Assembly (NCBI RefSeq): GCF_009761675.1
Contig: NZ_QUZH01000004.1
Coordinates: forward strand, 1-64,000
DNA: 64,000 nucleotides
Source: Bhargavaea sp. CC-171006
GTDB lineage: Bacteria > Bacillota > Bacilli > Bacillales_A > Planococcaceae
Reading direction: 5' to 3'
Shown here piece by piece: positions 1 to 64,000 of the stretch; the stretch's first letter is position 1, and each line of letters begins with the position of its first letter. The notes under the pieces are model-generated. The model searched no databases. It was not told where the DNA came from and was given only the letters and a program-made list of their open reading frames with translations. The position numbers were made by a program, and so were the translations under genes.

Positions 1-9
1 CACATGAAT

Positions 10-52
10 GACAAAACGTACCCAGAAAGATTTCATCTGGGTACGTTTTGTC
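10..52. terminator. Bidirectional intrinsic terminator
   Basis: A perfect 17-bp inverted repeat (10-26 with 36-52) encloses a 9-nt loop. It carries A and T tracts on its two arms, so it could terminate from either side. It probably serves a gene left of the window and the minus-strand gene ending at 99. Confidence 0.75.
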
Positions 53-62
53 TACAGTCTGA

Positions 63-89
63 GGTTGTGCGCGGAGCACAACCTTTTTT
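63..89 (+). terminator. Intrinsic terminator, plus strand
   Basis: An 8-bp stem (63-70 with 76-83) and 5-nt loop are followed by six T residues on the plus strand. It lies between the bidirectional terminator and the end of the first gene, and reads as a second terminator for transcription entering from the left. Confidence 0.6.
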
Positions 90-98
90 GCCTTTTGC

Positions 99-1211
99 TT
101 ATTGAACCGTTTCTTTTTTCACTGTCAGTTTTTCAAGCTGTGACTCATCGACGTTAATTCCGAGCCCCGGCTGGCCGGACAGGAGGACTTGTGGCAGCTC
201 ATATTTCAGGTCGCCGATTTCTTCGCTGAAGAGGAGCGGTCCTGTAAGTTCGGCCGACTGGATGTTTGACCGGCTCATAACCACATGGTATCCCGCCGCC
301 GAGCCGACGGATGACTCGACCATCGATCCGACCTGGCACGGTATTCCCGAAGCCTCCGCCGCCTTGGCGATATGGATTGCCGGGTAAATACCGCCGCATT
401 TCATCAGCTTGATGTTCAGGACGTCAGCCGCCTCAAGTCGGACGATTTCCAGGAACTCTTCCATGCCATGCAGGCTTTCGTCCGCCATGACCGGTACAGT
501 CACTTTTCTCCGTACATCCGCCAGCCCCCGGATATCCCCCATGCGGATCGGCTGTTCGATCCATTTCAGGTTCTCCCCTTCGAGCTCACGGATGGCCGCA
601 GCCGCCGTTCCCGGTGTTTTCCAGCCCTGATTAACATCCACTCGGATCGGAAAGTCCGGACCCACAGCTTTCCGGACAGCCTTGATGCGGGCGACATCCT
701 CCATCGGATCCCCTTTGCCAACTTTCAACTTAAGCGAGGAATACCCGTCCTCCACCGCGCGGACCGCTTTTTCTGCCATGACCTGAGGAGCCTCGATACT
801 GAGGACGCGCGGATACTCGATCCGGTCATGGGCACGGCCGCCGATCAGGTTGTACACAGGCTGTCCGGCTGCTTTCCCCATCAGGTCATAGCAGGCAATG
901 TCGACTGCAGCCTTGGCTGCCGGATTCCCCGAAACCGCTCCGTCCATCCTGCCGTGAATGCGTTCGATATCAAACGGGCTCTCTCCGATCACCGACGGGA
1001 CGAGAAGCTGCTTCAGAATTTCATACGCAGACAGGAAGTATTCCCCCGTCACATGCTCGTCCGTCACGGCTTCACCGTATCCGACAAGGCCTGAGTCCGT
1101 TTCCAATCTCAGAATGACCGCGGGCATGTCCGGATAAGTCGCATAGGAGACGATGAACGGCTCCCGGAGCGGGAACCGGACCGCGTGAACGGTTGCTTTG
1201 ATGATTTTCAT
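99..1211 (-). CDS. Enolase-superfamily enzyme, muconate lactonizing / dipeptide epimerase-like
   Basis: This 370-residue protein has the mandelate racemase/muconate lactonizing enzyme fold: an N-terminal capping domain followed by a TIM barrel. The residues expected for the MLE subgroup are visible: a KxK pair at 161-163, metal ligands D192, E219 and D244, and a second base K268. Chemistry therefore involves abstracting a proton next to a carboxylate on Mg2+. The motif GSMVESSVG near 295-303 resembles dipeptide epimerases and related racemases, but the substrate cannot be fixed. The open frame extends upstream to 1748, but that part is the antisense shadow of the collagen gene; ATG at 1211 follows a strong AGGAGGGG site. 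It appears monocistronic and divergent from the collagen-like gene. Confidence 0.85.
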   Translation of the reverse strand: MKIIKATVHAVRFPLREPFIVSYATYPDMPAVILRLETDSGLVGYGEAVTDEHVTGEYFLSAYEILKQLLVPSVIGESPFDIERIHGRMDGAVSGNPAAKAAVDIACYDLMGKAAGQPVYNLIGGRAHDRIEYPRVLSIEAPQVMAEKAVRAVEDGYSSLKLKVGKGDPMEDVARIKAVRKAVGPDFPIRVDVNQGWKTPGTAAAAIRELEGENLKWIEQPIRMGDIRGLADVRRKVTVPVMADESLHGMEEFLEIVRLEAADVLNIKLMKCGGIYPAIHIAKAAEASGIPCQVGSMVESSVGSAAGYHVVMSRSNIQSAELTGPLLFSEEIGDLKYELPQVLLSGQPGLGINVDESQLEKLTVKKETVQ

Positions 1212-1334
1212 GCTGCCCCTCCTTTTTTTCTTTTTCAGTCTATCGGGAACGCCTGTACAAATCAATCTCATACCGGGCTTTAGCCGTGCCGGCAGTTCGC
1301 CCGCCGCATAGCCTGTCACGAGGGAGGTGCGGAA

Positions 1335-2342
1335 ATGGAGATACCATCGTCCGGAGGCAGCAGCGACGGACAAAAGCCCTGCCCCATTTGCGGGCAGTAT
1401 CACCGCAGGAAGCGCGCTAATGCGACTGGTAACCCCTTGCCTGTCATACTCGCTGAACTGCAAGAGCGGGATGCGGAATTTCGCCGGGGCAAACGGGGGC
1501 CCAGGGGCTTCACGGGCATGAATGGGGAACCCGGCCCGCCGGGACCGCAAGGCGTTCAGGGACCTGAGGGGCCGGCAGGTCCTGAGGGAATCCGGGGACC
1601 TGAGGGGCCGGCAGGTCCTCAGGGTATCCGGGGACCTGAGGGGCCGATGGGTCCCGCAGGCGAGCCGGGGCCTCAGGGCGAACCTGGACCCGAAGGAAAA
1701 CAGGGGCCAAAGGGAGAGAAAGGTGAACCTGGTCCGCAGGGGCCACAAGGTGTTCAGGGACCCAGAGGGAATTGTGGCGAAGTCGGGCCGGCGGGACCAC
1801 CCGGCCCTGCCGGAGAACCCGGTGCACAGGGACCTAAAGGTGACCCGGGCCCGGAAGGACCTCAGGGCGCAAGAGGGCCGGCGGGTAAACGCGGAGAGAG
1901 AGGCCTACAGGGGCCGGCGGGAGGAATCGCGGAATATGCCTTTCTATCCACCCTCTCCGGCCAGCAGGTCGGACAGGGAACAATGGTCCGATTCAACGGC
2001 GAATCCGTTTTCTCGCCTGGCTTTTCAGTCAGAGGCAGGAAAACGTCGATCAAAATCAGCCGGAATGGCCTTTATGAGATGATTCTGGCTTTATCGGCCG
2101 GAGAAGCCAGCCTCTGGGCCGTCTATGTAAATGGTGAGAAAATCCCGGCTTCCGAGTGCCTGATCAAGACGGAACATCAGGAAGCATTCCGGATGACGAT
2201 TCTGACGCTAAGAGAAGGCGACCTCGTGACACTCAAGAACTGTGTCCCGGAAGAAGGGGAAAAAGGGCAATCAAAGGCAGAAGTCACTGCAGCATTGTCC
2301 CTGAAGCTTCTCTCTCCCCTGCCGGAAAACGACGGAGCATAA
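1335..2342 (+). CDS. Collagen-like repeat protein with C-terminal globular domain
   Basis: This is a 335-residue protein with three parts. Residues 1-51 include CPICG (16-20), a CxxC knuckle, and many basic residues, and show no signal peptide. Residues 52-196 are about 48 uninterrupted Gly-X-Y triplets rich in [12 protein letters not shown] and GKRGER, with one Cys (147) inside the helix. Residues 198-335 form a non-repetitive domain whose pattern resembles the BclA/C1q-like trimerization jelly roll. Bacillales proteins of this build coat spores or cell surfaces; spore association here is inference. ATG at 1335 follows GAGGGAGGTG. The repeat DNA contains a 36-bp tandem duplication at 1561-1632, so length could vary between strains. 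Confidence 0.85.
1561..1648 (+). repeat. 36-bp tandem repeat inside the collagen region
   Basis: Two almost identical 36-bp units (1561-1596 and 1597-1632) are followed by a partial third. Each encodes four Gly-X-Y triplets. The near identity at DNA level, beyond what the protein requires, suggests recent duplication by slippage or recombination. Confidence 0.8.
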
Positions 2343-2494
2343 GCAATCGATATCATTCGAGTTGGACCGAAAGTGCACCCAGCGGCATTTCCGGTCTTTT
2401 CGGATTTTCGAGACCTTTGTCTCCACCTTTCCCCTGACCCCTCCCTCCCGTTACCGTGTTCCTTTATAATAGTGGGAACAATAGGAGGTGCCGC

Positions 2495-3706
2495 ATGGAA
2501 ACCACATTAATTAAACCTGAGGACACTTGGCTGCTCTGGGCGTTTCTTGCCGGCTGGGCTGCCGTGAGCATCTATCTTGAACAGAAGTATAAATGGGCAT
2601 CGAAAGTGACCGGCGCCATCATAGCACTCGCGGGTGCACTGATCCTGTCCAATCTGAACATCATCCCGACCGATGCCCCTGCTTATGATGCGGTTTGGAC
2701 CTACGTCATTCCGCTCGCCATCCCTCTCCTTCTCTACCAGGCCAACCTCAAGCGGGTATGGAATGAAAGCGGACGGCTGCTGATCCTTTTCCTCATCAGT
2801 TCTGTCGGGACAGTTGTCGGGGCGTACATCGCATTTTTCTCACTCAGTGCGTTCATTCCGGAACTGTCCAAGATCGCCGCGGTCATGACGGGATCCTACA
2901 TAGGCGGAAGCGTAAATCTGGCCGCTCTTTCCGCCAAGTTTGACGTCAGTGAGGGCATGCTGTCATCTACCATTGTCGCAGACAATCTCATGATGGCACT
3001 TTACTTTTTCGTCCTGATCGCCATCCCTGCGATCGGCTTTTTCCGGCGGAATTTCCCTACTCCGCATATCGACCATGTCGAGCAGTCCGCCGGCGATGAA
3101 GCCGGTACGCTAGCTGCCTCCTACTGGCAACGCAAGGAGATTTCACTCAAAGACATCGCCCTCTCTGCCGGAAGTGCATTCGTCATTGTCGCAATCTCCT
3201 TTAAAATGGCAGAAATCTTCGGAACCATCATTCCTGATGAAGGGACCGGCTGGCAACTGCTCGGGGGCCTGCTCGGAGACAAGTACCTGATGCTGACCAC
3301 CATCACTGTTGCAGCAGTCATGCTCATGCCAAAGTTCTTTGACAGCCTGAACGGTGCCCAGGAAATCGGAACCTACCTGATTTATATCTTTTTTGTGGTC
3401 ATCGGTGTCCCGGCTTCACTCCCACTCCTCATCCAGAATGCACCGCTCCTGCTCGTCTTCGTCTTCCTGATGGTGCTGGCCAACATGGTGGTCACGTTCG
3501 GCGTAGGGAGACTGTTTAAGTTCAGCCTCGAGGAGATGATCGTCGCCAGTAATGCCAATATCGGTGGGCCTACCACAGCTGCTGCCATGGCGATCGCAAA
3601 AGGATGGAAAGACCTGATTGTCCCTGTGATGCTCGTCGGCACGATGGGCTATATTATCGGAAACTATATCGGCACCATCGTCGGCAACATGCTAGGCGGT
3701 TTCTGA
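2495..3706 (+). CDS. DUF819 family polytopic membrane protein (YjcL-like)
   Basis: This 403-residue integral membrane protein has about ten hydrophobic segments in two halves. It carries small-residue motifs such as GSYIGGSVNLAAL around residue 150 and NANIGGPTTAAAMA near 365 that look like inverted-repeat transporter loops. These are typical of the DUF819/YjcL family, whose substrate is not known. The frame opens at 2456, but ATG at 2495 has AGGAGGTG at the right distance. It stands alone, 68 nt before the SCP2-domain gene, with no clear terminator between them, so co-transcription is possible. Confidence 0.8.
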   Translation: METTLIKPEDTWLLWAFLAGWAAVSIYLEQKYKWASKVTGAIIALAGALILSNLNIIPTDAPAYDAVWTYVIPLAIPLLLYQANLKRVWNESGRLLILFLISSVGTVVGAYIAFFSLSAFIPELSKIAAVMTGSYIGGSVNLAALSAKFDVSEGMLSSTIVADNLMMALYFFVLIAIPAIGFFRRNFPTPHIDHVEQSAGDEAGTLAASYWQRKEISLKDIALSAGSAFVIVAISFKMAEIFGTIIPDEGTGWQLLGGLLGDKYLMLTTITVAAVMLMPKFFDSLNGAQEIGTYLIYIFFVVIGVPASLPLLIQNAPLLLVFVFLMVLANMVVTFGVGRLFKFSLEEMIVASNANIGGPTTAAAMAIAKGWKDLIVPVMLVGTMGYIIGNYIGTIVGNMLGGF

Positions 3707-3774
3707 AGGATTGCCAAAATGTTCCGCATTCCCTAAGATGGATAAGTACCGACTACTAAGATGGGGGCATGACC

Positions 3775-4137
3775 ATGGGCAATCCTCTAAATGCCCTCTC
3801 GCTTGACGAGATCTGGGCAAAAATCGGACAGGTGCTGGAGGCAAAGCCGGAACCTTATCAGAACGAACATATCCGATATGAATTCATCATCGATGAAAAA
3901 GGCGAAGTCAGCCGCTGGCAGTTGCTGCTCGACCACGGACGGGCGGAGATTTTCCCTGGCATTGCAGGTGAACCTGCCTGCACGCTCGAACTGAGCGGCA
4001 AGCACTTCCGCAAGCTGCTGACAGGTGACCTCAACAGCATGGCCGCGTTCATGACCGGCAAACTGAAGGTCCTCGGCAATGTCGGCTTCGCGCTGAAGCT
4101 TGAAAACCTGCTCAAAGAATATCAGTTCTCCGGATAA
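3775..4137 (+). CDS. SCP2 sterol-transfer domain protein
   Basis: A 120-residue protein made of a single SCP2-like domain: an alpha/beta fold with a hydrophobic pocket. The pattern ACTLELSGKHFRKLLTGDL followed by AAFMTGKLKVLGN is characteristic. In bacteria this domain binds lipids or acyl chains, and its partner is usually unknown. Two ATGs compete: 3769 sits only 1 nt after GGGGG, while 3775 has 7 nt spacing and is preferred. It precedes the HAD phosphatase by 41 nt on the same strand and probably shares its transcript. Confidence 0.8.
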   Translation: MGNPLNALSLDEIWAKIGQVLEAKPEPYQNEHIRYEFIIDEKGEVSRWQLLLDHGRAEIFPGIAGEPACTLELSGKHFRKLLTGDLNSMAAFMTGKLKVLGNVGFALKLENLLKEYQFSG

Positions 4138-4178
4138 ACGGGTTTCGCCCGCCGGAACAGGAAAGGACGGTCCGAACC

Positions 4179-4841
4179 ATGCGCGTCGCAATCTTCGACT
4201 TTGACGGGACACTTTACCAGAACGAGACGTTCGACTTCATGATGACTCACCTTAAGCAACATCCCGAATACGGAAAGCTTTACGGCAAGTTTTTCAGGCG
4301 CATCCTCCCGGTGTATACCGGCTATAAGATGAAGCTCGTTCCCTCTCCCGTGATGAGGGAAAAGTCGATGCAAGCTTATCTCGCCCCCTTCTCGGGCTTT
4401 GCGGAAGAAAAGCTGACCTGCTTCTTCGGCGAGATGGCTGCAGCGATGCGGGGCGGATTCAATCCGGAAGTCGTACGGCGGGTCCATGAACACGCAAAAT
4501 CCGGTGACCGGGTCATGCTGGTTTCCGGCGCCTTCACCCCGCTCCTTAGCGAGGCTGTGAAGGATCTGCCGTTTGATGACGTCATCGGCACCGACATCCC
4601 TTATTCCGGAGATACATATGACGGGCGGACAAACATCTACCACATTCGGAGCGAAAGAAAAAATGAACGCATCCACGCAGCACTTGGAGACTCCACAGTC
4701 GCATGGGAAGAAAGCTCAGCATTCGGCGATACGCTGTCCGACATGACTGTACTAGAACTTGTCGGGAACCCGGTCGCTGTGCGTCCGGAGGAAGGCCTCC
4801 GGAACATCGCGGCTGAACGGAAATGGGAAATTATCGGATAA
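4179..4841 (+). CDS. HAD-IB family phosphatase (SerB-like)
   Basis: This 220-residue HAD hydrolase shows all four motifs: FDFDGTL with nucleophile D7 and acid/base D9, a motif II serine in VSGAF (about 113), a lysine in the ERKNERI stretch, and FGDTLSDM (about 188-195) as the metal motif. An alpha-helical cap lies between motifs I and II, as in phosphoserine phosphatase relatives (subclass IB). Such proteins remove phosphate from small metabolites or phospholipid head groups; the exact substrate is not readable. A strong bidirectional terminator follows directly. Confidence 0.8.
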   Translation: MRVAIFDFDGTLYQNETFDFMMTHLKQHPEYGKLYGKFFRRILPVYTGYKMKLVPSPVMREKSMQAYLAPFSGFAEEKLTCFFGEMAAAMRGGFNPEVVRRVHEHAKSGDRVMLVSGAFTPLLSEAVKDLPFDDVIGTDIPYSGDTYDGRTNIYHIRSERKNERIHAALGDSTVAWEESSAFGDTLSDMTVLELVGNPVAVRPEEGLRNIAAERKWEIIG

Positions 4842-4845
4842 TCTA

Positions 4846-4882
4846 AAAAGGCACACTCGCATCATTGCGAGCAGTGCCTTTT
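4846..4882. terminator. Bidirectional terminator between convergent genes
   Basis: An inverted repeat (AAAAGGCAC against GTGCCTTTT with an inner CTCGCA/TGCGAG stem) lies between two converging genes and has a T tract on each outgoing strand. Confidence 0.8.
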
Positions 4883-4893
4883 CTGATATGACT

Positions 4894-5478
4894 TCATTTT
4901 TCTTCTGCCAGCAAATCGAACAATTCGGACCAGTCGCTGATCCTGGGAATGTCCATGTGCTGATTGTAGGATTGGTTCTTCGCGAAGACGTTCAGCGGAC
5001 GGTCGCTAAGCGTTTCAAGAACGGCGGGCTTGTCATCAAAGTAATAATCAAGTTCCAGCTCTTTGATGATATGTACCTTGTCCTCATCGTTCATGCCGTA
5101 AAAGAACCTGTCTTCCCGGACCGGAAAGCCGTTTTGAATCATCCATTCCATCGTCCGCTTTCCGTGTTCCTTTGGCCTGGCCGTTATATAGTAAATTTCA
5201 TGGCCTTCTTTTTCCAGCCTCTGCAGAGTTTCCGCCGCATCCCGATACGGCGGACAGTTTGTGTAATAGATTTCTTCAAGCGAACCGTTCCACATCTTCC
5301 CGCCTTCCTCAGCGGTCATGCCAAACAGTTCGTGGATTTCCACTTTGTCCAGTTCATGAAATAGGGAGATATCCACATTCCGGTTCAGTTTCCGGTTATA
5401 CAGATGGAAAGCATGTTCCCTCAGGTTGATCAGTGTATCGTCAATATCGAAACCGAATTTCAAATCAGATTCCCTCAT
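4894..5478 (-). CDS. HAD-family 5'-nucleotidase (NT5C/YqfW type)
   Basis: This 194-residue protein carries the HAD nucleophile motif FDIDDT (D11, D13), motif II YYITARP near 98-104, and DDKPAVLE near 150 supplying lysine and aspartate. It is of the type annotated as 5'(3')-deoxyribonucleotidase or YqfW-like nucleotidase. Its start overlaps the ribD stop by 4 nt, so it is translationally coupled to ribD. That placement suggests (inference) it may dephosphorylate the product of RibD, 5-amino-6-ribitylamino-uracil 5'-phosphate, a step performed by HAD phosphatases in B. subtilis. Ordinary nucleotide salvage is the alternative. Confidence 0.8.
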   Translation of the reverse strand: MRESDLKFGFDIDDTLINLREHAFHLYNRKLNRNVDISLFHELDKVEIHELFGMTAEEGGKMWNGSLEEIYYTNCPPYRDAAETLQRLEKEGHEIYYITARPKEHGKRTMEWMIQNGFPVREDRFFYGMNDEDKVHIIKELELDYYFDDKPAVLETLSDRPLNVFAKNQSYNQHMDIPRISDWSELFDLLAEEK

Positions 5479-6572
5479 TTTGTATTGTAGTTCGGATAGC
5501 CCGTGAACCTGTAATCTTTCCCGATTTTTGTGATTTCGAGATCATCCAGCTCCACGGCATCACGCATCAGTCCGACGCCGGTGCCTTCGAGGAATGTGGG
5601 CGCCTGTGCGCCGCCGATCAATTTCGGCGCCATATAGACCTCCACTTTATCGACGAGCCCGTTCTCAAGGAAAGCCGCATGGATCGAGCCTCCCCCTTCT
5701 ACCAGGACAGAAGAGACAAGTTGTTCGCCAAGCATACGGAGGACATCTTCCAAATCAACCCGTTCGGTCCCCGAGGTCGGAAAAACTGTAATCCCTCTCT
5801 CCTCCAACTCTTTCCTCGCGTCGTGATTATATTGTTTCGCGGTAAAAATCCATGTTTCCGCCTGCCCGTCCGTGACTACTTGGGATTCGAGGGGAATTCG
5901 GAGTGAGGAATCCAGAATGACTCGGATTGGGTTCCGGCCGTTCGGAATCCTCGTAGTCAGTTCAGGATCATCTTCTATGACCGTATTGACGCCGACCAGG
6001 ATCGCCATATGCTCGTTGCGGAGCCGATGGACATCCTTGCGTGCCTCTGCAGAGGTGATCCATTTGCTGTCGGCTGTATGAGTGGCAATTTTACCGTCCA
6101 ATGTGCTTCCCGCTTTCATCGTGATGAACGGCTTTTGTGTCACGATGAATTTGTTGAACACTTCATTCATCTTGCGGGACTCCTCTTCCATGACACCGAC
6201 TGTCACTTCAATGCCTGCTTCCTCCAGGATCCTGACCCCGTTTCCGGCGACAACCGGATTCGGATCAAGCGTGGCGACGACGGCTTTTCGGATCCCAGCT
6301 TCTACTATGGCGACCGCACAAGGCCCTGTCCGGCCATGATGAGAACATGGCTCAAGCGTGACGTAGATGGTCCCGCCTTTTGCCTTGTCCCCGGCCATCC
6401 TGAGGGCATGGATTTCCGCATGCGGCTCGCCTGCCTTCAGATGCGTCCCGATGCCCACGACCCGGTTGTCATTGACGATAACTGAACCGACGAGCGGATT
6501 CGGATCGGTCTGCCCTTTCATCGCACGTGCGTTTTCAAGTGCAAGATTCATATAAAATTCATGGCTGGTCAT
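5475..6572 (-). CDS. ribD: Riboflavin biosynthesis deaminase/reductase RibD
   Basis: A 365-residue bifunctional enzyme. Residues 1-145 are the cytidine-deaminase-like domain with zinc ligands in HAE (51-53) and PCSHHGRTGPC (75-85). Residues 147-365 are the dihydrofolate-reductase-like domain ending with VEGGGSIHAAFL and PKLIGG motifs. Together they convert the GTP cyclohydrolase II product to 5-amino-6-ribitylamino-uracil 5'-phosphate. Length is normal. It overlaps the upstream ribA-like gene by 14 nt and the downstream nucleotidase by 4 nt, forming one operon. No ribE or ribH follows, unlike a full rib operon. Confidence 0.93.
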   Translation of the reverse strand: MTSHEFYMNLALENARAMKGQTDPNPLVGSVIVNDNRVVGIGTHLKAGEPHAEIHALRMAGDKAKGGTIYVTLEPCSHHGRTGPCAVAIVEAGIRKAVVATLDPNPVVAGNGVRILEEAGIEVTVGVMEEESRKMNEVFNKFIVTQKPFITMKAGSTLDGKIATHTADSKWITSAEARKDVHRLRNEHMAILVGVNTVIEDDPELTTRIPNGRNPIRVILDSSLRIPLESQVVTDGQAETWIFTAKQYNHDARKELEERGITVFPTSGTERVDLEDVLRMLGEQLVSSVLVEGGGSIHAAFLENGLVDKVEVYMAPKLIGGAQAPTFLEGTGVGLMRDAVELDDLEITKIGKDYRFTGYPNYNTK

Positions 6573-7320
6573 CTGGATCTGGCGAGCCTCCCTCTAAGTG
6601 TCCGGATCGCTGGACCTTGGTCTGCAGATACTTTTCGTTAAACTCGGAGCGGTCACCCCATAACGGCTGACGTCCGGAAATCGGAAGGCCTGCCTTCTGC
6701 AGGGCATCCAATTTTTTCGGGTTATTGGTCATGAGGGTCACCGGCTTTTCCCTCAGGGTCTTCAGCACGCGGATAGCATCGTCATAGTTTCTGGAATCGT
6801 CGACAAACCCAAGGCTTTCGTTTGCTTCCACGGTATCATAGCCATTCTCCTGCAGCACGTAAGCCATCGCCTTGGAGAACAGGCCGATTCCTCGGCCTTC
6901 ATGATTCGCCAGATAAAACAGTGCACCCGCCCCGTGGTCCACGATATTCTTCATGGACTGTTTGAGCTGATAGCCGCAGTCGCACCGCCTGCTGCCGAAA
7001 ATGTCCCCGGTATGGCAAATGGAGTGCAGACGGATCAGCGCATCATCCGCGTTTTCAAAATCACCGTAGACGAGAACGCTCGACTGCTGGTATTCCGCCA
7101 GATTCGCAGATGACAGCCGGTCGATGATTTCCTGATAATCCTCTGTCACCTGGCATTGGTTCAGCCAGCAATACCACTGGAATACGACGGTATCCCCGTA
7201 AAGGTTCACTGGCAATCTGATCGGTCCCACCAGGTAGATGGCGCCTTCCCCGGTCTCAATCATTTGAATTTTTTCTTTCAGGACATCCAGCACTTTGGTT
7301 TCCAGCTTTGCTTGGACCAT
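6559..7320 (-). CDS. ribA: GTP cyclohydrolase II (RibA-like, monofunctional)
   Basis: A 253-residue protein with the GTP cyclohydrolase II core: zinc cysteines C102, C113 and C115 in CHTGDIFGSRRCDCG, the catalytic loop EGRGIGL (141-147), Y154 and R177. It would open GTP to the first pyrimidine of flavin synthesis. There is no DHBP synthase domain, unlike the fused RibBA of B. subtilis. The usual HSECLTGD reads HSICHTGD here, and about 85 N-terminal residues are divergent, so this is an outlying family member. It heads the ribA-ribD-nucleotidase unit. The leader is too short and AT-rich to hold an FMN riboswitch. Confidence 0.85.
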   Translation of the reverse strand: MVQAKLETKVLDVLKEKIQMIETGEGAIYLVGPIRLPVNLYGDTVVFQWYCWLNQCQVTEDYQEIIDRLSSANLAEYQQSSVLVYGDFENADDALIRLHSICHTGDIFGSRRCDCGYQLKQSMKNIVDHGAGALFYLANHEGRGIGLFSKAMAYVLQENGYDTVEANESLGFVDDSRNYDDAIRVLKTLREKPVTLMTNNPKKLDALQKAGLPISGRQPLWGDRSEFNEKYLQTKVQRSGHLEGGSPDPDDQP

Positions 7321-7353
7321 ATAAAATCATTCCTTATAATTGATAAATTTTTC

Positions 7354-7371
7354 TTAGAGTGGTCATTCTAA
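7354..7371. promoter_or_regulatory. 18-bp palindrome, candidate operator
   Basis: TTAGAGTGGTCATTCTAA is a near-perfect palindrome (one mismatched pair) 34 nt upstream of the ribA-like start, in the region shared with the divergent XRE-cupin gene. Its form fits a dimeric repressor site; the binding protein is unknown. Confidence 0.45.
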
Positions 7372-7379
7372 TGAGTTGT

Positions 7380-7398
7380 ATACTTAATACATAAGTAT
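7380..7398. promoter_or_regulatory. Second inverted repeat in the divergent region
   Basis: ATACTTA and TAAGTAT are perfect inverted 7-mers separated by 5 nt, between the divergent ribA-like and XRE-cupin genes and 8 nt from the first palindrome. Being AT-rich, it could arise by chance, but the pairing of two dyads is suggestive. Confidence 0.35.
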
Positions 7399-7505
7399 TC
7401 CTGTATGAATATTTGTTTTCTATAAAATAACACTGTATGATGGATAACGTCAATTTATCCATGTTACGATTATATGCAAATTCAAGATTTCAGGGAGGGC
7501 TGGAT

Positions 7506-8036
7506 ATGGAGATCGGTTCCAAAATACGTGCAATCCGCAAACGGAAAGGACTGACGATCGCACAGATGAGTGAGCAGACAGGCCTGTCCAAAGGGTTCAT
7601 CAGCAACATCGAGAACGACCATACTTCGCCCTCCCTCAATACACTGCAGTCCATCGCGGCCTTTCTGGATGTTCCGCTCCCCTACCTGCTCTTGGAGAAA
7701 AAGGAGCACATGAAAGTCGTGAGGAAAGCCGAGCGGGTGTACACATCGTTCAATGATATCAAGATCGAGCACCTCACTTCCCAAAGCGGCCTCCGGATGA
7801 TGCACGTCGAATTACCGCCCGGCGCCTCGACCGGCGAAGCGATCGCCCATGAAGGCGAGGAGGCTCATATCGTCCTGAAAGGCACCGTCCTGGCCGAACA
7901 GGGGGAAGACTCCGTCATCGCCGAAGAAGGCGATTCATTCAGCTGGAACGCAAGCGTCCCCCACTTTGTGAAAAACGTCGGGGACTCTGAGGCGATCCTG
8001 CTCATCGCGGTCCATTCAGAGAAGGGCAATCAATAA
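7506..8036 (+). CDS. XRE-family regulator with C-terminal cupin domain
   Basis: A 176-residue transcription factor. Residues 1-60 form a Cro/CI helix-turn-helix (IRAIRKRKGLTIAQMSEQTG then KGFISNIENDHTSPS). Residues about 95-172 form a cupin sensor domain (PPGASTGE, HEGEEAHIVLKG, GDSFSW). Such regulators bind DNA as dimers and sense a small molecule in the cupin. The frame opens at 7437, but ATG at 7506 follows GGGAGGG. It is divergent from the ribA-like operon with two dyads between them, so it may control that operon as well as itself; this is an inference from position. Confidence 0.85.
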   Translation: MEIGSKIRAIRKRKGLTIAQMSEQTGLSKGFISNIENDHTSPSLNTLQSIAAFLDVPLPYLLLEKKEHMKVVRKAERVYTSFNDIKIEHLTSQSGLRMMHVELPPGASTGEAIAHEGEEAHIVLKGTVLAEQGEDSVIAEEGDSFSWNASVPHFVKNVGDSEAILLIAVHSEKGNQ

Positions 8037-8048
8037 GTCTGCTTCGGA

Positions 8049-8088
8049 CCAAAAGCACCGCGCGGATATTCCCGCACGGTGCTTTTGG
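8049..8088 (+). terminator. Intrinsic terminator after the XRE-cupin gene
   Basis: A 12-bp stem (8049-8060 with 8077-8088, CCAAAAGCACCG and its complement) lies 13 nt after the stop codon. Confidence 0.7.
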
Positions 8089-8165
8089 CATTTCCGATAG
8101 TCATTATATGAAGGCTGAAATCTTAGTATATAGAATCGATTAAACAAATTAACATCCATAGTGGG

Positions 8166-8258
8166 CAGTTGCTTTCCGCGGGGAAGGCATCAAGCCCCTT
8201 GCAGGGTCTTTCCGCTCTTCCTTTTCCGCAGGAGTCCGCGCCTTCACTGCAAGCAACC
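8166..8258. repeat. Bacillaceae-type intergenic repeat element (single copy here)
   Basis: The segment between AGTTGCTTTCCGCGGGG and CCTTCACTGCAAGCAAC has partly inverted ends and an inner hairpin-forming pattern. From memory it resembles the roughly 100-bp elements (CGCTTTCCGCGGG ... CCGCAGGAGTC ... CCTTC) scattered between genes in Bacillaceae and Planococcaceae. No second copy is present in this window, so family membership rests on recall. Confidence 0.5.
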
Positions 8259-8285
8259 ATGCTAATCATGTTCAAATTCAAATGT

Positions 8286-9003
8286 TCATTTTATATAGAA
8301 GTTAAATTCAGGATAGCGATATTTGCAAAATAAAATAACAAGCTGCTCCGGAAGAACAACGAGCATGACATAAAAGATTGCCAGCCCGAGAATGATCGCC
8401 GTCATTTCATTGAGCCCCTCAAGGCCTGATCACATATTGCAGGATGAAAAATATCCCGAGTCCGGCAGCAGTTGCAGCGTGGAGATAACTTTTATACTCG
8501 AACTTTTCACGCATCGCTGCCTGACGGGACCCGTCCCGATAATCTCCCCGCCGAATTTTCCTGATGAACCTTGCAAAAACCAGCAGAAACACTATTAGGC
8601 CGAACGTTAAGCTAATCCAGGTGAAGGTAATCATCGATTCAGCTGAAGCATCTGTCTCCTCTGCTATTAATAAAAGTGCACAGATATAAAATGTGATTCC
8701 GAACAGGTTTTGAGAAACCACGATACTGACCAAATACTGCACTTTCTCACTTCTCTTATACACAACAGGCAGTGAGTAAATCATTGATAGGGCGATCAAA
8801 ATAGCGGTGAACCAGAAATGGACAGACAGGATCTGATCCTTCCATGGATGGTCGGATGCATAAGCAAAGACATAATACTCCAAAGCATACAGTCCTCCCT
8901 GGAGAACTGTAGCCAGCACCATATTACCCGCAAGGTTCTAGGGACTCTGCCGCCCCGATTCAAGCGGCTTTCTTAACACAAACACATCTTTTTCTTGGAG
9001 CAA
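8286..9003 (-). pseudogene. Degraded copy of the polytopic candidate immunity protein
   Basis: This is a third, broken relative of the proteins at 9154-9927 and 11016-11816. Reading from a TTG at 9003 behind AAGGAGGGAAG, the N-terminus matches (VFVLRKPLESGRQSP). The Met that follows in the intact copies is replaced by a TAG stop at about 8940. The frame then continues in family register (LQGGLYALEYYV through FFILQYVIR) until a one-base shift near 8420 puts TGA in frame. In the shifted frame the family C-terminus resumes (LPEQLVILFCKYRYPEFNF) and ends at 8286. Two independent lesions make this a pseudogene, though the 167-residue middle frame from 8922 to 8419 stays open. Confidence 0.85.
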
Positions 9004-9032
9004 AGCTGCTTCCCTCCTTAATGAAACCAGCC

Positions 9033-9179
9033 TTAACTTATCCTTTGCAGAATTCCTCTAAGAATCATCACACAGCAAATTGCAATAAAGGCGCCTATGT
9101 AACCTGCTTCTTCGGTACGGTATCTCCTAGCTATGAAACGGATATCCGAACATTTAACTCTTTTCAGTTTCACCATCAT
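9033..9179 (-). CDS. Possible small single-pass membrane protein
   Basis: A 48-codon frame starts with a double ATG inside the last codons of the preceding membrane-protein gene in another frame and ends 30 nt before the pseudogene start. It has a basic N-terminus (KLKRVKCSDIRFIARRYR) and one strongly hydrophobic stretch (AGYIGAFIAICCVMIL). There is no clear ribosome site, so expression would depend on coupling to the overlapping gene. It may also be a chance frame or decayed sequence. I do not recognise a family. Confidence 0.3.
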   Translation of the reverse strand: MMVKLKRVKCSDIRFIARRYRTEEAGYIGAFIAICCVMILRGILQRIS

Positions 9180-9927
9180 GTGTGACTTCATCTAAATACG
9201 TTTGCCCTTTAAAGTTAAAGCTGCTGAAACGCAGTTTGCAATACAAAATGATGAGTTGCTCGGGAAGCACAAAACACATCGTGTAAAACACAGCAAAACC
9301 AATGAAAATGATGATGAGCTGGTTTGGATCCCCTAATCCCAGGTTCCTTAGAACATATTGGAGGATAAAGAAGAGGCCAAGACCGGCAACGGCAGCCGCA
9401 GGCAAGGAGGACTTATATTCGAATTTCTTTCGTATCTGTTCACTTCTCGATCCTCGACTATAATCCCCATTCCTGATTTTCCATATATAACGAAGGAACG
9501 TGAGGAGGAAGACGAAAATCCCCGCAAATAGTGTCACCTTAGTGAACGTCATCATGGAAGCATCCGACAAACCGGCTTCTATGTCTGTAACAGCAAATAA
9601 AGCCAGAATGTAGGAAGAAACACCAAACAGATTTTGTGAGAATACAATACTGATCAGATACTGCAATCTCTCAAACTTCCTATATACAATAGGTAACGCA
9701 AAAACGATACCAAGCCCAATTAAAATTAAACTAGTCCAGAAATGCAACTTAAGAATATCGTTTTTTAGTGGATGAGCACTTGAATATCCTATGACATAGA
9801 ATTCCAAAGCATATAATCCAGCTTGTAAAAAAGCGCCTAATACTAGGATTCCGGATAAGTTCATCGGACTTTGCAGGCCCGATACAAGCGGCGTTCTTAA
9901 CACAAATACATCTTGTTCTTTGAGCAT
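9154..9927 (-). CDS. Polytopic membrane protein, second copy of the candidate immunity family
   Basis: This 257-residue protein is clearly related to the one encoded directly after the LXG toxin gene. Shared landmarks are SGLQSPMNLSGI at about 16-27, LQAGLYALEFYV, QYLISIVFSQNLFGVSSYI, the loop GDYSRGSRSEQIRKKFEYKS, FILQYVLR, and the tail LPEQLIILYCKLRFSSFNF. About six transmembrane segments are predicted by eye. It has a strong GGAAGGAGG site. A terminator separates it from the effector operon, so it is probably transcribed separately. Function is unproven; an orphan immunity copy is the leading idea. Confidence 0.75.
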   Translation of the reverse strand: MLKEQDVFVLRTPLVSGLQSPMNLSGILVLGAFLQAGLYALEFYVIGYSSAHPLKNDILKLHFWTSLILIGLGIVFALPIVYRKFERLQYLISIVFSQNLFGVSSYILALFAVTDIEAGLSDASMMTFTKVTLFAGIFVFLLTFLRYIWKIRNGDYSRGSRSEQIRKKFEYKSSLPAAAVAGLGLFFILQYVLRNLGLGDPNQLIIIFIGFAVFYTMCFVLPEQLIILYCKLRFSSFNFKGQTYLDEVTHDGETEKS

Positions 9928-10019
9928 AACTATTTCCTCCTTCCAAACACCCGCCTTCCGGAGTCAACGTCAAGGTCTCCGCTGCCATCTTGGTTCAGGG
10001 TTTCAAACAGTTCAAATGA

Positions 10020-10058
10020 TAAAAAGCATCGCGCAACAAATGTTGCCGATGCTTTTTA
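10020..10058 (-). terminator. Terminator closing the effector operon
   Basis: AAAAAGCATCG and CGATGCTTTTT pair around an inner GCAACA/TGTTGC stem. It lies 31 nt beyond the last DUF5085 gene, with a T tract on the minus strand. Confidence 0.75.
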
Positions 10059-10089
10059 GGCCGATTCGCTCAGCACTTCCAGAAGAGAA

Positions 10090-10542
10090 CTATCCGCTGA
10101 CACCCACGCTCATTTCCACATATGTAGTTCCATCCGGGGCCTGCTTGTACTCCACGAAGACCGGTGTCTTCTGCTGCAGGTTATCCTTCTTCACATGATT
10201 GTAAAGCGCCCAGTAGGCAGCCTGTGACTGCTCATCAAAGTCATTCAGCAGACGGATTTTAGCAAGGCCTTTTACTTCAAAATAGCTTCGGAAAATAACT
10301 TCTTCCTCGGCAGGTACGGTCAGGTCGTTCTCTTTAATGCCCATATGCAGTTCGGCGGTCATCACTTCTGCAATCGGCTCGTTCAGCATCGTAAAGAATA
10401 GCCGGCCATCCACATTTGCACCGTGGGTCTGCAGGATAGTCCGGAAATCTTCGAAGGCGAGGCCGATCTCTGCAGGCACAAAGCTGTACCTTTTTGAAGC
10501 GACATTGCGATGCCGGATCATCCGGTTCTCGGTAATGTTCAT
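10090..10542 (-). CDS. DUF5085 family protein (second of pair)
   Basis: A 150-residue soluble protein with no signal or membrane segment. Its layout (start near RNVASKRYSF, FFTMLNEP, FRSYFEVKGLAKIRL, YNHVKKDNLQQKTPVFVEY, ending in a hydrophobic strand) looks like a GyrI-like/effector-binding fold and matches what I know as DUF5085, a family found next to LXG effector genes in Firmicutes. Its start overlaps the preceding DUF5085 gene by 4 nt. The role is unknown; a chaperone, specificity factor or immunity helper for the LXG protein are options suggested by position only. Confidence 0.65.
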   Translation of the reverse strand: MNITENRMIRHRNVASKRYSFVPAEIGLAFEDFRTILQTHGANVDGRLFFTMLNEPIAEVMTAELHMGIKENDLTVPAEEEVIFRSYFEVKGLAKIRLLNDFDEQSQAAYWALYNHVKKDNLQQKTPVFVEYKQAPDGTTYVEMSVGVSG

Positions 10543-10988
10543 TCCGGTCGTCCGCCTTCCACCGGAACGGCGAGGTCAATGATGATGTCACCGTAAACGT
10601 CGATCAGCACACAATAATAGTTCTGACCGAGAACGATGCCCTCCTTTTCGGCATGCATCCGGACTTTTCCAAAAGCCGCATCGAAGTCCGGCTCCTGCTC
10701 GGCCTGGCGCATGACGAGCGCATCCCCGGAATGGAAACGTTCCATATAGCCGAAACCGCTATCTTCAATTGCCATCGGTTCGCTGACCGGCAAATAATAC
10801 GTAAATGTTCCCGTTTCAGCTCCTTCTTTCCCGTCGAACGTGAAAAAGATGGGACCATTCTGATATACACCCTTATCCAGAAGAATTGTCTCCAGGGCGC
10901 CTATCGGCTCCTGCCAATCTGCTTTCTGTTGCTCAGTCTGATAAGTCAGTACGCGGTCAAACACGAGCGGTCGCCGTTCCATTGCCAT
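10539..10988 (-). CDS. DUF5085 family protein (first of pair)
   Basis: A 149-residue soluble protein built like its downstream neighbour (GPIFFTFDGKE, YYLPVSEPM, GDALVMRQAE, VRMHAEKEGIVLGQNYYCVLIDVYGDIIIDLAVPV), so the two are diverged tandem duplicates. The strand-helix pattern with paired central hydrophobic strands again suggests a GyrI-like small-molecule-binding fold. It starts 27 nt after the candidate immunity gene and is coupled by a 4-nt overlap to the second copy. No function can be assigned. Confidence 0.65.
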   Translation of the reverse strand: MAMERRPLVFDRVLTYQTEQQKADWQEPIGALETILLDKGVYQNGPIFFTFDGKEGAETGTFTYYLPVSEPMAIEDSGFGYMERFHSGDALVMRQAEQEPDFDAAFGKVRMHAEKEGIVLGQNYYCVLIDVYGDIIIDLAVPVEGGRPE

Positions 10989-11015
10989 GCCCCCACATCC
11001 TTTTTTGTAAGATTT

Positions 11016-11816
11016 CTATCTGTAATACGAATCTCCAAAGAGCTCCTCTTCTTCGTCTTCATCTCCCGGTTCATCCAAATATGGACGTCCCTCAAAGTTG
11101 AAGCTGCGATAACGCAGTTTATAATAGAAGATCGCTAATTGCTCAGGAAGAACAAACAACATGGTGTAGAAGATGCCAAATCCGATCAGCAGGAACACGA
11201 GGGTACCCAGTTCCTCCATCCCCGACTGCCGGATTACATACTGGATAATGAAGGAGATCCCGAGCCCGGCAACCGTAGCTGCGGGAAGATAGGATTTGTA
11301 TTCAAATCTCGCACGCATCTGGTCGCTTCTGGAGCCTTCCCGGTAATCGCCCTTGCGGATTTTCCAGATGAATCGTGCTGATGTCAGAATGAATATGAAA
11401 AGTCCCACAAGTAAAGTGGTCCATGTGAATGTCATGATCGAATCAGCCGATGCCCCGAATTTCCTGTCCGTTGCAACGAATAGCGCACAAATGTAGAAAG
11501 ACACTCCGAACAGATTTTGGGAATACAAGATACTGATCAAGTACTGAAGCTTTTCAAACCTTCTATAGACAAAGGGAATGGCAAGGAGGAGGCCCAGGAC
11601 AATCAAGACCGCACTCACCCAAAAATGCCACTGTAAGATTTCTTCTTTATACGGATGATCGGTGGAATACCCGACAATATAATATTCTGCCGCATACAGC
11701 CCCGCCTGAAGAAAGGCACCAAAAACAAAGATTCCGGATAAGTTCATCGGGCTTTGTCTGCCCGATTCAAGCGGCCGTCGCAGGACTGCGACCTTTTCAA
11801 AATTTTCGTTGTTCAT
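11016..11816 (-). CDS. Polytopic membrane protein, candidate immunity to the LXG effector
   Basis: A 266-residue membrane protein with about six hydrophobic segments and a highly acidic C-terminal tail (DEPGDEDEEEELFGD). It begins 13 nt after the LXG gene stop, the place where immunity genes sit in LXG cassettes. The LXG protein has a glycine-rich, membrane-seeking C-terminus, and a polytopic partner would suit protection against a membrane-acting toxin. Two relatives, one intact and one broken, lie downstream. The family was not recognised; it does not look like the DUF443 immunity proteins I recall from S. aureus. Immunity is an inference from position and duplication. Confidence 0.7.
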   Translation of the reverse strand: MNNENFEKVAVLRRPLESGRQSPMNLSGIFVFGAFLQAGLYAAEYYIVGYSTDHPYKEEILQWHFWVSAVLIVLGLLLAIPFVYRRFEKLQYLISILYSQNLFGVSFYICALFVATDRKFGASADSIMTFTWTTLLVGLFIFILTSARFIWKIRKGDYREGSRSDQMRARFEYKSYLPAATVAGLGISFIIQYVIRQSGMEELGTLVFLLIGFGIFYTMLFVLPEQLAIFYYKLRYRSFNFEGRPYLDEPGDEDEEEELFGDSYYR

Positions 11817-11829
11817 TCAGTTGCCCCCA

Positions 11830-13419
11830 TCACCGGAACCAGCCTTTAATGTGATCCATGGCAGATTTGTCCGAATCACCGAATTTCTTGTTCAGGAGCC
11901 AGTTGGCCCCGATACCTGCTGCCATGCCTATTGCGGTGCCGACACCAGGAATCGGTATGAGGGCGGTTCCCGCTGCTGTGAACCCGGCCTGTACGGCTCC
12001 GCCGACAGCGGTATCGACTGCCGTATCCAAAGCGGCCCGTTTATGGGCTTCCCCGCCGCTCAGACCATCCGCTGTTGCACTCTCATAGTTGCCAGCGTAG
12101 GCAAGGCCGGCCCCGATCGGGCCAAGCGCTTTACCCGTTCCTCTGATGAGTCCGCTCGCTTTGTTCATGACTCCAGGGTCTTTGACCCGCTTGAATTCAT
12201 CAACCGTTCCTTTGGCATCCCAAAGATCGGTGAATGCGCCGGTGGTCCCTTTCACTGTCGCTGTGCCTATGACTTTGCCCTTTTGCCCGACGGTGGTCGC
12301 ACGTCCGGTGAAATGCTCGATATCCGGATGCATCGTCTTCACTTTCTCGCCGGTAGGGGACCAGCCGCTCTGCCCCGGTTTGCGGGTGGCATATTTCAGC
12401 ATGACGCTTCTGCTTTCGTATTGGGCAACTTGCTGCGGAGTCCATTTGCTCCGATCTTTCGGCAGACCGCGAGTCAGCATCTTCTCAACTTGTGCATCAA
12501 GCGGGACTCTGAGGGTATCCAGTGCTTTTTTGGAAGCGTTGATGCGGTATTTATAGCTTTGACTTTTGGGATCCCATGCACGGGTGGTTTGTATCCCGCC
12601 TTTGCGGCCAGCCACGTAAAGCGCAAACGCTGACATGCCGCCTTCCCCTTTACCGACCTTGTCCACCACGTCAGCACCGGACTGGATCGCTTTCGAGACA
12701 CTCGCCCAGTTGAGCGCACCCTCTTGATCTGCCTCAAACGGGACGGTGCAGATGTTTTCCCCTGTGATCATCGGATGGCCCTCCATATAGGCCTTCCAGT
12801 CTTCAGCAGGGAAATCGACGTCTGTGATGCCGTCTTTGAACATTCCCTCGATCTCTCCAAGCCACTGCCCCATCCGGAGCAGACCGTCACGCACCGGGAC
12901 AAGGGCATTTCTCTGGGTAGAATCGAATTCGTTCAGATCGGTGACTGTGTTATCCTTTTTTTTCCTCGCACTCCGGATGCCCTGCTGGACGTCACTGTCA
13001 TCCAGATGTGGCAATGACGTAATATCCGCGACAGAGTCCATTATTCCGTTTGCATCGGAAGTGAGGTTCCTTGAAATGGTGGACATTGTGCTCAGGCCGG
13101 TCTCGACTTCGCTTTCGAGAAATCCCTCCCTGATATATCCTGAGGCATTTGGTTCCAGTGATTCCTGCGCAGACTGGATGGAAGTCAGAACAGAATCGAA
13201 CGTGCCGGCAAAGCTCTCGAACTGGTTGAGCAAGGGCAGATGGCAGTCGCGATAAAATGCCTTGATCGCCTCCCCGCCGCTTCCGGCCAGAGAATCCCCC
13301 AGGTCCGTTACTTCCTGCACGCCTGTCCGGATCGCATCCATTTCCTGCTGAAGACTTTTCAACTTATCCCGGTTGCGCTGCAGCCCTTCCCTGAAGGGTG
13401 ATACATCGAGCGTTTTCAT
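11830..13419 (-). CDS. LXG-domain type VII secretion effector with glycine-rich C-terminus
   Basis: A 529-residue protein. Residues 1 to about 215 form the helical LXG targeting domain (LDVSPFREGLQRNRDKL, many heptads, ending near WLGEIEGMF). The middle (about 215-415) is variable and basic. The last ~110 residues are rich in Gly and Ala (ASGLIRGTGKALGPIGAGLAYAG, GGAVQAGFTAAGTALIPIPG, GTAIGMAAGIGANWLL), a glycine-zipper pattern seen in membrane-inserting type VII toxins. No nuclease or ADP-ribosylase motif is apparent. It sits in the same operon as essA and its two helical partners, 35 nt after the YwqI-like gene, and is probably the main effector of this system. Confidence 0.85.
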   Translation of the reverse strand: MKTLDVSPFREGLQRNRDKLKSLQQEMDAIRTGVQEVTDLGDSLAGSGGEAIKAFYRDCHLPLLNQFESFAGTFDSVLTSIQSAQESLEPNASGYIREGFLESEVETGLSTMSTISRNLTSDANGIMDSVADITSLPHLDDSDVQQGIRSARKKKDNTVTDLNEFDSTQRNALVPVRDGLLRMGQWLGEIEGMFKDGITDVDFPAEDWKAYMEGHPMITGENICTVPFEADQEGALNWASVSKAIQSGADVVDKVGKGEGGMSAFALYVAGRKGGIQTTRAWDPKSQSYKYRINASKKALDTLRVPLDAQVEKMLTRGLPKDRSKWTPQQVAQYESRSVMLKYATRKPGQSGWSPTGEKVKTMHPDIEHFTGRATTVGQKGKVIGTATVKGTTGAFTDLWDAKGTVDEFKRVKDPGVMNKASGLIRGTGKALGPIGAGLAYAGNYESATADGLSGGEAHKRAALDTAVDTAVGGAVQAGFTAAGTALIPIPGVGTAIGMAAGIGANWLLNKKFGDSDKSAMDHIKGWFR

Positions 13420-13454
13420 TGATTTCCCTCCTTTTCCCGCTGAGCATTCAATCC

Positions 13455-13748
13455 TTATTCGGGCTTGGGTCCGTTTCCTGTGCCGCTGATGGCGGTTGCC
13501 AGCTGCTGATCGACGTCTGCAAGGAAGTTGATTGATTCCTCTGATGACAACACATTCTTCTGAAGCAACTCGCGGTAGCGGGTCAGCATCTGCTCCATAT
13601 AGGTCATGAGTTCATTCAGCGAATCAGCGGTATCGAGTGTATTTCCGGTGATCTGGCCTGGCGCTGTTGTTTCCAGCGAAGACGCTTTTGCATCCAACGC
13701 TTCGAGCTTGGCCCGGACTTCCTCAAAGGCCACTTTCAATTCTGTCAT
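13455..13748 (-). CDS. YwqI-like DUF5344 family partner of the LXG protein
   Basis: A 97-residue, almost entirely helical protein (TELKVAFEEVRAKLEALDAKAS ... LNELMTYMEQMLTRYRELL). Its size, position and pattern match YwqI of B. subtilis, which lies between ywqH and the LXG gene ywqJ. Such WXG100-like partners are thought to pair with the LXG domain and form the secretion-competent complex. The preferred ATG at 13748 follows GGAGGG by 7 nt; a GTG one codon earlier is also open. Confidence 0.7.
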   Translation of the reverse strand: MTELKVAFEEVRAKLEALDAKASSLETTAPGQITGNTLDTADSLNELMTYMEQMLTRYRELLQKNVLSSEESINFLADVDQQLATAISGTGNGPKPE

Positions 13749-13763
13749 CACTTATCCCTCCGG

Positions 13764-14114
13764 TTATCGTTGCCGCTCCGCCGCTTCCTGCGCGCGGAGC
13801 TGGGCGATGACCGATTCAAGTGACCGGATTTCGCTCTGCAACAAAGTGATTTTATTGTCGATCGCAGAATAGGCATTCTGGAATTGAGGTCCGGACACTT
13901 CAAGATATGGTGTCAGGATTCCCGACTCCCGTGTGCTTTCGAACTTACTGGCATGCTGTCCATGCCATGTACGGGCAGTCAGTTCTGGTTCGCTGAATTT
14001 AGATTCTTTAGATTGGAATTCGCCCTGTTTCCCCTGCAGTTCCCCCTTGCAGCTGCTCAGCCGCCTGATCTGCTGCCGCTTTTCCTCCACAAGCATCTGA
14101 TAATACGAGATCAT
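13764..14114 (-). CDS. YwqH-like DUF5082 family partner of the LXG protein
   Basis: A 116-residue helical protein with a long coiled coil (YYQMLVEEKRQQIRRL, then LLQSEIRSLESVIAQLRAQEAAERQR) and a central W in the turn region TARTWHGQHA, resembling a WXG hairpin. It corresponds in size and order to YwqH (DUF5082). Its ATG overlaps the essA stop by 4 nt, which ties the effector cassette to the secretion apparatus operon. Confidence 0.7.
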   Translation of the reverse strand: MISYYQMLVEEKRQQIRRLSSCKGELQGKQGEFQSKESKFSEPELTARTWHGQHASKFESTRESGILTPYLEVSGPQFQNAYSAIDNKITLLQSEIRSLESVIAQLRAQEAAERQR

Positions 14115-14659
14115 GCGATTTTCCCCTCCGTTTCTTCCTTGCGCCTGACTGTAGGAGTTCCCTTAGTGCCGCTCTTCAGCAGCGCTGGGACCATAAGGCC
14201 GAAGAGACCCAGCATCGCCGCCCCAATCAGGCTGATGAAGACATAAGTGCGGATGCTGCTGCTATCCGCAGCCTCATCCGGCACTTCCGCCGGTTGACTT
14301 GCCTGCGCCTGCGATTTCTCTGCTGGCGCAGTGAACAGGCCCAGTTCCTCAGCCTTCGCTGCCGCCGTCCCCGTTTCGGGACGCCCCGCTTCCAGGAACA
14401 GGTCATCCACTTCTATCGGAGATCTGAATCGGACCGGTTCGGAAAAATCAAGATTGACCCGTTCCTCGGTCAGCGTGTTCTTCATCTCGACCTGCCTGCT
14501 ATCATGAAGATATTCTGTCTTCTTCCTGAAGGGAAGTGACTTGTATTCAAGCGGTTCCAGCGAATCTGCCGGTGCGTCTCCTGTATTGGCGGTAGCCGGA
14601 ATAGCTGCAGAAGATATTGTGGTTGCCAGAAGGATGGCTCCGGCATGCTTAACTTTCAT
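14111..14659 (-). CDS. essA: Type VII secretion protein EssA (YueC)
   Basis: A 182-residue protein with an N-terminal signal-like segment (AGAILLATTISSAAIPATA), a charged extracellular stretch of about 120 residues, and one C-terminal transmembrane helix (YVFISLIGAAMLGLFGLMVPAL), the topology of EssA/YueC. EssA is a small membrane component of the Firmicutes type VII machine. The frame allows a GTG at 14686, but ATG at 14659 follows AGGAAG with proper spacing. It overlaps the end of esaA by 11 nt and the YwqH-like gene by 4 nt. Confidence 0.8.
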   Translation of the reverse strand: MKVKHAGAILLATTISSAAIPATANTGDAPADSLEPLEYKSLPFRKKTEYLHDSRQVEMKNTLTEERVNLDFSEPVRFRSPIEVDDLFLEAGRPETGTAAAKAEELGLFTAPAEKSQAQASQPAEVPDEAADSSSIRTYVFISLIGAAMLGLFGLMVPALLKSGTKGTPTVRRKEETEGKIA

Positions 14660-17618
14660 ACGATTCTTCCTGAATGACGGTTTCACCGGTTCGCCATCTT
14701 TTTACAAGCCATGCCGCAATGAGCAACACCACTGCCGCAATGCCGGCGATAGCTGCTCCGGAATCAAACAGCGTAACCGGATCATACTTGATGGACATGT
14801 AGACCGGCGAGAGGATATCCGGAATATCGGCTTCAGGTACGCCTAGTTTCAGCAACGGGGCGATATAGAGACAGATGAGGGCAATTGCCGCGATCCATCC
14901 TGCTGTCTCAGCCGAATCCAGTGCCGTGCTGATAAGTGCAGATCCTGCAATGACGATAAGGATTGTGAAAAGCGTCCATTCGATTGCACGCTGGTCATTC
15001 AGAGCGTACATGTTCACACTGTACAGGCTGATGATCAGTCCTGTGATGCCGCCCAGAAGAGCCAGCATTCCTGTCCTGAGCAAGGGAGTACCTTCTCGCA
15101 TTTTATGGCTGAAGAAGCCGATGGCCAGACTGCTGATCAGCAGGATGACATATAGAATTGCCGGCGGAACCTTCTTCATCTCTTCCCCTGCGATCGCTTC
15201 TCCGCGCACGCTGAGAGGATTGGTAAAATGATCGAACACGTATCCGTTCTCCTGCCCATCCACATAGGTGTTGTCGAGGAAACTGGAAACGTCATCACTG
15301 AATGCTGTGATTGCCTCTAAGTTCTGACGCCATTTTTCACTGTACGAATCGGTCGCGCTCTCGAAACCTTCCGCTTTGCCCTGCAGTTCTCGTGCGTAGT
15401 TGACAATACTGTCCTGACGCTCGGAAACCTCACTTACGGTAGAACTCAGGCTGACGAGTTGCATGCCAATGTTCTGCTGATCAGATACGAGCTCTCCTTC
15501 ATTCGAAAGAACTTCCGGTTCACTTTCCTGAAGGCGGGTTGCCGGATCGCGAAGTTGTGCTAAAAGCGAATCAGCCTGATCGCCAATTGACTGCAGGTTC
15601 TCGAGTAGTTTCATATGCTGCATCCCAACGGACTCCTCATATCCGGAGACGATCGCGGTGAACGAGGAATTCCATTCTTCGACACGGGCACCGGTCTCGG
15701 GAAGCCCTTCACTGACCTTAGCCCATTGGAGCTTTTCCTCTTCCTTGAGCGCTGCAATATTCTTTGTCAGGGTATTGATAATTTCATCCTTCAGCACTTC
15801 ATCTTTCCTCTGTTGGCGTCCGTCCTTCCGGTCATCCAACGTGAACGCCATTTGCTCCAAGGTCGCGTAGTAGGCAAGGAGCGAGTCAAGATCTTTGGCT
15901 GCCGGCGCCTGCTTGAACAGACCTTTCAGTTCCTTCTTTCGTTCCGGGGAGAGGGTATCCAGTTGGAGGAGGCCTGCTTCCTTCCGTTCAATCTCCCGGA
16001 CAATGGCAACCGTGTTTTCCGGATATTCCTCAAGATATAGTTTCGTCTCCGAGTAGATGGCCAACAGACTTTCATAGGCACTGTAAAGATCACTGTAGTA
16101 GCCGGCTGCAACCTTCACTGCGTTTTCCTTGTCTTCCGCTTCACCATTGCCGTTACCGTTACCTTCACCATTGCCATTGCCATTGCCTTTACCGTTTCCT
16201 TCAGATCCGGCCTCTTCTTCCTTTTCTCCGATCGATTCGTTTACTTCAGATAGTTTGCCTGACAGTTCATCAAGCTGGGCCGGGATTTCCGATTCAGGCT
16301 GTTCTTCTGCGATCTGCTGCTTCAGGCCATCGATCGACGCTGCAAGAGCAGTGATCGTTTCCTTTTCTTCCTCCAGGGAAGGCAGACCTCCGCCTTCTTC
16401 AGGAGCTTCAGGTTCTGGCTGTTCCGGAGGTGCCGGCTCTTCCTTTTCCTGCTCTTTGGCGAGCCGTTCGAGTTCTGCCTTGATGGCCTCGAAATCTGTA
16501 ATGTCCGGCAGACCATCAACGACAGGCGCATCCGGAATCTTAGAGCCTGCTCCGTCTTTCAGATTCTTCTGGAGGGTGCCGATCAATGTGTCGTTATACT
16601 CATCAATCGCCGTTCCCTGGAGTGCAAGAATTTCCTCTGCCTGGCGTTCTGCCTGTTTGAGGCGGACTTGCTCCAAGTCATTGAACTTCTCCTGATTAAG
16701 CGCAATCTGTTTATTCACTTTTTCCAATTCCGCGGCCAATTGGCCGTTGTTTTCCTTTAGACGGCGGACGGTTTCCTCGTATTCAGCTGCCTGTCCGGCA
16801 GCCATTTCCTGGATTTTAGCGATATTGTCCGATTGCAGTTCTTCAAGGACCCCGCGCTGTTCAACCTGGAATGCCTGATAGGACTGGACATCCTGCAGGA
16901 AACCGGAAAGTTCGTTCTTGAACGCTTCCACATGATCGACACGAGCTGCGTGATCCTGGTCAGATGCGCCTTCAACGGTCTCTCTTAATTGTTCCATCTG
17001 TTCGCGCTGTCTCTGCATGACATCCGCAAGTTCGGAAGAACCCGGGTCGTAATACGCAACCATTGCATCGAGGAACTCACTTTCCTTGTCCAGAATCGAT
17101 GCAAACTCTTTCTTGATATGATCCATTTCGATTGCGACATAGCTCCAGTACATGGTTGAGATTCTGCCGTTTACGCGATCTGTTGCACGCTCAATCTCTT
17201 TTAATGCGTTTTTCTTGGAGTCCGCGTTTTTCTGCTGCTGGATCGTGTAATTGAATTCTGCCTTTTGCGGATTCTGTTCATCATAGGACATGACGTTCGA
17301 CGAAAAGTCGGACGGGATGTACAGGACGGCATCATAGCGGTTTGATTTCAGGCCGCTTTCCGCTGCCCCCCTGCCGGTCACTTCCCAGTTGTAGTCGGAG
17401 TCTTCGGAGAGGATGGAGAGTACTTCCTTGCCCATCTCGATTTTCTGTTCTTCCCGTTCGCTCCCCAGGTCTTCGTTGACTACGGCGATTGTCCGTTCAG
17501 CCGGCTCGGCGAACGATGTGAAGCTGCCCGACATAAAGCCAAAGAACAGGACAGGCAACGCGAGGATGGCGATGACTCCCCCAATGATCGACGCCGATTT
17601 TTTTACATTGCTATTCAT
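14649..17618 (-). CDS. esaA: Type VII secretion protein EsaA (YueB)
   Basis: A 989-residue membrane protein. It has an N-terminal transmembrane helix (about 9-30), a very long extracellular coiled-coil region (about 60-790) and five or six transmembrane helices from about 800 to the end. This is the YhgE/Pip-like build of EsaA/YueB. In B. subtilis YueB is the receptor of phage SPP1. The ectodomain contains a Gly-Asn-rich linker near residues 475-490 encoded by 6-bp tandem repeats. ATG at 17618 overlaps the essC stop by 4 nt (ATGA) and follows GGAGAAGGAG; the longer frame from 17645 has no advantage. Confidence 0.9.
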   Translation of the reverse strand: MNSNVKKSASIIGGVIAILALPVLFFGFMSGSFTSFAEPAERTIAVVNEDLGSEREEQKIEMGKEVLSILSEDSDYNWEVTGRGAAESGLKSNRYDAVLYIPSDFSSNVMSYDEQNPQKAEFNYTIQQQKNADSKKNALKEIERATDRVNGRISTMYWSYVAIEMDHIKKEFASILDKESEFLDAMVAYYDPGSSELADVMQRQREQMEQLRETVEGASDQDHAARVDHVEAFKNELSGFLQDVQSYQAFQVEQRGVLEELQSDNIAKIQEMAAGQAAEYEETVRRLKENNGQLAAELEKVNKQIALNQEKFNDLEQVRLKQAERQAEEILALQGTAIDEYNDTLIGTLQKNLKDGAGSKIPDAPVVDGLPDITDFEAIKAELERLAKEQEKEEPAPPEQPEPEAPEEGGGLPSLEEEKETITALAASIDGLKQQIAEEQPESEIPAQLDELSGKLSEVNESIGEKEEEAGSEGNGKGNGNGNGEGNGNGNGEAEDKENAVKVAAGYYSDLYSAYESLLAIYSETKLYLEEYPENTVAIVREIERKEAGLLQLDTLSPERKKELKGLFKQAPAAKDLDSLLAYYATLEQMAFTLDDRKDGRQQRKDEVLKDEIINTLTKNIAALKEEEKLQWAKVSEGLPETGARVEEWNSSFTAIVSGYEESVGMQHMKLLENLQSIGDQADSLLAQLRDPATRLQESEPEVLSNEGELVSDQQNIGMQLVSLSSTVSEVSERQDSIVNYARELQGKAEGFESATDSYSEKWRQNLEAITAFSDDVSSFLDNTYVDGQENGYVFDHFTNPLSVRGEAIAGEEMKKVPPAILYVILLISSLAIGFFSHKMREGTPLLRTGMLALLGGITGLIISLYSVNMYALNDQRAIEWTLFTILIVIAGSALISTALDSAETAGWIAAIALICLYIAPLLKLGVPEADIPDILSPVYMSIKYDPVTLFDSGAAIAGIAAVVLLIAAWLVKRWRTGETVIQEESYES
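16144..16199. repeat. Hexanucleotide repeat in the esaA ectodomain
   Basis: About nine 6-bp units of the type CATTGC / CGTTAC / CTTCAC encode alternating Gly-Asn. Length change in units of six would keep the frame and alter a linker by two residues per step. Confidence 0.7.
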
Positions 17619-20600
17619 CGTACGTTCTCCTTCTCCAGTGTGCATAACGGGATCATGATTTTCGTGCTGTTCCCGTTCAGGATGTAATGTGCAAAGCCGG
17701 CAGGGAGCTCGGCTTCCTTCCGTTCATATGGAACATTGAAGAGCGTCTGCTCGGATTTCTTCATGAAAACTAGTGCCTGGCGCACAAGTTTCAGCTCGTT
17801 TGTGAATACGTCGTAGCCTTTAGTGAACTCGGCGTTGTTGCCTGACACGGCCACATTGAATCCGAGGTGCCCATAGTTTTTCATCAGTTTTACCAGCCTG
17901 TCCTGAATGCGGACATCCGCGGTCTGCATGAATCTCGAGTAGCCGTCGATAAACAGAAACACAGGGACGGGGTTGAATGGAAGACCGGTCTGCACAGCTG
18001 CGACATAAGCCGCTTCTGCCTCCTGCAGATAGGCTTCCGCCTGGGTGATCCATTCTTCCAACTGCTCTTTGGTTTCTGCATACGTGACTTCAGGATCCCG
18101 TGCGTATTCCGATAATCCCCGTTCAAAAGAGTCAAATATGGCGACAGGACCTGTTTCCTGCTTCCTGGCCGTACGGATCAACAGCTTCATCGCATTGGTT
18201 TTGCCCTTGCCGGGGAGGCCAACCATCAGAATATGGCGATGTTTGCTGAAGTCCACCGACACGGGCAGGACAGTCTCTTCATCCAGACCGATCGGAATGA
18301 TTCCCGATGAGACGGGTTGCCCGGCAAGTCCGTCGAAGTGTTCGGCCGACAGCTCGGCCGGCAACATCGGGATCGGAGCAGGGCCTTTTCGTTCCGCATA
18401 CCGTATGCGTAGATCCCGGACCCGTTCCTTGACCCCGTTCAAGACGCCAAAATCGTCCGCCCCGTCCGCCGGAAGGAACATCTGGCCAAACATGGCTTCT
18501 TCCGTTTTGATGATTGCCCTGCCGGGAAAAGGTTCCGGCGTAAACGGCGGACGCCCGATCATGCCGTACATTTCAGATGAATCCATCAGATAGTGGACAA
18601 TCTTCATCTTCAGATTATTCATCAGGTGATGACGCACCGACTGAGGGCGGGTCGCCGTCAGCAGAAGATGGATCCCCAGGGACGAGCCGTCACGGCTGAA
18701 CTGGCTCATCTGAAGCTCCAGTTCCTCCAACTCATCACGGATGATGTCGTAGTTATCGACCGCAAGATAGATGAGCGGCAGCGGCTGTTGCGATATCCGG
18801 TTGTACATCTGGATGGAGCTGACCTCGGCCTGCTGGAACAAGTTCTTTCTCTTGCTGATTTCCGCCCGGATCATCCGGACCATTTTTTCCCGTTTCAATT
18901 CCTCATCGAGGGTCAGGTAATCTGCAGTATGAGGAAGCTGCCGGAGTGGAAGCAGTGTACCGTTGCCATAGTCGAGAAGATAGAAATGTACCTCTTCCGG
19001 TGTCATGCTTTGCGCAATCCCCAAAAGGAGGGACTGCAATGTATAGGACTTTCCATAACCGGTGGAACCGAAAATCCCTACATTTCCGTCTTCCAACGGG
19101 TTATAGCCTACTGCCCGCTGGCTCTGCTTTTCCGGCTCATCTATGATGGCAATCGCGAAACCGGCACCATCGTATTGGCGGTCGCCAACATTGGCAAGCC
19201 GGTCAGGCAGCGGCGGCAGCCACGGGCTCCGGAGCCGTCGGATGCCGAGCTGATCTGCCGTCGATGCTATCGAGGCTGTCACGGCATCAATTTCCGTCAT
19301 GTTGCTCCGCTTTCCCTTCACGACAGCCGACAGGCCGGTTAGCGGTTCCAGTCCCAGGTCGGTGACGATTGCCACTTCATCTTCCCCATCGTGCGTCTCG
19401 TTCTGGTAAGGCGCCCCGCTCCAGGCAGACTGAAACAGTTCGTACACTTCATTGTTTCCGACCTGGAGATAACCGCGTCCGGTCACCGTGATGTTCGCCG
19501 CATCCCCATTTTTAAGAATCTCCTTGCTGTCCGATGCATCCTGCACTTTCAGCGCGATCCTGAACCTTGCGTTGCTCCAGATCTGATCGTCGATGATGCC
19601 GCCCGGTTTCTGTGTCGCAAGAATCAGGTGGACCCCCAGGCTTCGGCCAATCCGCGCCGCACTGACAAGTTCACGGATGAATTCCGGCTCCTCGGTCTTC
19701 AACTCAGCGAATTCATCCGAAATCAGAAACAGATGTGGCATCGGCTCCGGTGCTTCTCCGCTTTTGTAGAGTTCAGTGTATTCATCGATATGGGTGACGG
19801 TATGCCGGTCAAACAGGCGTTGCCGCCGCTTTAGTTCGCTCTTGATCGAGGCGAGTGCCCGGTCACTGAAGTTCCGGCTCCCTTCGATGTTGGTGATTGT
19901 CCCCAGCAAATGGGGAATGTTCCGGAATGGCTGTGCCATGCCGCCGCCTTTGTAGTCGATAAGAAGGAATGCGACTTCATGCGGATGGAACTTTACCGCG
20001 AGCGAAAGAATATACGTCTGCAGTAACTCCGACTTACCTGAACCCGTCGTCCCCGCCAAAAGTCCGTGTGGTCCGTGGGCCTTCTCATGGAGGTTCAGTT
20101 CGATCAGGTCCTCGCGCCCCTTGTATCCGACTGGAGCCGCCAGGGAGCGTGCAGACTGGTTCGTATTCCAGTTTTCAGCGATCGCCAGGTCATCCGCATC
20201 CGTCACGCCGTACATATCGAGGAAGCTGACCATTGAAGGAAGGGAGTTCGTGACACCGGTTTGGTGGTCCAGCGTCCTCAGCATTCTTGCGAAATGCTCA
20301 TTACCTCCTGTATTCTGTGCATCCAGTCTGAATCTGGTGTCAGCGGCGATGCCATCCCGAATGAGGATGTCACCCTCACGGTCGTTGACATAACGGACAA
20401 GCATATGTACATTTTCCGTGATCCGCTCTTTCGCATTCGCCGTGAAGATGACGGAAATGCCCAATGCTTCATGGTCCTTCCCTTCAAGAAACTCCATGAT
20501 GATGTGTTCAGACAGCAGCTTATAATCAGAAACGATGAAAACAAGATGCGGTGCAAAACGTACCTTGCCTTTGTTCTCGTCATTGTCACGTTCCCTCAGA

Positions 20601-22087
20601 ATTTCATACAACGACCCCAGAAGCTGATCACGTGTCCGTTCGTCATGGATCAGCCCTTTTGCGTTCATATGGGGCAGTTGGAAGTGCGGCAGCCATTTCA
20701 TCCATTCCATTTCCTCATATCTGCTGTTGTCAAATACATAGATGAAGCGGACATCGTGATAACTGTGGAAAAAGGACAACTGGCCGATGATCTGTCCGAT
20801 TTCCTTGCGGATGACTTCCTCTTTACCGAACATTCCAATGATCCCTCTGGATAGGTCAGCGGTGATGGGAGCGTTCTGAAGTTCCCTGTACACTTCCTCC
20901 ATCCGTTTCGACTGCTCAATGAGATCATCGACTTCCCGATTGGCAAGATCCCCCGCCGATAGGGACAAACTGTAGCTTGCCGGTACTTTTCCCGTGCCTA
21001 ATCTGAATTGCAGAAAGTCTGCATTGTCACGCGCCTTTTCCCAGATCCTCCCTGATAGCCCTTCCGTCATCCGCTTCACTTCACTGAACGGCGGAAAATG
21101 GTAGTCGAGCATTGTCTGATGCCGCTCACGGAGTTCATGAAGCTCTTCACGCATATTTTCCAGATAGGCCGTATAAACTCTGCGGCGCTTTTCCTCCTGC
21201 ATTTTCCTGCGCTTGCGTTCTTTGAAGTATTGGACGGTCGAAGTGATGATCGTCACGGTGAACATCGAAATGGAAATGAGGATGAACAATCCCCGCGGGA
21301 TGAAAATCACGACCAGAGACATGACGATCAGCATGACAAGTGGAGGGAGAATGACGAGCCAAAGCCCCCTGCCCTCATCCGGCTGTTCCTGTACCGGGAA
21401 AGAAAGTGATACCTTATCGTCGGGCGCCTGATGGATGAGACGCGGGGTACGCCGGTAGGCCGGGTAAGTTTTCTTTACCTCGGACTCGGGCTCTTCAAAT
21501 ACGGGGAGTGAAGTCCGGTACTTAAACGGAGATGATATTCCGATCATGTCATTGTCCACAAATTGAACTTCCATCCTCAGCCACTGGATGATATCTCCTG
21601 CCCTGAGACGAACGGCCCCTGATGTCTTTTTCCCATTCAGATAGAATGGGCAGCCAAACTCTATATCAGCACTCCAGCCGTCAGTACCTTTCAGCAGGAC
21701 AAAACCCTTTCCCCCCGGAATGTCAGCGCCTGTTAAATTAACGGTGGCCTCCGGCTTTCCCGACGCAAAAATCAGCTGGTTTTCAAATCCTATATAATAG
21801 CAGTCGCTTTTTCGCGGCGCCGGGGTGATCGACAGGTGCAGTGATCGGCCTTTTTGAAGAGCAGCCAGATGCTCGCCAATTTTGAGATAACCGATTTCCC
21901 CCTGCCGGTCTCTGACACGGTAACCGTCATCCCCGCCTTCAAGCGTGATGGTGCCATTCGCGAATGGGAAGTCAAGCACTGTCAATGTGTCATCGACGGA
22001 AGGCCCGATTGACATGCGCTTCGCAGTATATTCGTCGAAGTCGATCTTTTGATAGTGCTCCGAGTAATGGATCCACAATTGCTGCAT
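17615..22087 (-). CDS. essC: Type VII secretion ATPase EssC (YukBA)
   Basis: A 1490-residue motor protein. Two FHA-like domains fill residues 1 to about 190, two transmembrane helices lie near 245-290, and three FtsK/SpoIIIE-type ATPase domains follow. Walker A lysines are near residues 684 (GTTGSGKSE), 1012 (GSTGYGKSY) and 1294 (GLPGKGKTN). Only the first domain has a full Walker B with DE (LFLISDEFAEL), as expected for EssC, where D1 is the active motor. Full length, with no split. It begins 29 nt after essB with an AGAAGGTGA site and is the engine of the secretion system. Confidence 0.95.
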   Translation of the reverse strand: MQQLWIHYSEHYQKIDFDEYTAKRMSIGPSVDDTLTVLDFPFANGTITLEGGDDGYRVRDRQGEIGYLKIGEHLAALQKGRSLHLSITPAPRKSDCYYIGFENQLIFASGKPEATVNLTGADIPGGKGFVLLKGTDGWSADIEFGCPFYLNGKKTSGAVRLRAGDIIQWLRMEVQFVDNDMIGISSPFKYRTSLPVFEEPESEVKKTYPAYRRTPRLIHQAPDDKVSLSFPVQEQPDEGRGLWLVILPPLVMLIVMSLVVIFIPRGLFILISISMFTVTIITSTVQYFKERKRRKMQEEKRRRVYTAYLENMREELHELRERHQTMLDYHFPPFSEVKRMTEGLSGRIWEKARDNADFLQFRLGTGKVPASYSLSLSAGDLANREVDDLIEQSKRMEEVYRELQNAPITADLSRGIIGMFGKEEVIRKEIGQIIGQLSFFHSYHDVRFIYVFDNSRYEEMEWMKWLPHFQLPHMNAKGLIHDERTRDQLLGSLYEILRERDNDENKGKVRFAPHLVFIVSDYKLLSEHIIMEFLEGKDHEALGISVIFTANAKERITENVHMLVRYVNDREGDILIRDGIAADTRFRLDAQNTGGNEHFARMLRTLDHQTGVTNSLPSMVSFLDMYGVTDADDLAIAENWNTNQSARSLAAPVGYKGREDLIELNLHEKAHGPHGLLAGTTGSGKSELLQTYILSLAVKFHPHEVAFLLIDYKGGGMAQPFRNIPHLLGTITNIEGSRNFSDRALASIKSELKRRQRLFDRHTVTHIDEYTELYKSGEAPEPMPHLFLISDEFAELKTEEPEFIRELVSAARIGRSLGVHLILATQKPGGIIDDQIWSNARFRIALKVQDASDSKEILKNGDAANITVTGRGYLQVGNNEVYELFQSAWSGAPYQNETHDGEDEVAIVTDLGLEPLTGLSAVVKGKRSNMTEIDAVTASIASTADQLGIRRLRSPWLPPLPDRLANVGDRQYDGAGFAIAIIDEPEKQSQRAVGYNPLEDGNVGIFGSTGYGKSYTLQSLLLGIAQSMTPEEVHFYLLDYGNGTLLPLRQLPHTADYLTLDEELKREKMVRMIRAEISKRKNLFQQAEVSSIQMYNRISQQPLPLIYLAVDNYDIIRDELEELELQMSQFSRDGSSLGIHLLLTATRPQSVRHHLMNNLKMKIVHYLMDSSEMYGMIGRPPFTPEPFPGRAIIKTEEAMFGQMFLPADGADDFGVLNGVKERVRDLRIRYAERKGPAPIPMLPAELSAEHFDGLAGQPVSSGIIPIGLDEETVLPVSVDFSKHRHILMVGLPGKGKTNAMKLLIRTARKQETGPVAIFDSFERGLSEYARDPEVTYAETKEQLEEWITQAEAYLQEAEAAYVAAVQTGLPFNPVPVFLFIDGYSRFMQTADVRIQDRLVKLMKNYGHLGFNVAVSGNNAEFTKGYDVFTNELKLVRQALVFMKKSEQTLFNVPYERKEAELPAGFAHYILNGNSTKIMIPLCTLEKENVR

Positions 22088-22116
22088 CGATCTTTCACCT
22101 TCTTTCTACAGACGGT

Positions 22117-23484
22117 TTAAGAACCGCTTTTTTCCCCGGATTCATCGTCCGGTCCTTCAGTTGGCTTTTTATCGGATTTTTTTGCTTCTGCTTTTTCATC
22201 TGTCTTGTCCGACTCCACCTCTTCCTTCGGTTGCCCGGAATTTTCAGGGCCTGCGTTTTCAGTGGCTGGCTTTTCCGATTCTTCCATGTCCGTGGTCATC
22301 TCTTCCCCGGTTGTCTGTTTGATTTCTTCCATAGCCTTCTGGATTTCTTCGAGTTCCTTGTTGATTTCTGAAATCTGCTCCTGCTTTTCCTGCCCGCTAA
22401 GTTCCTTATCCGCCCGGATTTCCTCCTGACGAATGGCAAGGCCGTATGCCAAGAGAACAGGATCTTCCATCGCGCGCGCTATGTCTACTGCTTCTTCCGC
22501 CTCGTTCCGACCGATCAGGACCCAGTACTTCAGGTAGTTCTCATCTGTCTTCAGCGTAATATTAGACCGGATATTCTCCTTCTGTTCTTCGGTCAGCCTT
22601 TCATTGATGACGTAGGAGTCTGCCAACTCATAGAGTGAGACGTAAGGCAGGCTGTCCGGTTTGTAATCGGATAGCTCTGTCACGGTATTACTGTAATTCA
22701 TCGACAGATACGCTTGATGAGCTGCGTTGATGGCTGCCGTCTTCGGTTTTTCATAAATAAATGTATATAAAGTGAAAGCAAGAGAGGGGATGAGGAGTAC
22801 ACCGGAAACAATCCCCAAGACCTTTGCGGTTTTCCACTTTTTATTCGGAATCCGGACATTCTCCATCTCCCGTCTGTTTACATCTTCAATCGCCTTGTCA
22901 ATAAAAATCCTGAGTGCATCCGGATCCGCTGCAGACATGACAGCTGCAGCCTGCGGTTTTAGATCGAGAGTGTCGTGGTGATGAAGATAATCTTCATACT
23001 TCCGTGTCCCATCCACCGCAACAGCAATCACGGCCTTTGTTTCCTGCCACACCCTCATCTGATCCGGAGATTCCGGCGGCAGGCTGTCCGTCACACCAAG
23101 ATGAAGAAAGCGCGGAGTCATACTGCTGTCAAAGACGATATTCTCCGGACACACTACCGGTTGCAACCGGCCATTGCTACATTGTTCTGCCAAGTCGACA
23201 AGCTTTCCGGCAAACATCCATCTTGTCTTCTCGTCCTCTCCGAGAAGCACGCCAAAGCGGTTAAAGCGCTCCGGGAAAATAGCGGTGATCTTCAGTTCGT
23301 CACCGCTCAGGTCGATCTCTTTCCGGATGACCGGATCAGCGGCGGCAAGGAATGAGATTTCTGCTTCATTGTTCATCCCGATCCGTTCCGTCTGGAAAAC
23401 GAACGAACTTTGATGGTTTCCATGTTGGATGTCAGCATCCAACAGTTTTTCCATATAGGAAAGCGGTTGTTTATCAGTCGCCAT
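22117..23484 (-). CDS. essB: Type VII secretion protein EssB (YukC)
   Basis: A 455-residue bitopic membrane protein. The cytoplasmic N-terminal domain (about 1-210) has the pseudokinase fold of YukC, followed by one transmembrane helix (VLGIVSGVLLIPSLAFTLYTF) and an extracellular helical domain. The last ~90 residues are a highly charged, low-complexity tail (repeated E, K, S and D) that is probably disordered. ATG at 23484 has AAGGGG upstream; 18 extra codons to 23538 lack a ribosome site. Confidence 0.9.
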   Translation of the reverse strand: MATDKQPLSYMEKLLDADIQHGNHQSSFVFQTERIGMNNEAEISFLAAADPVIRKEIDLSGDELKITAIFPERFNRFGVLLGEDEKTRWMFAGKLVDLAEQCSNGRLQPVVCPENIVFDSSMTPRFLHLGVTDSLPPESPDQMRVWQETKAVIAVAVDGTRKYEDYLHHHDTLDLKPQAAAVMSAADPDALRIFIDKAIEDVNRREMENVRIPNKKWKTAKVLGIVSGVLLIPSLAFTLYTFIYEKPKTAAINAAHQAYLSMNYSNTVTELSDYKPDSLPYVSLYELADSYVINERLTEEQKENIRSNITLKTDENYLKYWVLIGRNEAEEAVDIARAMEDPVLLAYGLAIRQEEIRADKELSGQEKQEQISEINKELEEIQKAMEEIKQTTGEEMTTDMEESEKPATENAGPENSGQPKEEVESDKTDEKAEAKKSDKKPTEGPDDESGEKSGS

Positions 23485-23542
23485 TTCGGTCTGCCCCTTT
23501 ACTAAGTTCAAACTGTCTATGTATGATGGGTTGCACAAAAAA

Positions 23543-23782
23543 TTATAGGATTTCCAGACGGTCTCCGGTCTGGATTCCGCATTTCGACATTGTCAAATGA
23601 CCAGGGACGACCCGATTTTTATTAACAATCCTTACCCAATGCCCTTCTCGCTGGTATTTGGATACGCCTTTGGCCTGACGGGCGATTTCCGCCACTTTTT
23701 TCATTGTGTGATAATCCGACAGCCGGAGGTCGAAGACGCCTCCATCATAATTGGTCAGATCTACAGTAATTTCGATATACAT
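23543..23782 (-). CDS. esaB: Ubiquitin-like protein EsaB (YukD)
   Basis: A 79-residue protein with a ubiquitin-like pattern (YIEITVDLTNYDGGVFDLRL ... HLTMSKCGIQTGDRLEIL). It matches YukD/EsaB in size and in its place between esxA and essB. It is a cytoplasmic accessory or regulatory subunit of type VII secretion. The frame runs back to 23899, but ATG at 23782 with GGGGTGA is the sensible start. Confidence 0.9.
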   Translation of the reverse strand: MYIEITVDLTNYDGGVFDLRLSDYHTMKKVAEIARQAKGVSKYQREGHWVRIVNKNRVVPGHLTMSKCGIQTGDRLEIL

Positions 23783-23808
23783 GCATTCACCCCATTTTAA
23801 TGAAGGAA

Positions 23809-23838
23809 GAGCGCCTTCCGGTGAGTTGAAAGGCGCTC
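23809..23838 (-). terminator. Hairpin between esxA and esaB, possible partial terminator
   Basis: GAGCGCCTT and AAGGCGCTC form a perfect 9-bp stem with a 12-nt loop in the esxA-esaB gap. The T tract is poor (TTCCTTCATT), so it may attenuate transcription or protect the esxA 3' end rather than terminate fully. Confidence 0.5.
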
Positions 23839-23861
23839 CAAAATATTCAACGTACAGCTGA

Positions 23862-24155
23862 TCAGCTGCGGATTTGGCCCGCAATCTGTTCGTCCGCATC
23901 GCGGAGGGCTTGGCCAGTGCGGTTCAGTTGGACACCGATTTCCGAAAGAAGGTCACGCATATCGTTGAAGTGCGGCTTTAGACGCTCATACTGTTCAGCG
24001 AATGCACGGCTGGAAGCCCCTTCCCATACGGAAGTAAGTTCCGAAATCATACCGTCGAGGCGGCCAATCTGTGCAGCCATTTCTCCGGATTCGTTATTGT
24101 AGCGATTCGACATAGCTTCCAGTTCAGCAGGGGTTACGCGAATGATACCTGACAT
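23862..24155 (-). CDS. esxA: WXG100 secreted protein EsxA (YukE)
   Basis: A 97-residue WXG100 protein: two helices joined by the W44-E-G46 turn (SVWEGASSRAF), beginning MSGIIRVTPAELEAMS as in YukE/EsxA. The YxxxD/E-type signal expected after the second helix is not obvious at the C-terminus (EQIAGQIRS). It is the first gene of the secretion operon. ATG at 24155 is preceded by AAAGGAGAT with 9-nt spacing; the ATG at 24164 overlaps that site and is rejected. Confidence 0.95.
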   Translation of the reverse strand: MSGIIRVTPAELEAMSNRYNNESGEMAAQIGRLDGMISELTSVWEGASSRAFAEQYERLKPHFNDMRDLLSEIGVQLNRTGQALRDADEQIAGQIRS

Positions 24156-24156
24156 T

Positions 24157-24252
24157 TCATCCATCTCCTTTTAATTTGCTGTATTTAAAATAACTGCTAT
24201 CTGGTGATTTGGCGTCGCCGCCACTCCACCGCAGGTATTTCCGGGTCATCAT
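24157..24252 (-). CDS. Possible leader ORF upstream of esxA
   Basis: A 31-codon frame (MMTRKYLRWSGG... to ...SKLKGDG) ends one base before the esxA ATG, and the esxA ribosome site lies inside its last codons. This spacing would allow translational coupling. No strong ribosome site precedes it and no family is recognised, so it may be a chance frame. Confidence 0.25.
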   Translation of the reverse strand: MMTRKYLRWSGGDAKSPDSSYFKYSKLKGDG

Positions 24253-24685
24253 GGGCAATCCGTCACATCTCATAGGGATTCCCTGTCATTCTTTAAATCT
24301 TTCTTTCTATTGAATACCATTTCTACGGGGAAACTGTCAAAAAAGATTCAAAGTCACGTCCCCCGAAAACAGGACTTAAGCATCCCTTTGCACTACTTTC
24401 AAGGTATTAAAAACCTCTTTTTTTCGACAAGACCACTATATTTCATAGATCTATATACCCTACAACCCTAAAAAAATAGCCTTAAACAACTTTATTCTTT
24501 TAATCAATGAGTGACTTACGATTCATTTTCACTTTCCGATCCTCCCTACTTTATCTTGGATTCATATTAAGAAACCAAAAATAAAAAACCGACATCAGCC
24601 GGCTTTAACCACTACAATATCAATCTGAATGAGCGGGCTCTTTCCTTCCCATCTTCTCCAACCGTTTTCACCTCCACCCACTGCC
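24253..24685. other. Intergenic region upstream of the secretion operon
   Basis: This stretch of more than 400 nt is AT-rich and holds no credible gene. On the minus strand a perfect TTGACA lies at 24335-24340; the -10 region at 17-18 nt (GTATTC/TATTCA) is weak. If used, the esxA leader would be about 150 nt. A hairpin with T tract near 24584-24607 ends the next gene upstream. Confidence 0.45.
24584..24607 (-). terminator. Intrinsic terminator, minus strand
   Basis: On the minus strand AAAGCCG pairs with CGGTTTT (one G-U) around a short loop, followed by a T run. It is placed to end transcription of the small gene at 24686-24994. Confidence 0.55.
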
Positions 24686-24994
24686 TTATTCCTTGATGAT
24701 TTCATTTGGTCCGATGTTTTTTAACGTATTTGCTTTGCTTCCAGAAGCTCTCCGTTTATCAATGAAATTGTCGTTGAGGTGCAAAGCGTAAGTACCTGCC
24801 GGAATCCCTTCCAGCTTTGTCAGGGACGTTTTCAGTTCGTCCATTATTGACTTGTCAGGCTCAGCTCCCTCCTCCCCCATATACAAAGAAATACCAAATG
24901 CAATATCATCTGCAACAAATCCTGTACTTTCCAGCACTTTGCGGATTTCCCAAAATGGGAATGCAAAAGAAGGAGTATCGTAAATTAGGAACAA
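24686..24994 (-). CDS. Hypothetical protein, 102 residues
   Basis: I do not recognise this protein. It starts with TTG at 24994 behind AGGGGAGGGC. The N-terminus is aromatic and Pro-rich (FLIYDTPSFAFPFWEIRKVLE), the middle acidic, and the end basic (DKRRASGSKANTLKN). There is no signal peptide or membrane helix. It stands alone upstream of the type VII operon with its own terminator. It could be a truncated remnant of a longer gene. Confidence 0.5.
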   Translation of the reverse strand: MFLIYDTPSFAFPFWEIRKVLESTGFVADDIAFGISLYMGEEGAEPDKSIMDELKTSLTKLEGIPAGTYALHLNDNFIDKRRASGSKANTLKNIGPNEIIKE

Positions 24995-25201
24995 AGCCCT
25001 CCCCTAAATAAGCAATCTAATAGTTCATGTAAATTCTAGTTTATGTTATATATACGAATTGTTCAGAATACATTGTGTATATCGACGAAAAAAGCTATTA
25101 TTATCTCTAATCTATTATAGTTCTGGGTCTTGAATATGGATTGGTCGAGGTACCAAATCGATATGGACTGATGAGCTAAAAAAAACGTAGGGGGGAAGTC
25201 A

Positions 25202-26659
25202 TTGGATCTCATATTAGAAAAGATTGTTGGGTGGCTTTGGGGTTTGCCGCTTATATTAACCGTCCTATTTGTAGCACTTTATTTCACGATCGGAAGCAAG
25301 GTCTTCCAGCTCTTTCACCTTCCGCATATCTTCAAGGCAACATTCGGCAAAGTCTTTTCTAAAGAGGATCGTGAGCGTGCCAAATCGGAAAAAGGCATTC
25401 TGACACCGTTCCAGGCTGTCAGCACCGCAATCGGTGGCAGCGTGGGTGTCGGAAACATAGGAGGCGTTGCGACGGCGATAGCGGTCGGCGGGCCCGGAGC
25501 AGTGTTCTGGATGTGGCTCACAGCGCTCTTCAGCATGATGACCAAAATGGTCGAGGTTACACTCGCCGTCCACTACCGGAGCACCGATGAAAAAGGAGAT
25601 CCGTACGGCGGACCGACCTACTATATGCAAAAAGGCCTCGGCGAAGAAAAGAACTTCAAGTTCTGGTGGATTCCCGCATTTCTCTTCGGCTTCGGGATCT
25701 TCTCGACTTTCTTCATCACGCTTCAGAACTACACGGTCGCGGAAGCGATTGATTCATCGTTCGGATTCGGCCTGATCCCCTCTTCCATCATCTACGTGGT
25801 CGGTATCTACCTGATCATCCTTGGCGGGATCAAGCGGATCGGGGAAACGGCATCTAAACTCATTCCGGCGATGTGCCTGTTCTACTTGGTGGCCGGACTC
25901 TATATCATTTTTTCGAATGCAGGTGACATCCTTCCTGTATTCAGGCTGATCTTTGACAGTGCATTCACCGGAATGGCTGCTGCCGGCGGATTCACCGGGG
26001 CGGCCGTGGCACAGGTGATCCAGATGGGAGTTGCCCGAGCGGTCTACTCCAATGAAGCCGGCTGGGGAACGTCCCCGATGATCCACTCCACTGCCAAAAC
26101 CGACCATCCGGTCAAGCAGGGCATGTGGGGCGCGGCCGAAGTCTTCATTGACACCATTGTCATCTGTTCAGTTACTGCACTCACCATCATCATTACCGGA
26201 ATGTGGTCGAGCGGCCTGGACGGCGCCTCGCTTACCCTTGCAGCATTTGAAGAGGGAATTGGTGAAATGGGCCGCTACGTCATCACAATCTCCGTTTTCC
26301 TGTTTGGGCTGACGACCACGACCGGCTGGTACACCTATTATGAGATTCTGCTGCGCCAGGTTTTCGGAAAGCCGGAGCAGGCGTCTCTGAAAGGAAAGGT
26401 GCTGAAGTTTTTCCAGCTCGTCTATCCTCTTCCGGGACTGTTGCTGGTCATTTACGCGGTCTATTATGAGCTGCCGGGCAAATATGTCTGGTACTTCGCC
26501 GACATCACAACCGCCATCCCGACATTCATCAACCTGGTCGTCCTGCTATTCCTGAGCAAGCGGTTCTTTGAACTTCTCCGGGACTACAAGGCCCGCGAAC
26601 TCGGCGTAGGCATACCGGACCCGAATTTCAAAGTGTTCTACGAAGACCGGAAAAAGTGA
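25202..26659 (+). CDS. Alanine/glycine:cation symporter family protein (AGCS)
   Basis: A 485-residue, about eleven-helix carrier of the AGCS family (AlsT/DagA type), importing alanine or glycine with Na+ or H+. Family landmarks are GGSVGVGNIGGVATAIAVGGPGAVFWMW near 78-105, the YGGPTYYMQKGLG segment near 139-151, and AVYSNEAGWGTSPMIHSTAKTDHP near 280-304. The start is TTG at 25202 behind AGGGGGGAA. It is monocistronic, with a 190-nt upstream gap in which no riboswitch could be recognised. Confidence 0.9.
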   Translation: MDLILEKIVGWLWGLPLILTVLFVALYFTIGSKVFQLFHLPHIFKATFGKVFSKEDRERAKSEKGILTPFQAVSTAIGGSVGVGNIGGVATAIAVGGPGAVFWMWLTALFSMMTKMVEVTLAVHYRSTDEKGDPYGGPTYYMQKGLGEEKNFKFWWIPAFLFGFGIFSTFFITLQNYTVAEAIDSSFGFGLIPSSIIYVVGIYLIILGGIKRIGETASKLIPAMCLFYLVAGLYIIFSNAGDILPVFRLIFDSAFTGMAAAGGFTGAAVAQVIQMGVARAVYSNEAGWGTSPMIHSTAKTDHPVKQGMWGAAEVFIDTIVICSVTALTIIITGMWSSGLDGASLTLAAFEEGIGEMGRYVITISVFLFGLTTTTGWYTYYEILLRQVFGKPEQASLKGKVLKFFQLVYPLPGLLLVIYAVYYELPGKYVWYFADITTAIPTFINLVVLLFLSKRFFELLRDYKARELGVGIPDPNFKVFYEDRKK

Positions 26660-26684
26660 TTCGCTCTCCCCGTCCTTCCTGACC

Positions 26685-26709
26685 GTTTATTTGGATTCCT
26701 CAAGGGAAT
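26685..26709 (+). promoter_or_regulatory. SigB-type promoter candidate
   Basis: GTTTAT, a 13-nt spacer, and GGGAAT fit the SigB consensus (GTTTAA / GGGTAT) with one mismatch in each box. It lies 37 nt before the start of a general-stress-type protein. Confidence 0.6.
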
Positions 26710-26745
26710 AGTAAAAAGGGAAATTCCAACACGGGAGGGATCGGG

Positions 26746-27159
26746 ATGGATACAAAAGCAACTGCACAAAAAATACTGGATGAAAGCATGGTCGGCACGA
26801 TGGCGACCGTCCAGGGCGGCAAGCCGTTTACACGCTACATGACATTTTTCAATGACGGCTTCACCCTGTATACGGCCACCTCTAAACAGACCGATAAAGT
26901 CGACGAACTCGAGGACAATCCCCACACCCATATCTTGATCGGCTATGACGGCGAGGGCTTTGGCGATGACTACCTGGAGATCATGGGTACCGCCGAAATC
27001 ACGGATGACGAAGGCCTGATTGACAAGGTGTGGAACGACTCAATGGAAACTTATTTTGAAGGTCCGGATGACCCGGATCTCGTCATCTTGAAAGTCCGGC
27101 CCGATGCGATGCGCGTCATGAACAAAAAAGGACAGCCTCCGCAAGACGTCACAATGTAA
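26746..27159 (+). CDS. General stress protein, pyridoxamine-phosphate-oxidase-like (YdaG type)
   Basis: A 137-residue split-barrel flavin-binding-fold protein (AQKILDESMVGTMATVQGGKPFTRYMTFFNDGFTLY, then a YDGEGFGDDYLEI strand pair). It belongs to the general stress protein 26/YdaG group of the pyridoxamine 5'-phosphate oxidase family; ligand and reaction are unknown. The SigB-like promoter 37 nt upstream supports stress induction. Strong GGGAGGGAT ribosome site; a terminator follows at once. Confidence 0.85.
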   Translation: MDTKATAQKILDESMVGTMATVQGGKPFTRYMTFFNDGFTLYTATSKQTDKVDELEDNPHTHILIGYDGEGFGDDYLEIMGTAEITDDEGLIDKVWNDSMETYFEGPDDPDLVILKVRPDAMRVMNKKGQPPQDVTM

Positions 27160-27171
27160 GGAAGTGCTTCC

Positions 27172-27204
27172 AGCCCCTCCGGCAACTGCCGGAAGGGCTT
27201 TTTG
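27172..27204 (+). terminator. Intrinsic terminator
   Basis: AGCCCCTCCGGC and GCCGGAAGGGCT pair around a 4-nt loop and are followed by T residues, 13 nt after the stress-protein gene. Confidence 0.75.
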
Positions 27205-27283
27205 AATGTTCCGTATGTCTCAACCGGTTGTCCCGGGGTATAGAATATAAAAGTGCCTCCCCAACAAGAAAGGAGCGAGAAAA

Positions 27284-28591
27284 TTGAATCCCAAGTTCGA
27301 GGAAATGCAGAAACGCCTGAGCCATATCGGGAATCTGAATAATTACATAGAACAGCTGGTGGACAAGGTCCCGGGAAACCTGATATCGCAAAAGCAGCGG
27401 CGGAAACTCGTCGATGCCATCACCGATGACGAAGATCTGAACGCCCTCCTTGAAGGACTCAAAAATCCCCGTCCGCCCCGCTTTGTTCTGGTCGGGCGGA
27501 CAGGCGTCGGTAAAAGCAGCCTCATCAATGCGATAAGCGGAAAATACCTTGCAGAAGTGAGTGACGTGGAGATCGGCACGAAAGAAGCCCGGCGGTTCAC
27601 CTATGAATCGGATGGCCAAGTTTACTTTGAGGTGATCGACACGCGCGGCATCGGTGAGTCGGAAACATTTGATACAAAAGCGGAGGAAGAGCTTGCCGAG
27701 GTGATCCGCGAATTCCGGCCGGATGCGCTCCTCTTTCTCCAGAAAGCGACGGAGCGAGCGCATATCGACAAGGATGTCCTCGCTACCAAGCAGTTAATGG
27801 ACAGGACAGGCGGTGACCTTCCACTGATCGCGATCCTCACCCATATCGATGAACTAAACCCGTCCCGCATTAAGGAGCCGGACCGGTACCCGGAAGATAA
27901 ATTGGGCCTGATCGAGGAAAAAGCCGGACAACTGGATCGCATTTTCAAACAATACGGCCTGGACGCGACAGCGATTCTCCCCGTCTCCTCCTACATCGAA
28001 TGGGATCGCCATCCAGACGATACACCGGGGGGCGAACAATATGATCCGGATATGGCCTTTGACGGGCGCAAAGGAATCGAGGAGCTGCTTGATTTTTTGG
28101 AGGAAAGCCTGGATGTCCGGGCAGCCATCCATCTTGGACTGACTGTACGGCTAAACCGCGTGGCGAACAGGATCGCTGAGCGTTTTATCCGGATATTCTC
28201 AGCTCTGAGTGCAACCGTCGCCCTTAGTCCGATCATCGCTTCGGATATCGCCGTCCTCCTCACCCTACAATCCATGCTCGTGATGATCATCGCCTATTTG
28301 TCAGGAAGGGAGCTGGAGTTCAAGACAGCGAGAGACCTGTTGATTTCCCTCGGCGGCATCGGGGCGACCGGCTTCACCTTGCGGATGGTCGCCCAACAGG
28401 GCACCAAGTTCGCGAATCTGGTGTTCCCGGGCGCCGGCTCCGCTTTGAGCGCCACCATTGCGAGCGGTGGCACCTACGCAATCGGCAAAGCCGCCGTTGC
28501 CTATTATCTGCGGGGCGTACCGGAAAATAAGCTTCAGCAAGTGATCCAAGATGCCCAAGATGAATTCCATGAAAAGCAGAAAGAACAATGA
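27284..28591 (+). CDS. P-loop GTPase with C-terminal hydrophobic DUF697-like domain
   Basis: A 435-residue protein. The GTPase domain shows G1 GRTGVGKSS (71-79), G3 DTRG (119-122), G4 THID (186-189) and a G5-like SS near 235. The C-terminal third has several hydrophobic helices with GG-rich loops (ISLGGIGATGFTLRM, GAGSALSATIASGGTYAIGKAAVAYYL), as in Era/YcjF-related membrane-associated GTPases with DUF697. TTG start behind AAAGGAGCGAG. Role unknown; a link to membrane or envelope stress is only a guess. Confidence 0.8.
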   Translation: MNPKFEEMQKRLSHIGNLNNYIEQLVDKVPGNLISQKQRRKLVDAITDDEDLNALLEGLKNPRPPRFVLVGRTGVGKSSLINAISGKYLAEVSDVEIGTKEARRFTYESDGQVYFEVIDTRGIGESETFDTKAEEELAEVIREFRPDALLFLQKATERAHIDKDVLATKQLMDRTGGDLPLIAILTHIDELNPSRIKEPDRYPEDKLGLIEEKAGQLDRIFKQYGLDATAILPVSSYIEWDRHPDDTPGGEQYDPDMAFDGRKGIEELLDFLEESLDVRAAIHLGLTVRLNRVANRIAERFIRIFSALSATVALSPIIASDIAVLLTLQSMLVMIIAYLSGRELEFKTARDLLISLGGIGATGFTLRMVAQQGTKFANLVFPGAGSALSATIASGGTYAIGKAAVAYYLRGVPENKLQQVIQDAQDEFHEKQKEQ

Positions 28592-28609
28592 GTTGTTTGT
28601 AATCAAACA

Positions 28610-28659
28610 AAAAAGCAGTGGCTTTGGTCGCCTTCGGCAAACCATAGCCACTGCTTTTT
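28610..28659. terminator. Bidirectional terminator
   Basis: AAAAAGCAGTGGCT pairs perfectly with AGCCACTGCTTTTT. It serves the GTPase gene and the convergent tagH operon. Confidence 0.85.
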
Positions 28660-28688
28660 GTATTTAATTGCTTTCTCCTAGATCCAGG

Positions 28689-29510
28689 TCAATGCGCTGC
28701 GGTCTCCGGCTTTCCGCTCGACTTCATACGCTTGCCCAGCACGGTTTCCCTGTACCGGTTACGTTCTTTTTTGGACATTTTTTGATAGTCCTTCATGAAC
28801 TCATCATAATGCTTCAGGACTTCTTCTGTTTCTCCGTTTTCCCGGATCGTTCCGAACTCCAGCCAGACAATCCGGTCACAAAATTTGCGCATCTGTCCGG
28901 CCGAGTGGCTGACAAAGAACATGGTCTTTCCACGTTCCTTAAACTCCATCATTTTTGCGAGACTCTTTTCCGCGAATGCCTTATCTCCAACAGACAATGC
29001 TTCGTCGACAATCAGAATATCGGGATCGACACGGACTGAAATGGAAAAGCCAAGGCGCGATTTCATTCCGCTTGAATAGGATTTCACCGGCTGGTCAATG
29101 AATTTTTCAATCTCCGCAAATTCGATAATTTCCTCTTCCATGGCATCAATTTCGGCTTTGCTGAATCCCAGCATAAGCAATTTCAGTTCGATATTCTGAC
29201 GCCCGGTAAGATTATTATCAAGGCCTGCATTGACCGCAATAAGAGAGATACTGCCGTTTGCAATCACTTCACCGGAAGTTGGAGGAATGATTCCCGCTAT
29301 GATATTGGAAAGAGTCGACTTGCCGGAGCCGTTGATACCGATGAATCCGACAATCTCCCCGTGATTCACTTCCAGAGAAACTCCATTCAATGCATAGAAG
29401 TCCTCTCCATACTCCTTCCATGGCATAACCAGGTCAAGGATGCGTTCGGAGCTTTTCTTATACAATTTATAGCGTTTTCTTACATCTTTAACAATTACTG
29501 CTTTAGACAT
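28689..29510 (-). CDS. tagH: Teichoic acid ABC exporter ATPase TagH
   Basis: A 273-residue ABC ATPase with Walker A GINGSGKST (58-66), the signature YSSGMKSRLGFS, and Walker B ILIVDEALSVGD. The sequence FIGINGSGKSTLSNIIAGIIPPTSGE closely follows TagH. With TagG it exports wall teichoic acid across the membrane. It is shorter than B. subtilis TagH, lacking the C-terminal extracellular extension, like many TarH proteins. ATG at 29510 is chosen; a GTG at 29531 overlapping the tagG stop is possible. Confidence 0.9.
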   Translation of the reverse strand: MSKAVIVKDVRKRYKLYKKSSERILDLVMPWKEYGEDFYALNGVSLEVNHGEIVGFIGINGSGKSTLSNIIAGIIPPTSGEVIANGSISLIAVNAGLDNNLTGRQNIELKLLMLGFSKAEIDAMEEEIIEFAEIEKFIDQPVKSYSSGMKSRLGFSISVRVDPDILIVDEALSVGDKAFAEKSLAKMMEFKERGKTMFFVSHSAGQMRKFCDRIVWLEFGTIRENGETEEVLKHYDEFMKDYQKMSKKERNRYRETVLGKRMKSSGKPETAAH

Positions 29511-29527
29511 CGCTTTCCCAACTTTCC

Positions 29528-30334
29528 TCACAGGAAGTCAATAAACTGGCTTCGGAATTTCACATGAAGAGCAGAACCGATCAGGAAAAGAACAAGCACC
29601 ACACCAACCATGTATGCCGTATAGACCGGGTTCTCAAGGAAATACCATCCCTCACCCAAAAGTGAATACCGGTACCCTTCAACAATGTAATAGAACGGGT
29701 TGATCTTAACTGCTGTCTGCCAAGACTCCGGCAGCAGTGTCGGCGGCCAAAGAATCGGGGACAGATACAGCAACATTCTCATAATCGATTGGAGAAGCAT
29801 CTGGACATCACGGACAATCGTCGCAAGTGTCGATGTGATCAATGTCATGCCTAATAGCAGGACGAGTAAAATGGCCGTATAGAGCGGTAATTGCAAGTAA
29901 TACACAGAAATCGGATACCCTGTGAATTGCAGCACCAGCATCCCCAGGCCCAACAAAATCAGATGCGGATAGAACTGAGCCAGAATCACATAGCTCGGGA
30001 TGACGCTCATCGGGAAGTTCATTTTCGAAAGCATCTTGATTTTGGAGTATACAGATTTGGTCCCTCTCATAATCCCCTGGTTAATGAAGAACCAGACGAG
30101 AATTCCAGAAAACATCCATTGGAAGTACGGAATATCGCCGATCGGTTCCCGCTGGCGTATCCCGAATCCGAACACGAACCAGTAAATCATGATTTGGATC
30201 GCCGGATTGATGACCTCCCAGGCTGCCCCCAGATAACTGCCGGTGGCGGCACTCCTGAATTCGTAAAGGGAGAGCCGCCGCGCCAGGACAAAATTGCGTA
30301 TCTGTTCATTTAAAACTGTTATCGCAGATTTCAT
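29528..30334 (-). CDS. tagG: Teichoic acid ABC exporter permease TagG
   Basis: A 268-residue ABC-2 permease with six transmembrane helices (landmarks GSYLGAAWEVINPAIQIMIYWFVFG and NPFYYIVEGYRYSLLG). It pairs with TagH to flip the undecaprenyl-linked teichoic acid polymer. It sits between the glycerophosphotransferase gene and tagH on the minus strand, with short gaps indicating one operon. Confidence 0.92.
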   Translation of the reverse strand: MKSAITVLNEQIRNFVLARRLSLYEFRSAATGSYLGAAWEVINPAIQIMIYWFVFGFGIRQREPIGDIPYFQWMFSGILVWFFINQGIMRGTKSVYSKIKMLSKMNFPMSVIPSYVILAQFYPHLILLGLGMLVLQFTGYPISVYYLQLPLYTAILLVLLLGMTLITSTLATIVRDVQMLLQSIMRMLLYLSPILWPPTLLPESWQTAVKINPFYYIVEGYRYSLLGEGWYFLENPVYTAYMVGVVLVLFLIGSALHVKFRSQFIDFL

Positions 30335-30359
30335 AGTGGTTGCTCCTACATGATTAATG

Positions 30360-31544
30360 TCACTTACCGAGGAAAGTGCCGACTACCCGCTCCGTTGCAT
30401 GGCCATCCTCTAGTGACGTGAACGTTTGACGGAATTTCCGGTACACTTCACTGTTCTCCGGCTGCAACTGCCCTGCATTCCGGATCACATCGAAAAGTTC
30501 CTCTTCCGTGCGGACGATTGGGCCTGGGGCTTCATTCTCAATTGGGAAATAAAAGCCCCTTAACTGGTCCCGATACTGATCCAAATCGTACATATAAAAA
30601 ACAATCGGCCTGTTAAGGACGGAGAAATCGAAAAACACAGAAGAATAATCCGTAATCAGCATGTCTGAGACGATATAAAGATCCCGGATATCCGGATAGC
30701 CGGATACATCAATGACGGCCCCGTCGTATCCGGAGAAATCGAAGTTCTCCGCAATGAGGTAATGCATCCTTGTTAGAAGGACCCACTCCTCGGAAAACTG
30801 TTCTCTCCACTGTTCCAGATCAAATTGGAACTCGAATTTGTACTTCCCTTTTTCATAAAACTCATGATCCCTCCAGGTCGGCGCGTACAGCATCACTTTT
30901 TTCCCTTCAGGGATACCGAGCGTCTCCCTCACAGTCCGGACTTCCGATTCCGTAAAGTTGGTCAGGAGATCGTTGCGTGGGTAGCCGGATTCGATGACAT
31001 TCCCCTTATACCCGAAAGCCCGCTTGAATATCTTCGTCGAGTAAGGGTTAGGGGAAACGAGAAAGTCCCATTTTGAAGATTCGCTGAGGAAGTTCTTGCG
31101 GTACCTGTCAGTGTCAGTCCCGGGCATATGAACCATCTCAATATCGAGGCCCAATTTCTTGAGCGGAGTCCCATGCCAAGTCTGAACATAAATTGTGCCC
31201 GGCGGCTTTGGCATCCAGCCGGGCAGACGGACATTGTTCACCCAATATTTTGCCCTAGGAAATTCAATGAACCACCTTGGAGTGAACCGCTTCACATATG
31301 GAACGCCATGCGTCTTAAAAAGTTGCTCTGCACGCTTATCGATACTCCAAACCAGTTCATATTCAGGATGATGCTCAAGCATATATTCATAAATCGCCCG
31401 GGGGCTGTCGCTATATTGCCTTGCATGGAAACTCTCAAAGAACACTGTACGCTTTTTTCTCGGTAAAAGGCCGATCAGCCTGAAAGCGATGCGGAAGATC
31501 CGCTTCGGAAGAGAACTCTTCTTTAACTTCTGAATTACGGACAT
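30360..31544 (-). CDS. tarF: CDP-glycerol glycerophosphotransferase, TarF type
   Basis: A 394-residue member of the TagB/TagF family. Landmarks are FFESFHARQYSDSPRAIYEY near 38-57, TWHGTPLKKLGLD, SPNPYSTKIFKRAF, YAPTWRD, and ITDYSSVFFDF with the catalytic-site His and Asp/Ser. It adds glycerol phosphate from CDP-glycerol to the teichoic acid linkage unit at the inner membrane face. Its length matches S. aureus TarF, a primase, rather than the ~750-residue B. subtilis TagF polymerase, so whether it primes or polymerises is open. ATG at 31544 follows GGTGA; the longer frame begins with GTG. Confidence 0.85.
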   Translation of the reverse strand: MSVIQKLKKSSLPKRIFRIAFRLIGLLPRKKRTVFFESFHARQYSDSPRAIYEYMLEHHPEYELVWSIDKRAEQLFKTHGVPYVKRFTPRWFIEFPRAKYWVNNVRLPGWMPKPPGTIYVQTWHGTPLKKLGLDIEMVHMPGTDTDRYRKNFLSESSKWDFLVSPNPYSTKIFKRAFGYKGNVIESGYPRNDLLTNFTESEVRTVRETLGIPEGKKVMLYAPTWRDHEFYEKGKYKFEFQFDLEQWREQFSEEWVLLTRMHYLIAENFDFSGYDGAVIDVSGYPDIRDLYIVSDMLITDYSSVFFDFSVLNRPIVFYMYDLDQYRDQLRGFYFPIENEAPGPIVRTEEELFDVIRNAGQLQPENSEVYRKFRQTFTSLEDGHATERVVGTFLGK

Positions 31545-31718
31545 GGCTCTTATCACCCTCTGAAATTGATTGGCCCTCTTTATGAAGCTCTCTCATACGA
31601 GCACCCTTCAAGTACATCACTATTTTTTTGGGAACATGTTGTATATAATAACATACGATTCGACATTTTATTATTATCAGGGGTATGACCCTGACCCACA
31701 TTGAGGAGATGTCATACT

Positions 31719-32114
31719 ATGAAACGAGTAATAACATACGGTACGTTCGACCTCATCCACCATGGTCACATTAATATCCTGCGCAGGGCCAAGGAATACG
31801 GCGATTATCTGATCGTGGGAGTTTCCACAGATGAATTCAATGCCATCAAAGGCAAAAAAGCATACTATCCCTTTGAAGAGCGAAAAATGATCCTTGAGGC
31901 CATCCGCTATGTCGATGAAGTGATCCCTGAATCCCATTGGGGTCAGAAAGTCGAGGATATTCGTGATCATAATATCGATATTTTCGTTATGGGCTCCGAC
32001 TGGGAAGGAAAATTCGATGAGCTCGCGGAACAATGCGAAGTCATTTATCTTCCCCGCACAGAGGGAATTTCATCATCTAAAATCAAAGAGGATCTAAAAG
32101 ACAAAGCACAATGA
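31719..32114 (+). CDS. tagD: Glycerol-3-phosphate cytidylyltransferase TagD
   Basis: A 131-residue nucleotidyltransferase with HHGH (14-17), the HxGH motif, and RTEGISSSKI near the end, the signature of the cytidylyltransferase family. It makes CDP-glycerol from CTP and glycerol 3-phosphate, the donor used by TagB and TarF. ATG at 31719 has GAGGAG upstream; the six codons before it are not needed. Its stop overlaps tagB by 4 nt. Confidence 0.95.
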   Translation: MKRVITYGTFDLIHHGHINILRRAKEYGDYLIVGVSTDEFNAIKGKKAYYPFEERKMILEAIRYVDEVIPESHWGQKVEDIRDHNIDIFVMGSDWEGKFDELAEQCEVIYLPRTEGISSSKIKEDLKDKAQ

Positions 32115-33265
32115 AAGATGTTTTAATATCCCTTTATGTGCGGTTGTTTGCCTTTATTTTCACAGCCTTCAAGGCATTCCCCTTACAAAAGAAAACAGTC
32201 TTCCTTTCTTCTTTCGGAAATAATGCCTGGCATCTGGCGAATGAACTTGGGAAAGAAGATAATCAGCCGGTCATCTTTTTAAATGATTCACGGTGTCGGA
32301 TCGATTTTGCGGATACCACTCCAGCCAGGAAGAAAGTCTACACTTTTGAAACCGCCAATATACGGGATATGATCATATCCATATACCATTTGGCTACAGC
32401 CAGGTATGTCTTCATAGACAATTATGTCGGAGTCTTTTCCGGACTACGCTTTCGAAAAGAAGTTGAGCCGGTCCAGTTATGGCATGCAGCAGGTGCCATT
32501 AAGCGCTTTGGCTGGACAGATCCTGAGACATCAAAAAGAAGCCGAAGATCCCAAGAACGCTTCCAGGCTGTGTACAACCGTTTTTCTTGGATTCCCGTCG
32601 GCTCAGAAAAGATGAAATCAATTTTTATCGAATCATTTAAAATTGATGCCGGACACTTTCTTCCAACCGGAGTGCCGATGACAGACTTTTATTTCGACTT
32701 AGCCGCGGTAGCCAAGGGAGTGGAGAACGTTCTGCTTGAATATCCGGCAGCACGCGGGAAGAAAATCGTTCTTTATGCCCCGACTTTCAGGAAAGATCAA
32801 CTTAGCCAACAGAATCTTGCCCTGGATTTCAGGGAGCTGCTAAACAGTATAGACGAGGAATTCGTTGTGATGGTCAGGCTTCACCCTGCGGTAATGGAGA
32901 ATTCCAAGTTGCCTGAACATCCGCGGTTGATTGACGCCGGATCATACCCTAAGGTAAACGAACTGCTCGCCGCAGCTGACATCCTCGTGACCGACTATTC
33001 CTCACTTCCGTTCGAGTATGCTCTTTTGCGCCGTAAGATGGTTTTCTATCTTTATGACCTGGAAGAGTATTCGAAAAAAACAGGGATATGGGCAGTATCA
33101 GGTGATTTCTTCCCGGGTCCCGTTGCCGCAACCACACACGATGTCATCAGTCATATTAATGATCCCGCTATCGATTACAGTCGGATCGATGATTTTAACG
33201 CGGCTTGGAACAAATATTCCGACGGATGCTCGAGCAGAAAGTTGATTGACCGGATCTATAAATAA
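32111..33265 (+). CDS. tagB: Teichoic acid glycerophosphate primase TagB
   Basis: A 384-residue CDP-glycerol glycerophosphotransferase with the TagB pattern PVQLWHAAGAIKRFGW, PTGVPMTDFYF, VLYAPTFRKDQ, and LVTDYSSLPFEYALL. It adds the first glycerol phosphate to the ManNAc-GlcNAc-PP-undecaprenol linkage unit. Coupled to tagD, it stands divergent from the tarF-tagG-tagH operon. tagA and tagO, needed to build the linkage unit, are not in the window. Confidence 0.9.
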   Translation: MKDVLISLYVRLFAFIFTAFKAFPLQKKTVFLSSFGNNAWHLANELGKEDNQPVIFLNDSRCRIDFADTTPARKKVYTFETANIRDMIISIYHLATARYVFIDNYVGVFSGLRFRKEVEPVQLWHAAGAIKRFGWTDPETSKRSRRSQERFQAVYNRFSWIPVGSEKMKSIFIESFKIDAGHFLPTGVPMTDFYFDLAAVAKGVENVLLEYPAARGKKIVLYAPTFRKDQLSQQNLALDFRELLNSIDEEFVVMVRLHPAVMENSKLPEHPRLIDAGSYPKVNELLAAADILVTDYSSLPFEYALLRRKMVFYLYDLEEYSKKTGIWAVSGDFFPGPVAATTHDVISHINDPAIDYSRIDDFNAAWNKYSDGCSSRKLIDRIYK

Positions 33266-33270
33266 TTAGG

Positions 33271-33304
33271 ACAGGCTTCCCGATATTTCGGAAGCCTGTT
33301 TTTC
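33271..33304 (+). terminator. Terminator after tagB
   Basis: ACAGGCTTCC pairs with GGAAGCCTGT around a 9-nt loop, followed by TTTTT. Confidence 0.85.
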
Positions 33305-33345
33305 ATCATTTATTCAGACATGCTCACCCAATTTAGTCAATGTTC

Positions 33346-34002
33346 TCATTTCCTCTTACCCATCTGTCTCACAGGGTACATGAGGATATCGCTGGCAAGT
33401 TCAGCTGCACGCGCCCAGAGCGCCCCTTTCCCCTCTACCAGACGCTGTACAGTCTGTTCGGCCTGGCTCTGACGCTCCTGGAGTTTAAGCAGTGTATCAA
33501 ACCCGCTGCGTACCATTCCCCTCATGCGCTCCTGCATGCATTCAGCAACCTCGGGGAAGAATTCACTGAAGTGATCTTCCCCTATCCACTTCTGTGCCTG
33601 GGCCGCCTTGTCGATCTCCTGTTTATAAAAAGCGGACTGCGCTTCCATCAGGTAATACAGGTCGAGCGCATCATGGATCCGGCTGAGCTTACCATAACCG
33701 ACATTCTTCGCCCGGTATAGCTTGACTGCTTCACGGACATCCTCCCCGCGGCTATGGCGCCGGGGCTTGACCTGATGAAGGGTTGAGTAGCCGTTGTCAG
33801 GCAGGGCCGGATACCAGCGCCTGAACTTCTCCTCGAATTCCGCCAGAACAGCTGCCATTTCCCGGCGCGCCTCTTTTGCATAATGTCCTTTCGGATAATA
33901 GTAATCCAGGAGCTCCGCCCGTCTTTTTCGCCGCGCCAGCCAGCCGCCCGCCTCCGGCCAATCCGGGTATGGGCCAGCCGATTGCTTGTCCCGCTGTTCC
34001 AT
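33346..34002 (-). CDS. Hypothetical helical protein, 218 residues
   Basis: I do not recognise this protein. It is soluble, strongly charged and largely helical (ARREMAAVLAEFEEKFRRWYP; SRIHDALDLYYLMEAQSAFYKQ; FDTLLKLQERQSQAEQTVQRL). It has an N-terminal basic RRKRRAELLDYYYPKG segment and no signal or membrane helix. ATG at 34002 follows GGGGAGA. It stands alone between teichoic acid genes and a cupin gene. Codon-level coherence and a good start argue that it is a real gene. Confidence 0.6.
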   Translation of the reverse strand: MEQRDKQSAGPYPDWPEAGGWLARRKRRAELLDYYYPKGHYAKEARREMAAVLAEFEEKFRRWYPALPDNGYSTLHQVKPRRHSRGEDVREAVKLYRAKNVGYGKLSRIHDALDLYYLMEAQSAFYKQEIDKAAQAQKWIGEDHFSEFFPEVAECMQERMRGMVRSGFDTLLKLQERQSQAEQTVQRLVEGKGALWARAAELASDILMYPVRQMGKRK

Positions 34003-34078
34003 GATGCTCTCCCCCCTTCAATATTGCTTTTCTACTATTATACGGCTTTTTCGTTTTCTCTTCATCCTTGCAATCCGT

Positions 34079-34106
34079 AAAAAAAGCTTCCGCAGGTTGC
34101 GGAAGC
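34079..34106 (-). terminator. Terminator after the cupin gene
   Basis: GCTTCCGC pairs with GCGGAAGC around AGGTT, with an A run on the plus strand that becomes a T tract for the minus-strand gene. Confidence 0.75.
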
Positions 34107-34121
34107 CTGGTATACGATTAT

Positions 34122-34643
34122 TTATTTGATCCATTTATGTCGCATCGGACTTTGCTCGTCCAATCCGTAGACCGGGTCCTGATCTGGGACGCCGGCATTG
34201 CTGATTGTATTCTTTGCCTGGGCTGCCTTTGCCGGATCGCGCTGCATCATATTCGGCTCCGCTCCGTCAGGATAGGCACCGACAACTTCAAAATCATCGG
34301 TGGATTCGATTTTCATATGGCCCGTTCCTGCAGGAAGCAGAATCACATCTCCCGGCTTGACGTCGATGCGCTGGCCGGAATCCCCTCCGACCAGGACCGT
34401 TCCGGTACCCCGCCTCACACCAAGGACTTCATGTGTATTGGAGTGATAATGGAGATAGTCATAAACATCTCCCGTCCAGCTGTTTGTCCATCCATGGCTG
34501 TTGAAGGCTGCCTCGATTTCTTCTGGGCTCCGCCCCCCGTCCTCACCGTCAAATGCGTTCTGGTAGAAAATGACCGGAAGCGTCGGGTTATTCGGAATCT
34601 GTCCGTCCTCTTTCAGGAAAAACGATTGTACTTGAATATCCAT
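34122..34643 (-). CDS. Cupin-domain protein (YjlB-like)
   Basis: A 173-residue cupin. The two cupin motifs are visible: HYHSNTHEVLGVRRGTG near 78-94 with metal-ligand histidines and Glu, and PAGTGHMKIES near 117-127. The arrangement (FFLKEDGQIPNNPTLPVIFYQNAF at the start) matches the YjlB group, of unknown activity. ATG at 34643 follows AAAGGACGG; upstream codons to 34682 lack a ribosome site. Confidence 0.8.
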   Translation of the reverse strand: MDIQVQSFFLKEDGQIPNNPTLPVIFYQNAFDGEDGGRSPEEIEAAFNSHGWTNSWTGDVYDYLHYHSNTHEVLGVRRGTGTVLVGGDSGQRIDVKPGDVILLPAGTGHMKIESTDDFEVVGAYPDGAEPNMMQRDPAKAAQAKNTISNAGVPDQDPVYGLDEQSPMRHKWIK

Positions 34644-34955
34644 CTGATCCGTCCTTTCTTCCATTTTCCTTATGTTTTTCATTTACCCGTCTGCCGCTCT
34701 GCTAATCGTTTCCGTTTGGCGGGACTTGCGAATTTCAATTTTGAGCAGCAGGCAAAACCCTTAAATGGGTCTTTTTCCATATAAGAACGCCCCATTTCCA
34801 TGTTCGTGTGCCGCAAGATTCAAATTTGAAGAACGCAAAATTGGATTTTGAGCATTTGACATTCAAATAAGCCCGTTCGACCGGATTTCTCCGATTCAGT
34901 AGGCTGAACATACCCGGGAAAACGTTGCGCCGTGCACGGCCTGAAAGGCCGACTC
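34644..34955. other. Gap between the cupin and sigma-factor genes
   Basis: No gene is seen. A weak ACCC/GGGT hairpin with a T tract lies near 34757-34775. Promoters for the divergent cupin and sigma-factor genes should lie here, but I could not pick convincing boxes. Confidence 0.4.
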
Positions 34956-35489
34956 ATGATGTCGAACCAGAATACCGAAAACCTCCTGCAGCAATATGAA
35001 CCCATGATTTCCGCCATGCTCCGCCAATTGAATATCCGTCGTGATCACGACAACTTCAGGCAGGCGGCACGCCTCGCGCTCTGTCAGGCTTGTGAAAGGT
35101 ACGACAGCCAACGCGGGCATTTCGCACCGTTTGCATACCGGACGATCCGCGGTGCAATGCTGGATGAACTAAAAAGAGAAAGCCGTCATACAGAAGCCGC
35201 TTCCGCCGTCGGCCCCGATATCCTTGAAATCCTATCCGGCAGGCAGGCATGCGACGCGGATGCTGAATTTACGGACGATCGGCTTCCAATGCTGCGGCAG
35301 GCCTTTACCCGCCTGCCGGAAGCTGACCGTCTCCTGCTGATACGGCTTTTTGCACAGCGGTTGCCTTATACCGAATGCGCAAGGCTGGCGGGAATCTCCG
35401 TTCCCGGCATCAAAAAGCGCCGGGAACGGATCCTCGGCAGGCTCAGGAAGCAGATCAATGCCATGCTGGAAAAGGAGTCGGCTGTTTAG
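34956..35489 (+). CDS. Sigma-70 family RNA polymerase sigma factor (orphan)
   Basis: A 177-residue small sigma factor with region 2 (FRQAARLALCQACERYDSQRGHFAPFAYRTIRGAMLDELKRESR, where APFAYRTIRGAM is the -10-contact helix) and region 4 (LPEADRLLLIRLFAQRLPYTECARLAGISVPGIKKRRERILGRL). Region 3 is missing, as in ECF-like factors. No anti-sigma gene is adjacent. ATG 34956 or 34959 follows AAAGG; the upstream GTG at 34932 has none. A SigB-like promoter for the next gene overlaps its 3' end. Confidence 0.8.
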   Translation: MMSNQNTENLLQQYEPMISAMLRQLNIRRDHDNFRQAARLALCQACERYDSQRGHFAPFAYRTIRGAMLDELKRESRHTEAASAVGPDILEILSGRQACDADAEFTDDRLPMLRQAFTRLPEADRLLLIRLFAQRLPYTECARLAGISVPGIKKRRERILGRLRKQINAMLEKESAV

Positions 35490-35508
35490 GCTCATGTGGT
35501 GAGGGTAA
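35484..35508 (+). promoter_or_regulatory. SigB-type promoter candidate for the YflT-like gene
   Basis: GTTTAG, a 13-nt spacer, and GGGTAA each match the SigB consensus at five of six positions. It overlaps the last codons of the sigma-factor gene and lies 43 nt before a YflT-type stress gene. Confidence 0.65.
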
Positions 35509-35551
35509 ACATAACCATGAATGATTGAATGATAATCAGGAGGGATTCAGA

Positions 35552-35884
35552 ATGGCAAAAGTACTTACAGTGGAAAATGGCGTGCAGGCACGCGAGGAAA
35601 TCGACAAACTCGTCACACAAGGGTATGACAAAGATCAGATTTACCTGTTTGCACATTATGATGATCGTGAGAAAGACATCGCCGAAGCACTTGATATCGA
35701 AACGGCTGGCATGAGCGACACCGGCTTTTTCAAGGGCATGAAGAACCTGGTCGCAAAACGGGGCGACGAGCTCCGCTCCGAATTTGAGGGCGTCGGGCTT
35801 TCCCAGCAGGAAGCCGATGAATACGAGAAAGTATTGGACGAAGGACGCCTCGTCCTCGTCGCGCAAGACGCAACGGACAAATAA
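35552..35884 (+). CDS. General stress protein 17M-like (YflT domain)
   Basis: A 110-residue protein consisting of one YflT/GSP17M domain (VENGVQAREEIDKLVTQGYDKDQIYLFAH; DTGFFKGMKNLV; LSQQEADEYEKVLDEGRLVLVA). B. subtilis yflT is a SigB-regulon member, and a SigB-like promoter precedes this gene. Molecular function is unknown. ATG at 35552 is behind CAGGAGGG; nine codons upstream in frame are not likely to be translated. Confidence 0.85.
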   Translation: MAKVLTVENGVQAREEIDKLVTQGYDKDQIYLFAHYDDREKDIAEALDIETAGMSDTGFFKGMKNLVAKRGDELRSEFEGVGLSQQEADEYEKVLDEGRLVLVAQDATDK

Positions 35885-35887
35885 ACA

Positions 35888-35924
35888 TTTAAAAACGCCG
35901 TCCGGACCGGGCGGCGTTTTTAAA
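35888..35924 (+). terminator. Terminator after the YflT-like gene
   Basis: TTTAAAAACGCCG pairs with CGGCGTTTTTAAA around an 11-nt loop, 3 nt past the stop codon. Confidence 0.85.
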
Positions 35925-35984
35925 TGCCGGAAAACGGAAAGAATAAACTGAAGGAAACCGAAAACGCAGAAAGGAGGAAGCAGC

Positions 35985-36620
35985 GTGGGCATCCATAAGT
36001 TTTTTACCAGTATGAACGACCTGGAGAGAATCATCCGCGCACCGGGCAAATTCAAATTCGAAGAGCACAACGTGGCTGCTCATTCATGGAAAGTCGCGCA
36101 GTATGCCATGTTTTTCGGCACACTCGAAGAGATGGGCGGTGCGGACGTCGACTGGAAGTCACTTTATGAGAAAACCATCAACCATGATTTCGCAGAAGTC
36201 TTTATAGGAGACATCAAGACGCCCGTCAAGCATTCCTCCCCGGAACTTAAGCAGATGCTTGCCACGGTCGAAGAAAAGATGATGGAGAAATTCATTCACC
36301 GGGAGATACCTGAAGAATTCCAGGCCGTCTTCTTCCACCGCATGAAAGAAGGCAAGGATGGGACACTGGAAGGGCGGCTTTTGGAACTCGCCGATAAGCT
36401 GGACCAGTTCTATGAGGCTTACGCTGAACTTAAGCGAGGCAACACGGAACCCGATTTTACTCAGATGTACGAGATTGCACTCACCAAGATCCTCGAGATG
36501 CCGCTGAAAAAGAGTGTGGCCTACTTCCGGAATGTCATTCTGGAAGACGTCGTCAATGAGAAAACGGCCGTCGACGTCAAAAGTCTTACTATGCGCATCC
36601 TGAATGAGCAAAAAGATTAG
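35985..36620 (+). CDS. HD-domain 5'-nucleotidase (YfbR-like)
   Basis: A 211-residue HD-superfamily phosphohydrolase of the YfbR type. The metal ligands appear as H30 and H34 in EEHNVAAHSWKVA, HD at 68-69 in INHDFAEVF, and D138 in LELADKLDQFYEAY. YfbR enzymes dephosphorylate deoxyribonucleoside 5'-monophosphates. The start is GTG at 35985, 6 nt after AAGGAGGAAGC. It appears monocistronic. Confidence 0.85.
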   Translation: MGIHKFFTSMNDLERIIRAPGKFKFEEHNVAAHSWKVAQYAMFFGTLEEMGGADVDWKSLYEKTINHDFAEVFIGDIKTPVKHSSPELKQMLATVEEKMMEKFIHREIPEEFQAVFFHRMKEGKDGTLEGRLLELADKLDQFYEAYAELKRGNTEPDFTQMYEIALTKILEMPLKKSVAYFRNVILEDVVNEKTAVDVKSLTMRILNEQKD

Positions 36621-36664
36621 GCGCCAAGAATGTGAATATTGTTTGAACAATTTCTATTTAATGG

Positions 36665-36682
36665 CATAATCCGAAAATTCGG
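36665..36682 (+). promoter_or_regulatory. Operator-like dyad upstream of the gdhA promoter
   Basis: CCGAAAATTCGG (36671-36682) has perfect 5-bp inverted arms. The overlapping 15-mer at 36665-36679 matches the CodY consensus at 11 of 15 positions. It ends 2 nt before the -35 box. CodY control is only a suggestion. Confidence 0.35.
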
Positions 36683-36684
36683 TA

Positions 36685-36713
36685 TTGAAAACGATTAACT
36701 GTCTGTGTATAAT
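36685..36713 (+). promoter_or_regulatory. SigA promoter of gdhA
   Basis: TTGAAA, a 17-nt spacer, and TATAAT form an excellent housekeeping promoter. The predicted leader is nearly 100 nt. The -35 overlaps TGAAAACGATTAAC, a cre-like sequence with two mismatches. Confidence 0.8.
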
Positions 36714-36757
36714 TATGAAATCAGACTCATAGTTTTTTTCTGAGAAAACATAGACGG

Positions 36758-36791
36758 AAAGGAACAAGGAATCCCTGTCGGTTCCTTTTTT
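36758..36791 (+). terminator. Terminator-like hairpin in the gdhA leader
   Basis: AAAGGAAC (36758-36765) pairs with GTTCCTTTT from 36781, followed by T residues, between the promoter and the gdhA start. The same right arm can pair instead with AAAGGAA at about 36800-36807, which holds the gdhA ribosome site. The two hairpins exclude each other. Confidence 0.5.
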
Positions 36792-36817
36792 CGGTTCCAG
36801 GAAAGGAATGATGCAAC

Positions 36818-38200
36818 ATGCAGATGGTCAGAGACGTTAAGGAAGAGGCACGGCGCAACGCAAATGATTATGTCCATCAGGTCTTCGAACTCGTCAAACG
36901 CCGCAATCCTGGACAAAAGGAATTCCTCCAGGCGGTCCGCGAGATTTTCGACTCCCTCCGCCCCGTTTTCGCCCAGCATCCGGAATATATACGGGATGGT
37001 ATTCTGGAACGGATTGTGGAACCCGAACGGATCATTTCATTCCGGGTGACGTGGGAAGACGACAACGGGAAGGTCCATGTGAACCGAGGGTACCGTGTCC
37101 AGTACAACAGTACACTCGGACCTTACAAAGGCGGGTTGCGTTTCCACCCTTCCGTCAACGACAGCATCATCAAATTCCTGGGCTTTGAGCAGATTTTCAA
37201 GAACGCGCTGACAGGCCTTCCGATCGGCGGTGGCAAAGGCGGTTCCGATTTTGACCCGAAAGGAAAAACGGACCGTGAAATCATGCGCTTCTGCCAGAGC
37301 TTCATCACCGAGCTGAGCAAGCATGTCGGCCCGGATACGGACGTTCCTGCAGGAGACATCGGGGTCGGCAAGCGTGAAATCGGCTATATGTTCGGCCATT
37401 ACAAGCGACTGAAGAACGCCTACGAAGCGGGTGTCTTTACAGGCAAAGACCCGGAAAGCGGCGGCAGCCTCGGCCGGAAAGAAGCAACCGGCTATGGCCT
37501 CGTCTACTTTACCGATGAGATGCTGAAACATCACGGCCTGGACCTTAAAAATAAAACGACGGTCGTATCAGGCTCTGGTAATGTTTCGATCTACGCCATG
37601 GAGAAGGCCATTGAGTATGGCGCCAAGGTCATTGCCTGCAGTGACTCAAACGGCTATATTCATGATCCGGCCGGCATCAACCTTGAAACGGTCAAGCAGC
37701 TGAAGGAAGTTGAACGCCGCCGAATCAAGGACTACATCCTGTTCCACCCGGATGCCACCTATACAGAGGGCTGCGGGGATATCTGGTCCATTCCTTGCGA
37801 GATTGCACTGCCATGTGCCACACAGAACGAACTTGATGAAGCATCTGCAGCCAAGCTGATCGAGAACGGGCTGATTGCAATCGCTGAAGGCGCGAACATG
37901 CCATGCGACCAGGAAGCGATTGACCTGTTCCTGGAGAACGGCATCTTCTACGGACCTGCCAAGGCTGCCAATGCCGGAGGCGTCGCGGTATCTGCGATGG
38001 AAATGTCGCAGAACAGCATGCGCTATTCCTGGACTGAAGATGAAGTAAATGAAAAACTCCACCGAGTCATGATTGATATCCATAAAAACTGTGTCGAGAC
38101 GGCAGAACAATATGGATATGAGAACAACCTGATGGTCGGAGCAAACATCGCAGGTTTCAAAAAGGTTGCCGATGCCATGGTTGCCCACGGCCTGCACTGA
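36818..38200 (+). CDS. gdhA: NADP-type glutamate dehydrogenase
   Basis: A 460-residue hexameric-type glutamate dehydrogenase interconverting glutamate with 2-oxoglutarate and ammonium. The substrate-binding region has GPYKGGLRFHPSVN (101-114) and the catalytic lysine region PIGGGKGGSDFDPKGK with K140. The Rossmann region reads VVSGSGNVSIYAMEKA. The TEL..HVGPDTDVPAGDIGVGKREIGYM segment and the 460-residue length match the NADP-dependent GdhA class rather than the 410-residue RocG/GudB class. It has its own strong promoter, a structured leader, and a terminator. Confidence 0.92.
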   Translation: MQMVRDVKEEARRNANDYVHQVFELVKRRNPGQKEFLQAVREIFDSLRPVFAQHPEYIRDGILERIVEPERIISFRVTWEDDNGKVHVNRGYRVQYNSTLGPYKGGLRFHPSVNDSIIKFLGFEQIFKNALTGLPIGGGKGGSDFDPKGKTDREIMRFCQSFITELSKHVGPDTDVPAGDIGVGKREIGYMFGHYKRLKNAYEAGVFTGKDPESGGSLGRKEATGYGLVYFTDEMLKHHGLDLKNKTTVVSGSGNVSIYAMEKAIEYGAKVIACSDSNGYIHDPAGINLETVKQLKEVERRRIKDYILFHPDATYTEGCGDIWSIPCEIALPCATQNELDEASAAKLIENGLIAIAEGANMPCDQEAIDLFLENGIFYGPAKAANAGGVAVSAMEMSQNSMRYSWTEDEVNEKLHRVMIDIHKNCVETAEQYGYENNLMVGANIAGFKKVADAMVAHGLH

Positions 38201-38237
38201 GTTCAAGTTCGACTGGCGCAAAAAATACTTTCAATCC

Positions 38238-38262
38238 ACTCCCCTCATAAGGGGAGTTTTTT
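38238..38262 (+). terminator. Terminator after gdhA
   Basis: ACTCCCC pairs with GGGGAGT around a 6-nt loop, followed by six T residues. Confidence 0.85.
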
Positions 38263-38364
38263 ATAATGGGGCAAAAAATATTTGTTCTGAAAGCCCATAC
38301 AAGGCAAACTAATGGTATAATTATGTCGAATCGAATCTATTATTTATGGCAAGGAGCCGTTGAT

Positions 38365-39333
38365 ATGCTTAAAGAATTCTTTATCGGTCTTTCCCAAAAT
38401 CAGTTTCTTAACGCTGCCGCACAGAAATACGGCCTTCAGCTCGGCGCGCAAAGCGTCGTTGCCGGTACGGATATCCATGAAGCCATTGAGACAATAAAAG
38501 AATTAAATAAAAGTGGTATCTCCGCCACAGTAGATAATCTTGGGGAATTCGTCCACGACCGCGAAGAAGCGACCGCTGCCAAAAATCAGATCCTGGGCGT
38601 CGTTGAAGCCATTCATGAGGCAGGAGTCGATGCTCATATCTCCCTTAAAGCCTCACAGCTCGGATTGGACATCGACTATGACTTCGCTCTCTCAAACCTG
38701 CGTGAGATTGTCCGGGCGGCCGCAAACTATGACATGTTCGTCAACATCGACATGGAAGACTATGCCCGTCTCCAGCCATCGTTCGACATTCTGGACGAGC
38801 TCTCAAAGGACTACAACAATGTCGGTACCGTCATCCAGGCATATTTCCACCGTGCAGAGGATGATATCCGGAACCATAAAGACTATCGCCTCCGAATTGT
38901 AAAAGGGGCTTATAAGGAGCCGGCGGATGTCGCCTATACAGAGAAGGAAGAAATTGACCGCAACTTCATCAAACTGATCGAGTACCATCTTCTCCACGGA
39001 AAATTCACATCGATTGCGACGCATGATCATCACGTCATCGAGCATGTGAAGAGATTTGCAACAGAAAATGACATTCCGCGGGATAAGTTCGAGTTCCAGA
39101 TGCTTTACGGGTTCCGCCGCGACATGCAGCATGAACTTGCATCTGAAGGTTACAATTTCACGACATATGTTCCGTTCGGCAAGGACTGGTACGGCTACTT
39201 CATGCGCCGTCTGGCTGAGCGCCCGCAGAACCTGAACCTCGTCGCAAAGCAGGTATTCACACCAAAGACCAATGGCGTCATCGCCCTTGCCGCAGGAGCT
39301 TTCCTGCTCGGCCGTATGACGAAGCGCCGCTGA
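38365..39333 (+). CDS. Proline dehydrogenase (PutB/FadM type)
   Basis: A 322-residue monofunctional proline dehydrogenase. It has a FAD-binding TIM barrel with ISLKASQLGLDIDYD, RLRIVKGAYKEP, SIATHDHHVIEHV, FEFQMLYGFRRDMQ and PFGKDWYGYFMRRLAERPQNL. It oxidises proline to pyrroline-5-carboxylate. The last ~20 residues (VIALAAGAFLLGRMTKRR) are hydrophobic then basic, beyond the usual barrel end, possibly a tail anchor. ATG at 38365 follows AAGGAG; the frame opens at 38266 without a ribosome site. The pyrroline-5-carboxylate dehydrogenase partner is not in the window. Confidence 0.9.
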   Translation: MLKEFFIGLSQNQFLNAAAQKYGLQLGAQSVVAGTDIHEAIETIKELNKSGISATVDNLGEFVHDREEATAAKNQILGVVEAIHEAGVDAHISLKASQLGLDIDYDFALSNLREIVRAAANYDMFVNIDMEDYARLQPSFDILDELSKDYNNVGTVIQAYFHRAEDDIRNHKDYRLRIVKGAYKEPADVAYTEKEEIDRNFIKLIEYHLLHGKFTSIATHDHHVIEHVKRFATENDIPRDKFEFQMLYGFRRDMQHELASEGYNFTTYVPFGKDWYGYFMRRLAERPQNLNLVAKQVFTPKTNGVIALAAGAFLLGRMTKRR

Positions 39334-39343
39334 AGAATGAATC

Positions 39344-39384
39344 AAGGACCGCACATCCGGATTTTCCCGGATGTACGGTCCTTT
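39344..39384. terminator. Bidirectional terminator
   Basis: AAGGACCG and CGGTCCTT form the outer stem and CATCCGG/CCGGATG the inner stem, between the convergent proline dehydrogenase and M20 peptidase genes. Confidence 0.85.
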
Positions 39385-39396
39385 TATTGATGCCGA

Positions 39397-40536
39397 TTAT
39401 GGTTTCTCCGACAGACGGACAATGGTTTCGGCAAGCAGGCGGCAACGCGGGATGAACGAGTCCAGCTCCATGTACTCGTCTTCCCGGTGGGCATTTCCGC
39501 CGACGGGACCCATCCCGTCGATGGTCGGAATCCCCGCGGCGGAGGTGTATGATGCATCTCCGCCGCCGCCTGTTGCGGTGTCGGTCACTTCAATCCCGAT
39601 TTCAGCACCGATTTCCCTGATGATTTCGATTAGCCGGGCTGTCCCTTCAGTGCGCTCCATCGGTGGCCGGTCTATGGCACCTTCGACAGTGATGCTCGTC
39701 CCTTCCACGTCCGGCACCGCACAGATATCTCGGATTTTACGATCAAGCGGCTCCGCCTGGGAAAGCTTCGTCGTGCGGATATCCACATAGCCGACGGCTT
39801 CCGGCGTGACGACATTCACAGCATCTCCCCCCTGGATAATGCCTACATTGACGGTGATTCCTTCAGTGTAATCTGTCAGCGCATGAAGTTTGATGATCTT
39901 GTGGGCAAGCTCTTCCGTTGCACTCCGCCCTTTTTCCGGTTCGATGCCCGAATGTGCGGCAACGCCGTGTACACGGATCGTGTAGTCTCCTCCGCCTTTG
40001 CGGGCACTGACGTGCGACCCATCCTTGCGGGCGGGCTCCATGATGAGCGCGGCCTTCTTTCCTTCTGTATGTGCTTCAATCATCGGGCGGCTCGTGATCG
40101 AACCGATCTCCTCATCGCTCGTAAGGAGAATTTCGATATTATCCAGGCCGGGTCTGCCGCTCTCTTTAATGGCCTGCACAGCGTAAATCAGCGAGACGAG
40201 GCTTGCCTTCATATCGATGACACCAGGCCCGTATGCGCGGCCATCTCTTACTGAAAACGGCCGCTCTCTTGCCGTTCCGTCGCGGAAGACCGTATCCATA
40301 TGTGCAACGATCAGGATTTCGGGAGCCGACGCATCGTTGTGCCGGATGATGAGGTGGTCGCCCTGGATCTCCTGTGAAACGGTCTGGACGTCAAATCCGA
40401 GGTTGATATACGCTTCTTTCAAGATGCTTCCGACCTTGTCGATTCCCGCTTTGTTTCGCGAGCCGGAGTCAATATTGACAAGCTGCTCGAGCAAACCGAG
40501 CATTTCTTCCTGACGGCTGTTCAGGAACTGTTCCAT
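39397..40536 (-). CDS. M20 family metallopeptidase (carboxypeptidase G2-like)
   Basis: A 379-residue di-zinc peptidase. Metal-site motifs are VAHMDTV near 77-83, GVIDMKASL near 107-115, TSDEEIGS near 138-145 with the catalytic Glu pair, and the final His in GGNAHREDEYME. The lid domain lies around 180-290. It resembles glutamate carboxypeptidases (CPG2) that release C-terminal Glu from peptides or folates; the natural substrate is not certain. No signal peptide, so cytoplasmic. The ATG at 40536 has GGAG 9 nt upstream; an ATG two codons earlier is too close. Confidence 0.85.
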   Translation of the reverse strand: MEQFLNSRQEEMLGLLEQLVNIDSGSRNKAGIDKVGSILKEAYINLGFDVQTVSQEIQGDHLIIRHNDASAPEILIVAHMDTVFRDGTARERPFSVRDGRAYGPGVIDMKASLVSLIYAVQAIKESGRPGLDNIEILLTSDEEIGSITSRPMIEAHTEGKKAALIMEPARKDGSHVSARKGGGDYTIRVHGVAAHSGIEPEKGRSATEELAHKIIKLHALTDYTEGITVNVGIIQGGDAVNVVTPEAVGYVDIRTTKLSQAEPLDRKIRDICAVPDVEGTSITVEGAIDRPPMERTEGTARLIEIIREIGAEIGIEVTDTATGGGGDASYTSAAGIPTIDGMGPVGGNAHREDEYMELDSFIPRCRLLAETIVRLSEKP

Positions 40537-40677
40537 GATCATTCACTCCATTCGCTCCTAGTTAATGATTGCCATTCCATTATACCGGTTCGGGCCATTC
40601 AGATGAACCTGCCATTCTATGTACCCGCAAGCAGAAAGATGAAGTGAAATGCAGAAAACTTTTCGACAAAATCCGAC

Positions 40678-40788
40678 TTATCCAGAACCTGTGGATAAGT
40701 CTATGCACATCATCCACACTGCCGAATGCGGAATGAGCCGTCATTCACACACACTATCAACAGGTTATCCACCGGTTTTTGTGGATAA
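40678..40788. promoter_or_regulatory. Cluster of five DnaA boxes upstream of sda
   Basis: Matches to TTATCCACA occur at 40678-40686 (one mismatch), 40690-40698 (perfect, inverted), 40710-40718 (one mismatch), 40765-40773 (one mismatch) and 40780-40788 (perfect, inverted). Five sites in 111 bp cannot reasonably be chance. In B. subtilis DnaA binds such a cluster before sda and activates it. No dnaA/dnaN neighbours or AT-rich unwinding region argue for an origin. Confidence 0.85.
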
Positions 40789-40796
40789 CGGAACAG

Positions 40797-40825
40797 TTGT
40801 TCCCGAATTACTTCTTTGATACATT
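40797..40825 (+). promoter_or_regulatory. Candidate sda promoter
   Basis: TTGTTC, a 17-nt spacer and TACATT, starting 9 nt after the last DnaA box. Both boxes are weak, which fits a promoter that depends on an activator such as DnaA. Confidence 0.45.
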
Positions 40826-40886
40826 GAGAATGTGGGAAATGCGCCCCGCATCCACAGACTGTGATCATCCACCGGAGGTGAACAAG

Positions 40887-41033
40887 TTGGACAGACTAAC
40901 AGACGATCAGCTTATTGACACCTATCTCACGGCGATTGCACACGGGCTTAATCAATGCTTCATCATGCTTCTGGAGAAAGAAATTATGCGGCGCACTTTT
41001 GAACAGGAAAAGAAACTGTTGTGTCCGGCCTGA
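40887..41033 (+). CDS. sda: Sporulation checkpoint inhibitor Sda
   Basis: A 48-residue helical-hairpin protein starting at TTG behind GGAGGTG (MDRLTDDQLIDTYLTAIAH, then LNQCFIMLLEKEIMRRTF). It aligns well with B. subtilis Sda (pattern KLSDELLIESY, LNRDFIELIENEIKRRSL). Sda binds the histidine kinase KinA and blocks phosphorelay entry to sporulation when replication initiation or DNA integrity is disturbed. Five DnaA boxes lie just upstream, the same arrangement as in B. subtilis. The frame extends back to 40779, but those codons cover the promoter. Confidence 0.88.
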   Translation: MDRLTDDQLIDTYLTAIAHGLNQCFIMLLEKEIMRRTFEQEKKLLCPA

Positions 41034-41038
41034 ATGAC

Positions 41039-41097
41039 CAAGCAGACGGCACCGGAAAAGCAGCATCTGCTGACCGGAACGCTTTCTGCTTTTTGTT
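41039..41097 (+). terminator. Terminator after sda
   Basis: AAGCAG at 41040 pairs with CTGCTTTTT near 41090, with an inner GCAGC.ATC.GCTG hairpin and a T tract. Confidence 0.55.
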
Positions 41098-41104
41098 ATT
41101 GCCC

Positions 41105-41129
41105 AAAAAAAAACCGGGAGGCTTCCCGG
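41105..41129 (-). terminator. Terminator after hutI
   Basis: CCGGGA and TCCCGG pair around GGCT; nine A residues on the plus strand become the T tract on the minus strand. Confidence 0.8.
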
Positions 41130-41133
41130 CTGG

Positions 41134-42387
41134 TCAGACGACTTTTCGGCCTTTTTTCCAGACGGCATGGACATGGTTGACGCCAAACAGATATTGAAGT
41201 TCCTGATAGTTCCTCACATTCCATATGACTAAGTCGGCCTGTTTGCCGGGCTCGATCGAACCGGCTTTGTCCTGCACTCCAATGGCACATGCGGCATTGA
41301 TGGTGGCAGCGACAAGTGCTTCTGCAGGCGTCATCCGCATGGCGATGCACGCCAGGTTCATGACCAGCGGCATCGAGGTCGTCGGGGAGGAGCCGGGGTT
41401 GCAGTCGGTCGAGATGGTGACAGGGACGCCCGCGTCAATCATCTCCCTGCCCCGCGCGGCTTCTTCCCTCAGATAGAGCGCGGTCGCCGGGAGCAGGCAG
41501 GCGATCACTCCTGCTTCCGCCATCCGCCGGATTCCTTTGTCGGACGCCTTGAGCAGATGCTCCGCGGAAATGGCTCCGACTTCTGCGGCCAACTCCGCCC
41601 CTCCGTAAGGTTCAATTTCATCTGCATGAATCTTCGGCTTCAGTCCATGCCTCTTCCCTGCTTCCAGGATACGCCGGGATTGCTCAGGTGTATAGACACC
41701 GACTTCACAGAAGACGTCATTAAAGACAGCCAGCTTTTCCGCCGCCACGGCAGGAATCATTTCATCGATGATCAGGCCGACAAATTCATCTTCCCTGCCC
41801 TTGAATTCCTGCGGGACGGCATGAGCACCCATGAAAGTCGATACGACGTCGACCGGATGCTGTTCGTTCAGCTGTTTCATGACACCAAGCTGCTTGAGCT
41901 CGGTCTCGAGCTCCATTCCGTAGCCGCTCTTTCCCTCGACCGTCGTCACCCCGTGTCGGAGAAACGAATTCAGCCTGAGCTCTGCCTGGCGGTACAGCTC
42001 TTCTTCCGTCGCTTCCCTTGTCATACGGGTGGTCGCATGGATTCCGCCGCCGGCATTCATGATGTCCATATAGGAAGCGCCCTCAAGGCGCATCTCAAAT
42101 TCCTTCTCCCTGCTTCCTCCGTAAACGAAATGGGTGTGGGGGTCGATGAGACCCGGTGTTACAAGCCGGCCGGTCGCCTCGTAAACATCCGCTTCCTCTT
42201 CCCATTCCCCGAATCGTGCCTCCAGCTCGGAGGTCGTTCCGACCGCTTTGATTTCCCCATCTTCAATCCAGACGCTTCCGTCCTCGATCAGGCCGAGTTC
42301 AGACATGTCCGCGCCTGTTCTCGGCCCCTTGCTGCCGCCGACGGTCACCAGCTGAGCGGCGTGTTTGATCCACAGGGGTCTTCTCAT
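41134..42387 (-). CDS. hutI: Imidazolonepropionase HutI
   Basis: A 417-residue amidohydrolase with the metal motif [12 protein letters not shown] near 82-93, the KSGYGME segment near 150, the HADE motif near 255, and [10 protein letters not shown] near 330. It opens imidazolone-5-propionate to N-formimino-glutamate, the third step of histidine breakdown. Its start overlaps the hutU stop by 4 nt. hutH and hutG are not present in the window. Confidence 0.95.
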
Positions 42388-44075
42388 GACGGATCCTCCT
42401 TTCCGGACATCGGGATATCGACGCCCTTTACCCTCGCAGTCCGGATGGCCAGATCGTACCCCGCATCCGCGTGACGGGCGATGCCCATCCCCGGATCAGT
42501 CGTCAGCACCCGCTCCAGGCGGGCTTCCGCTTCCTTCGTGCCGTCAGCGACAATCACCATCCCGGCATGCTGGGAGTACCCCATGCCGACGCCGCCGCCA
42601 TGGTGGACGGATACCCAGGTCGCCCCGCCGACGGCATTGATGAGCGCATTCAGGATCGGCCAGTCGGACACCGCGTCGGAACCGTCCTTCATCGCTTCCG
42701 TCTCGCGGTTCGGCGAGGCGACAGAGCCGGAGTCCAGGTGGTCACGGCCAATCACGATAGGTGCTTTCAGCTCGCCGGATGCGACCATATCGTTGATGAT
42801 TTTCCCGAATCTGGCACGCTCCCCGTAACCGAGCCAGCAGATGCGGGCAGGGAGGCCCTGGAACTCGATCTTCTCTCGGGCCATGCGGATCCAGTTGCAC
42901 AGATCCGTGTTGTCGCTGAACTCCCGGAGGATCACTTCATCCGTTTTCCGGATATCGTCCGGATCGCCCGACAGCGCCACCCAGCGGAACGGGCCCCTTC
43001 CCTCGCAGAACTGCGGGCGGATATAGGCGGGAACGAAACCCGGAAAGTCAAATGCCCTCCCGACGCCTTCGTCTTTTGCCACCTGCCGGATGTTGTTGCC
43101 GTAGTCGAACGTCACCGCTCCCCTGTCCATCATGCCGATCATGGCACGGACATGCCGGGCCATAGAGGACTTCGCCAATTTAACGACCCGGTCTGGATCG
43201 GACATACGGAGTGCCTCTGCTTCTTTTGCATCCATGCCGGACGGAACATAGCCATTCATCGGGTCATGTGCCGATGTCTGGTCGGTCAGCACATCCGGGA
43301 TGAACCCGCGTTCAAGCAGTGCCGGAAGGATATCGGAAGCATTTCCGAGCAGGCCGATGGAAAGTGCCTTCCCTTCTTTCTTCGCCTCCACCGCCAGACG
43401 GATGGCCTCATCTGCTGAGTTGGTCTTGGTGTCCAGATATCGGGTCCGGATTCGCTTGTCGATCCTGCTTTCATCCACTTCAACCGCAATGCAGACCCCG
43501 CCTGCCATCGTGACTGCCATCGGCTGGGCGCCGCCCATGCCGCCAAGTCCCGCGGTCAGTGTGATCGTGCCTTTGAGGGAGCCGCCGAAATGCTGGCGGG
43601 CAAGCTCCGCAAATGTCTCATACGTTCCCTGCACGATGCCCTGGGAGCCGATATAGATCCAGCTTCCGGCAGTCATCTGCCCGTACATCATGAGCCCCCT
43701 GCGGTCGAGTTCATGGAACGTTTCCCAGTCAGCGTATGCCGGAACCAGATTCGAATTGGCGATCAGCACGCGCGGCGCTTCCCGGTGTGTGCGGAACACG
43801 GCCACCGGCTTACCGGACTGGATGAGGAGTGTCTCATCATTTTCCAGCCGCTTCAGCGCTGCGACAATCGCATCGAACGCTTCCCAGTTACGTGCCGCCT
43901 TGCCGATTCCCCCGTAGACGACCAGCCGGTCCGGGTGCTCCGCCACATCCGGATGGAGGTTGTTCATGAGCATTCTCAATGCCGCCTCCTGCAGCCACCC
44001 CTTCGTATGAAGCTCCGTTCCAGTATAGGCAATGACCTTTTCCGCCGCTGTATTTGTATGCGCTTTCAATTCCAT
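42384..44075 (-). CDS. hutU: Urocanate hydratase HutU
   Basis: About 563 residues, the usual length. Landmarks: [60 protein letters not shown] (NAD-binding), the conserved active-site Cys region in the second half, and [18 protein letters not shown]. It converts urocanate to imidazolone-propionate using tightly bound NAD+. ATG at 44075 touches the GGGAGGGG site. A TTG two codons in has better spacing, so the exact start is uncertain. The first codons contain a cre-like site. Confidence 0.93.
44055..44068 (-). promoter_or_regulatory. cre-like site in hutU codons 3-7
   Basis: On the minus strand TGAAAGCGCATACA matches the CcpA consensus TGWAARCGYTWNCW at 13 of 14 positions. B. subtilis hut is under carbon catabolite repression through a cre inside its first gene, so the place makes sense. 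Confidence 0.55.
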
Positions 44076-44090
44076 CCCCTCCCTTTCCCC

Positions 44091-44102
44091 CATTGTACAA
44101 TG
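44091..44102. promoter_or_regulatory. 12-bp perfect palindrome upstream of hutU
   Basis: CATTGTACAATG is a perfect palindrome 16 nt before the hutU ATG. It could be an operator; the TACAAT inside it is too near the start codon to act as an ordinary -10 box for that ATG. Confidence 0.35.
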
Positions 44103-44167
44103 AAACAGAGAGTGCAACATCAGGATCAGGGGATTGATTAACGCTTTAGTGAGGGAACAGACGAAAA

Positions 44168-44212
44168 GTTCCCGAGACCGTCTTGCCAGATCAGGCAAAA
44201 GGTTTCGGGAAC
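44168..44212 (-). terminator. Terminator after the TRAP transporter operon
   Basis: GTTCCCGAGACC and GGTTTCGGGAAC pair imperfectly, with an inner TTGCC/GGCAA stem, and run into TTTTC on the minus strand. Confidence 0.7.
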
Positions 44213-44240
44213 GCTGACTGGTCGGACAGACTCCCTATTG

Positions 44241-46259
44241 TCAGGCAGCCGCCGGGCTATTTTTCCGCCTGTCTTTCAGATAATTGAAACTGAAAATCAC
44301 GCCTACAATCAAAACTCCGATAATATCGGAATAAGTTTCAGGGATGATCATTCCGATGGCCCCTGCCCCCAGCAAAATCCGGAAAATCAGGTTCATATCT
44401 GTCCGGAAGTAACCTTCGATAGCCGAGCTTAGGGCGATGATGCCGATCACCGCAGTTACCGTGATCAGCAGGATGTCAACCGGGGCGGCCATCCCAAACT
44501 CCCTTGCATTCGTGGCGACGCCTTCCGTATCCAACATCAGCATTGCCGGATTATAGACGAACAGATATGGAATAAGGAAACCCGCCGTGGAAAGTTTCAG
44601 GGCATGGAAACCCGTTTTCATCGGATCCCCACCGGATATTCCGGCCCCCGCAAAAGCGGCCAATGCAACAGGCGGCGTGATATTGGCAAAGATCCCAAAA
44701 TAGAATACGAACATATGCGCAACAATGATCGGAATATCAAATTCCGCCAGAGCCGGCGCAGCCATCGTAGCAGTGATGATATAAGCCGGAATTGACGGTA
44801 GCCCCATTCCGAGGACCATTGATGCCAGCATGGTGAAGAATAGCGTCAGGAACAGGGAACCTGCTCCGAGACTTGCGATGGAAGAAGTCATCACGTTCCC
44901 GAAACTTGTCAGGCTGACCACTCCGATGATGATGCCGACCACCGCACAGGCGACCATGACAGAAAGCGACTGCCTGGCGCCACTGTCGAGCGCGGCCAGG
45001 ATATCCCTGAAGCCCATTCGGGTCTCTTTGCGGATGGCCGCGATAATCACCGTGGAAATAATGGTGTAGATTGCAGTCTGGCCTACCGGCACCCCCTGGT
45101 ATAGGAAGAAGACAAGAAGCAGGATCGGCAGGAGAAGATGCCCTCTTTCCTTCATCACTTCCTTGACGCGCGGAAGATCGGCCTTCGGAATGCCTTTCAG
45201 CCCCCTTCGTCCTGCGCGGAAGTGAACTTGCATGATTACACCGAGAAAATACAGGAGTGCAGGTATCAATGCCGCCAGAGCAATGGTTCCATACTGGACA
45301 CCGGTTGTCTCCGCCATGATAAATGCGCTCGCTCCCATGATCGGCGGAAGGATCTGGCCGCCAACCGAAGCACTTGCTTCAACAGCTCCCGCAAAGTTCT
45401 TTGAATAGCCGATTTTTTTCATAAGAGGTATGGTGAACGCGCCGGTCCCCACTACGTTGGCCACTGCCGCCCCGTTAATGCTTCCCATAAAACCGCTTGA
45501 AATGACGGCAACTTTTGCTGGCCCGCCCTGTTTGTGCCCGGCCAGCGCAAGTGCCAGGTCATTGAACAATTGTCCCATTCCCGACCTGGCCAGAAAAGCT
45601 CCAAAAAGGATGAACAGGAAAATGAAATTGACCGAAGCACCGATGGCTGTTGAGTATAGCCCTTCCGTCTTCAGATACAGCTGTCCGAAAATGTCCCCCA
45701 AATCGAACGGACGGGTCGCCATGCTGATTGGCACCCATGGCATATGACTGAAGAATGGATACGACAGGAAAATCAGTGCCAATACCGGGAGGATCCAGCC
45801 GGTAACCCGGCGTGCCGCCTCCAACACGAGAACGACCGCCACAATCGCCATCATGATATCTGCCGTATTCGGGATTCCGCCCCTTGTCGTGACAATGGCC
45901 GTGTACTGTGAAATCAGGTAGCCGGCCGTTGCGAGCGCTCCGATGAACAACAGCCAGTCCAGCAAGGGCACACGATTTCTGTTCTGCTTTTTGGTCATCG
46001 GATAAAGCAGGAAAATGAGACCGATCCCGACTGCCACGTGCACAGCGCGCTGTTGCAGTGCCGGAATCGGGTTGAATGTCGTATACAGATGGAAGACTGA
46101 ATAAAGAATGGCGACTGCGGCGATGAAAAACCCTACAGTCCGGCCGCTTATCTTTCTCGTTCTGGAGTCTGCATCAAACTTCTCCAACAGCTCTTCCTGC
46201 TTTCTTTCATCCAGGAATTCCGTCTCCGCGGCTATTCTCTTTTTCTCGGCTTCACTCAT
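44241..46259 (-). CDS. TRAP transporter fused permease (DctQ-DctM, TAXI type)
   Basis: A 672-residue membrane protein in which the small (4-helix) and large (12-helix) TRAP permease units are fused, as usual for TAXI-TRAP systems. Landmarks are SVNFIFLFILFGAFLARSGMGQLFNDLA, GSINGAAVANVVGTGAFTIPLMKKIGY, ASVGGQILPPIMGASAFIMAE, and GLPSIPAYIITATMAAPALAE. It works with the solute-binding protein at 46719-47714 using an ion gradient. ATG at 46259 follows GGAGGTG. It overlaps the DUF1850 gene by 8 nt. The ligand is unknown; glutamate or other organic acids are typical. Confidence 0.92.
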   Translation of the reverse strand: MSEAEKKRIAAETEFLDERKQEELLEKFDADSRTRKISGRTVGFFIAAVAILYSVFHLYTTFNPIPALQQRAVHVAVGIGLIFLLYPMTKKQNRNRVPLLDWLLFIGALATAGYLISQYTAIVTTRGGIPNTADIMMAIVAVVLVLEAARRVTGWILPVLALIFLSYPFFSHMPWVPISMATRPFDLGDIFGQLYLKTEGLYSTAIGASVNFIFLFILFGAFLARSGMGQLFNDLALALAGHKQGGPAKVAVISSGFMGSINGAAVANVVGTGAFTIPLMKKIGYSKNFAGAVEASASVGGQILPPIMGASAFIMAETTGVQYGTIALAALIPALLYFLGVIMQVHFRAGRRGLKGIPKADLPRVKEVMKERGHLLLPILLLVFFLYQGVPVGQTAIYTIISTVIIAAIRKETRMGFRDILAALDSGARQSLSVMVACAVVGIIIGVVSLTSFGNVMTSSIASLGAGSLFLTLFFTMLASMVLGMGLPSIPAYIITATMAAPALAEFDIPIIVAHMFVFYFGIFANITPPVALAAFAGAGISGGDPMKTGFHALKLSTAGFLIPYLFVYNPAMLMLDTEGVATNAREFGMAAPVDILLITVTAVIGIIALSSAIEGYFRTDMNLIFRILLGAGAIGMIIPETYSDIIGVLIVGVIFSFNYLKDRRKNSPAAA

Positions 46260-46722
46260 GATGGGCACCTCCGAACAGCCGCCAAAGCGGCACAGTTTTG
46301 TGTGTAATGCTTACCGACCACCTCTCTCCGCCGGGTGCATAGAGAGGCAATTCCCCTTTTCCAAAATAGAAGGTCGTCTTTATATCTTTGGACGTAAAAA
46401 TGTTCAGTTCCGGCACTTCCCGATCCAGTGCCATATGGACAAATCCGTCATCGGAAGGGATGATTTTACCTTCAGACGGAACACCTGCCCCATATGTTTT
46501 GAATCTTGTTCCCGTCAGGTAAAGCTTTCCGTCCCGGGCCTCATACGTTTCAAACCACGGTTCCTTCTCCACAGAGTGAATCCAGCCAATTTCGAACCGG
46601 TCCGTCCGAATCATGTCTTCCCAAGCGTCAGTTGTGATCTGGATGGCAGGTACCGGTAAAAAAAGAGAAAGAAGGAGCATAACGACCGCTATGCCCCCGA
46701 ACATGAAGCTTTTGGATTTCAT
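46252..46722 (-). CDS. DUF1850 domain protein
   Basis: A 156-residue protein with one N-terminal membrane anchor (VVMLLLSLFLPVPAIQI) and an extracellular beta-rich domain starting FEIGWIHSVEKEPWFETYE, the signature of DUF1850. This family commonly lies in TAXI-TRAP operons, as here between the binding protein and the permease with overlaps on both sides (4 and 8 nt). It probably helps the transporter at the outer membrane face, but no activity is known. Confidence 0.85.
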   Translation of the reverse strand: MKSKSFMFGGIAVVMLLLSLFLPVPAIQITTDAWEDMIRTDRFEIGWIHSVEKEPWFETYEARDGKLYLTGTRFKTYGAGVPSEGKIIPSDDGFVHMALDREVPELNIFTSKDIKTTFYFGKGELPLYAPGGERWSVSITHKTVPLWRLFGGAHHE

Positions 46723-47714
46723 TGCTCGTCATAGTACTTTTGCGCTCCCGGATGGACAGGAGCGACCATACCTTCCTGTGCCCCCTCCAGAGAAATGTCG
46801 GAAGCCGCCTGGTGGGAGTTCTCAAGTGATTCCAGACTATCAAAGAATTCTTTCGTCAGTTTATAGACGTCGTCTTCCGACAGCTCGGACGACACGACAA
46901 GGGCATTCATGATGGCTGCAGTCGGAACGGCTTCTTCATTGCCGTATGTATCCGCCGGGATTTCCATAGAGATGAAATATGGCTGTTCTTCCGCGATTTC
47001 TTCAACTTTTGCCGGATCCACGGAGACCATGCTCAGATCCAGGCTTTTCGACAATTCAAGTACGGAAGAGTTTGGCAGGCCGCTCGTCAGGAAAGCCGCA
47101 TCAATCTGGCCGGAACGCAGGCCGTCAGCCGCTTCGGCATAGCCCAGGTAATCGACTTCAATATCGTCATAAGTGATTCCGTGGCCTTCCAGAAGGTTCC
47201 GTGCATTGACCTCGACTCCAGAGTTCTGATCACCCACTGCCACCCGCTTGCCTTTCAGATCATCGACCGTTTCGATTCCTGAATCTGCAGTCGTCACGAT
47301 CTGGACGAAGTTCGGATAGAGAGCGGCGATCTGCTGGACCTGGTCTACCGGCTCGCTGAAGTTTCCGGTACCATCCACAGCTTCCGTGAGCACATCACTC
47401 ATCACAAAAGCCATCTCGACCTTTCCTTCCTTGATGAGATTGATGTTTTCGACGGAGGCGCCAGTCGTCTGCGGTTTGGAGTTTACGCCGAACGCATCCG
47501 AAAATTCGCTGGCAAGTGTGGTGCCGATGATGTTGTATGGACCAGATGCTCCCCCAGTGGCAATGGTCACAATCCGGGTTTCAAGACCCTCAGAACTCCC
47601 GCCACCTTCCCCTTCTCCCCCGGCAGACCCGCCGTCATCCCCTCCGCATGCGGCAAGCACCATCGCGCTCAGCATTGTTCCTGCCGCAAGCGCTGTCCAC
47701 TTTTTCTTCTTCAT
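46719..47714 (-). CDS. TAXI family TRAP solute-binding lipoprotein
   Basis: A 331-residue lipoprotein. A basic N-terminus and hydrophobic stretch end in the lipobox LAAC, followed by a flexible Gly/Ser/Asp linker. The TAXI fold follows (RIVTIATGGASGPYNIIGTTLASEF; VSVDPAKVEEI). It captures the ligand outside the membrane for the fused permease. ATG at 47714 follows AGGGGG; the long upstream open frame is not coding. First gene of the TRAP operon. Confidence 0.92.
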   Translation of the reverse strand: MKKKKWTALAAGTMLSAMVLAACGGDDGGSAGGEGEGGGSSEGLETRIVTIATGGASGPYNIIGTTLASEFSDAFGVNSKPQTTGASVENINLIKEGKVEMAFVMSDVLTEAVDGTGNFSEPVDQVQQIAALYPNFVQIVTTADSGIETVDDLKGKRVAVGDQNSGVEVNARNLLEGHGITYDDIEVDYLGYAEAADGLRSGQIDAAFLTSGLPNSSVLELSKSLDLSMVSVDPAKVEEIAEEQPYFISMEIPADTYGNEEAVPTAAIMNALVVSSELSEDDVYKLTKEFFDSLESLENSHQAASDISLEGAQEGMVAPVHPGAQKYYDEQ

Positions 47715-47766
47715 ACAGAAAATCCCCCTTTTTGGTAGCCGTTCTTTGGAACTATTGATTGAAGCC

Positions 47767-47796
47767 ATTATAGCAGTAGAAAGAAAGCGCAAACAA
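47767..47796 (-). promoter_or_regulatory. Promoter of the TRAP operon with overlapping cre-like site
   Basis: On the minus strand TTGTTT, an 18-nt spacer and TATAAT lie 53 nt before the lipoprotein start. AGAAAGCGCAAACA (read on the plus strand, 47782-47795) overlaps the -35 and matches the cre consensus with two mismatches. Confidence 0.45.
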
Positions 47797-47925
47797 GTCG
47801 AATAGAAAGGAATGTTCAGATTAATTGGATATTCTATTGAATCTGGCTGCATTTGGACAATATCTGAAACCGTGGACTTCCTATTCCGTATAACAGTTAA
47901 CAGATTTGAAACGGAGGCGGTCGCG

Positions 47926-49611
47926 ATGACCCAAGTGATCAGAATCATCCTAATGGCGGGGTTCCTGCTGTTCCTGTTTCCGGGAGCCGCATTCGCTGTT
48001 GAGTTCGAAATCACTGACAGCCGGATCAAAGCCGAAACGGACAAAGATGGAACGGTCAACGTAACAGAGTTCCATACCTACCAATTTGACGGTGAGTTTA
48101 GTGGAGTGACCCGGATGCTTGTTCCAAAAGAGGGTACCGCCGTCTCCGGATTCAGCGCGTTGGAGGACGGACAGCCCCTGCGCACCGTGAAAGACGGAGA
48201 ACTGTACAAAGTCTTCCGCGGCGGTGAGGATGAAAATATTACAGTTGAGCTCCGCTACGTCATCGAGGGGGCGGTGACTCGGTATGAAGACGGAGCCGAG
48301 TTTTACTGGCCGTTTTTTGACGACCGAAATGAATCGGATTATGGCAACATGATGATCACCGTCGTACCTCCGGAACCCTCTTCAGGAACGGAGCTGATCG
48401 GCTATGACGCGGCCGCGGGTACCGGGACACTCGAGTCTGATGGCAGCGCCCGTTTTGACCTGGGCCATGTCGGCTCGGGTCAAAACGGGGATATCCGTGT
48501 TGTTTTCGATGCCGCCCTGTTCCCTTCCCTGAATGCCGTTCCGGGGACCATCCGTGACACGATAGCCGCCGAACGGAAACGGCTTGCCGTAGAGCAGGAA
48601 GCCGCCGAAGCGCGCCATCAAACTGCGGTTTTGATCGGTAACATCATGTTGCCCGCTGCCATCCTGCTCCTTCTGGGTATCTTCTTGAAAGAATGGAACC
48701 TCTCGCGAAGAAAATCGGCGGAAGCAAGACGTGAAGCCGAGGCGTCCGGTTTCATGACGCCCAAAGAGATCATCAGTATGCCGGCCGTCATGCAGTTCAT
48801 GTCCCCTGCCATTGACACCGGGCCGGAGCGCCTTTCGGCCGCGCTTCTGGACCTGATCCGGAAAGGCCAGGTCGTACAAGTATCCGAAACCCGGTTCGCG
48901 GAGACCGGAAAGGCTCCTGACCATCAGCATGAAGAAATCTTCCGCTCCTTCCTTTTCGACAGCTTCGGGGACGGTAACGGCGGCTTCGATCTGGAAGAAC
49001 TGAAACGACGGACCGAAGATGACGAGCAGGCCGGAGAATACAGCAGCCGGATTGCGGAATGGAGCGGCACCGTTTCCCAGGAAGTCAAAGAGGCCGGGCT
49101 TAGGGAGGCCCACCCGGGCACGTCAGTGCTCCTGGCCCTCACAGGGAGTGTTCTAGCAGGCACCGCCATCTACTTCGCCATGGGGGAGGCTTGGATTCAT
49201 CTCATCATCGCCATCCCGCTTGCACTGGCCGCGCTGATCGGTGCTGCGTTTTACCGGCCGCTCAGTGACACAGGCCGCCTGCTTCGTGAACAGTGGCAGG
49301 TCTTTGCAGGACAATTCAAGAATGCAAGGGCCGAAGAATGGACATCCTTGCCGCGCGAAGACCGGCTGAGGGGATACATCTATGCCATCGGCACGAAAAA
49401 CAAAGACATCGATCTTCCGTTTGCGAAATTTGCGGATACCAGGCAGTCTTCCTCTGACACGCCGCCTGCCGTAATCGTCTATGACCCGCTGATCATGAAC
49501 CGCTCCTTTGCCGTGGCAGGTGAGCATGCCGCCTATTCGAGCTCCGCATCCTCCTCATCCAGCTCGGGTGGAGGAACCGGGGGCGGGGGCGGCGGTTCAG
49601 GGGCATTCTGA
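47926..49611 (+). CDS. DUF2207 family membrane protein
   Basis: A 561-residue protein: signal peptide (about 1-24, ending GAAFA), a large extracellular beta domain (FEITDSRIKAETDKDGTVNVTEFHTYQF, typical DUF2207 start), a transmembrane helix near 245, a cytoplasmic domain, paired helices near 415-460, and a Ser then Gly-rich C-terminus (SSSSGGGTGGGGGGSGAF). Function unknown. ATG at 47926 follows CGGAGG; the open frame begins at 47812 without a ribosome site. Divergent from the TRAP operon. Confidence 0.85.
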   Translation: MTQVIRIILMAGFLLFLFPGAAFAVEFEITDSRIKAETDKDGTVNVTEFHTYQFDGEFSGVTRMLVPKEGTAVSGFSALEDGQPLRTVKDGELYKVFRGGEDENITVELRYVIEGAVTRYEDGAEFYWPFFDDRNESDYGNMMITVVPPEPSSGTELIGYDAAAGTGTLESDGSARFDLGHVGSGQNGDIRVVFDAALFPSLNAVPGTIRDTIAAERKRLAVEQEAAEARHQTAVLIGNIMLPAAILLLLGIFLKEWNLSRRKSAEARREAEASGFMTPKEIISMPAVMQFMSPAIDTGPERLSAALLDLIRKGQVVQVSETRFAETGKAPDHQHEEIFRSFLFDSFGDGNGGFDLEELKRRTEDDEQAGEYSSRIAEWSGTVSQEVKEAGLREAHPGTSVLLALTGSVLAGTAIYFAMGEAWIHLIIAIPLALAALIGAAFYRPLSDTGRLLREQWQVFAGQFKNARAEEWTSLPREDRLRGYIYAIGTKNKDIDLPFAKFADTRQSSSDTPPAVIVYDPLIMNRSFAVAGEHAAYSSSASSSSSSGGGTGGGGGGSGAF

Positions 49612-49628
49612 GTTTTTAACGAACGAAC

Positions 49629-49672
49629 AACAGCGCCATCCCGGTGTGCCGGGATGGCGCTGTTCCGTCTTT
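49629..49672. terminator. Terminator between convergent genes
   Basis: AACAGCGCCATCCCGG pairs perfectly with its complement at 49649-49664 around TGTG, followed by a T-rich stretch on the plus strand. Confidence 0.8.
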
Positions 49673-49675
49673 TGT

Positions 49676-50740
49676 TCACTTTGCAGGCTGATCCAGAATT
49701 TTAATTCTCCCAGTAAACGGCTTTGTAAATCGGGACTCATAGAAAAGCATCGCCCAGCCGATTGAGGTTGCCACACCCAAGAAAGTCAAAATGATGATAT
49801 GGGACCAAAAATTATTAGCCACGGTCTGCGTGAGTTGGCTTAAATAAGGAAGCGTCAGCTGATGTGTCAGGTAAATAAAGAAAGAAAAATGGCTTAACTT
49901 AATCAGCGTTTGGTTAGGATTTTTAATCATTCTCAATAAAACCAATGCAATGATAAAAACAGATAATGCAAATATGAGCATGTCATACCGGTCACTTTTT
50001 ACAGATACAAAGACCCTGTCCATGACCTTATTCATAATCATGAGATATGAAACAAAAACGCCAATGATCGGGATATAGAAATGCTTTGCGAAAAAGTTAA
50101 TTACTTTTTCATAATCCCGTCCAATATAGAAAGCTACTACAAAATAAAACAACCAACCGATAAAGAGGGTCCTATCCCAAAAAGGATAAACTTGATCAAT
50201 GAATATACGGAAGTCCTTATTACCTGCATGAACATACAGGTACGTAAATGACAAGATAAAGGAAATTAGAATCGGGGGTAAAGGATGAGTTTTCTGCAAG
50301 AAGCGCCCCAGCAAAATATGCAATATATAAAATTGGAAGATGACCAAAACAAAGAAACCGTGCCAATGCCCAAGCACAACTATTTCAAATGCGCGCTGGA
50401 AAAAGACAGACCATTCACCTTCAGAGTGCATGTAACTCCTGATCAACCCAATTAAAATATATGGAATCAGAATATATTTGACTCGTTTTAACAGAAACCC
50501 TTTCCTTACTCCATCAGGATAATTCTTTGAAATAAGGACCTCGGATATCATTACAAAAACGGGCGTCGCCCAAAGGAGTGCGAAACGAAAATAGGTTATG
50601 AATTGGTCTTGATCAAAAAGATCAGGTTCATAAGTTTTGGCGTAATTGGTGATTGAATGGGTGAGTACAACTGCCACACATGCAATTGCACGCAACAAAT
50701 TAATCTCGTTGAGTTGCCTGCTCGTTTTTAACTTAATCAT
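49676..50740 (-). CDS. Acyltransferase family 3 membrane protein (OafA/WecH-like)
   Basis: A 354-residue polytopic protein with the acyltransferase-3 pattern: INLLRAIACVAVVLTHSITNY near 13-33 (RaxxxxxVxxxH motif), FRFALLWATPVFVMISEVLIS, and SFFIYLTHQ near 290. Such enzymes O-acylate cell-surface glycans. Base composition is much more AT-rich than neighbours, no clear ribosome site precedes ATG 50740, and the flanks are very AT-rich, all suggesting recent acquisition. The target could be wall polymer or peptidoglycan. Confidence 0.85.
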   Translation of the reverse strand: MIKLKTSRQLNEINLLRAIACVAVVLTHSITNYAKTYEPDLFDQDQFITYFRFALLWATPVFVMISEVLISKNYPDGVRKGFLLKRVKYILIPYILIGLIRSYMHSEGEWSVFFQRAFEIVVLGHWHGFFVLVIFQFYILHILLGRFLQKTHPLPPILISFILSFTYLYVHAGNKDFRIFIDQVYPFWDRTLFIGWLFYFVVAFYIGRDYEKVINFFAKHFYIPIIGVFVSYLMIMNKVMDRVFVSVKSDRYDMLIFALSVFIIALVLLRMIKNPNQTLIKLSHFSFFIYLTHQLTLPYLSQLTQTVANNFWSHIIILTFLGVATSIGWAMLFYESRFTKPFTGRIKILDQPAK

Positions 50741-50820
50741 AATACAATAAATATAACATCAATATATTTATTTTTAATTTCCAATTTAAGTAAACTAATC
50801 CGTATTATTCCCTTGATTCC

Positions 50821-51501
50821 TCAACTGAAAAAGACCGTACAAACAACTGTAATCAAAATCGCGGTCAGAATATAGGCAACCGTGCTGACCGAGCCTTCCC
50901 TGTCACTCGTCTCAAAAAGTTTCGCGGTGCCGAAGCCGTGTGACGCGATCCCGATACTGAGGCCCCGGGCGACCGGGTGACGGATGCCCAGCTTGTCGAG
51001 AATCGGGATGCCGAGAACTGCTCCTCCTATTCCGGCGATCATGACGTAGACGACGGTAAGCGAAGGGATGCCGCCGATCATTTCAGAAAGTTCAATGGCA
51101 ATCGGCGTCGTGGCATTTTTCGGAATGGTCGATGTGGACACGGATGCATCCGCCCCGAGCCACTTCGTCAGCAAAAAGCCGCTGAAGAGGCCGAAAAGCC
51201 CACCACCAAATACGCCGAGCAGAATTGGTCCAAAGTACTTTTTAACCATCGGCAGGTTAAAGTACAACGGATAGGCAAGAGCGACAACAGCGGGTCCAAG
51301 CAGCCAGTTCCACAGATTGGCCCCTTTCATAAAGGTTTCATACGGGATGTCCAGCAAAAGGAGGATCGTTCCAATCAGGAAAGTCGCAACAATCAGCGGT
51401 TGCAGCCAGGTCTTTTTGTACCGTTTGTAAAGATAAATGCCAATTGCATATGTACCCAGTGTCAGCAACACACCGAACAAGTAGGTAATGGCCGTGTTCA
51501 T
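50821..51501 (-). CDS. lrgB: LrgB/CidB family membrane protein
   Basis: A 226-residue protein with about seven transmembrane helices and the LrgB motifs GPAVVALAYPLYFN, PKNATTPIAIELSEMIGGIPSLT and SHGFGTAKLFETSDREG. With its LrgA-like partner it is thought to act in a holin/antiholin-like or metabolite-export system (pyruvate in B. subtilis PftAB). ATG at 51501 follows GGGGGAG and overlaps the lrgA stop by 4 nt. No lytSR-type regulator is adjacent. Confidence 0.9.
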   Translation of the reverse strand: MNTAITYLFGVLLTLGTYAIGIYLYKRYKKTWLQPLIVATFLIGTILLLLDIPYETFMKGANLWNWLLGPAVVALAYPLYFNLPMVKKYFGPILLGVFGGGLFGLFSGFLLTKWLGADASVSTSTIPKNATTPIAIELSEMIGGIPSLTVVYVMIAGIGGAVLGIPILDKLGIRHPVARGLSIGIASHGFGTAKLFETSDREGSVSTVAYILTAILITVVCTVFFS

Positions 51502-51854
51502 CTCGGCTCCCCCTTCCCAACCGACCGTTCGATCGCCCATGCAGTCAGAGCGATTGTCAGGAGCGTGCTCAAGAGCACCGTCACAAACGATACCGCATTC
51601 CATGTCCTGAACAGGTCAAGATAAAGAATGATGGCGACTGTCGTCGGGATGAAAAACAATGTGAAGTTCCGGATCAGGATGGATGCACCGTCGGCATGGG
51701 TATTCACCGCCAGGTTTTTGAACACGATAATGAACCCGAGCAGCAGGAGGAGCCCGATGATGCTGCCGGGGATCGGCAAACTGAGCCATGCCTTGACCTG
51801 CACACCGAAGTAATAAAACAGAAAAATCAGCGCGAGCTGAACGAATTTTTTCAT
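51498..51854 (-). CDS. lrgA: LrgA/CidA family holin-like protein
   Basis: A 118-residue protein with four transmembrane helices and the CidA/LrgA pattern WLSLPIPGSIIGLLLLLGFI followed by NFTLFFIPTTVAIILY. It is the partner of the LrgB protein encoded downstream in the same operon. The chosen ATG at 51854 is preceded by GGGGTGA; a GTG two codons upstream is possible. Confidence 0.88.
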   Translation of the reverse strand: MKKFVQLALIFLFYYFGVQVKAWLSLPIPGSIIGLLLLLGFIIVFKNLAVNTHADGASILIRNFTLFFIPTTVAIILYLDLFRTWNAVSFVTVLLSTLLTIALTAWAIERSVGKGEPR

Positions 51855-52017
51855 GGACACCGGTCACCCCGCCTCATTCGAAAGTCAATCACCTTCTTCC
51901 ATCTTACCCCTCCTCCCTGCACCGCTCAAGGTACCCCCCGATGAAATGGAACGAACCCTGCACGAAACAGCCGCTTTCCGGTACAATCGAGTCATCAGGG
52001 ATAAAGGGGGATCTATC

Positions 52018-52809
52018 ATGGATCTGAAACTGAAGGACAAACATGTACTGGTCATGGCTTCCAGCAAAGGACTTGGACGCGCCATCGCACTGGAATTCGC
52101 AAAAGAAGGAGCTTCCGTCTTCCTGACAAGCAGGAGTTCCGAATCACTTGACCAAACTGCAGGGGAAATAAAGCAGGAATCCGGAAATGGCAACATCCAT
52201 TACCATTCGTGCGACATGTCCCGTGAGGAGGATATTTCTGCGCTCTTCCGTAAAGTCCGTGAAGTTTTCGGCGGTGTTGATGTACTCGTCAACAACACCG
52301 GGGGGCCGAAAGCCGGAGGGTTTGCCGGTGTAGATGATGCAGACTGGGTCCGGGCATTCGAGCAGAACCTGCTGAGCTATACACGCACCATCCGCGAAGT
52401 TCTGCCGGGCATGCAGGAAAACAACTGGGGACGCATCATCAATATCTCTTCCTCCTCCACGAAAGAAGTCATCGACGGACTGATCCTTTCCAATACATTC
52501 CGTGCAGGCATGGTCGGCCTGACAAAATCTCTTGCCCGCGAATATGCAGCTTCAAATATTCTCGTCAATACAGTCGGACCCGGCAGAATCGAAACAGACA
52601 GGATCATCGAACTGGACACCGCACGGGCACAGACCATCGGGGTATCACAGGAAGAGGTCACCGAGAAAGCCAAACAGGGCATCCCGATCGGCCGTTACGG
52701 GCAGCCGGCAGAATTTGCCCGTTCCGTCGTTTTCCTCGCCTCAGGCGCCAATACCTATCTCACCGGCCAGTCCATCGTCATCGACGGCGGCATGCTGAAG
52801 GCACTGTAA
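52018..52809 (+). CDS. Short-chain dehydrogenase-like protein lacking the catalytic Tyr and Lys
   Basis: A 263-residue Rossmann protein with SDR features: MASSKGLGRAIA (13-24) in the cofactor site, DVLVNNTGGPKAG (88-100), INISSSS (141-147), GLTKSLAREYA and a C-terminal GQSIVIDGGM. The YxxxK motif is replaced by S158-N-T-F-R162, and the usual TGxxxGIG glycine motif is altered. It fits the atypical BKR-like SDR group with an imperfect catalytic tetrad. Full length and well preserved, so not a decayed gene. Good AAAGGGGG site at ATG 52018. Confidence 0.85.
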   Translation: MDLKLKDKHVLVMASSKGLGRAIALEFAKEGASVFLTSRSSESLDQTAGEIKQESGNGNIHYHSCDMSREEDISALFRKVREVFGGVDVLVNNTGGPKAGGFAGVDDADWVRAFEQNLLSYTRTIREVLPGMQENNWGRIINISSSSTKEVIDGLILSNTFRAGMVGLTKSLAREYAASNILVNTVGPGRIETDRIIELDTARAQTIGVSQEEVTEKAKQGIPIGRYGQPAEFARSVVFLASGANTYLTGQSIVIDGGMLKAL

Positions 52810-52824
52810 TTGAATCTGATCGAT

Positions 52825-52857
52825 AACACGGCAAGGAATCCTCTTCCCTGCCGTGTT
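52825..52857 (+). terminator. Possible terminator after the SDR gene
   Basis: AACACGGCA and TGCCGTGTT pair with an inner AGG/CCC extension; the T tract is poor (CTGATTTAG). Confidence 0.5.
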
Positions 52858-52986
52858 CTGATTTAGGACAGCTTGCCGATATGCAAAATATTTGTTATGC
52901 TAGACCAGTTGCAGATTGTGAAATCCATCACATGGGAGAGTGGTCTTAACCAAATTCATAACTCAAATAGAATAAGGAGTGATTCA

Positions 52987-54390
52987 ATGACTTCAGTGTC
53001 CGTAGACAAGCAGACAACGGCACAAGAAGCACATACTGACGACTATTCATTGGACCGCGTCCCCCGTTCCGAACGGAAAATGGGATGGCTGAGCATCACG
53101 AATATCACATTCGGAATCGCCACTGCGATCTTCTACTTCCAAATGGGCAGTGTCATGGCTCTGCAGTTCGGCGCCATCAACGCCCTGATCTCCTCAGCTT
53201 ACGCGATTATCGTCGCCGGCATCCTCGGTTCGTTTATCGCCTATTTCTCCGCGAAATCCGGCATGAACGTCAACCTGATGTCAAGGGGCGGCGGATTCGG
53301 ATATATCGGCGCCTCGCTCACGTCCCTGATCTACGCATCAAACTTTATCCTCTATGTTGCGTTTGAAGGACTGATCCTGGTCGCCGCCGTCCACACTTTC
53401 TTCCCTTCCATCCCCGAATGGATGCTCATCGTTGTCTTCGGATCCATTGTCATCCCGCTGAACTGGTTCGGCATCAAGCAGTTGGACAAGCTGCAGAAAT
53501 GGTCGCTTCCGATCTTCTTCATCTTCCTGATCGCGGCGATCGTCTTCTCCTTTCTCACTCCGTCCGTTTATGAAGGCTCGTTCTGGACCTTCATGCCGGA
53601 AGGTGTCGAGGTCGGAGGTACAGCACTTCTGGCTTGTATCGGGATGCACCACGGCATCATGGGGCTCACCGCCCTGCTTGCATCCGACTACTCCCGGTTC
53701 CTTAAGCCTGAGGATATCAAAAAGGGATCCGTCATCATTGGATTTGTCCCTCAGATTTTCTGCTTCGGCGTTATGGGAGGTCTCGGAATCTGGTTTGGCG
53801 TCCGTCTCGGCGAAGCCAATCCGGGCGTCTACATTGTAACCCTCCTGGGACTTGGCGGCGCACTGTTTACGCTGCTGACACAGCTCCGCATCAACGTAAC
53901 CAACATCTACAGCGCCTCGCTGTCCCTCTCGAACTTCTTTGAAAACATGTTCCGCTTCACGCCGGGCCGCCGCTTCTGGGTGGTCGTAGCGGGCGTTATC
54001 GGGATCATGCTGATGCTCGGCGGCATTGTTGACCACCTGGGCGCTGTCATGACATTCCAGGGCGTCTTCCTGCTCGCATGGGCCGCGGTGCTTGTCGCCG
54101 ATGCGCTCATCGTGAAGAAGATGCTGAAAATCGGGCCGCTCTACTACGAGGCCCGTCAGCAATACCTGTATAAGTGGAACCCGGTCGGAACAGTTGCACT
54201 CATCGTAGCGAGTGTTCTCGGCACCATTGCCGCGCTTGGCTTCATGGGTGAATTCCTCGCAAGCACAGCGGCATTTTTCGCGGCAATCCTTGCCGCCATC
54301 CTGACCGTTGTCCTGGCGATCGCGACCAAGGGCCGCTATTACATGAGAAAACAGCCGGAGGAAGTTCCAGAGGAAGATTTTATTGCCTGA
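52987..54390 (+). CDS. NCS1-type nucleobase/cytosine permease family protein
   Basis: A 467-residue, twelve-helix transporter. The pattern DDYSLDRVPRSERKMGWLSIT, MNVNLMSRGGGFGYIGASLTSLIYASNF and SDYSRFLKPED matches NCS1 permeases (CodB/cytosine permease group), which import nucleobases or related cations with protons. The substrate cannot be told from sequence. ATG at 52987 follows AAGGAGTG; upstream codons from 52873 overlap the untranslated leader. Followed by a strong terminator. Confidence 0.88.
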   Translation: MTSVSVDKQTTAQEAHTDDYSLDRVPRSERKMGWLSITNITFGIATAIFYFQMGSVMALQFGAINALISSAYAIIVAGILGSFIAYFSAKSGMNVNLMSRGGGFGYIGASLTSLIYASNFILYVAFEGLILVAAVHTFFPSIPEWMLIVVFGSIVIPLNWFGIKQLDKLQKWSLPIFFIFLIAAIVFSFLTPSVYEGSFWTFMPEGVEVGGTALLACIGMHHGIMGLTALLASDYSRFLKPEDIKKGSVIIGFVPQIFCFGVMGGLGIWFGVRLGEANPGVYIVTLLGLGGALFTLLTQLRINVTNIYSASLSLSNFFENMFRFTPGRRFWVVVAGVIGIMLMLGGIVDHLGAVMTFQGVFLLAWAAVLVADALIVKKMLKIGPLYYEARQQYLYKWNPVGTVALIVASVLGTIAALGFMGEFLASTAAFFAAILAAILTVVLAIATKGRYYMRKQPEEVPEEDFIA

Positions 54391-54434
54391 CCTTTCGGCC
54401 CTGTCCCACTGCTCCCGGATTCACAATTGCATAG

Positions 54435-54476
54435 AAAAAACCGCTTCCGACGGAAATCCGTCCGGAGCGGTTTTTT
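54435..54476. terminator. Bidirectional terminator
   Basis: AAAAAACCGCT and AGCGGTTTTTT form the outer stem with an inner CGACGG/CCGTCCG stem, between the convergent permease and acetate-permease genes. Confidence 0.85.
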
Positions 54477-54484
54477 GTTCGTTT

Positions 54485-56014
54485 TTATTCGCGGTATCCG
54501 GTGTTCGCACGTACCGATACCTCTGCAAAGCGCCGGGCGTCCGACTCTTTCGAGAGAATCGTGCCGAGCCAGCCGCCGAGGAATCCGAGCGGCACGGATA
54601 CGATCGCCGGGTTCGTTAGAGGGAAAAGCGGTTCTCCAACAAACATTGCGGCACCGGCTTCCGGTGACAAAACGTTCGGGCTCACGGCCACGAGGACGAG
54701 TGCCGAAATGAGTCCGAACAGCATTGCGGTCAGGGCGCCGGTCGTGTTGAACCGTTTCCAGTAGATTGTGTACAGGATGACAGGCAAGTTCGCACTTGCC
54801 GCCACACAGAAAGCAAGCGAGACCAGGAAGGCCACGTTCAGCGACTGCGCTCCGAGCGCAAGGAGAATCGAGAAGACCGACACCCATAGGGATGCCTGGC
54901 GTGCAGCCTTCATCTCCTGTTGCTGTGTGGCTTGTCCCTTCTTGATGATCTGGCCGTAGATGTCATGCGCGAATGCCGACGCACCCGTCAGAACGAGGCC
55001 TGCGACTACCGCTAGGATCGTAGCGAAGGCCACCGCTGAGACAAACGACATGAGCAAGTCGCCGCCGAGCGCTTCCGCAAGCAGCGGAGCGGCCATGTTA
55101 CCGGCCGGGTTCGCAGCCACAATTGCCTCATGTCCCACAAATGCCGCCGCGCCGAAGCCGAGGAAGATGGTCAGGATATAGAAGATCCCGACAATCCAAG
55201 TTGCCGTGACTACGGAGCTCCGTGCCGTCTTGGCATCCTTGACTGTGAAGAAGCGCATCAGAATATGCGGCAGCCCGGCTGTACCGAGGACAAGCGCCAG
55301 CATGAGAGAAATCGTATCAAGCGGGACCGTATACTTGAGTCCCGGCTGCAGGAACGCCTCTCCGTGGGCGGTCGCCGTCTTGACCTCGCTGAACATCGTC
55401 ATGATGCTGAAGTCGAAGCGGGCAAAGACCAGGACCGCGATGACGACTGTACCGAGCATAAGCAGGACCGCCTTGACGATCTGAACCCAGCTCGTTGCCG
55501 TCATTCCGCCGAACAGGACATAGATCGTCATCATGACGCCGACGATAAGTACCGCGATCCAATAAGGAATTCCGAACAGAAGCTGGATCAGTGCGCCGGC
55601 ACCCACAAGTTGCGCAATCATATAGAAAATGACGATGGTGATCGTGCTGAACGCTGCTGCCGCACGAACCTTTTTCGCATCAAATCGTGAATTGATCATA
55701 TCCGCAAGCGTATATTTGCCGAGGTTCCGAAGCGGTTCCGCAACCAGGAACATCACAACCAAATACGCAATCAGGAAGCCGATGGAATAAAAGAATCCGT
55801 CAAACCCGAAAAGTGCGATCATCCCGGCGATTCCGAGGAATGATGCGGCGGACAAGTAGTCCCCCGCGATGGCAAGGCCGTTTTGCCAGCCGGTGAGTCC
55901 CCCGCCGGCCGTGTAGAACTCACCCGCGGTGGTCGTGCGCTTGGCCGCCCACCACGTGATGAACAGTGTAAGAAGTACAATAGATAAAAACAGGACTATG
56001 ACTGTTGTGCTCAA
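54485..56014 (-). CDS. actP: Cation/acetate symporter (ActP-like, SSS family)
   Basis: A 509-residue sodium:solute symporter with thirteen helices. Landmarks are AGEFYTAGGGLTGWQNGLAIAGDYLSAASFLGIAGMIAL near 30-68, GAGALIQLLFGIPYWIAV, GTAGLPHILMRFFTVKDAKTAR and SFVSAVAFATILAVVAGLVLTGASAFAHDIY. This matches the ActP acetate permease group and the Bacillus YwcA group. It starts with TTG behind GGGGGGATAAG, 2 nt after the DUF485 gene, with which ActP genes are usually paired. Confidence 0.9.
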   Translation of the reverse strand: MSTTVIVLFLSIVLLTLFITWWAAKRTTTAGEFYTAGGGLTGWQNGLAIAGDYLSAASFLGIAGMIALFGFDGFFYSIGFLIAYLVVMFLVAEPLRNLGKYTLADMINSRFDAKKVRAAAAFSTITIVIFYMIAQLVGAGALIQLLFGIPYWIAVLIVGVMMTIYVLFGGMTATSWVQIVKAVLLMLGTVVIAVLVFARFDFSIMTMFSEVKTATAHGEAFLQPGLKYTVPLDTISLMLALVLGTAGLPHILMRFFTVKDAKTARSSVVTATWIVGIFYILTIFLGFGAAAFVGHEAIVAANPAGNMAAPLLAEALGGDLLMSFVSAVAFATILAVVAGLVLTGASAFAHDIYGQIIKKGQATQQQEMKAARQASLWVSVFSILLALGAQSLNVAFLVSLAFCVAASANLPVILYTIYWKRFNTTGALTAMLFGLISALVLVAVSPNVLSPEAGAAMFVGEPLFPLTNPAIVSVPLGFLGGWLGTILSKESDARRFAEVSVRANTGYRE

Positions 56015-56016
56015 GC

Positions 56017-56394
56017 TTATCCCCCCTTGATCTCTGTCTCGACAATCTCATCTGCATCCTTGTCGAACTTCTGGAACTTCCTGACGTACACCGTGCAGAG
56101 GACCCATGTCATGATGAACTGGGCGGACGCATAAATCCAAGCCCAGGATATATCACCGATCGCCGGTCTCTCCAGGACATTGGTATACGATGTCAGGATC
56201 GGTAAGGTGAAATAGAACACCAGGAAGAAAATCGTCAGCGGTAAGATGAACTTCTTCTTCTTCTCCAATAGCGTTCTAAAGCGGCTGCTATCCGCGACCC
56301 GAGCAAAGTCAATTTCCGCCTTTCGGCCCGGCGTTTTCCGCTGCTTCGCTTTCGAAGTTGTACGCTCTTCTGTGTAAACGCTTCCAGCCTTCAT
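56017..56394 (-). CDS. DUF485 family membrane protein
   Basis: A 125-residue protein with a basic N-terminus and two transmembrane helices (KFILPLTIFFLVFYFTLPIL and WAWIYASAQFIMTWVLCTVYV), followed by the charged YVRKFQKFDKDADEIV tail. It is the usual small partner of ActP-type symporters (YjcH). ATG at 56394 follows GGGGG. A perfect cre site covers codons 3-8, so catabolite repression of the pair is likely. Confidence 0.88.
   Translation of the reverse strand: MKAGSVYTEERTTSKAKQRKTPGRKAEIDFARVADSSRFRTLLEKKKKFILPLTIFFLVFYFTLPILTSYTNVLERPAIGDISWAWIYASAQFIMTWVLCTVYVRKFQKFDKDADEIVETEIKGG
56373..56386 (+). promoter_or_regulatory. cre site (CcpA) inside the DUF485 gene
   Basis: TGTAAACGCTTCCA matches TGWAARCGYTWNCW at all 14 positions. 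It lies about 45 nt downstream of the predicted transcription start, where bound CcpA would act as a roadblock. Confidence 0.75.
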
Positions 56395-56436
56395 TGAAAG
56401 ATTACCCCCTTCGCTATTACACGAAATAATAGGTCT

Positions 56437-56465
56437 ATTGTAGAATAGGGTAAGTAAATATTCAA
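56437..56465 (-). promoter_or_regulatory. SigA promoter of the DUF485-actP operon
   Basis: On the minus strand TTGAAT, a 17-nt spacer and TACAAT lie about 43 nt before the DUF485 start codon. Confidence 0.7.
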
Positions 56466-56698
56466 AAGGTTTTTTAGATTCTGTTAAAAATGGTATTTTA
56501 GTCTTAACGGTTTTGATCAGCACCAATCTATAAAGGCCCGTTTGATTTCCGTTACAAATTTAGAAGCAATGTTTTGCAGAAGGTTTGATGAGTAGATTAG
56601 AAAATACCCCCTGTTTCTCTGTTTGTTTAAATATATAAAGACAAGGCAATATTGAATAAAAGACTTATATAAAAACTGAATCTGAGAGGAGCCCAATC
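56466..56698. other. Intergenic stretch between divergent genes
   Basis: AT-rich DNA upstream of the acetate-permease promoter and the DUF3243 gene. No ORF or structured RNA was recognised. Confidence 0.5.
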
Positions 56699-57004
56699 GT
56701 GGACCAATTCAATGATAAGATCGAAAATCAGATGCACGACTACGACAGCGAGGAAAAAGACCAGATCCTGGAGAACTTTAACCATTTCAAACAATTTCTC
56801 TCCCATAAAGTGGATCAAGGCGAAAAGATGGGACTGAGCGAGGAACAACTTGCAAATACGGCGGAAATGGTCGCCAATTACCTGATGAAACATGAAGAGC
56901 CCCGGAATCGGGAAGAACACCTGCTGCACCAGCTTTGGCAGGTAGCCGATAAGGAACAGCAGCATACACTCGCTCATCTGCTGATTCGCCTCGTTCAACA
57001 ATAA
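56699..57004 (+). CDS. DUF3243 family protein (YmfJ-like)
   Basis: A 101-residue soluble, acidic, helical protein (VDQGEKMGLSEEQLANTAEMVANYLMKHEEPRNREEHLLHQLWQVADKEQQHTLAHLLIRLV) matching DUF3243, represented by B. subtilis YmfJ; function unknown. The start is GTG at 56699 behind GAGAGGAG. Single gene followed by a bidirectional terminator. Confidence 0.8.
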   Translation: MDQFNDKIENQMHDYDSEEKDQILENFNHFKQFLSHKVDQGEKMGLSEEQLANTAEMVANYLMKHEEPRNREEHLLHQLWQVADKEQQHTLAHLLIRLVQQ

Positions 57005-57055
57005 CCATCGTGTCGCCCGTTACAGACTGCTCCCTGTCTGCAAGGCGGATTATCG

Positions 57056-57095
57056 AAAAAAGCAGCATTCCCCGCAGATAGGAATGCCGCTTTTT
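57056..57095. terminator. Bidirectional terminator
   Basis: AAAAAAGCAGCATTCC and GGAATGCCGCTTTTT pair with one mismatch, between the convergent DUF3243 and DinB-like genes. Confidence 0.8.
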
Positions 57096-57096
57096 G

Positions 57097-57564
57097 TTAT
57101 TGAAATAATTGAATTCCCGGGTCTTTCCCCATCCGGACCAGCATCGAATGAAGCTGTGCCCGGTGGTGTGCCATATGGGTGAGGATCTGGACGAGCCAGC
57201 CCAATCGGGTATCCGCCGTTCCCCACCAGGATGTGGTGGTCTCATTCAACTCCGCTTCGCTATACCCGCCGTACCGTTTTTTGAGACCTTCCAGGTTGTA
57301 GCGGAGAGCAACGCGGATTTCTTCCGGGGAGTTTAATTCCGCCGACCGATAGTAGACAGCCATCTCCATTTCGGTCGCTTCATCGGATATACGGGCGTCC
57401 GCTTCGCAGATCAGAGCGATATGCGAGAGCAGTTCACCGAGCGACCGCTTTTCCGGGTCCGGACGGTAACCGAAGTCTTCCCCGGCCAGGTTGGAGGTCA
57501 TCTGCATGACCGTACCTGAAAGCCACTCGAGATGCTGAAAAATACGGCTGCAGACTTCATTCAT
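57097..57564 (-). CDS. DinB-fold protein
   Basis: A 155-residue four-helix-bundle protein of the DinB/YfiT type. Candidate metal ligands are the His in LGELLSHIALICEAD (about 48) and the pair in LTHMAHHRAQLHSML (about 132-136). DinB-like proteins are metal-dependent thiol transferases or stress proteins; the substrate is unknown. It overlaps the pcp gene upstream by 8 nt, suggesting co-translation. Confidence 0.8.
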   Translation of the reverse strand: MNEVCSRIFQHLEWLSGTVMQMTSNLAGEDFGYRPDPEKRSLGELLSHIALICEADARISDEATEMEMAVYYRSAELNSPEEIRVALRYNLEGLKKRYGGYSEAELNETTTSWWGTADTRLGWLVQILTHMAHHRAQLHSMLVRMGKDPGIQLFQ

Positions 57565-58177
57565 TCATAGGTTTACCTGCAATGGTCTCCAAGCAGATCC
57601 TGACTCCCCGGAGCAGGTCCTCATGGCTCCAGCTTGGAATTTTCCCATGACGGATTCCCAGCTCGTGCGAAGCAGGAATATGGATAAAGCCGGATTTCAT
57701 CTCCGGATTCTCCGTCTTGGCGTAGTGAAGGCCGGCGTACATCACGTTGTTGCACAGATAGGCGCCGGCTGTGTTGGAGATTTCAGCCGGGAGTCCGGCT
57801 TCAAGCAATGCATTGACCATCCCGCGGACAGGAAGCGTTGAGAAGTAGGCGTCTGCCGCCTCTTCTTCGATCGGCTCGTCTACCGGAGTATGACCCTCAT
57901 TGTCTGCCGCTCCATCTTTTACGTTCACCGCAATCCGTTCAGGTGTGATTTTGTACCGTCCGGCGGCCAGACCAAGGGAAACCGTGACATCCGGTTCCAC
58001 TTCACGGATCAGCCCGATCAGCCTGGCGGATGCCTTGCTGAAGTCGACAGGCAAGATCCGGGTGCAAATCTGATAGTCTCCGATGACAGCTCTGTCAAGC
58101 TCTTCCGCAATCCGCATCGTCGGATTCACGGGATAGTCAAGGAACGGTTCAAAGCCCGTGAGTAAAATGGTTTTCAT
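57557..58177 (-). CDS. pcp: Pyrrolidone-carboxylate peptidase
   Basis: A 206-residue cysteine peptidase (family C15) removing N-terminal pyroglutamate from peptides. The catalytic triad is readable as E80 (ITPERIAVN), C142 (NTAGAYLCNNVMY) and H166 (GFIHIPA). ATG at 58177 follows AAGGAAGTG; a GTG three codons earlier is also open. It lies between a thioesterase gene and the DinB-like gene in one minus-strand unit. Confidence 0.93.
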   Translation of the reverse strand: MKTILLTGFEPFLDYPVNPTMRIAEELDRAVIGDYQICTRILPVDFSKASARLIGLIREVEPDVTVSLGLAAGRYKITPERIAVNVKDGAADNEGHTPVDEPIEEEAADAYFSTLPVRGMVNALLEAGLPAEISNTAGAYLCNNVMYAGLHYAKTENPEMKSGFIHIPASHELGIRHGKIPSWSHEDLLRGVRICLETIAGKPMNE

Positions 58178-58182
58178 ACCTA

Positions 58183-58593
58183 TCACTTCCTTGTCGTTGA
58201 TACTTTGAATGTAGCAGTGGCATAGCCGATCAGTTCCCCTGCCTGGTTATGCAGTTTCCCTTCCATCAGGACGGTACTCCGGTTTTGATTGATCAATGCC
58301 GCATGGGCAGTCATGGCTTCCCCGATCAGCGGTTTGAGGAACTGTGTCTGCATCTGGATTGTGACGGGTGCCTCAAAACCCAGCTGGCGGATTTTCAGAC
58401 CCATCATCGTATCGAGGATGCTCATATAAACGCCTCCGTGCACCGTGCTCTGGACATTGTCCAGTTCCTTTTTATAAGGGAGGTACAGTTCGACATCCTC
58501 CTCATCCAGCCTGGTGATTTGTAGTCCGAGATACCGGAAAAACTCGCTTGTTTCAAAATCCGCGCGGATGCGGTCTAAGTCGGTTGCAATCAT
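58183..58593 (-). CDS. PaaI-type hotdog thioesterase
   Basis: A 136-residue hotdog-fold protein with STVHGGVYMSILDTMMGLKIRQLG near 49-72, the HGG motif of PaaI-like acyl-CoA thioesterases, and a catalytic Asp in the following helix. It would hydrolyse an acyl-CoA; which one is unknown. ATG at 58593 follows AAAGGGG. First of three co-oriented small genes. Confidence 0.85.
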   Translation of the reverse strand: MIATDLDRIRADFETSEFFRYLGLQITRLDEEDVELYLPYKKELDNVQSTVHGGVYMSILDTMMGLKIRQLGFEAPVTIQMQTQFLKPLIGEAMTAHAALINQNRSTVLMEGKLHNQAGELIGYATATFKVSTTRK

Positions 58594-58673
58594 GTTGTCT
58601 TACCCCTTTGTCTGATGAATGGAATAGTTTCAGTATACCACTTCATTCCTGCTAAGGTTTGGGGGCCTCATAC

Positions 58674-58706
58674 AAAAAACGGAGACCGCTCCGTGGAGGG
58701 TCTCCG
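58674..58706 (-). terminator. Terminator after mccB
   Basis: CGGAGACC and GGTCTCCG pair around an 11-nt loop; the A run at 58674-58679 on the plus strand gives a T tract on the minus strand. Confidence 0.8.
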
Positions 58707-58719
58707 CTGTTTCGTTGAC

Positions 58720-59868
58720 TCACGCATGTATTTCTTTAGCGGCCATTGCCCGTTCCAGATCCTCAATCAGGTCAAGCGGATCTTCCAAGCCGACCGAGAT
58801 CCGGACAAGCCCGTCCTCGATGCCCAACTCATGACGGCGTTCCACAGGTATGGAAGCATGCGTCATCAGGGCAGGGATGGAAATCAGGCTCTCAACAGCG
58901 CCCAGGCTTTCCGCAAGGGTGAAGTACCGGACTTTTTCGAGCAGCGACAGCGCCTTTTCCTGGTTTTCTACCGTGAAGGAGACCATTCCTCCGAAACCGC
59001 CAGCCTGCTTTTGGTGGACGTCATGGCCCGGATGGTCCTCCAACCCAGGATAGTAGACCTTCCCGACTGCCTCATGTTCCGTCAGGAAGCGGACGACCTG
59101 CTCGGTATTTTGTTCGATCTCTTCCATCCTGATGCCGAGCGTCTTGATGCCCCGGATCAGCAGCCAGCTGTCGTGAGGGGCCAGCACGCCGCCTGTGGAG
59201 TTCTGGACAAAGTGCAGTTCTTCGCCAAGCTGTTCGTCTTTCGCGACGACAAGCCCTGCGACAACGTCACTGTGCCCTCCCAGATATTTGGTTGCGCTGT
59301 GTAGGACGATGTCCGCGCCATGCGCGATCGGATTTTGCCAATACGGCGTGCTGAATGTGTTGTCTACAATCAGCTTCAGGCCGTTTTCTTTTGCGATTTC
59401 AGATATGGCCTCAATGTCTGTCACTTTCAGGAGCGGGTTGGTAGGCGTTTCCACGAAGATCGCCTTGGTTTCCGGACGGATCGCTTGTTTGACCGTTTCC
59501 GGATCACTTGTATCAACGAACGATACCTTGATTCCGAAGCGGCTGAAGATCTTATCCATCACACGGAAAGTCCCGCCGTATACATCATCCGTCACAAGTA
59601 AATGATCCCCTGACTTAAACAGCTGGACGGTCGCCGTGATGGCTGCCATCCCCGATGCGAAAGCGAATCCGCGTGCGCCTCCTTCAAGATCTGCAATCAG
59701 ACTTTCCAGTGCCTCCCTTGTCGGGTTTCCCGTGCGTGCGTATTCGTACTTGAAGTTGCCGACCCCATCCTGTTTGTATGTGCTGGCCTGGTAAATCGGG
59801 ATCGAGACCGCTCCGGTATAAGGGTCACGGCTAACCCCGCCATGAATTAACTGCGTTTTCTTCCTCAT
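58720..59868 (-). CDS. mccB: Cystathionine gamma-lyase / homocysteine gamma-lyase MccB
   Basis: A 382-residue PLP enzyme of the Cys/Met-metabolism family. The PLP lysine is K194 in HSATKYLGGHSDV, with YARTGNPTREALE (43-55) and ASGMAAI in the cofactor site. Directly downstream of mccA and overlapping it by 38 nt, it fits MccB, which splits cystathionine to cysteine in reverse transsulfuration. ATG at 59868 has GAGGTGAT upstream. Confidence 0.92.
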   Translation of the reverse strand: MRKKTQLIHGGVSRDPYTGAVSIPIYQASTYKQDGVGNFKYEYARTGNPTREALESLIADLEGGARGFAFASGMAAITATVQLFKSGDHLLVTDDVYGGTFRVMDKIFSRFGIKVSFVDTSDPETVKQAIRPETKAIFVETPTNPLLKVTDIEAISEIAKENGLKLIVDNTFSTPYWQNPIAHGADIVLHSATKYLGGHSDVVAGLVVAKDEQLGEELHFVQNSTGGVLAPHDSWLLIRGIKTLGIRMEEIEQNTEQVVRFLTEHEAVGKVYYPGLEDHPGHDVHQKQAGGFGGMVSFTVENQEKALSLLEKVRYFTLAESLGAVESLISIPALMTHASIPVERRHELGIEDGLVRISVGLEDPLDLIEDLERAMAAKEIHA

Positions 59869-60793
59869 ATCTAATCACCTCTTCATAAATTCCGCTACTG
59901 ATATAGCGTTCGCTGCTGTCCGGAAAAATCGTGACGATATGCGTTCCGGGACGGGCTATGGCCGCCTCTTTCAGGCTGGCGGCGAGGGCCGCTCCGGAGG
60001 AACTGCCGACGAGGAGCCCTTCATTCCTTGCGGCTTCCCTAAGACGGGCAAAAGCCTCTTCATCCGAAATGGTATGGATGGCGTCAAAGAGCCCCCGGTC
60101 GATGAACGGCGGAAGGAAATCCATGCCGATCCCCTCCGTTTTGTGGGAATGTGATGGGCCGCCATTCAGGATGGATCCTTCCGGTTCAACGATGACGCAT
60201 TTAACATCTTTCAGCCGGTCTTTCAAATATCGTGACGTACCGGTGAACGTCCCCCCGGATCCCGCTCCCGCAACAAAGACATCGACTTTGCCGTCCAAGT
60301 CGTCCAGCAGTTCCGGCCCCAGGCTTTCATAGTACGTCGCAGGGTTGGAGGCGTTCTGGAACTGCCCGGGACAATAGGATCCGGGGATTTCCTGTAGCAG
60401 TTCCTCGGTCTTGGCAATGGCGCCTTCCATTCCGAGTTCCGTTGGCGTATTGATCACTTCAGCCCCGAGCGCCCGCATGAGCGTCTGCTTTTCCAGGCTG
60501 AATTTCTCGGGCACCACAAAGATGGCGCGGACACCGTAGCGGATCGCCGCTATCGCAAGACCGATTCCGGTGTTTCCGGCAGTCGGTTCAATGATCGTGC
60601 CACCCTTTTCCAGCTTCCCTTCACTGAAAGCCTGCCTGAGCAGAAACTGTCCGAGCCGGTCTTTGACGCTGCCGCCCGGATTCATGAATTCAAGCTTGGC
60701 GAACAGTCTCACCCCCTCCGGCAGCGGGAACGAGTTGATTTCCACCAGCGGGGTGTTCCCGATGAGTTCATGGACATTTTTTGCGACATTCAT
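59831..60793 (-). CDS. mccA: Cystathionine beta-synthase (O-acetylserine dependent) MccA
   Basis: A 320-residue PLP enzyme of the cysteine synthase/CBS family. The PLP lysine is K44 in MNPGGSVKDRLG, the phosphate loop reads GAGSGGTFTGTSRYL, and the TAGNTGIGLA segment binds substrate. It condenses homocysteine with O-acetylserine or serine to cystathionine. No CBS regulatory domains. Its reading frame overlaps mccB by 38 nt and it lies 46 nt after yrrT; strong AAGGAGG site. Confidence 0.92.
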   Translation of the reverse strand: MNVAKNVHELIGNTPLVEINSFPLPEGVRLFAKLEFMNPGGSVKDRLGQFLLRQAFSEGKLEKGGTIIEPTAGNTGIGLAIAAIRYGVRAIFVVPEKFSLEKQTLMRALGAEVINTPTELGMEGAIAKTEELLQEIPGSYCPGQFQNASNPATYYESLGPELLDDLDGKVDVFVAGAGSGGTFTGTSRYLKDRLKDVKCVIVEPEGSILNGGPSHSHKTEGIGMDFLPPFIDRGLFDAIHTISDEEAFARLREAARNEGLLVGSSSGAALAASLKEAAIARPGTHIVTIFPDSSERYISSGIYEEVIRYEEENAVNSWRG

Positions 60794-60839
60794 TGGAATC
60801 CTCCTTACTGCGCTGGTCTTTGGATTCGATTGACCCGAG

Positions 60840-61481
60840 TCAGCTTTTCTTTACTGCCTCAATCAGCCAGACAAAGTCATTTTGACGGGTAAATGCAGCA
60901 TCGAAGCCGATTTCCTCGAAGAATCCGGTCAGTACCGGAATGGTTGTGTAATATTCAGTCTTCAGGTCCTCGGCCAGACGGGCAAAGTTTTTCTCCCGAG
61001 CATCCTGGATTGCCTTCTCTTTCGCTTCTGCATGGGCAAACAGCGTATCCGCGAACACGATCTTCCCCTGCGGGCTGAGCAGCTCGTGATAAAGGGTGAT
61101 CGCTTTTCTTTTGTCTTCGTCGGTGAGGTGATGAAATGCATAAGTGCTTACAATCGAATCCGGCGACTGTTCGGAAACCGGAAAATCGATAAAGTCACCG
61201 TCGAAAAGAATCAGACCGGGCAGTTTCTGCACCGCGATTTTCCGCATTTCTCCCGATGGCTCATAGCCGATCAGCTTCTTGCCCTGACGGAGAATCCGCT
61301 CCGTGAGATTGCCGGTTCCCACCCCAAATTCCAGGATCAGTCCACCCGCTTTGTCTGCGACGGATTGAAGGATTTCATCATATCGGGCAAACACCTCCCT
61401 ATACTCCGGATCGGTGCCCGCCACTGTATCGTCATAGGTTTTGGACCAGTCATCAAACAGCTTAGTGAATTCGGATGCCAT
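60840..61481 (-). CDS. yrrT: Class I SAM-dependent methyltransferase YrrT
   Basis: A 213-residue methyltransferase with motif I LILEFGVGTGNLTERI near 48-63 and YAFHHLTDEDK near 114-124. It matches YrrT, the first gene of the B. subtilis yrrT-mtnN-mccA-mccB operon that recycles methionine sulfur to cysteine. Here mtnN is absent between yrrT and mccA. Substrate not established. A TATAAT box sits about 38 nt upstream of the start on the minus strand (near 61520). Confidence 0.88.
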   Translation of the reverse strand: MASEFTKLFDDWSKTYDDTVAGTDPEYREVFARYDEILQSVADKAGGLILEFGVGTGNLTERILRQGKKLIGYEPSGEMRKIAVQKLPGLILFDGDFIDFPVSEQSPDSIVSTYAFHHLTDEDKRKAITLYHELLSPQGKIVFADTLFAHAEAKEKAIQDAREKNFARLAEDLKTEYYTTIPVLTGFFEEIGFDAAFTRQNDFVWLIEAVKKS

Positions 61482-61605
61482 CCCTTAACCCTCTTTTCTT
61501 ATTGATTTACTCAGAATTATAGTATGGCAATAATTTAACCTTTGTTCCCAAAAATAGCAAGAGGGACAAAAGATTTATTCTTTGGCCAGTTGGACTGCAG
61601 CTCAA

Positions 61606-61637
61606 ATAAAAAAAGCGGAGGCGCCATTGCCCTCCGC
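61606..61637 (-). terminator. Terminator after the lipoprotein gene
   Basis: GCGGAGG and CCTCCGC pair around a 9-nt loop, and nine A residues on the plus strand give a long T tract on the minus strand. Confidence 0.8.
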
Positions 61638-61676
61638 ATTACGATAAATCCACGATTTAGAGTGGAATGAAGAAAA

Positions 61677-62111
61677 TCAGATCTTCGTTTCTTCAATCAG
61701 CCCTTTGTCGCCGGATATGATTTTTAAAAGTCCCTGATTCTTGATCAGTACGGTTTTGTAGGCGGGCTGATCCCCGTCCATGAAGAGCAGCACCCGGTTC
61801 CCGGGATTGTCGTTGGCGACTCGGATTTCATAGTCTTCCGGAGTGAAGTGCTCTGCCGCATGTTTCAGCTCTTCATAACCCGACGGATTACTGACCGGCT
61901 GGGCTTGGTCAATTTCCTGGGCGTAAATCTTGTGTTCTCCCGGTATCCCGTCCTGATTCTCCGTACCCTCGGTTGCAAGGCTCCTGACTTCGCCATCAGC
62001 CGTCTTCTCCTCAGCCGCATCCTGAACGTCCGCATCTTCCGGGTTCTCCTGCCCGGTGCAGGCGGAAAGCAGTAAAGCTGCGGCACCGATGAGGAACAGG
62101 TTCTTCTTCAT
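61677..62111 (-). CDS. Small lipoprotein of unknown function
   Basis: A 144-residue lipoprotein: MKKNLFLIGAAALLLSAC with the lipobox LSAC, an acidic low-complexity linker, then a compact C-terminal domain (YEELKHAAEHFTPEDYEIRVANDN ... RVLLFMDGDQPAYKTVLIKNQGLLKII). The domain is not one I can name. ATG at 62111 follows GGGGG; seven extra codons in frame upstream overlap that site. Monocistronic, divergent from hisC. Confidence 0.75.
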   Translation of the reverse strand: MKKNLFLIGAAALLLSACTGQENPEDADVQDAAEEKTADGEVRSLATEGTENQDGIPGEHKIYAQEIDQAQPVSNPSGYEELKHAAEHFTPEDYEIRVANDNPGNRVLLFMDGDQPAYKTVLIKNQGLLKIISGDKGLIEETKI

Positions 62112-62227
62112 TTTCAGGTATCCCCCTTTCACTAAACTTTTCTTTACCCCGTCATGCCGTTGACAACACCTTCAGCTTCAGATAACTTTATTGTAGTAAA
62201 TCACTAAAGCAACAGGGAGCGATCGGA

Positions 62228-63292
62228 ATGAGCAGATTCTGGAGTGAAATGGCCCGGCGGACGGAACCTTACGTTCCCGGCGAGCAGCTGAACCGGGAGG
62301 AAATCATCAAGCTGAATACAAATGAAAACCCCTACCCGCCTGCACCGGGTGTCACGGAGGCGATTCGGGATGCGGCAGAGGGTCTCCGCCTGTATCCGTC
62401 GCCGACCGCTGATTCCTTGAGGCAGGCCATTGCAGAAACGGAAGGCCTCAAAGCGGATCATGTCTTTACGGCGAACGGTTCCGATGAAGTCCTCGCGTTT
62501 TCCTTCATGGCCTTTTTCAATCCCGGAAAAGCGATCCGCTTCCCCGACGTAACTTATAGCTTCTATCCGGTCTATTCAAATCTGTTCGGGGTTCCATTTG
62601 AGGAAATACAGCTTGGCGAAGATTTCTCACTGGATACCGAAGCCTTCACGGGAGCCAAGGGGGGCGTCATTCTGCCGAACCCGAACGCCCCGACCGGAAT
62701 CTACGAGCCTCTTGACGTCATCCGCCGCATTCTCCAAGGCAATCCGGATTGCGTCGTCATCATCGATGAAGCGTATATCGACTTTGCCGGTCCTTCAGCA
62801 TCTACACTGATCAGCGAATTCGATAACCTCCTCGTCGTCCGGACGACCTCCAAATCAAGATCGCTTGCCGGCCTTCGCGTAGGCTACGCGCTCGGCCAGC
62901 CGGAACTGATCGAAGGGCTCATCCGGATCAAGGACTCGTTTAATTCCTACACGATCGACCGGCTGGCACAGGCAGGCGCGGAGGCCGCGTTCAGGGATAC
63001 GGCCTACTTTGAGGAAACGACCGCAAAGATTCTCGCAACCCGCGGCACCTCCGCAATGCGCCTTGCCGAACTTGGATTCACGGTCCTCCCGTCATCGGCT
63101 AATTTCCTCTTCTGCATGCATCCGGAGGCGGATGCCGGAGAGTTATATGCCGGACTCAAATCCCGCAACATCCTCGTCCGCCACTTCGGCAAACCGCGCA
63201 TCAAAGACTATCTGAGGATTACTGTCGGGACCGACGAAGAGATGGATAAGCTGTTCACTGCGCTGGAAGAAATCCTGAACGGAAATCATTGA
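62228..63292 (+). CDS. hisC: Histidinol-phosphate aminotransferase HisC
   Basis: A 354-residue fold-type I aminotransferase with KLNTNENPYPP (28-38), NPNAPTG (151-157), DEAYIDF (180-186) and PLP lysine K209 in RTTSKSRSLAGLRVGY. It makes histidinol phosphate from imidazole-acetol phosphate, and in Bacillales often also serves aromatic amino acids. It is separate from other his genes except hisJ, which converges on it. Confidence 0.92.
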   Translation: MSRFWSEMARRTEPYVPGEQLNREEIIKLNTNENPYPPAPGVTEAIRDAAEGLRLYPSPTADSLRQAIAETEGLKADHVFTANGSDEVLAFSFMAFFNPGKAIRFPDVTYSFYPVYSNLFGVPFEEIQLGEDFSLDTEAFTGAKGGVILPNPNAPTGIYEPLDVIRRILQGNPDCVVIIDEAYIDFAGPSASTLISEFDNLLVVRTTSKSRSLAGLRVGYALGQPELIEGLIRIKDSFNSYTIDRLAQAGAEAAFRDTAYFEETTAKILATRGTSAMRLAELGFTVLPSSANFLFCMHPEADAGELYAGLKSRNILVRHFGKPRIKDYLRITVGTDEEMDKLFTALEEILNGNH

Positions 63293-63297
63293 TAGGC

Positions 63298-63330
63298 AAA
63301 CGGCAAGGCCCGCGGGCCTTGCCGTTTTGT
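63298..63330. terminator. Bidirectional terminator
   Basis: A perfect palindrome-like hairpin (AAACGGCAAGGCCCG with its complement) with a T tract, between convergent hisC and hisJ. Confidence 0.85.
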
Positions 63331-63334
63331 CATG

Positions 63335-64000
63335 TCATTCTTTTGCGAATCCGCTTCCGACATCTTCCGGTGAATGGGCGTCCGATCCCGTCTGCAGCTT
63401 CAGCCCGAGCCGCTCCGCTTCTTCCGCTATCCACGGTTCAGGATACGTCTCCCGGTAGTCCGGCTTCCGGAGCCCTGCGTGGTTAAAGTCGAGCACATAG
63501 CCACTTGCGGCCGCTTTTTCCAGGATACCCGTCCAATTAACAGGGTCTGTTTTCGGGCGGATGCGCCTCCGGAATTTGTGGATGAGATTAAGATGTCCGA
63601 GTACCGGCGGGTTCACTTCGCCGAACGGTTTTCCGGCCGCCCTCTCCATCGCCAAGCCATAGGCTTCGTATAGATGTTCCACCCCAACTTCCTCCGCCTT
63701 CTCCTCAAAGGCATCCGCACTGTAGTCGAGGCAGAACCAGCCATCCGGAAGTTTGATGAAATGCACACTTAGGATCGAATGCGCGGCTGCTTCGCTGTGG
63801 TTTTCAAGGAAGCGCCGGGTCTCTTCCTCGTATCCTTCTATATAATCCACCTCGAAACCGCAGCGGACATCCACCCGTCCGGCATACTCCCGGCGCAGCC
63901 TCGCGCCTTCTTCCAGATAGGCACGGACGTTTTCCGGCTTCATCGCACTGTCTTTTTCCGGCACCGGGTCGGTGAATCCTTCCGGAAGCGGCGCGTGCTC
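63335..64000 (-). CDS. hisJ: Histidinol-phosphatase HisJ (PHP type), N-terminus beyond the window
   Basis: The C-terminal 221 codons of a PHP-domain phosphatase; the frame is still open at the window edge. The first visible residues EHAPLPEGFTDP are a HisJ hallmark, followed by GFEVDYIEGYEEETRRFL, SILSVHFIKL, HLNLIHKFRRR, and the metal motif TGSDAHSPEDVGSGF near the end. It dephosphorylates histidinol phosphate, the reaction after HisC, so the convergent pair supplies two successive histidine steps. The first ~45 residues with the HxH motif lie to the right. Confidence 0.92.
   Translation of the reverse strand, partial: EHAPLPEGFTDPVPEKDSAMKPENVRAYLEEGARLRREYAGRVDVRCGFEVDYIEGYEEETRRFLENHSEAAAHSILSVHFIKLPDGWFCLDYSADAFEEKAEEVGVEHLYEAYGLAMERAAGKPFGEVNPPVLGHLNLIHKFRRRIRPKTDPVNWTGILEKAAASGYVLDFNHAGLRKPDYRETYPEPWIAEEAERLGLKLQTGSDAHSPEDVGSGFAKE

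Follow-up and report, generated by a model that had tools for sequence, protein, structure and literature searches.

A probable branch-wise split of riboflavin synthesis

The three-gene unit ribA2-ribD-HAD, encoded on the minus strand of the window (the whole 64-kb stretch of DNA analyzed here), probably represents the A branch of riboflavin synthesis, gathered in one operon outside FMN-riboswitch control. In the proposed mechanism, RibA2 would open GTP to give 2,5-diamino-6-ribosylamino-pyrimidinone phosphate, RibD would deaminate and reduce this product to 5-amino-6-ribitylaminouracil phosphate (ARAPDP), and the HAD protein would take the phosphate off ARAPDP, while RibB, lumazine synthase, and riboflavin synthase would be supplied by a second operon controlled by an FMN riboswitch. 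In the Bhargavaea lineage the module would have displaced the original ribD; elsewhere in the family, in other genera, it would also have taken the place of the cyclohydrolase half of RibBA. Judging by gene content, a branch-wise split of riboflavin synthesis across two operons is the most likely arrangement: the textbook operon appears to have been dismantled one branch at a time, so that vestiges of the replaced gene can still be seen, one half of a bifunctional enzyme appears to have been lost repeatedly once a spare existed, and the operon context offers a candidate for the step about which least is known in the riboflavin synthesis of bacteria.

The unit comprises ribA2 (6559..7320, 253 aa), a GTP cyclohydrolase II (GCHII) gene of the HSICHTGD subtype from a clade separate from RibBA, ribD (5475..6572, 365 aa), predicted to encode a bifunctional deaminase/reductase, and a gene for a HAD phosphatase of the NT5C (5'(3')-deoxyribonucleotidase) type (4894..5478, 194 aa), a candidate ARAPDP phosphatase. 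All three lie head to tail, and their frames overlap by 14 nt (ribA2/ribD) and 4 nt (ribD/HAD), which confirms the coupling by overlaps that the original prediction had placed at 4894-7320 on this strand. RibA2 matched PF00925 with 153.6 bits (Pfam) and PRK00393 with 193 bits (above the cut-off of 148), but stayed below the cut-offs of the bifunctional RibBA models and of TIGR00505 ribA (180.9 bits, cut-off 205.85). RibD scored 404.6 bits with TIGR00326 (cut-off 156.35) and went past the cut-offs of both PF00383 and PF01872, which puts deaminase and reductase domains in one chain; its best solved relative by sequence is 2b3z. The HAD protein matched PF06941 (NT5C) with 41.9 bits (cut-off 24.8). 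Neither an FMN riboswitch nor any other Rfam family was detected at gathering score within the 64-kb window, in agreement with the claim that the unit has no FMN riboswitch, and promoter and terminator scans were near chance level. The view that the set would suffice to make 5-amino-6-ribitylaminouracil was supported as well.

The rest of the pathway and the remains of native ribD

The genome assembly (3,266,877 bases, 32 contigs, 99.81% complete) carries on contig C18 an operon of the order FMN riboswitch (104 bits)-ribE-ribBA-ribH, from which ribD is absent. The original prediction had noted the absence of ribE, ribH, and DHBP synthase, and this holds at the locus but not genome-wide; there is a rib operon elsewhere with ribE, ribBA, and ribH, but it has lost its own ribD. 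The unit would therefore be the sole source of ribD in the genome but not of ribA: the window ribD is the only full-length copy found by sequence search (the one other RibD_C match of the genome is in a frame of 184 aa, which leaves no room for a deaminase domain as well), while GCHII was matched twice, in RibA2 and in the RibBA of contig C18. Because its ribD is the only full-length one found, the unit should serve riboflavin, and with the missing genes located on C18 a non-flavin product in place of riboflavin was not borne out as the main reading. The GCHII half of this RibBA, with which RibA2 shares 46% identity over 176 residues, looks intact, so RibA2 is not strictly needed in the window genome. 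A second FMN riboswitch of the same genome (G000:C18:89364-89497, locus L007) is perhaps located at a riboflavin transporter.

The gap between riboswitch and ribE on contig C18 is a 680-bp scar with faint ribD remains. When the RibD of a congener (G067) was used as tblastn query against a database of eight short sequences, this scar was matched at E 9.8e-7 and 1.4e-6 and the scars of five further Bhargavaea genomes (G003, G022, G040, G056, and G077) at best E-values per genome between 4e-6 and 6e-28, giving ribD remains in six of the six Bhargavaea scars examined; a scar from another genus (G139) was matched at 8.7e-38, and a control stretch of 650 bp gave no match at E 10. The signal was weaker with the RibD of G020 as query (four of seven scars at E < 0.001) or with the window RibD (two of seven at E 1e-5). 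Both congeners without a RibA2 match (G067 and G086) keep the order riboswitch-ribD-ribE-ribBA-ribH; native ribD therefore appears to have decayed in the lineages with the new unit, which is why the window operon would now hold the sole complete ribD of its genome. A RibD tree rooted at its midpoint places the window RibD among other RibA2-linked RibDs, at a distance from the native ones encoded by G067, by G086, and in the rib operon of G020. Operons that also hold a monooxygenase gene (see below) have RibDs that lie nearer to the native RibDs than the window RibD does, so RibD may differ in origin between the two operon types.

The rib operon of Bacillus subtilis is under the control of an FMN riboswitch. 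Its genes, given as ribDG-E-AB-H in PMC9048828, encode in sum the same enzymes, and the riboswitch operon described here keeps ribE, ribBA, and ribH, but ribD is gone from it except for remains and is encoded instead in a second operon, which lacks the riboswitch and carries another GCHII gene and a HAD gene. Vibrio cholerae also has an additional GCHII gene apart from its main rib operon, likewise named ribA2 (PMC5312566); it is monocistronic there, whereas the present one is coupled to ribD and a phosphatase gene. The Bacillota ribE-ribB-ribH operon with tandem FMN riboswitches of PMC12452182 looks like the other half of the split; the main text of that paper contains no word starting with ribA or ribD and does not treat the destination of the front half. 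In the literature searched by title, abstract, and passage, no paper was recognized as being about a ribA-ribD-HAD operon, which is weak evidence of novelty.

RibA2 and the truncation of RibBA

Within the family, RibA2 was found in 112 of 151 genomes (called at a best E ≤ 2e-88, the next best match being at 1.6e-49). PF00926 was present in 139 of the 151, as a short RibB (open frame ≤ 277 aa) in 76 and as a long RibBA (≥ 396 aa) in 63, and RibA2 occurred in 75 of the 76 short-RibB genomes vs. 31 of the 63 long-RibBA genomes (Fisher p 7e-13, a test that ignores kinship). From this co-occurrence, RibA2 very probably replaces the cyclohydrolase half of RibBA in the short-RibB genomes, in 70 of which no GCHII other than RibA2 was matched. 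In the single exception (G054), RibA, RibD, and RibE all went unmatched and RibB is cut. Short RibB together with RibA2 was observed in 12 of 19 genera, eight of which also contain long RibBA; as the two forms are mixed within these eight genera, one ancestral event cannot explain the pattern and the loss would have recurred. The number of GCHII matches per genome was not taken as the main test, because one genome (G060) counts a single match though its RibBA holds a GCHII half. RibA2 was also present in further families in a class-wide search of 299 genomes.

Since it appears to stand in for the RibBA half, RibA2 should make diaminopyrimidine phosphate from GTP. Its best solved relative, by sequence and by fold, is 2bz0 (E. 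coli GCHII), with a fold match at E 1.7e-13 from a predicted model of middling confidence (mean pLDDT only 71.5) that was used for fold only. Residues C102, C113, C115, Y154, D175, and R177 align with C54, C65, C67, Y105, D126, and R128 of 2bz0, which we take to be the zinc cysteines and the catalytic Tyr, Asp, and Arg of E. coli RibA, and are invariant in 21 sequences; R97, Q118, E141, and R143 are also kept. A loss of the catalytic tyrosine, considered by eye from the FYLANHEG stretch, was ruled out by the 2bz0 alignment. The departure from the HSECLTGD consensus pointed out in the original prediction is real: the motif reads HSICHTGD, and because it is invariant in both a 21-sequence and a 30-sequence alignment it is better seen as the mark of a subfamily than as a defect. 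RibA2 does not belong to the clade that the 10 compared RibBA sequences form (support 0.999), and its nearest named matches, among the best 80 of at least 588, come from Bhargavaea species (93-98% identity).

It is very improbable that RibA2 has an altered product, such as the formylated pyrimidine FAPy that the Streptomyces GCHII SCO6655 reportedly yields, or an altered substrate, as a UTP cyclohydrolase would. The invariant change in HSICHTGD and the score under the TIGR00505 cut-off would agree with such a shift, and the fold search lists UTP cyclohydrolase (7ej3/7eev) with a query TM of 0.57-0.59 vs. 0.54-0.56 for E. coli GCHII; however, sequence identity to UTP cyclohydrolase is 18% vs. 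35-36% to E. coli GCHII, and RibA2 stands in for the RibBA half across the family. Moreover, the three zinc cysteines, R97, Q118, E141, R143, D175, R177, and Y154 are kept, the last being the counterpart of E. coli Y105, which we assume to be the product-switch residue, with a residue other than Tyr at this position in GCHII of the SCO6655 type. No such non-Tyr residue was found in RibA2 when aligned with 2bz0. A FAPy/formamidase route, as outlined in PMC9478397, was set aside once the tyrosine was seen to be kept.

Operon make-up and the HAD phosphatase

Gene neighborhoods were compared over 121 loci with RibA2 or a RibA2-like gene, of which the first family set gave 21 (the window among them), the class set 20, and the named matches 80. 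As these 80 are the top scorers out of at least 588, close relatives are over-represented; frames and starts were picked mechanically. All three genes shared one same-strand run in 62 loci (seven with a monooxygenase gene), ribA2 and ribD occurred without HAD in 15 (one with a monooxygenase gene), ribA2 had none of the other three genes with it in 41, which weighs against the preferred reading, and three loci showed other combinations. With starts chosen in this way, the ribA2 and ribD frames overlapped in 77 of 86 neighboring pairs. The monooxygenase belongs to the FAD_binding_3 family (four proteins tested) and was located by tblastn in 12 of 120 loci, between ribD and HAD in nine (one of them a remnant) and upstream of ribA2 in three. 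Some of the 121 runs also held genes for luciferase-like (four), DoxX (three), or LigB (two) proteins. One genome (G071) has two RibA2 copies of different subclades (L047 5916-6698 and L048 5467-6213), with ribD beside only one of them.

From its operon context, the HAD protein is a candidate phosphatase for the poorly known dephosphorylation step of riboflavin synthesis, a role for which the original prediction had already put it forward; it accompanies 62 of the 77 runs holding ribA2 and ribD, and D11, D13, T99, K134, D148, and D149, to which we assign the HAD motif roles, are invariant in 42 sequences. Its AlphaFold2 model (mean pLDDT 92.4) matched best the fold of 3bwv (TMq 0.74), followed by a Bacteroides pyrophosphatase and human and mouse deoxyribonucleotidases, and no solved relative was found by sequence at E 0.1. 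NT5C relatives of this protein act on deoxynucleotides, and it might be a house-cleaning deoxynucleotidase merely riding in the operon, which we hold to be possible, if somewhat unlikely. The PF06941 family, the description of 3bwv as deoxyribonucleotidase-like, the next best TM-scores of 5'(3')-deoxyribonucleotidases, and the 15 of 77 ribA2-ribD runs without HAD speak for a rider, but HAD overlaps ribD or lies within 60 bp of it in 59 of 62 neighboring ribD-HAD pairs, and PMC12051542 reports broad HAD phosphatases able to perform the dephosphorylation in B. subtilis and E. coli, as well as in Arabidopsis, with a histidine-family phosphatase in Aquifex. According to the same paper, no dedicated phosphatase had been identified before it. 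The reaction predicted for the window HAD is the same as theirs; unlike those enzymes, it is of the NT5C type and encoded inside an operon with ribA2 and ribD.

A possible use beside riboflavin

In addition to serving riboflavin, the unit might supply 5-amino-6-ribitylaminouracil, or a compound derived from it, to some non-flavin product or use, and in one operon type the flavin monooxygenase encoded between ribD and HAD would then act on this compound. We regard this as unlikely, although several findings point to it. Six genomes (G083, G149, G095, G110, G088, and G097) have no RibB, RibH, or RibE matches, yet their ribA2 and ribD frames are still open. Between the near-identical genomes G095 and G110 (rpoB dS 0.01), ribA2, ribD, and HAD differ by 41 synonymous and 7 non-synonymous changes and are under purifying selection (p 2e-15 in a binomial test that assumes a neutral share of 0.7). 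A loss common to the two is the simplest reading, though an assumption, and would mean that selection has maintained the unit in the absence of riboflavin synthesis. The rpoB tree does not make G083 and G149 sisters, so that the losses would have recurred. The FAD_binding_3 matches and the more distant RibA2-like genes near WD-repeat genes (four loci) fit a non-flavin use too. On the other side, the window ribD is the only full one found in a genome with riboflavin genes, the module goes along with the disappearance of the cyclohydrolase half from RibBA, individual genomes may have lost their genes only recently, and G097 is fragmented (450 contigs) and 8% contaminated. Synonymous sites of the lone auxotrophs are near saturation, so their dN/dS was left aside.

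Barring recent losses, the retention of RibA2 and RibD in the six genomes would not be explained by riboflavin alone, and these apparent auxotrophs would allow a direct test for a non-flavin role. GCHII went entirely unmatched in the remaining six genomes of the first set that have no RibH (G014, G036, G050, G052, G055, and G099). In a wider set, 19 of 261 family genomes were without RibH, and the seven new ones divided into two with RibA2 (assemblies ≤ 90% complete) and five without it. That 5-amino-6-ribitylaminouracil has a separate use in addition to flavin, such as that of a dicarbonyl/electrophile scavenger or of a monooxygenase-modified precursor, seems to us distinctly unlikely; if true, it would explain why the module is kept in the apparently auxotrophic relatives and why luciferase-like, DoxX, and LigB genes are at times neighbors of RibA2.

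Regulation

For the preferred reading, a riboflavin branch outside riboswitch control, the distribution of FMN riboswitches is informative. None was detected at the RibA2 operons of the window, L041, L179, or 11 further loci (13 besides the window), while 17 of 18 scanned loci with the rib back-half genes had one or two, the miss being L184 of G054. The divergently encoded XRE-cupin protein (HTH_3 and Cupin_2; 7506..8036 on the plus strand with the likely start at 7506, longest frame 7437-8036) is a candidate regulator of the unit, and its orthologues were found at 13 of the 121 loci, six of them from Bhargavaea (window included). The divergent intergenic region contains an operator-like inverted repeat, TGTTnnnTATAAnnTAACA (7414..7432), the sole site in the window at ≤ 1 mismatch (0.00 expected), although the pattern was drawn partly from the window promoter and is not independent of it. 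Exact sites were also found at RibA2 or regulator promoters of other genera (L075 of G260, L116, L125, L140, and L141), and RibA2 shares its run with LigB and DoxX genes in L116 and L125 and with a DoxX gene in L141. RibA2 operons may provide a stress-linked supply of flavin precursor.

Other observations

Tandem FMN riboswitches precede ribE in five loci (L180, L181, L186, L188, and L189), and in L172 a partial ribD copy lies between two FMN riboswitches. The RibA2-like genes near WD-repeat genes are those of L042 (3993-12846), L085, L086, and L087; L042 also has FGE-sulfatase and MFS genes and a RibD, a gene set reminiscent of toxoflavin-type clusters. A cluster of this type was rejected for the window locus, where the neighbors examined with Pfam include no WD-repeat or sulfatase-like protein. 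Elsewhere in the window, a collagen-like repeat protein is encoded at 1335-2342 (BclA_C match below cut-off), and 8419-17645 may be an effector locus of type VII secretion in which immunity-like genes are repeated. It encodes an LXG-domain protein (PF04740, 11830-13419) and its DUF5344 and YwqH-like partners, and DUF5085 is matched weakly; a protein of 998 aa matches ABC2-membrane, and three membrane proteins (8419-8922, 9154-9927, and 11016-11816) resemble one another on visual inspection.
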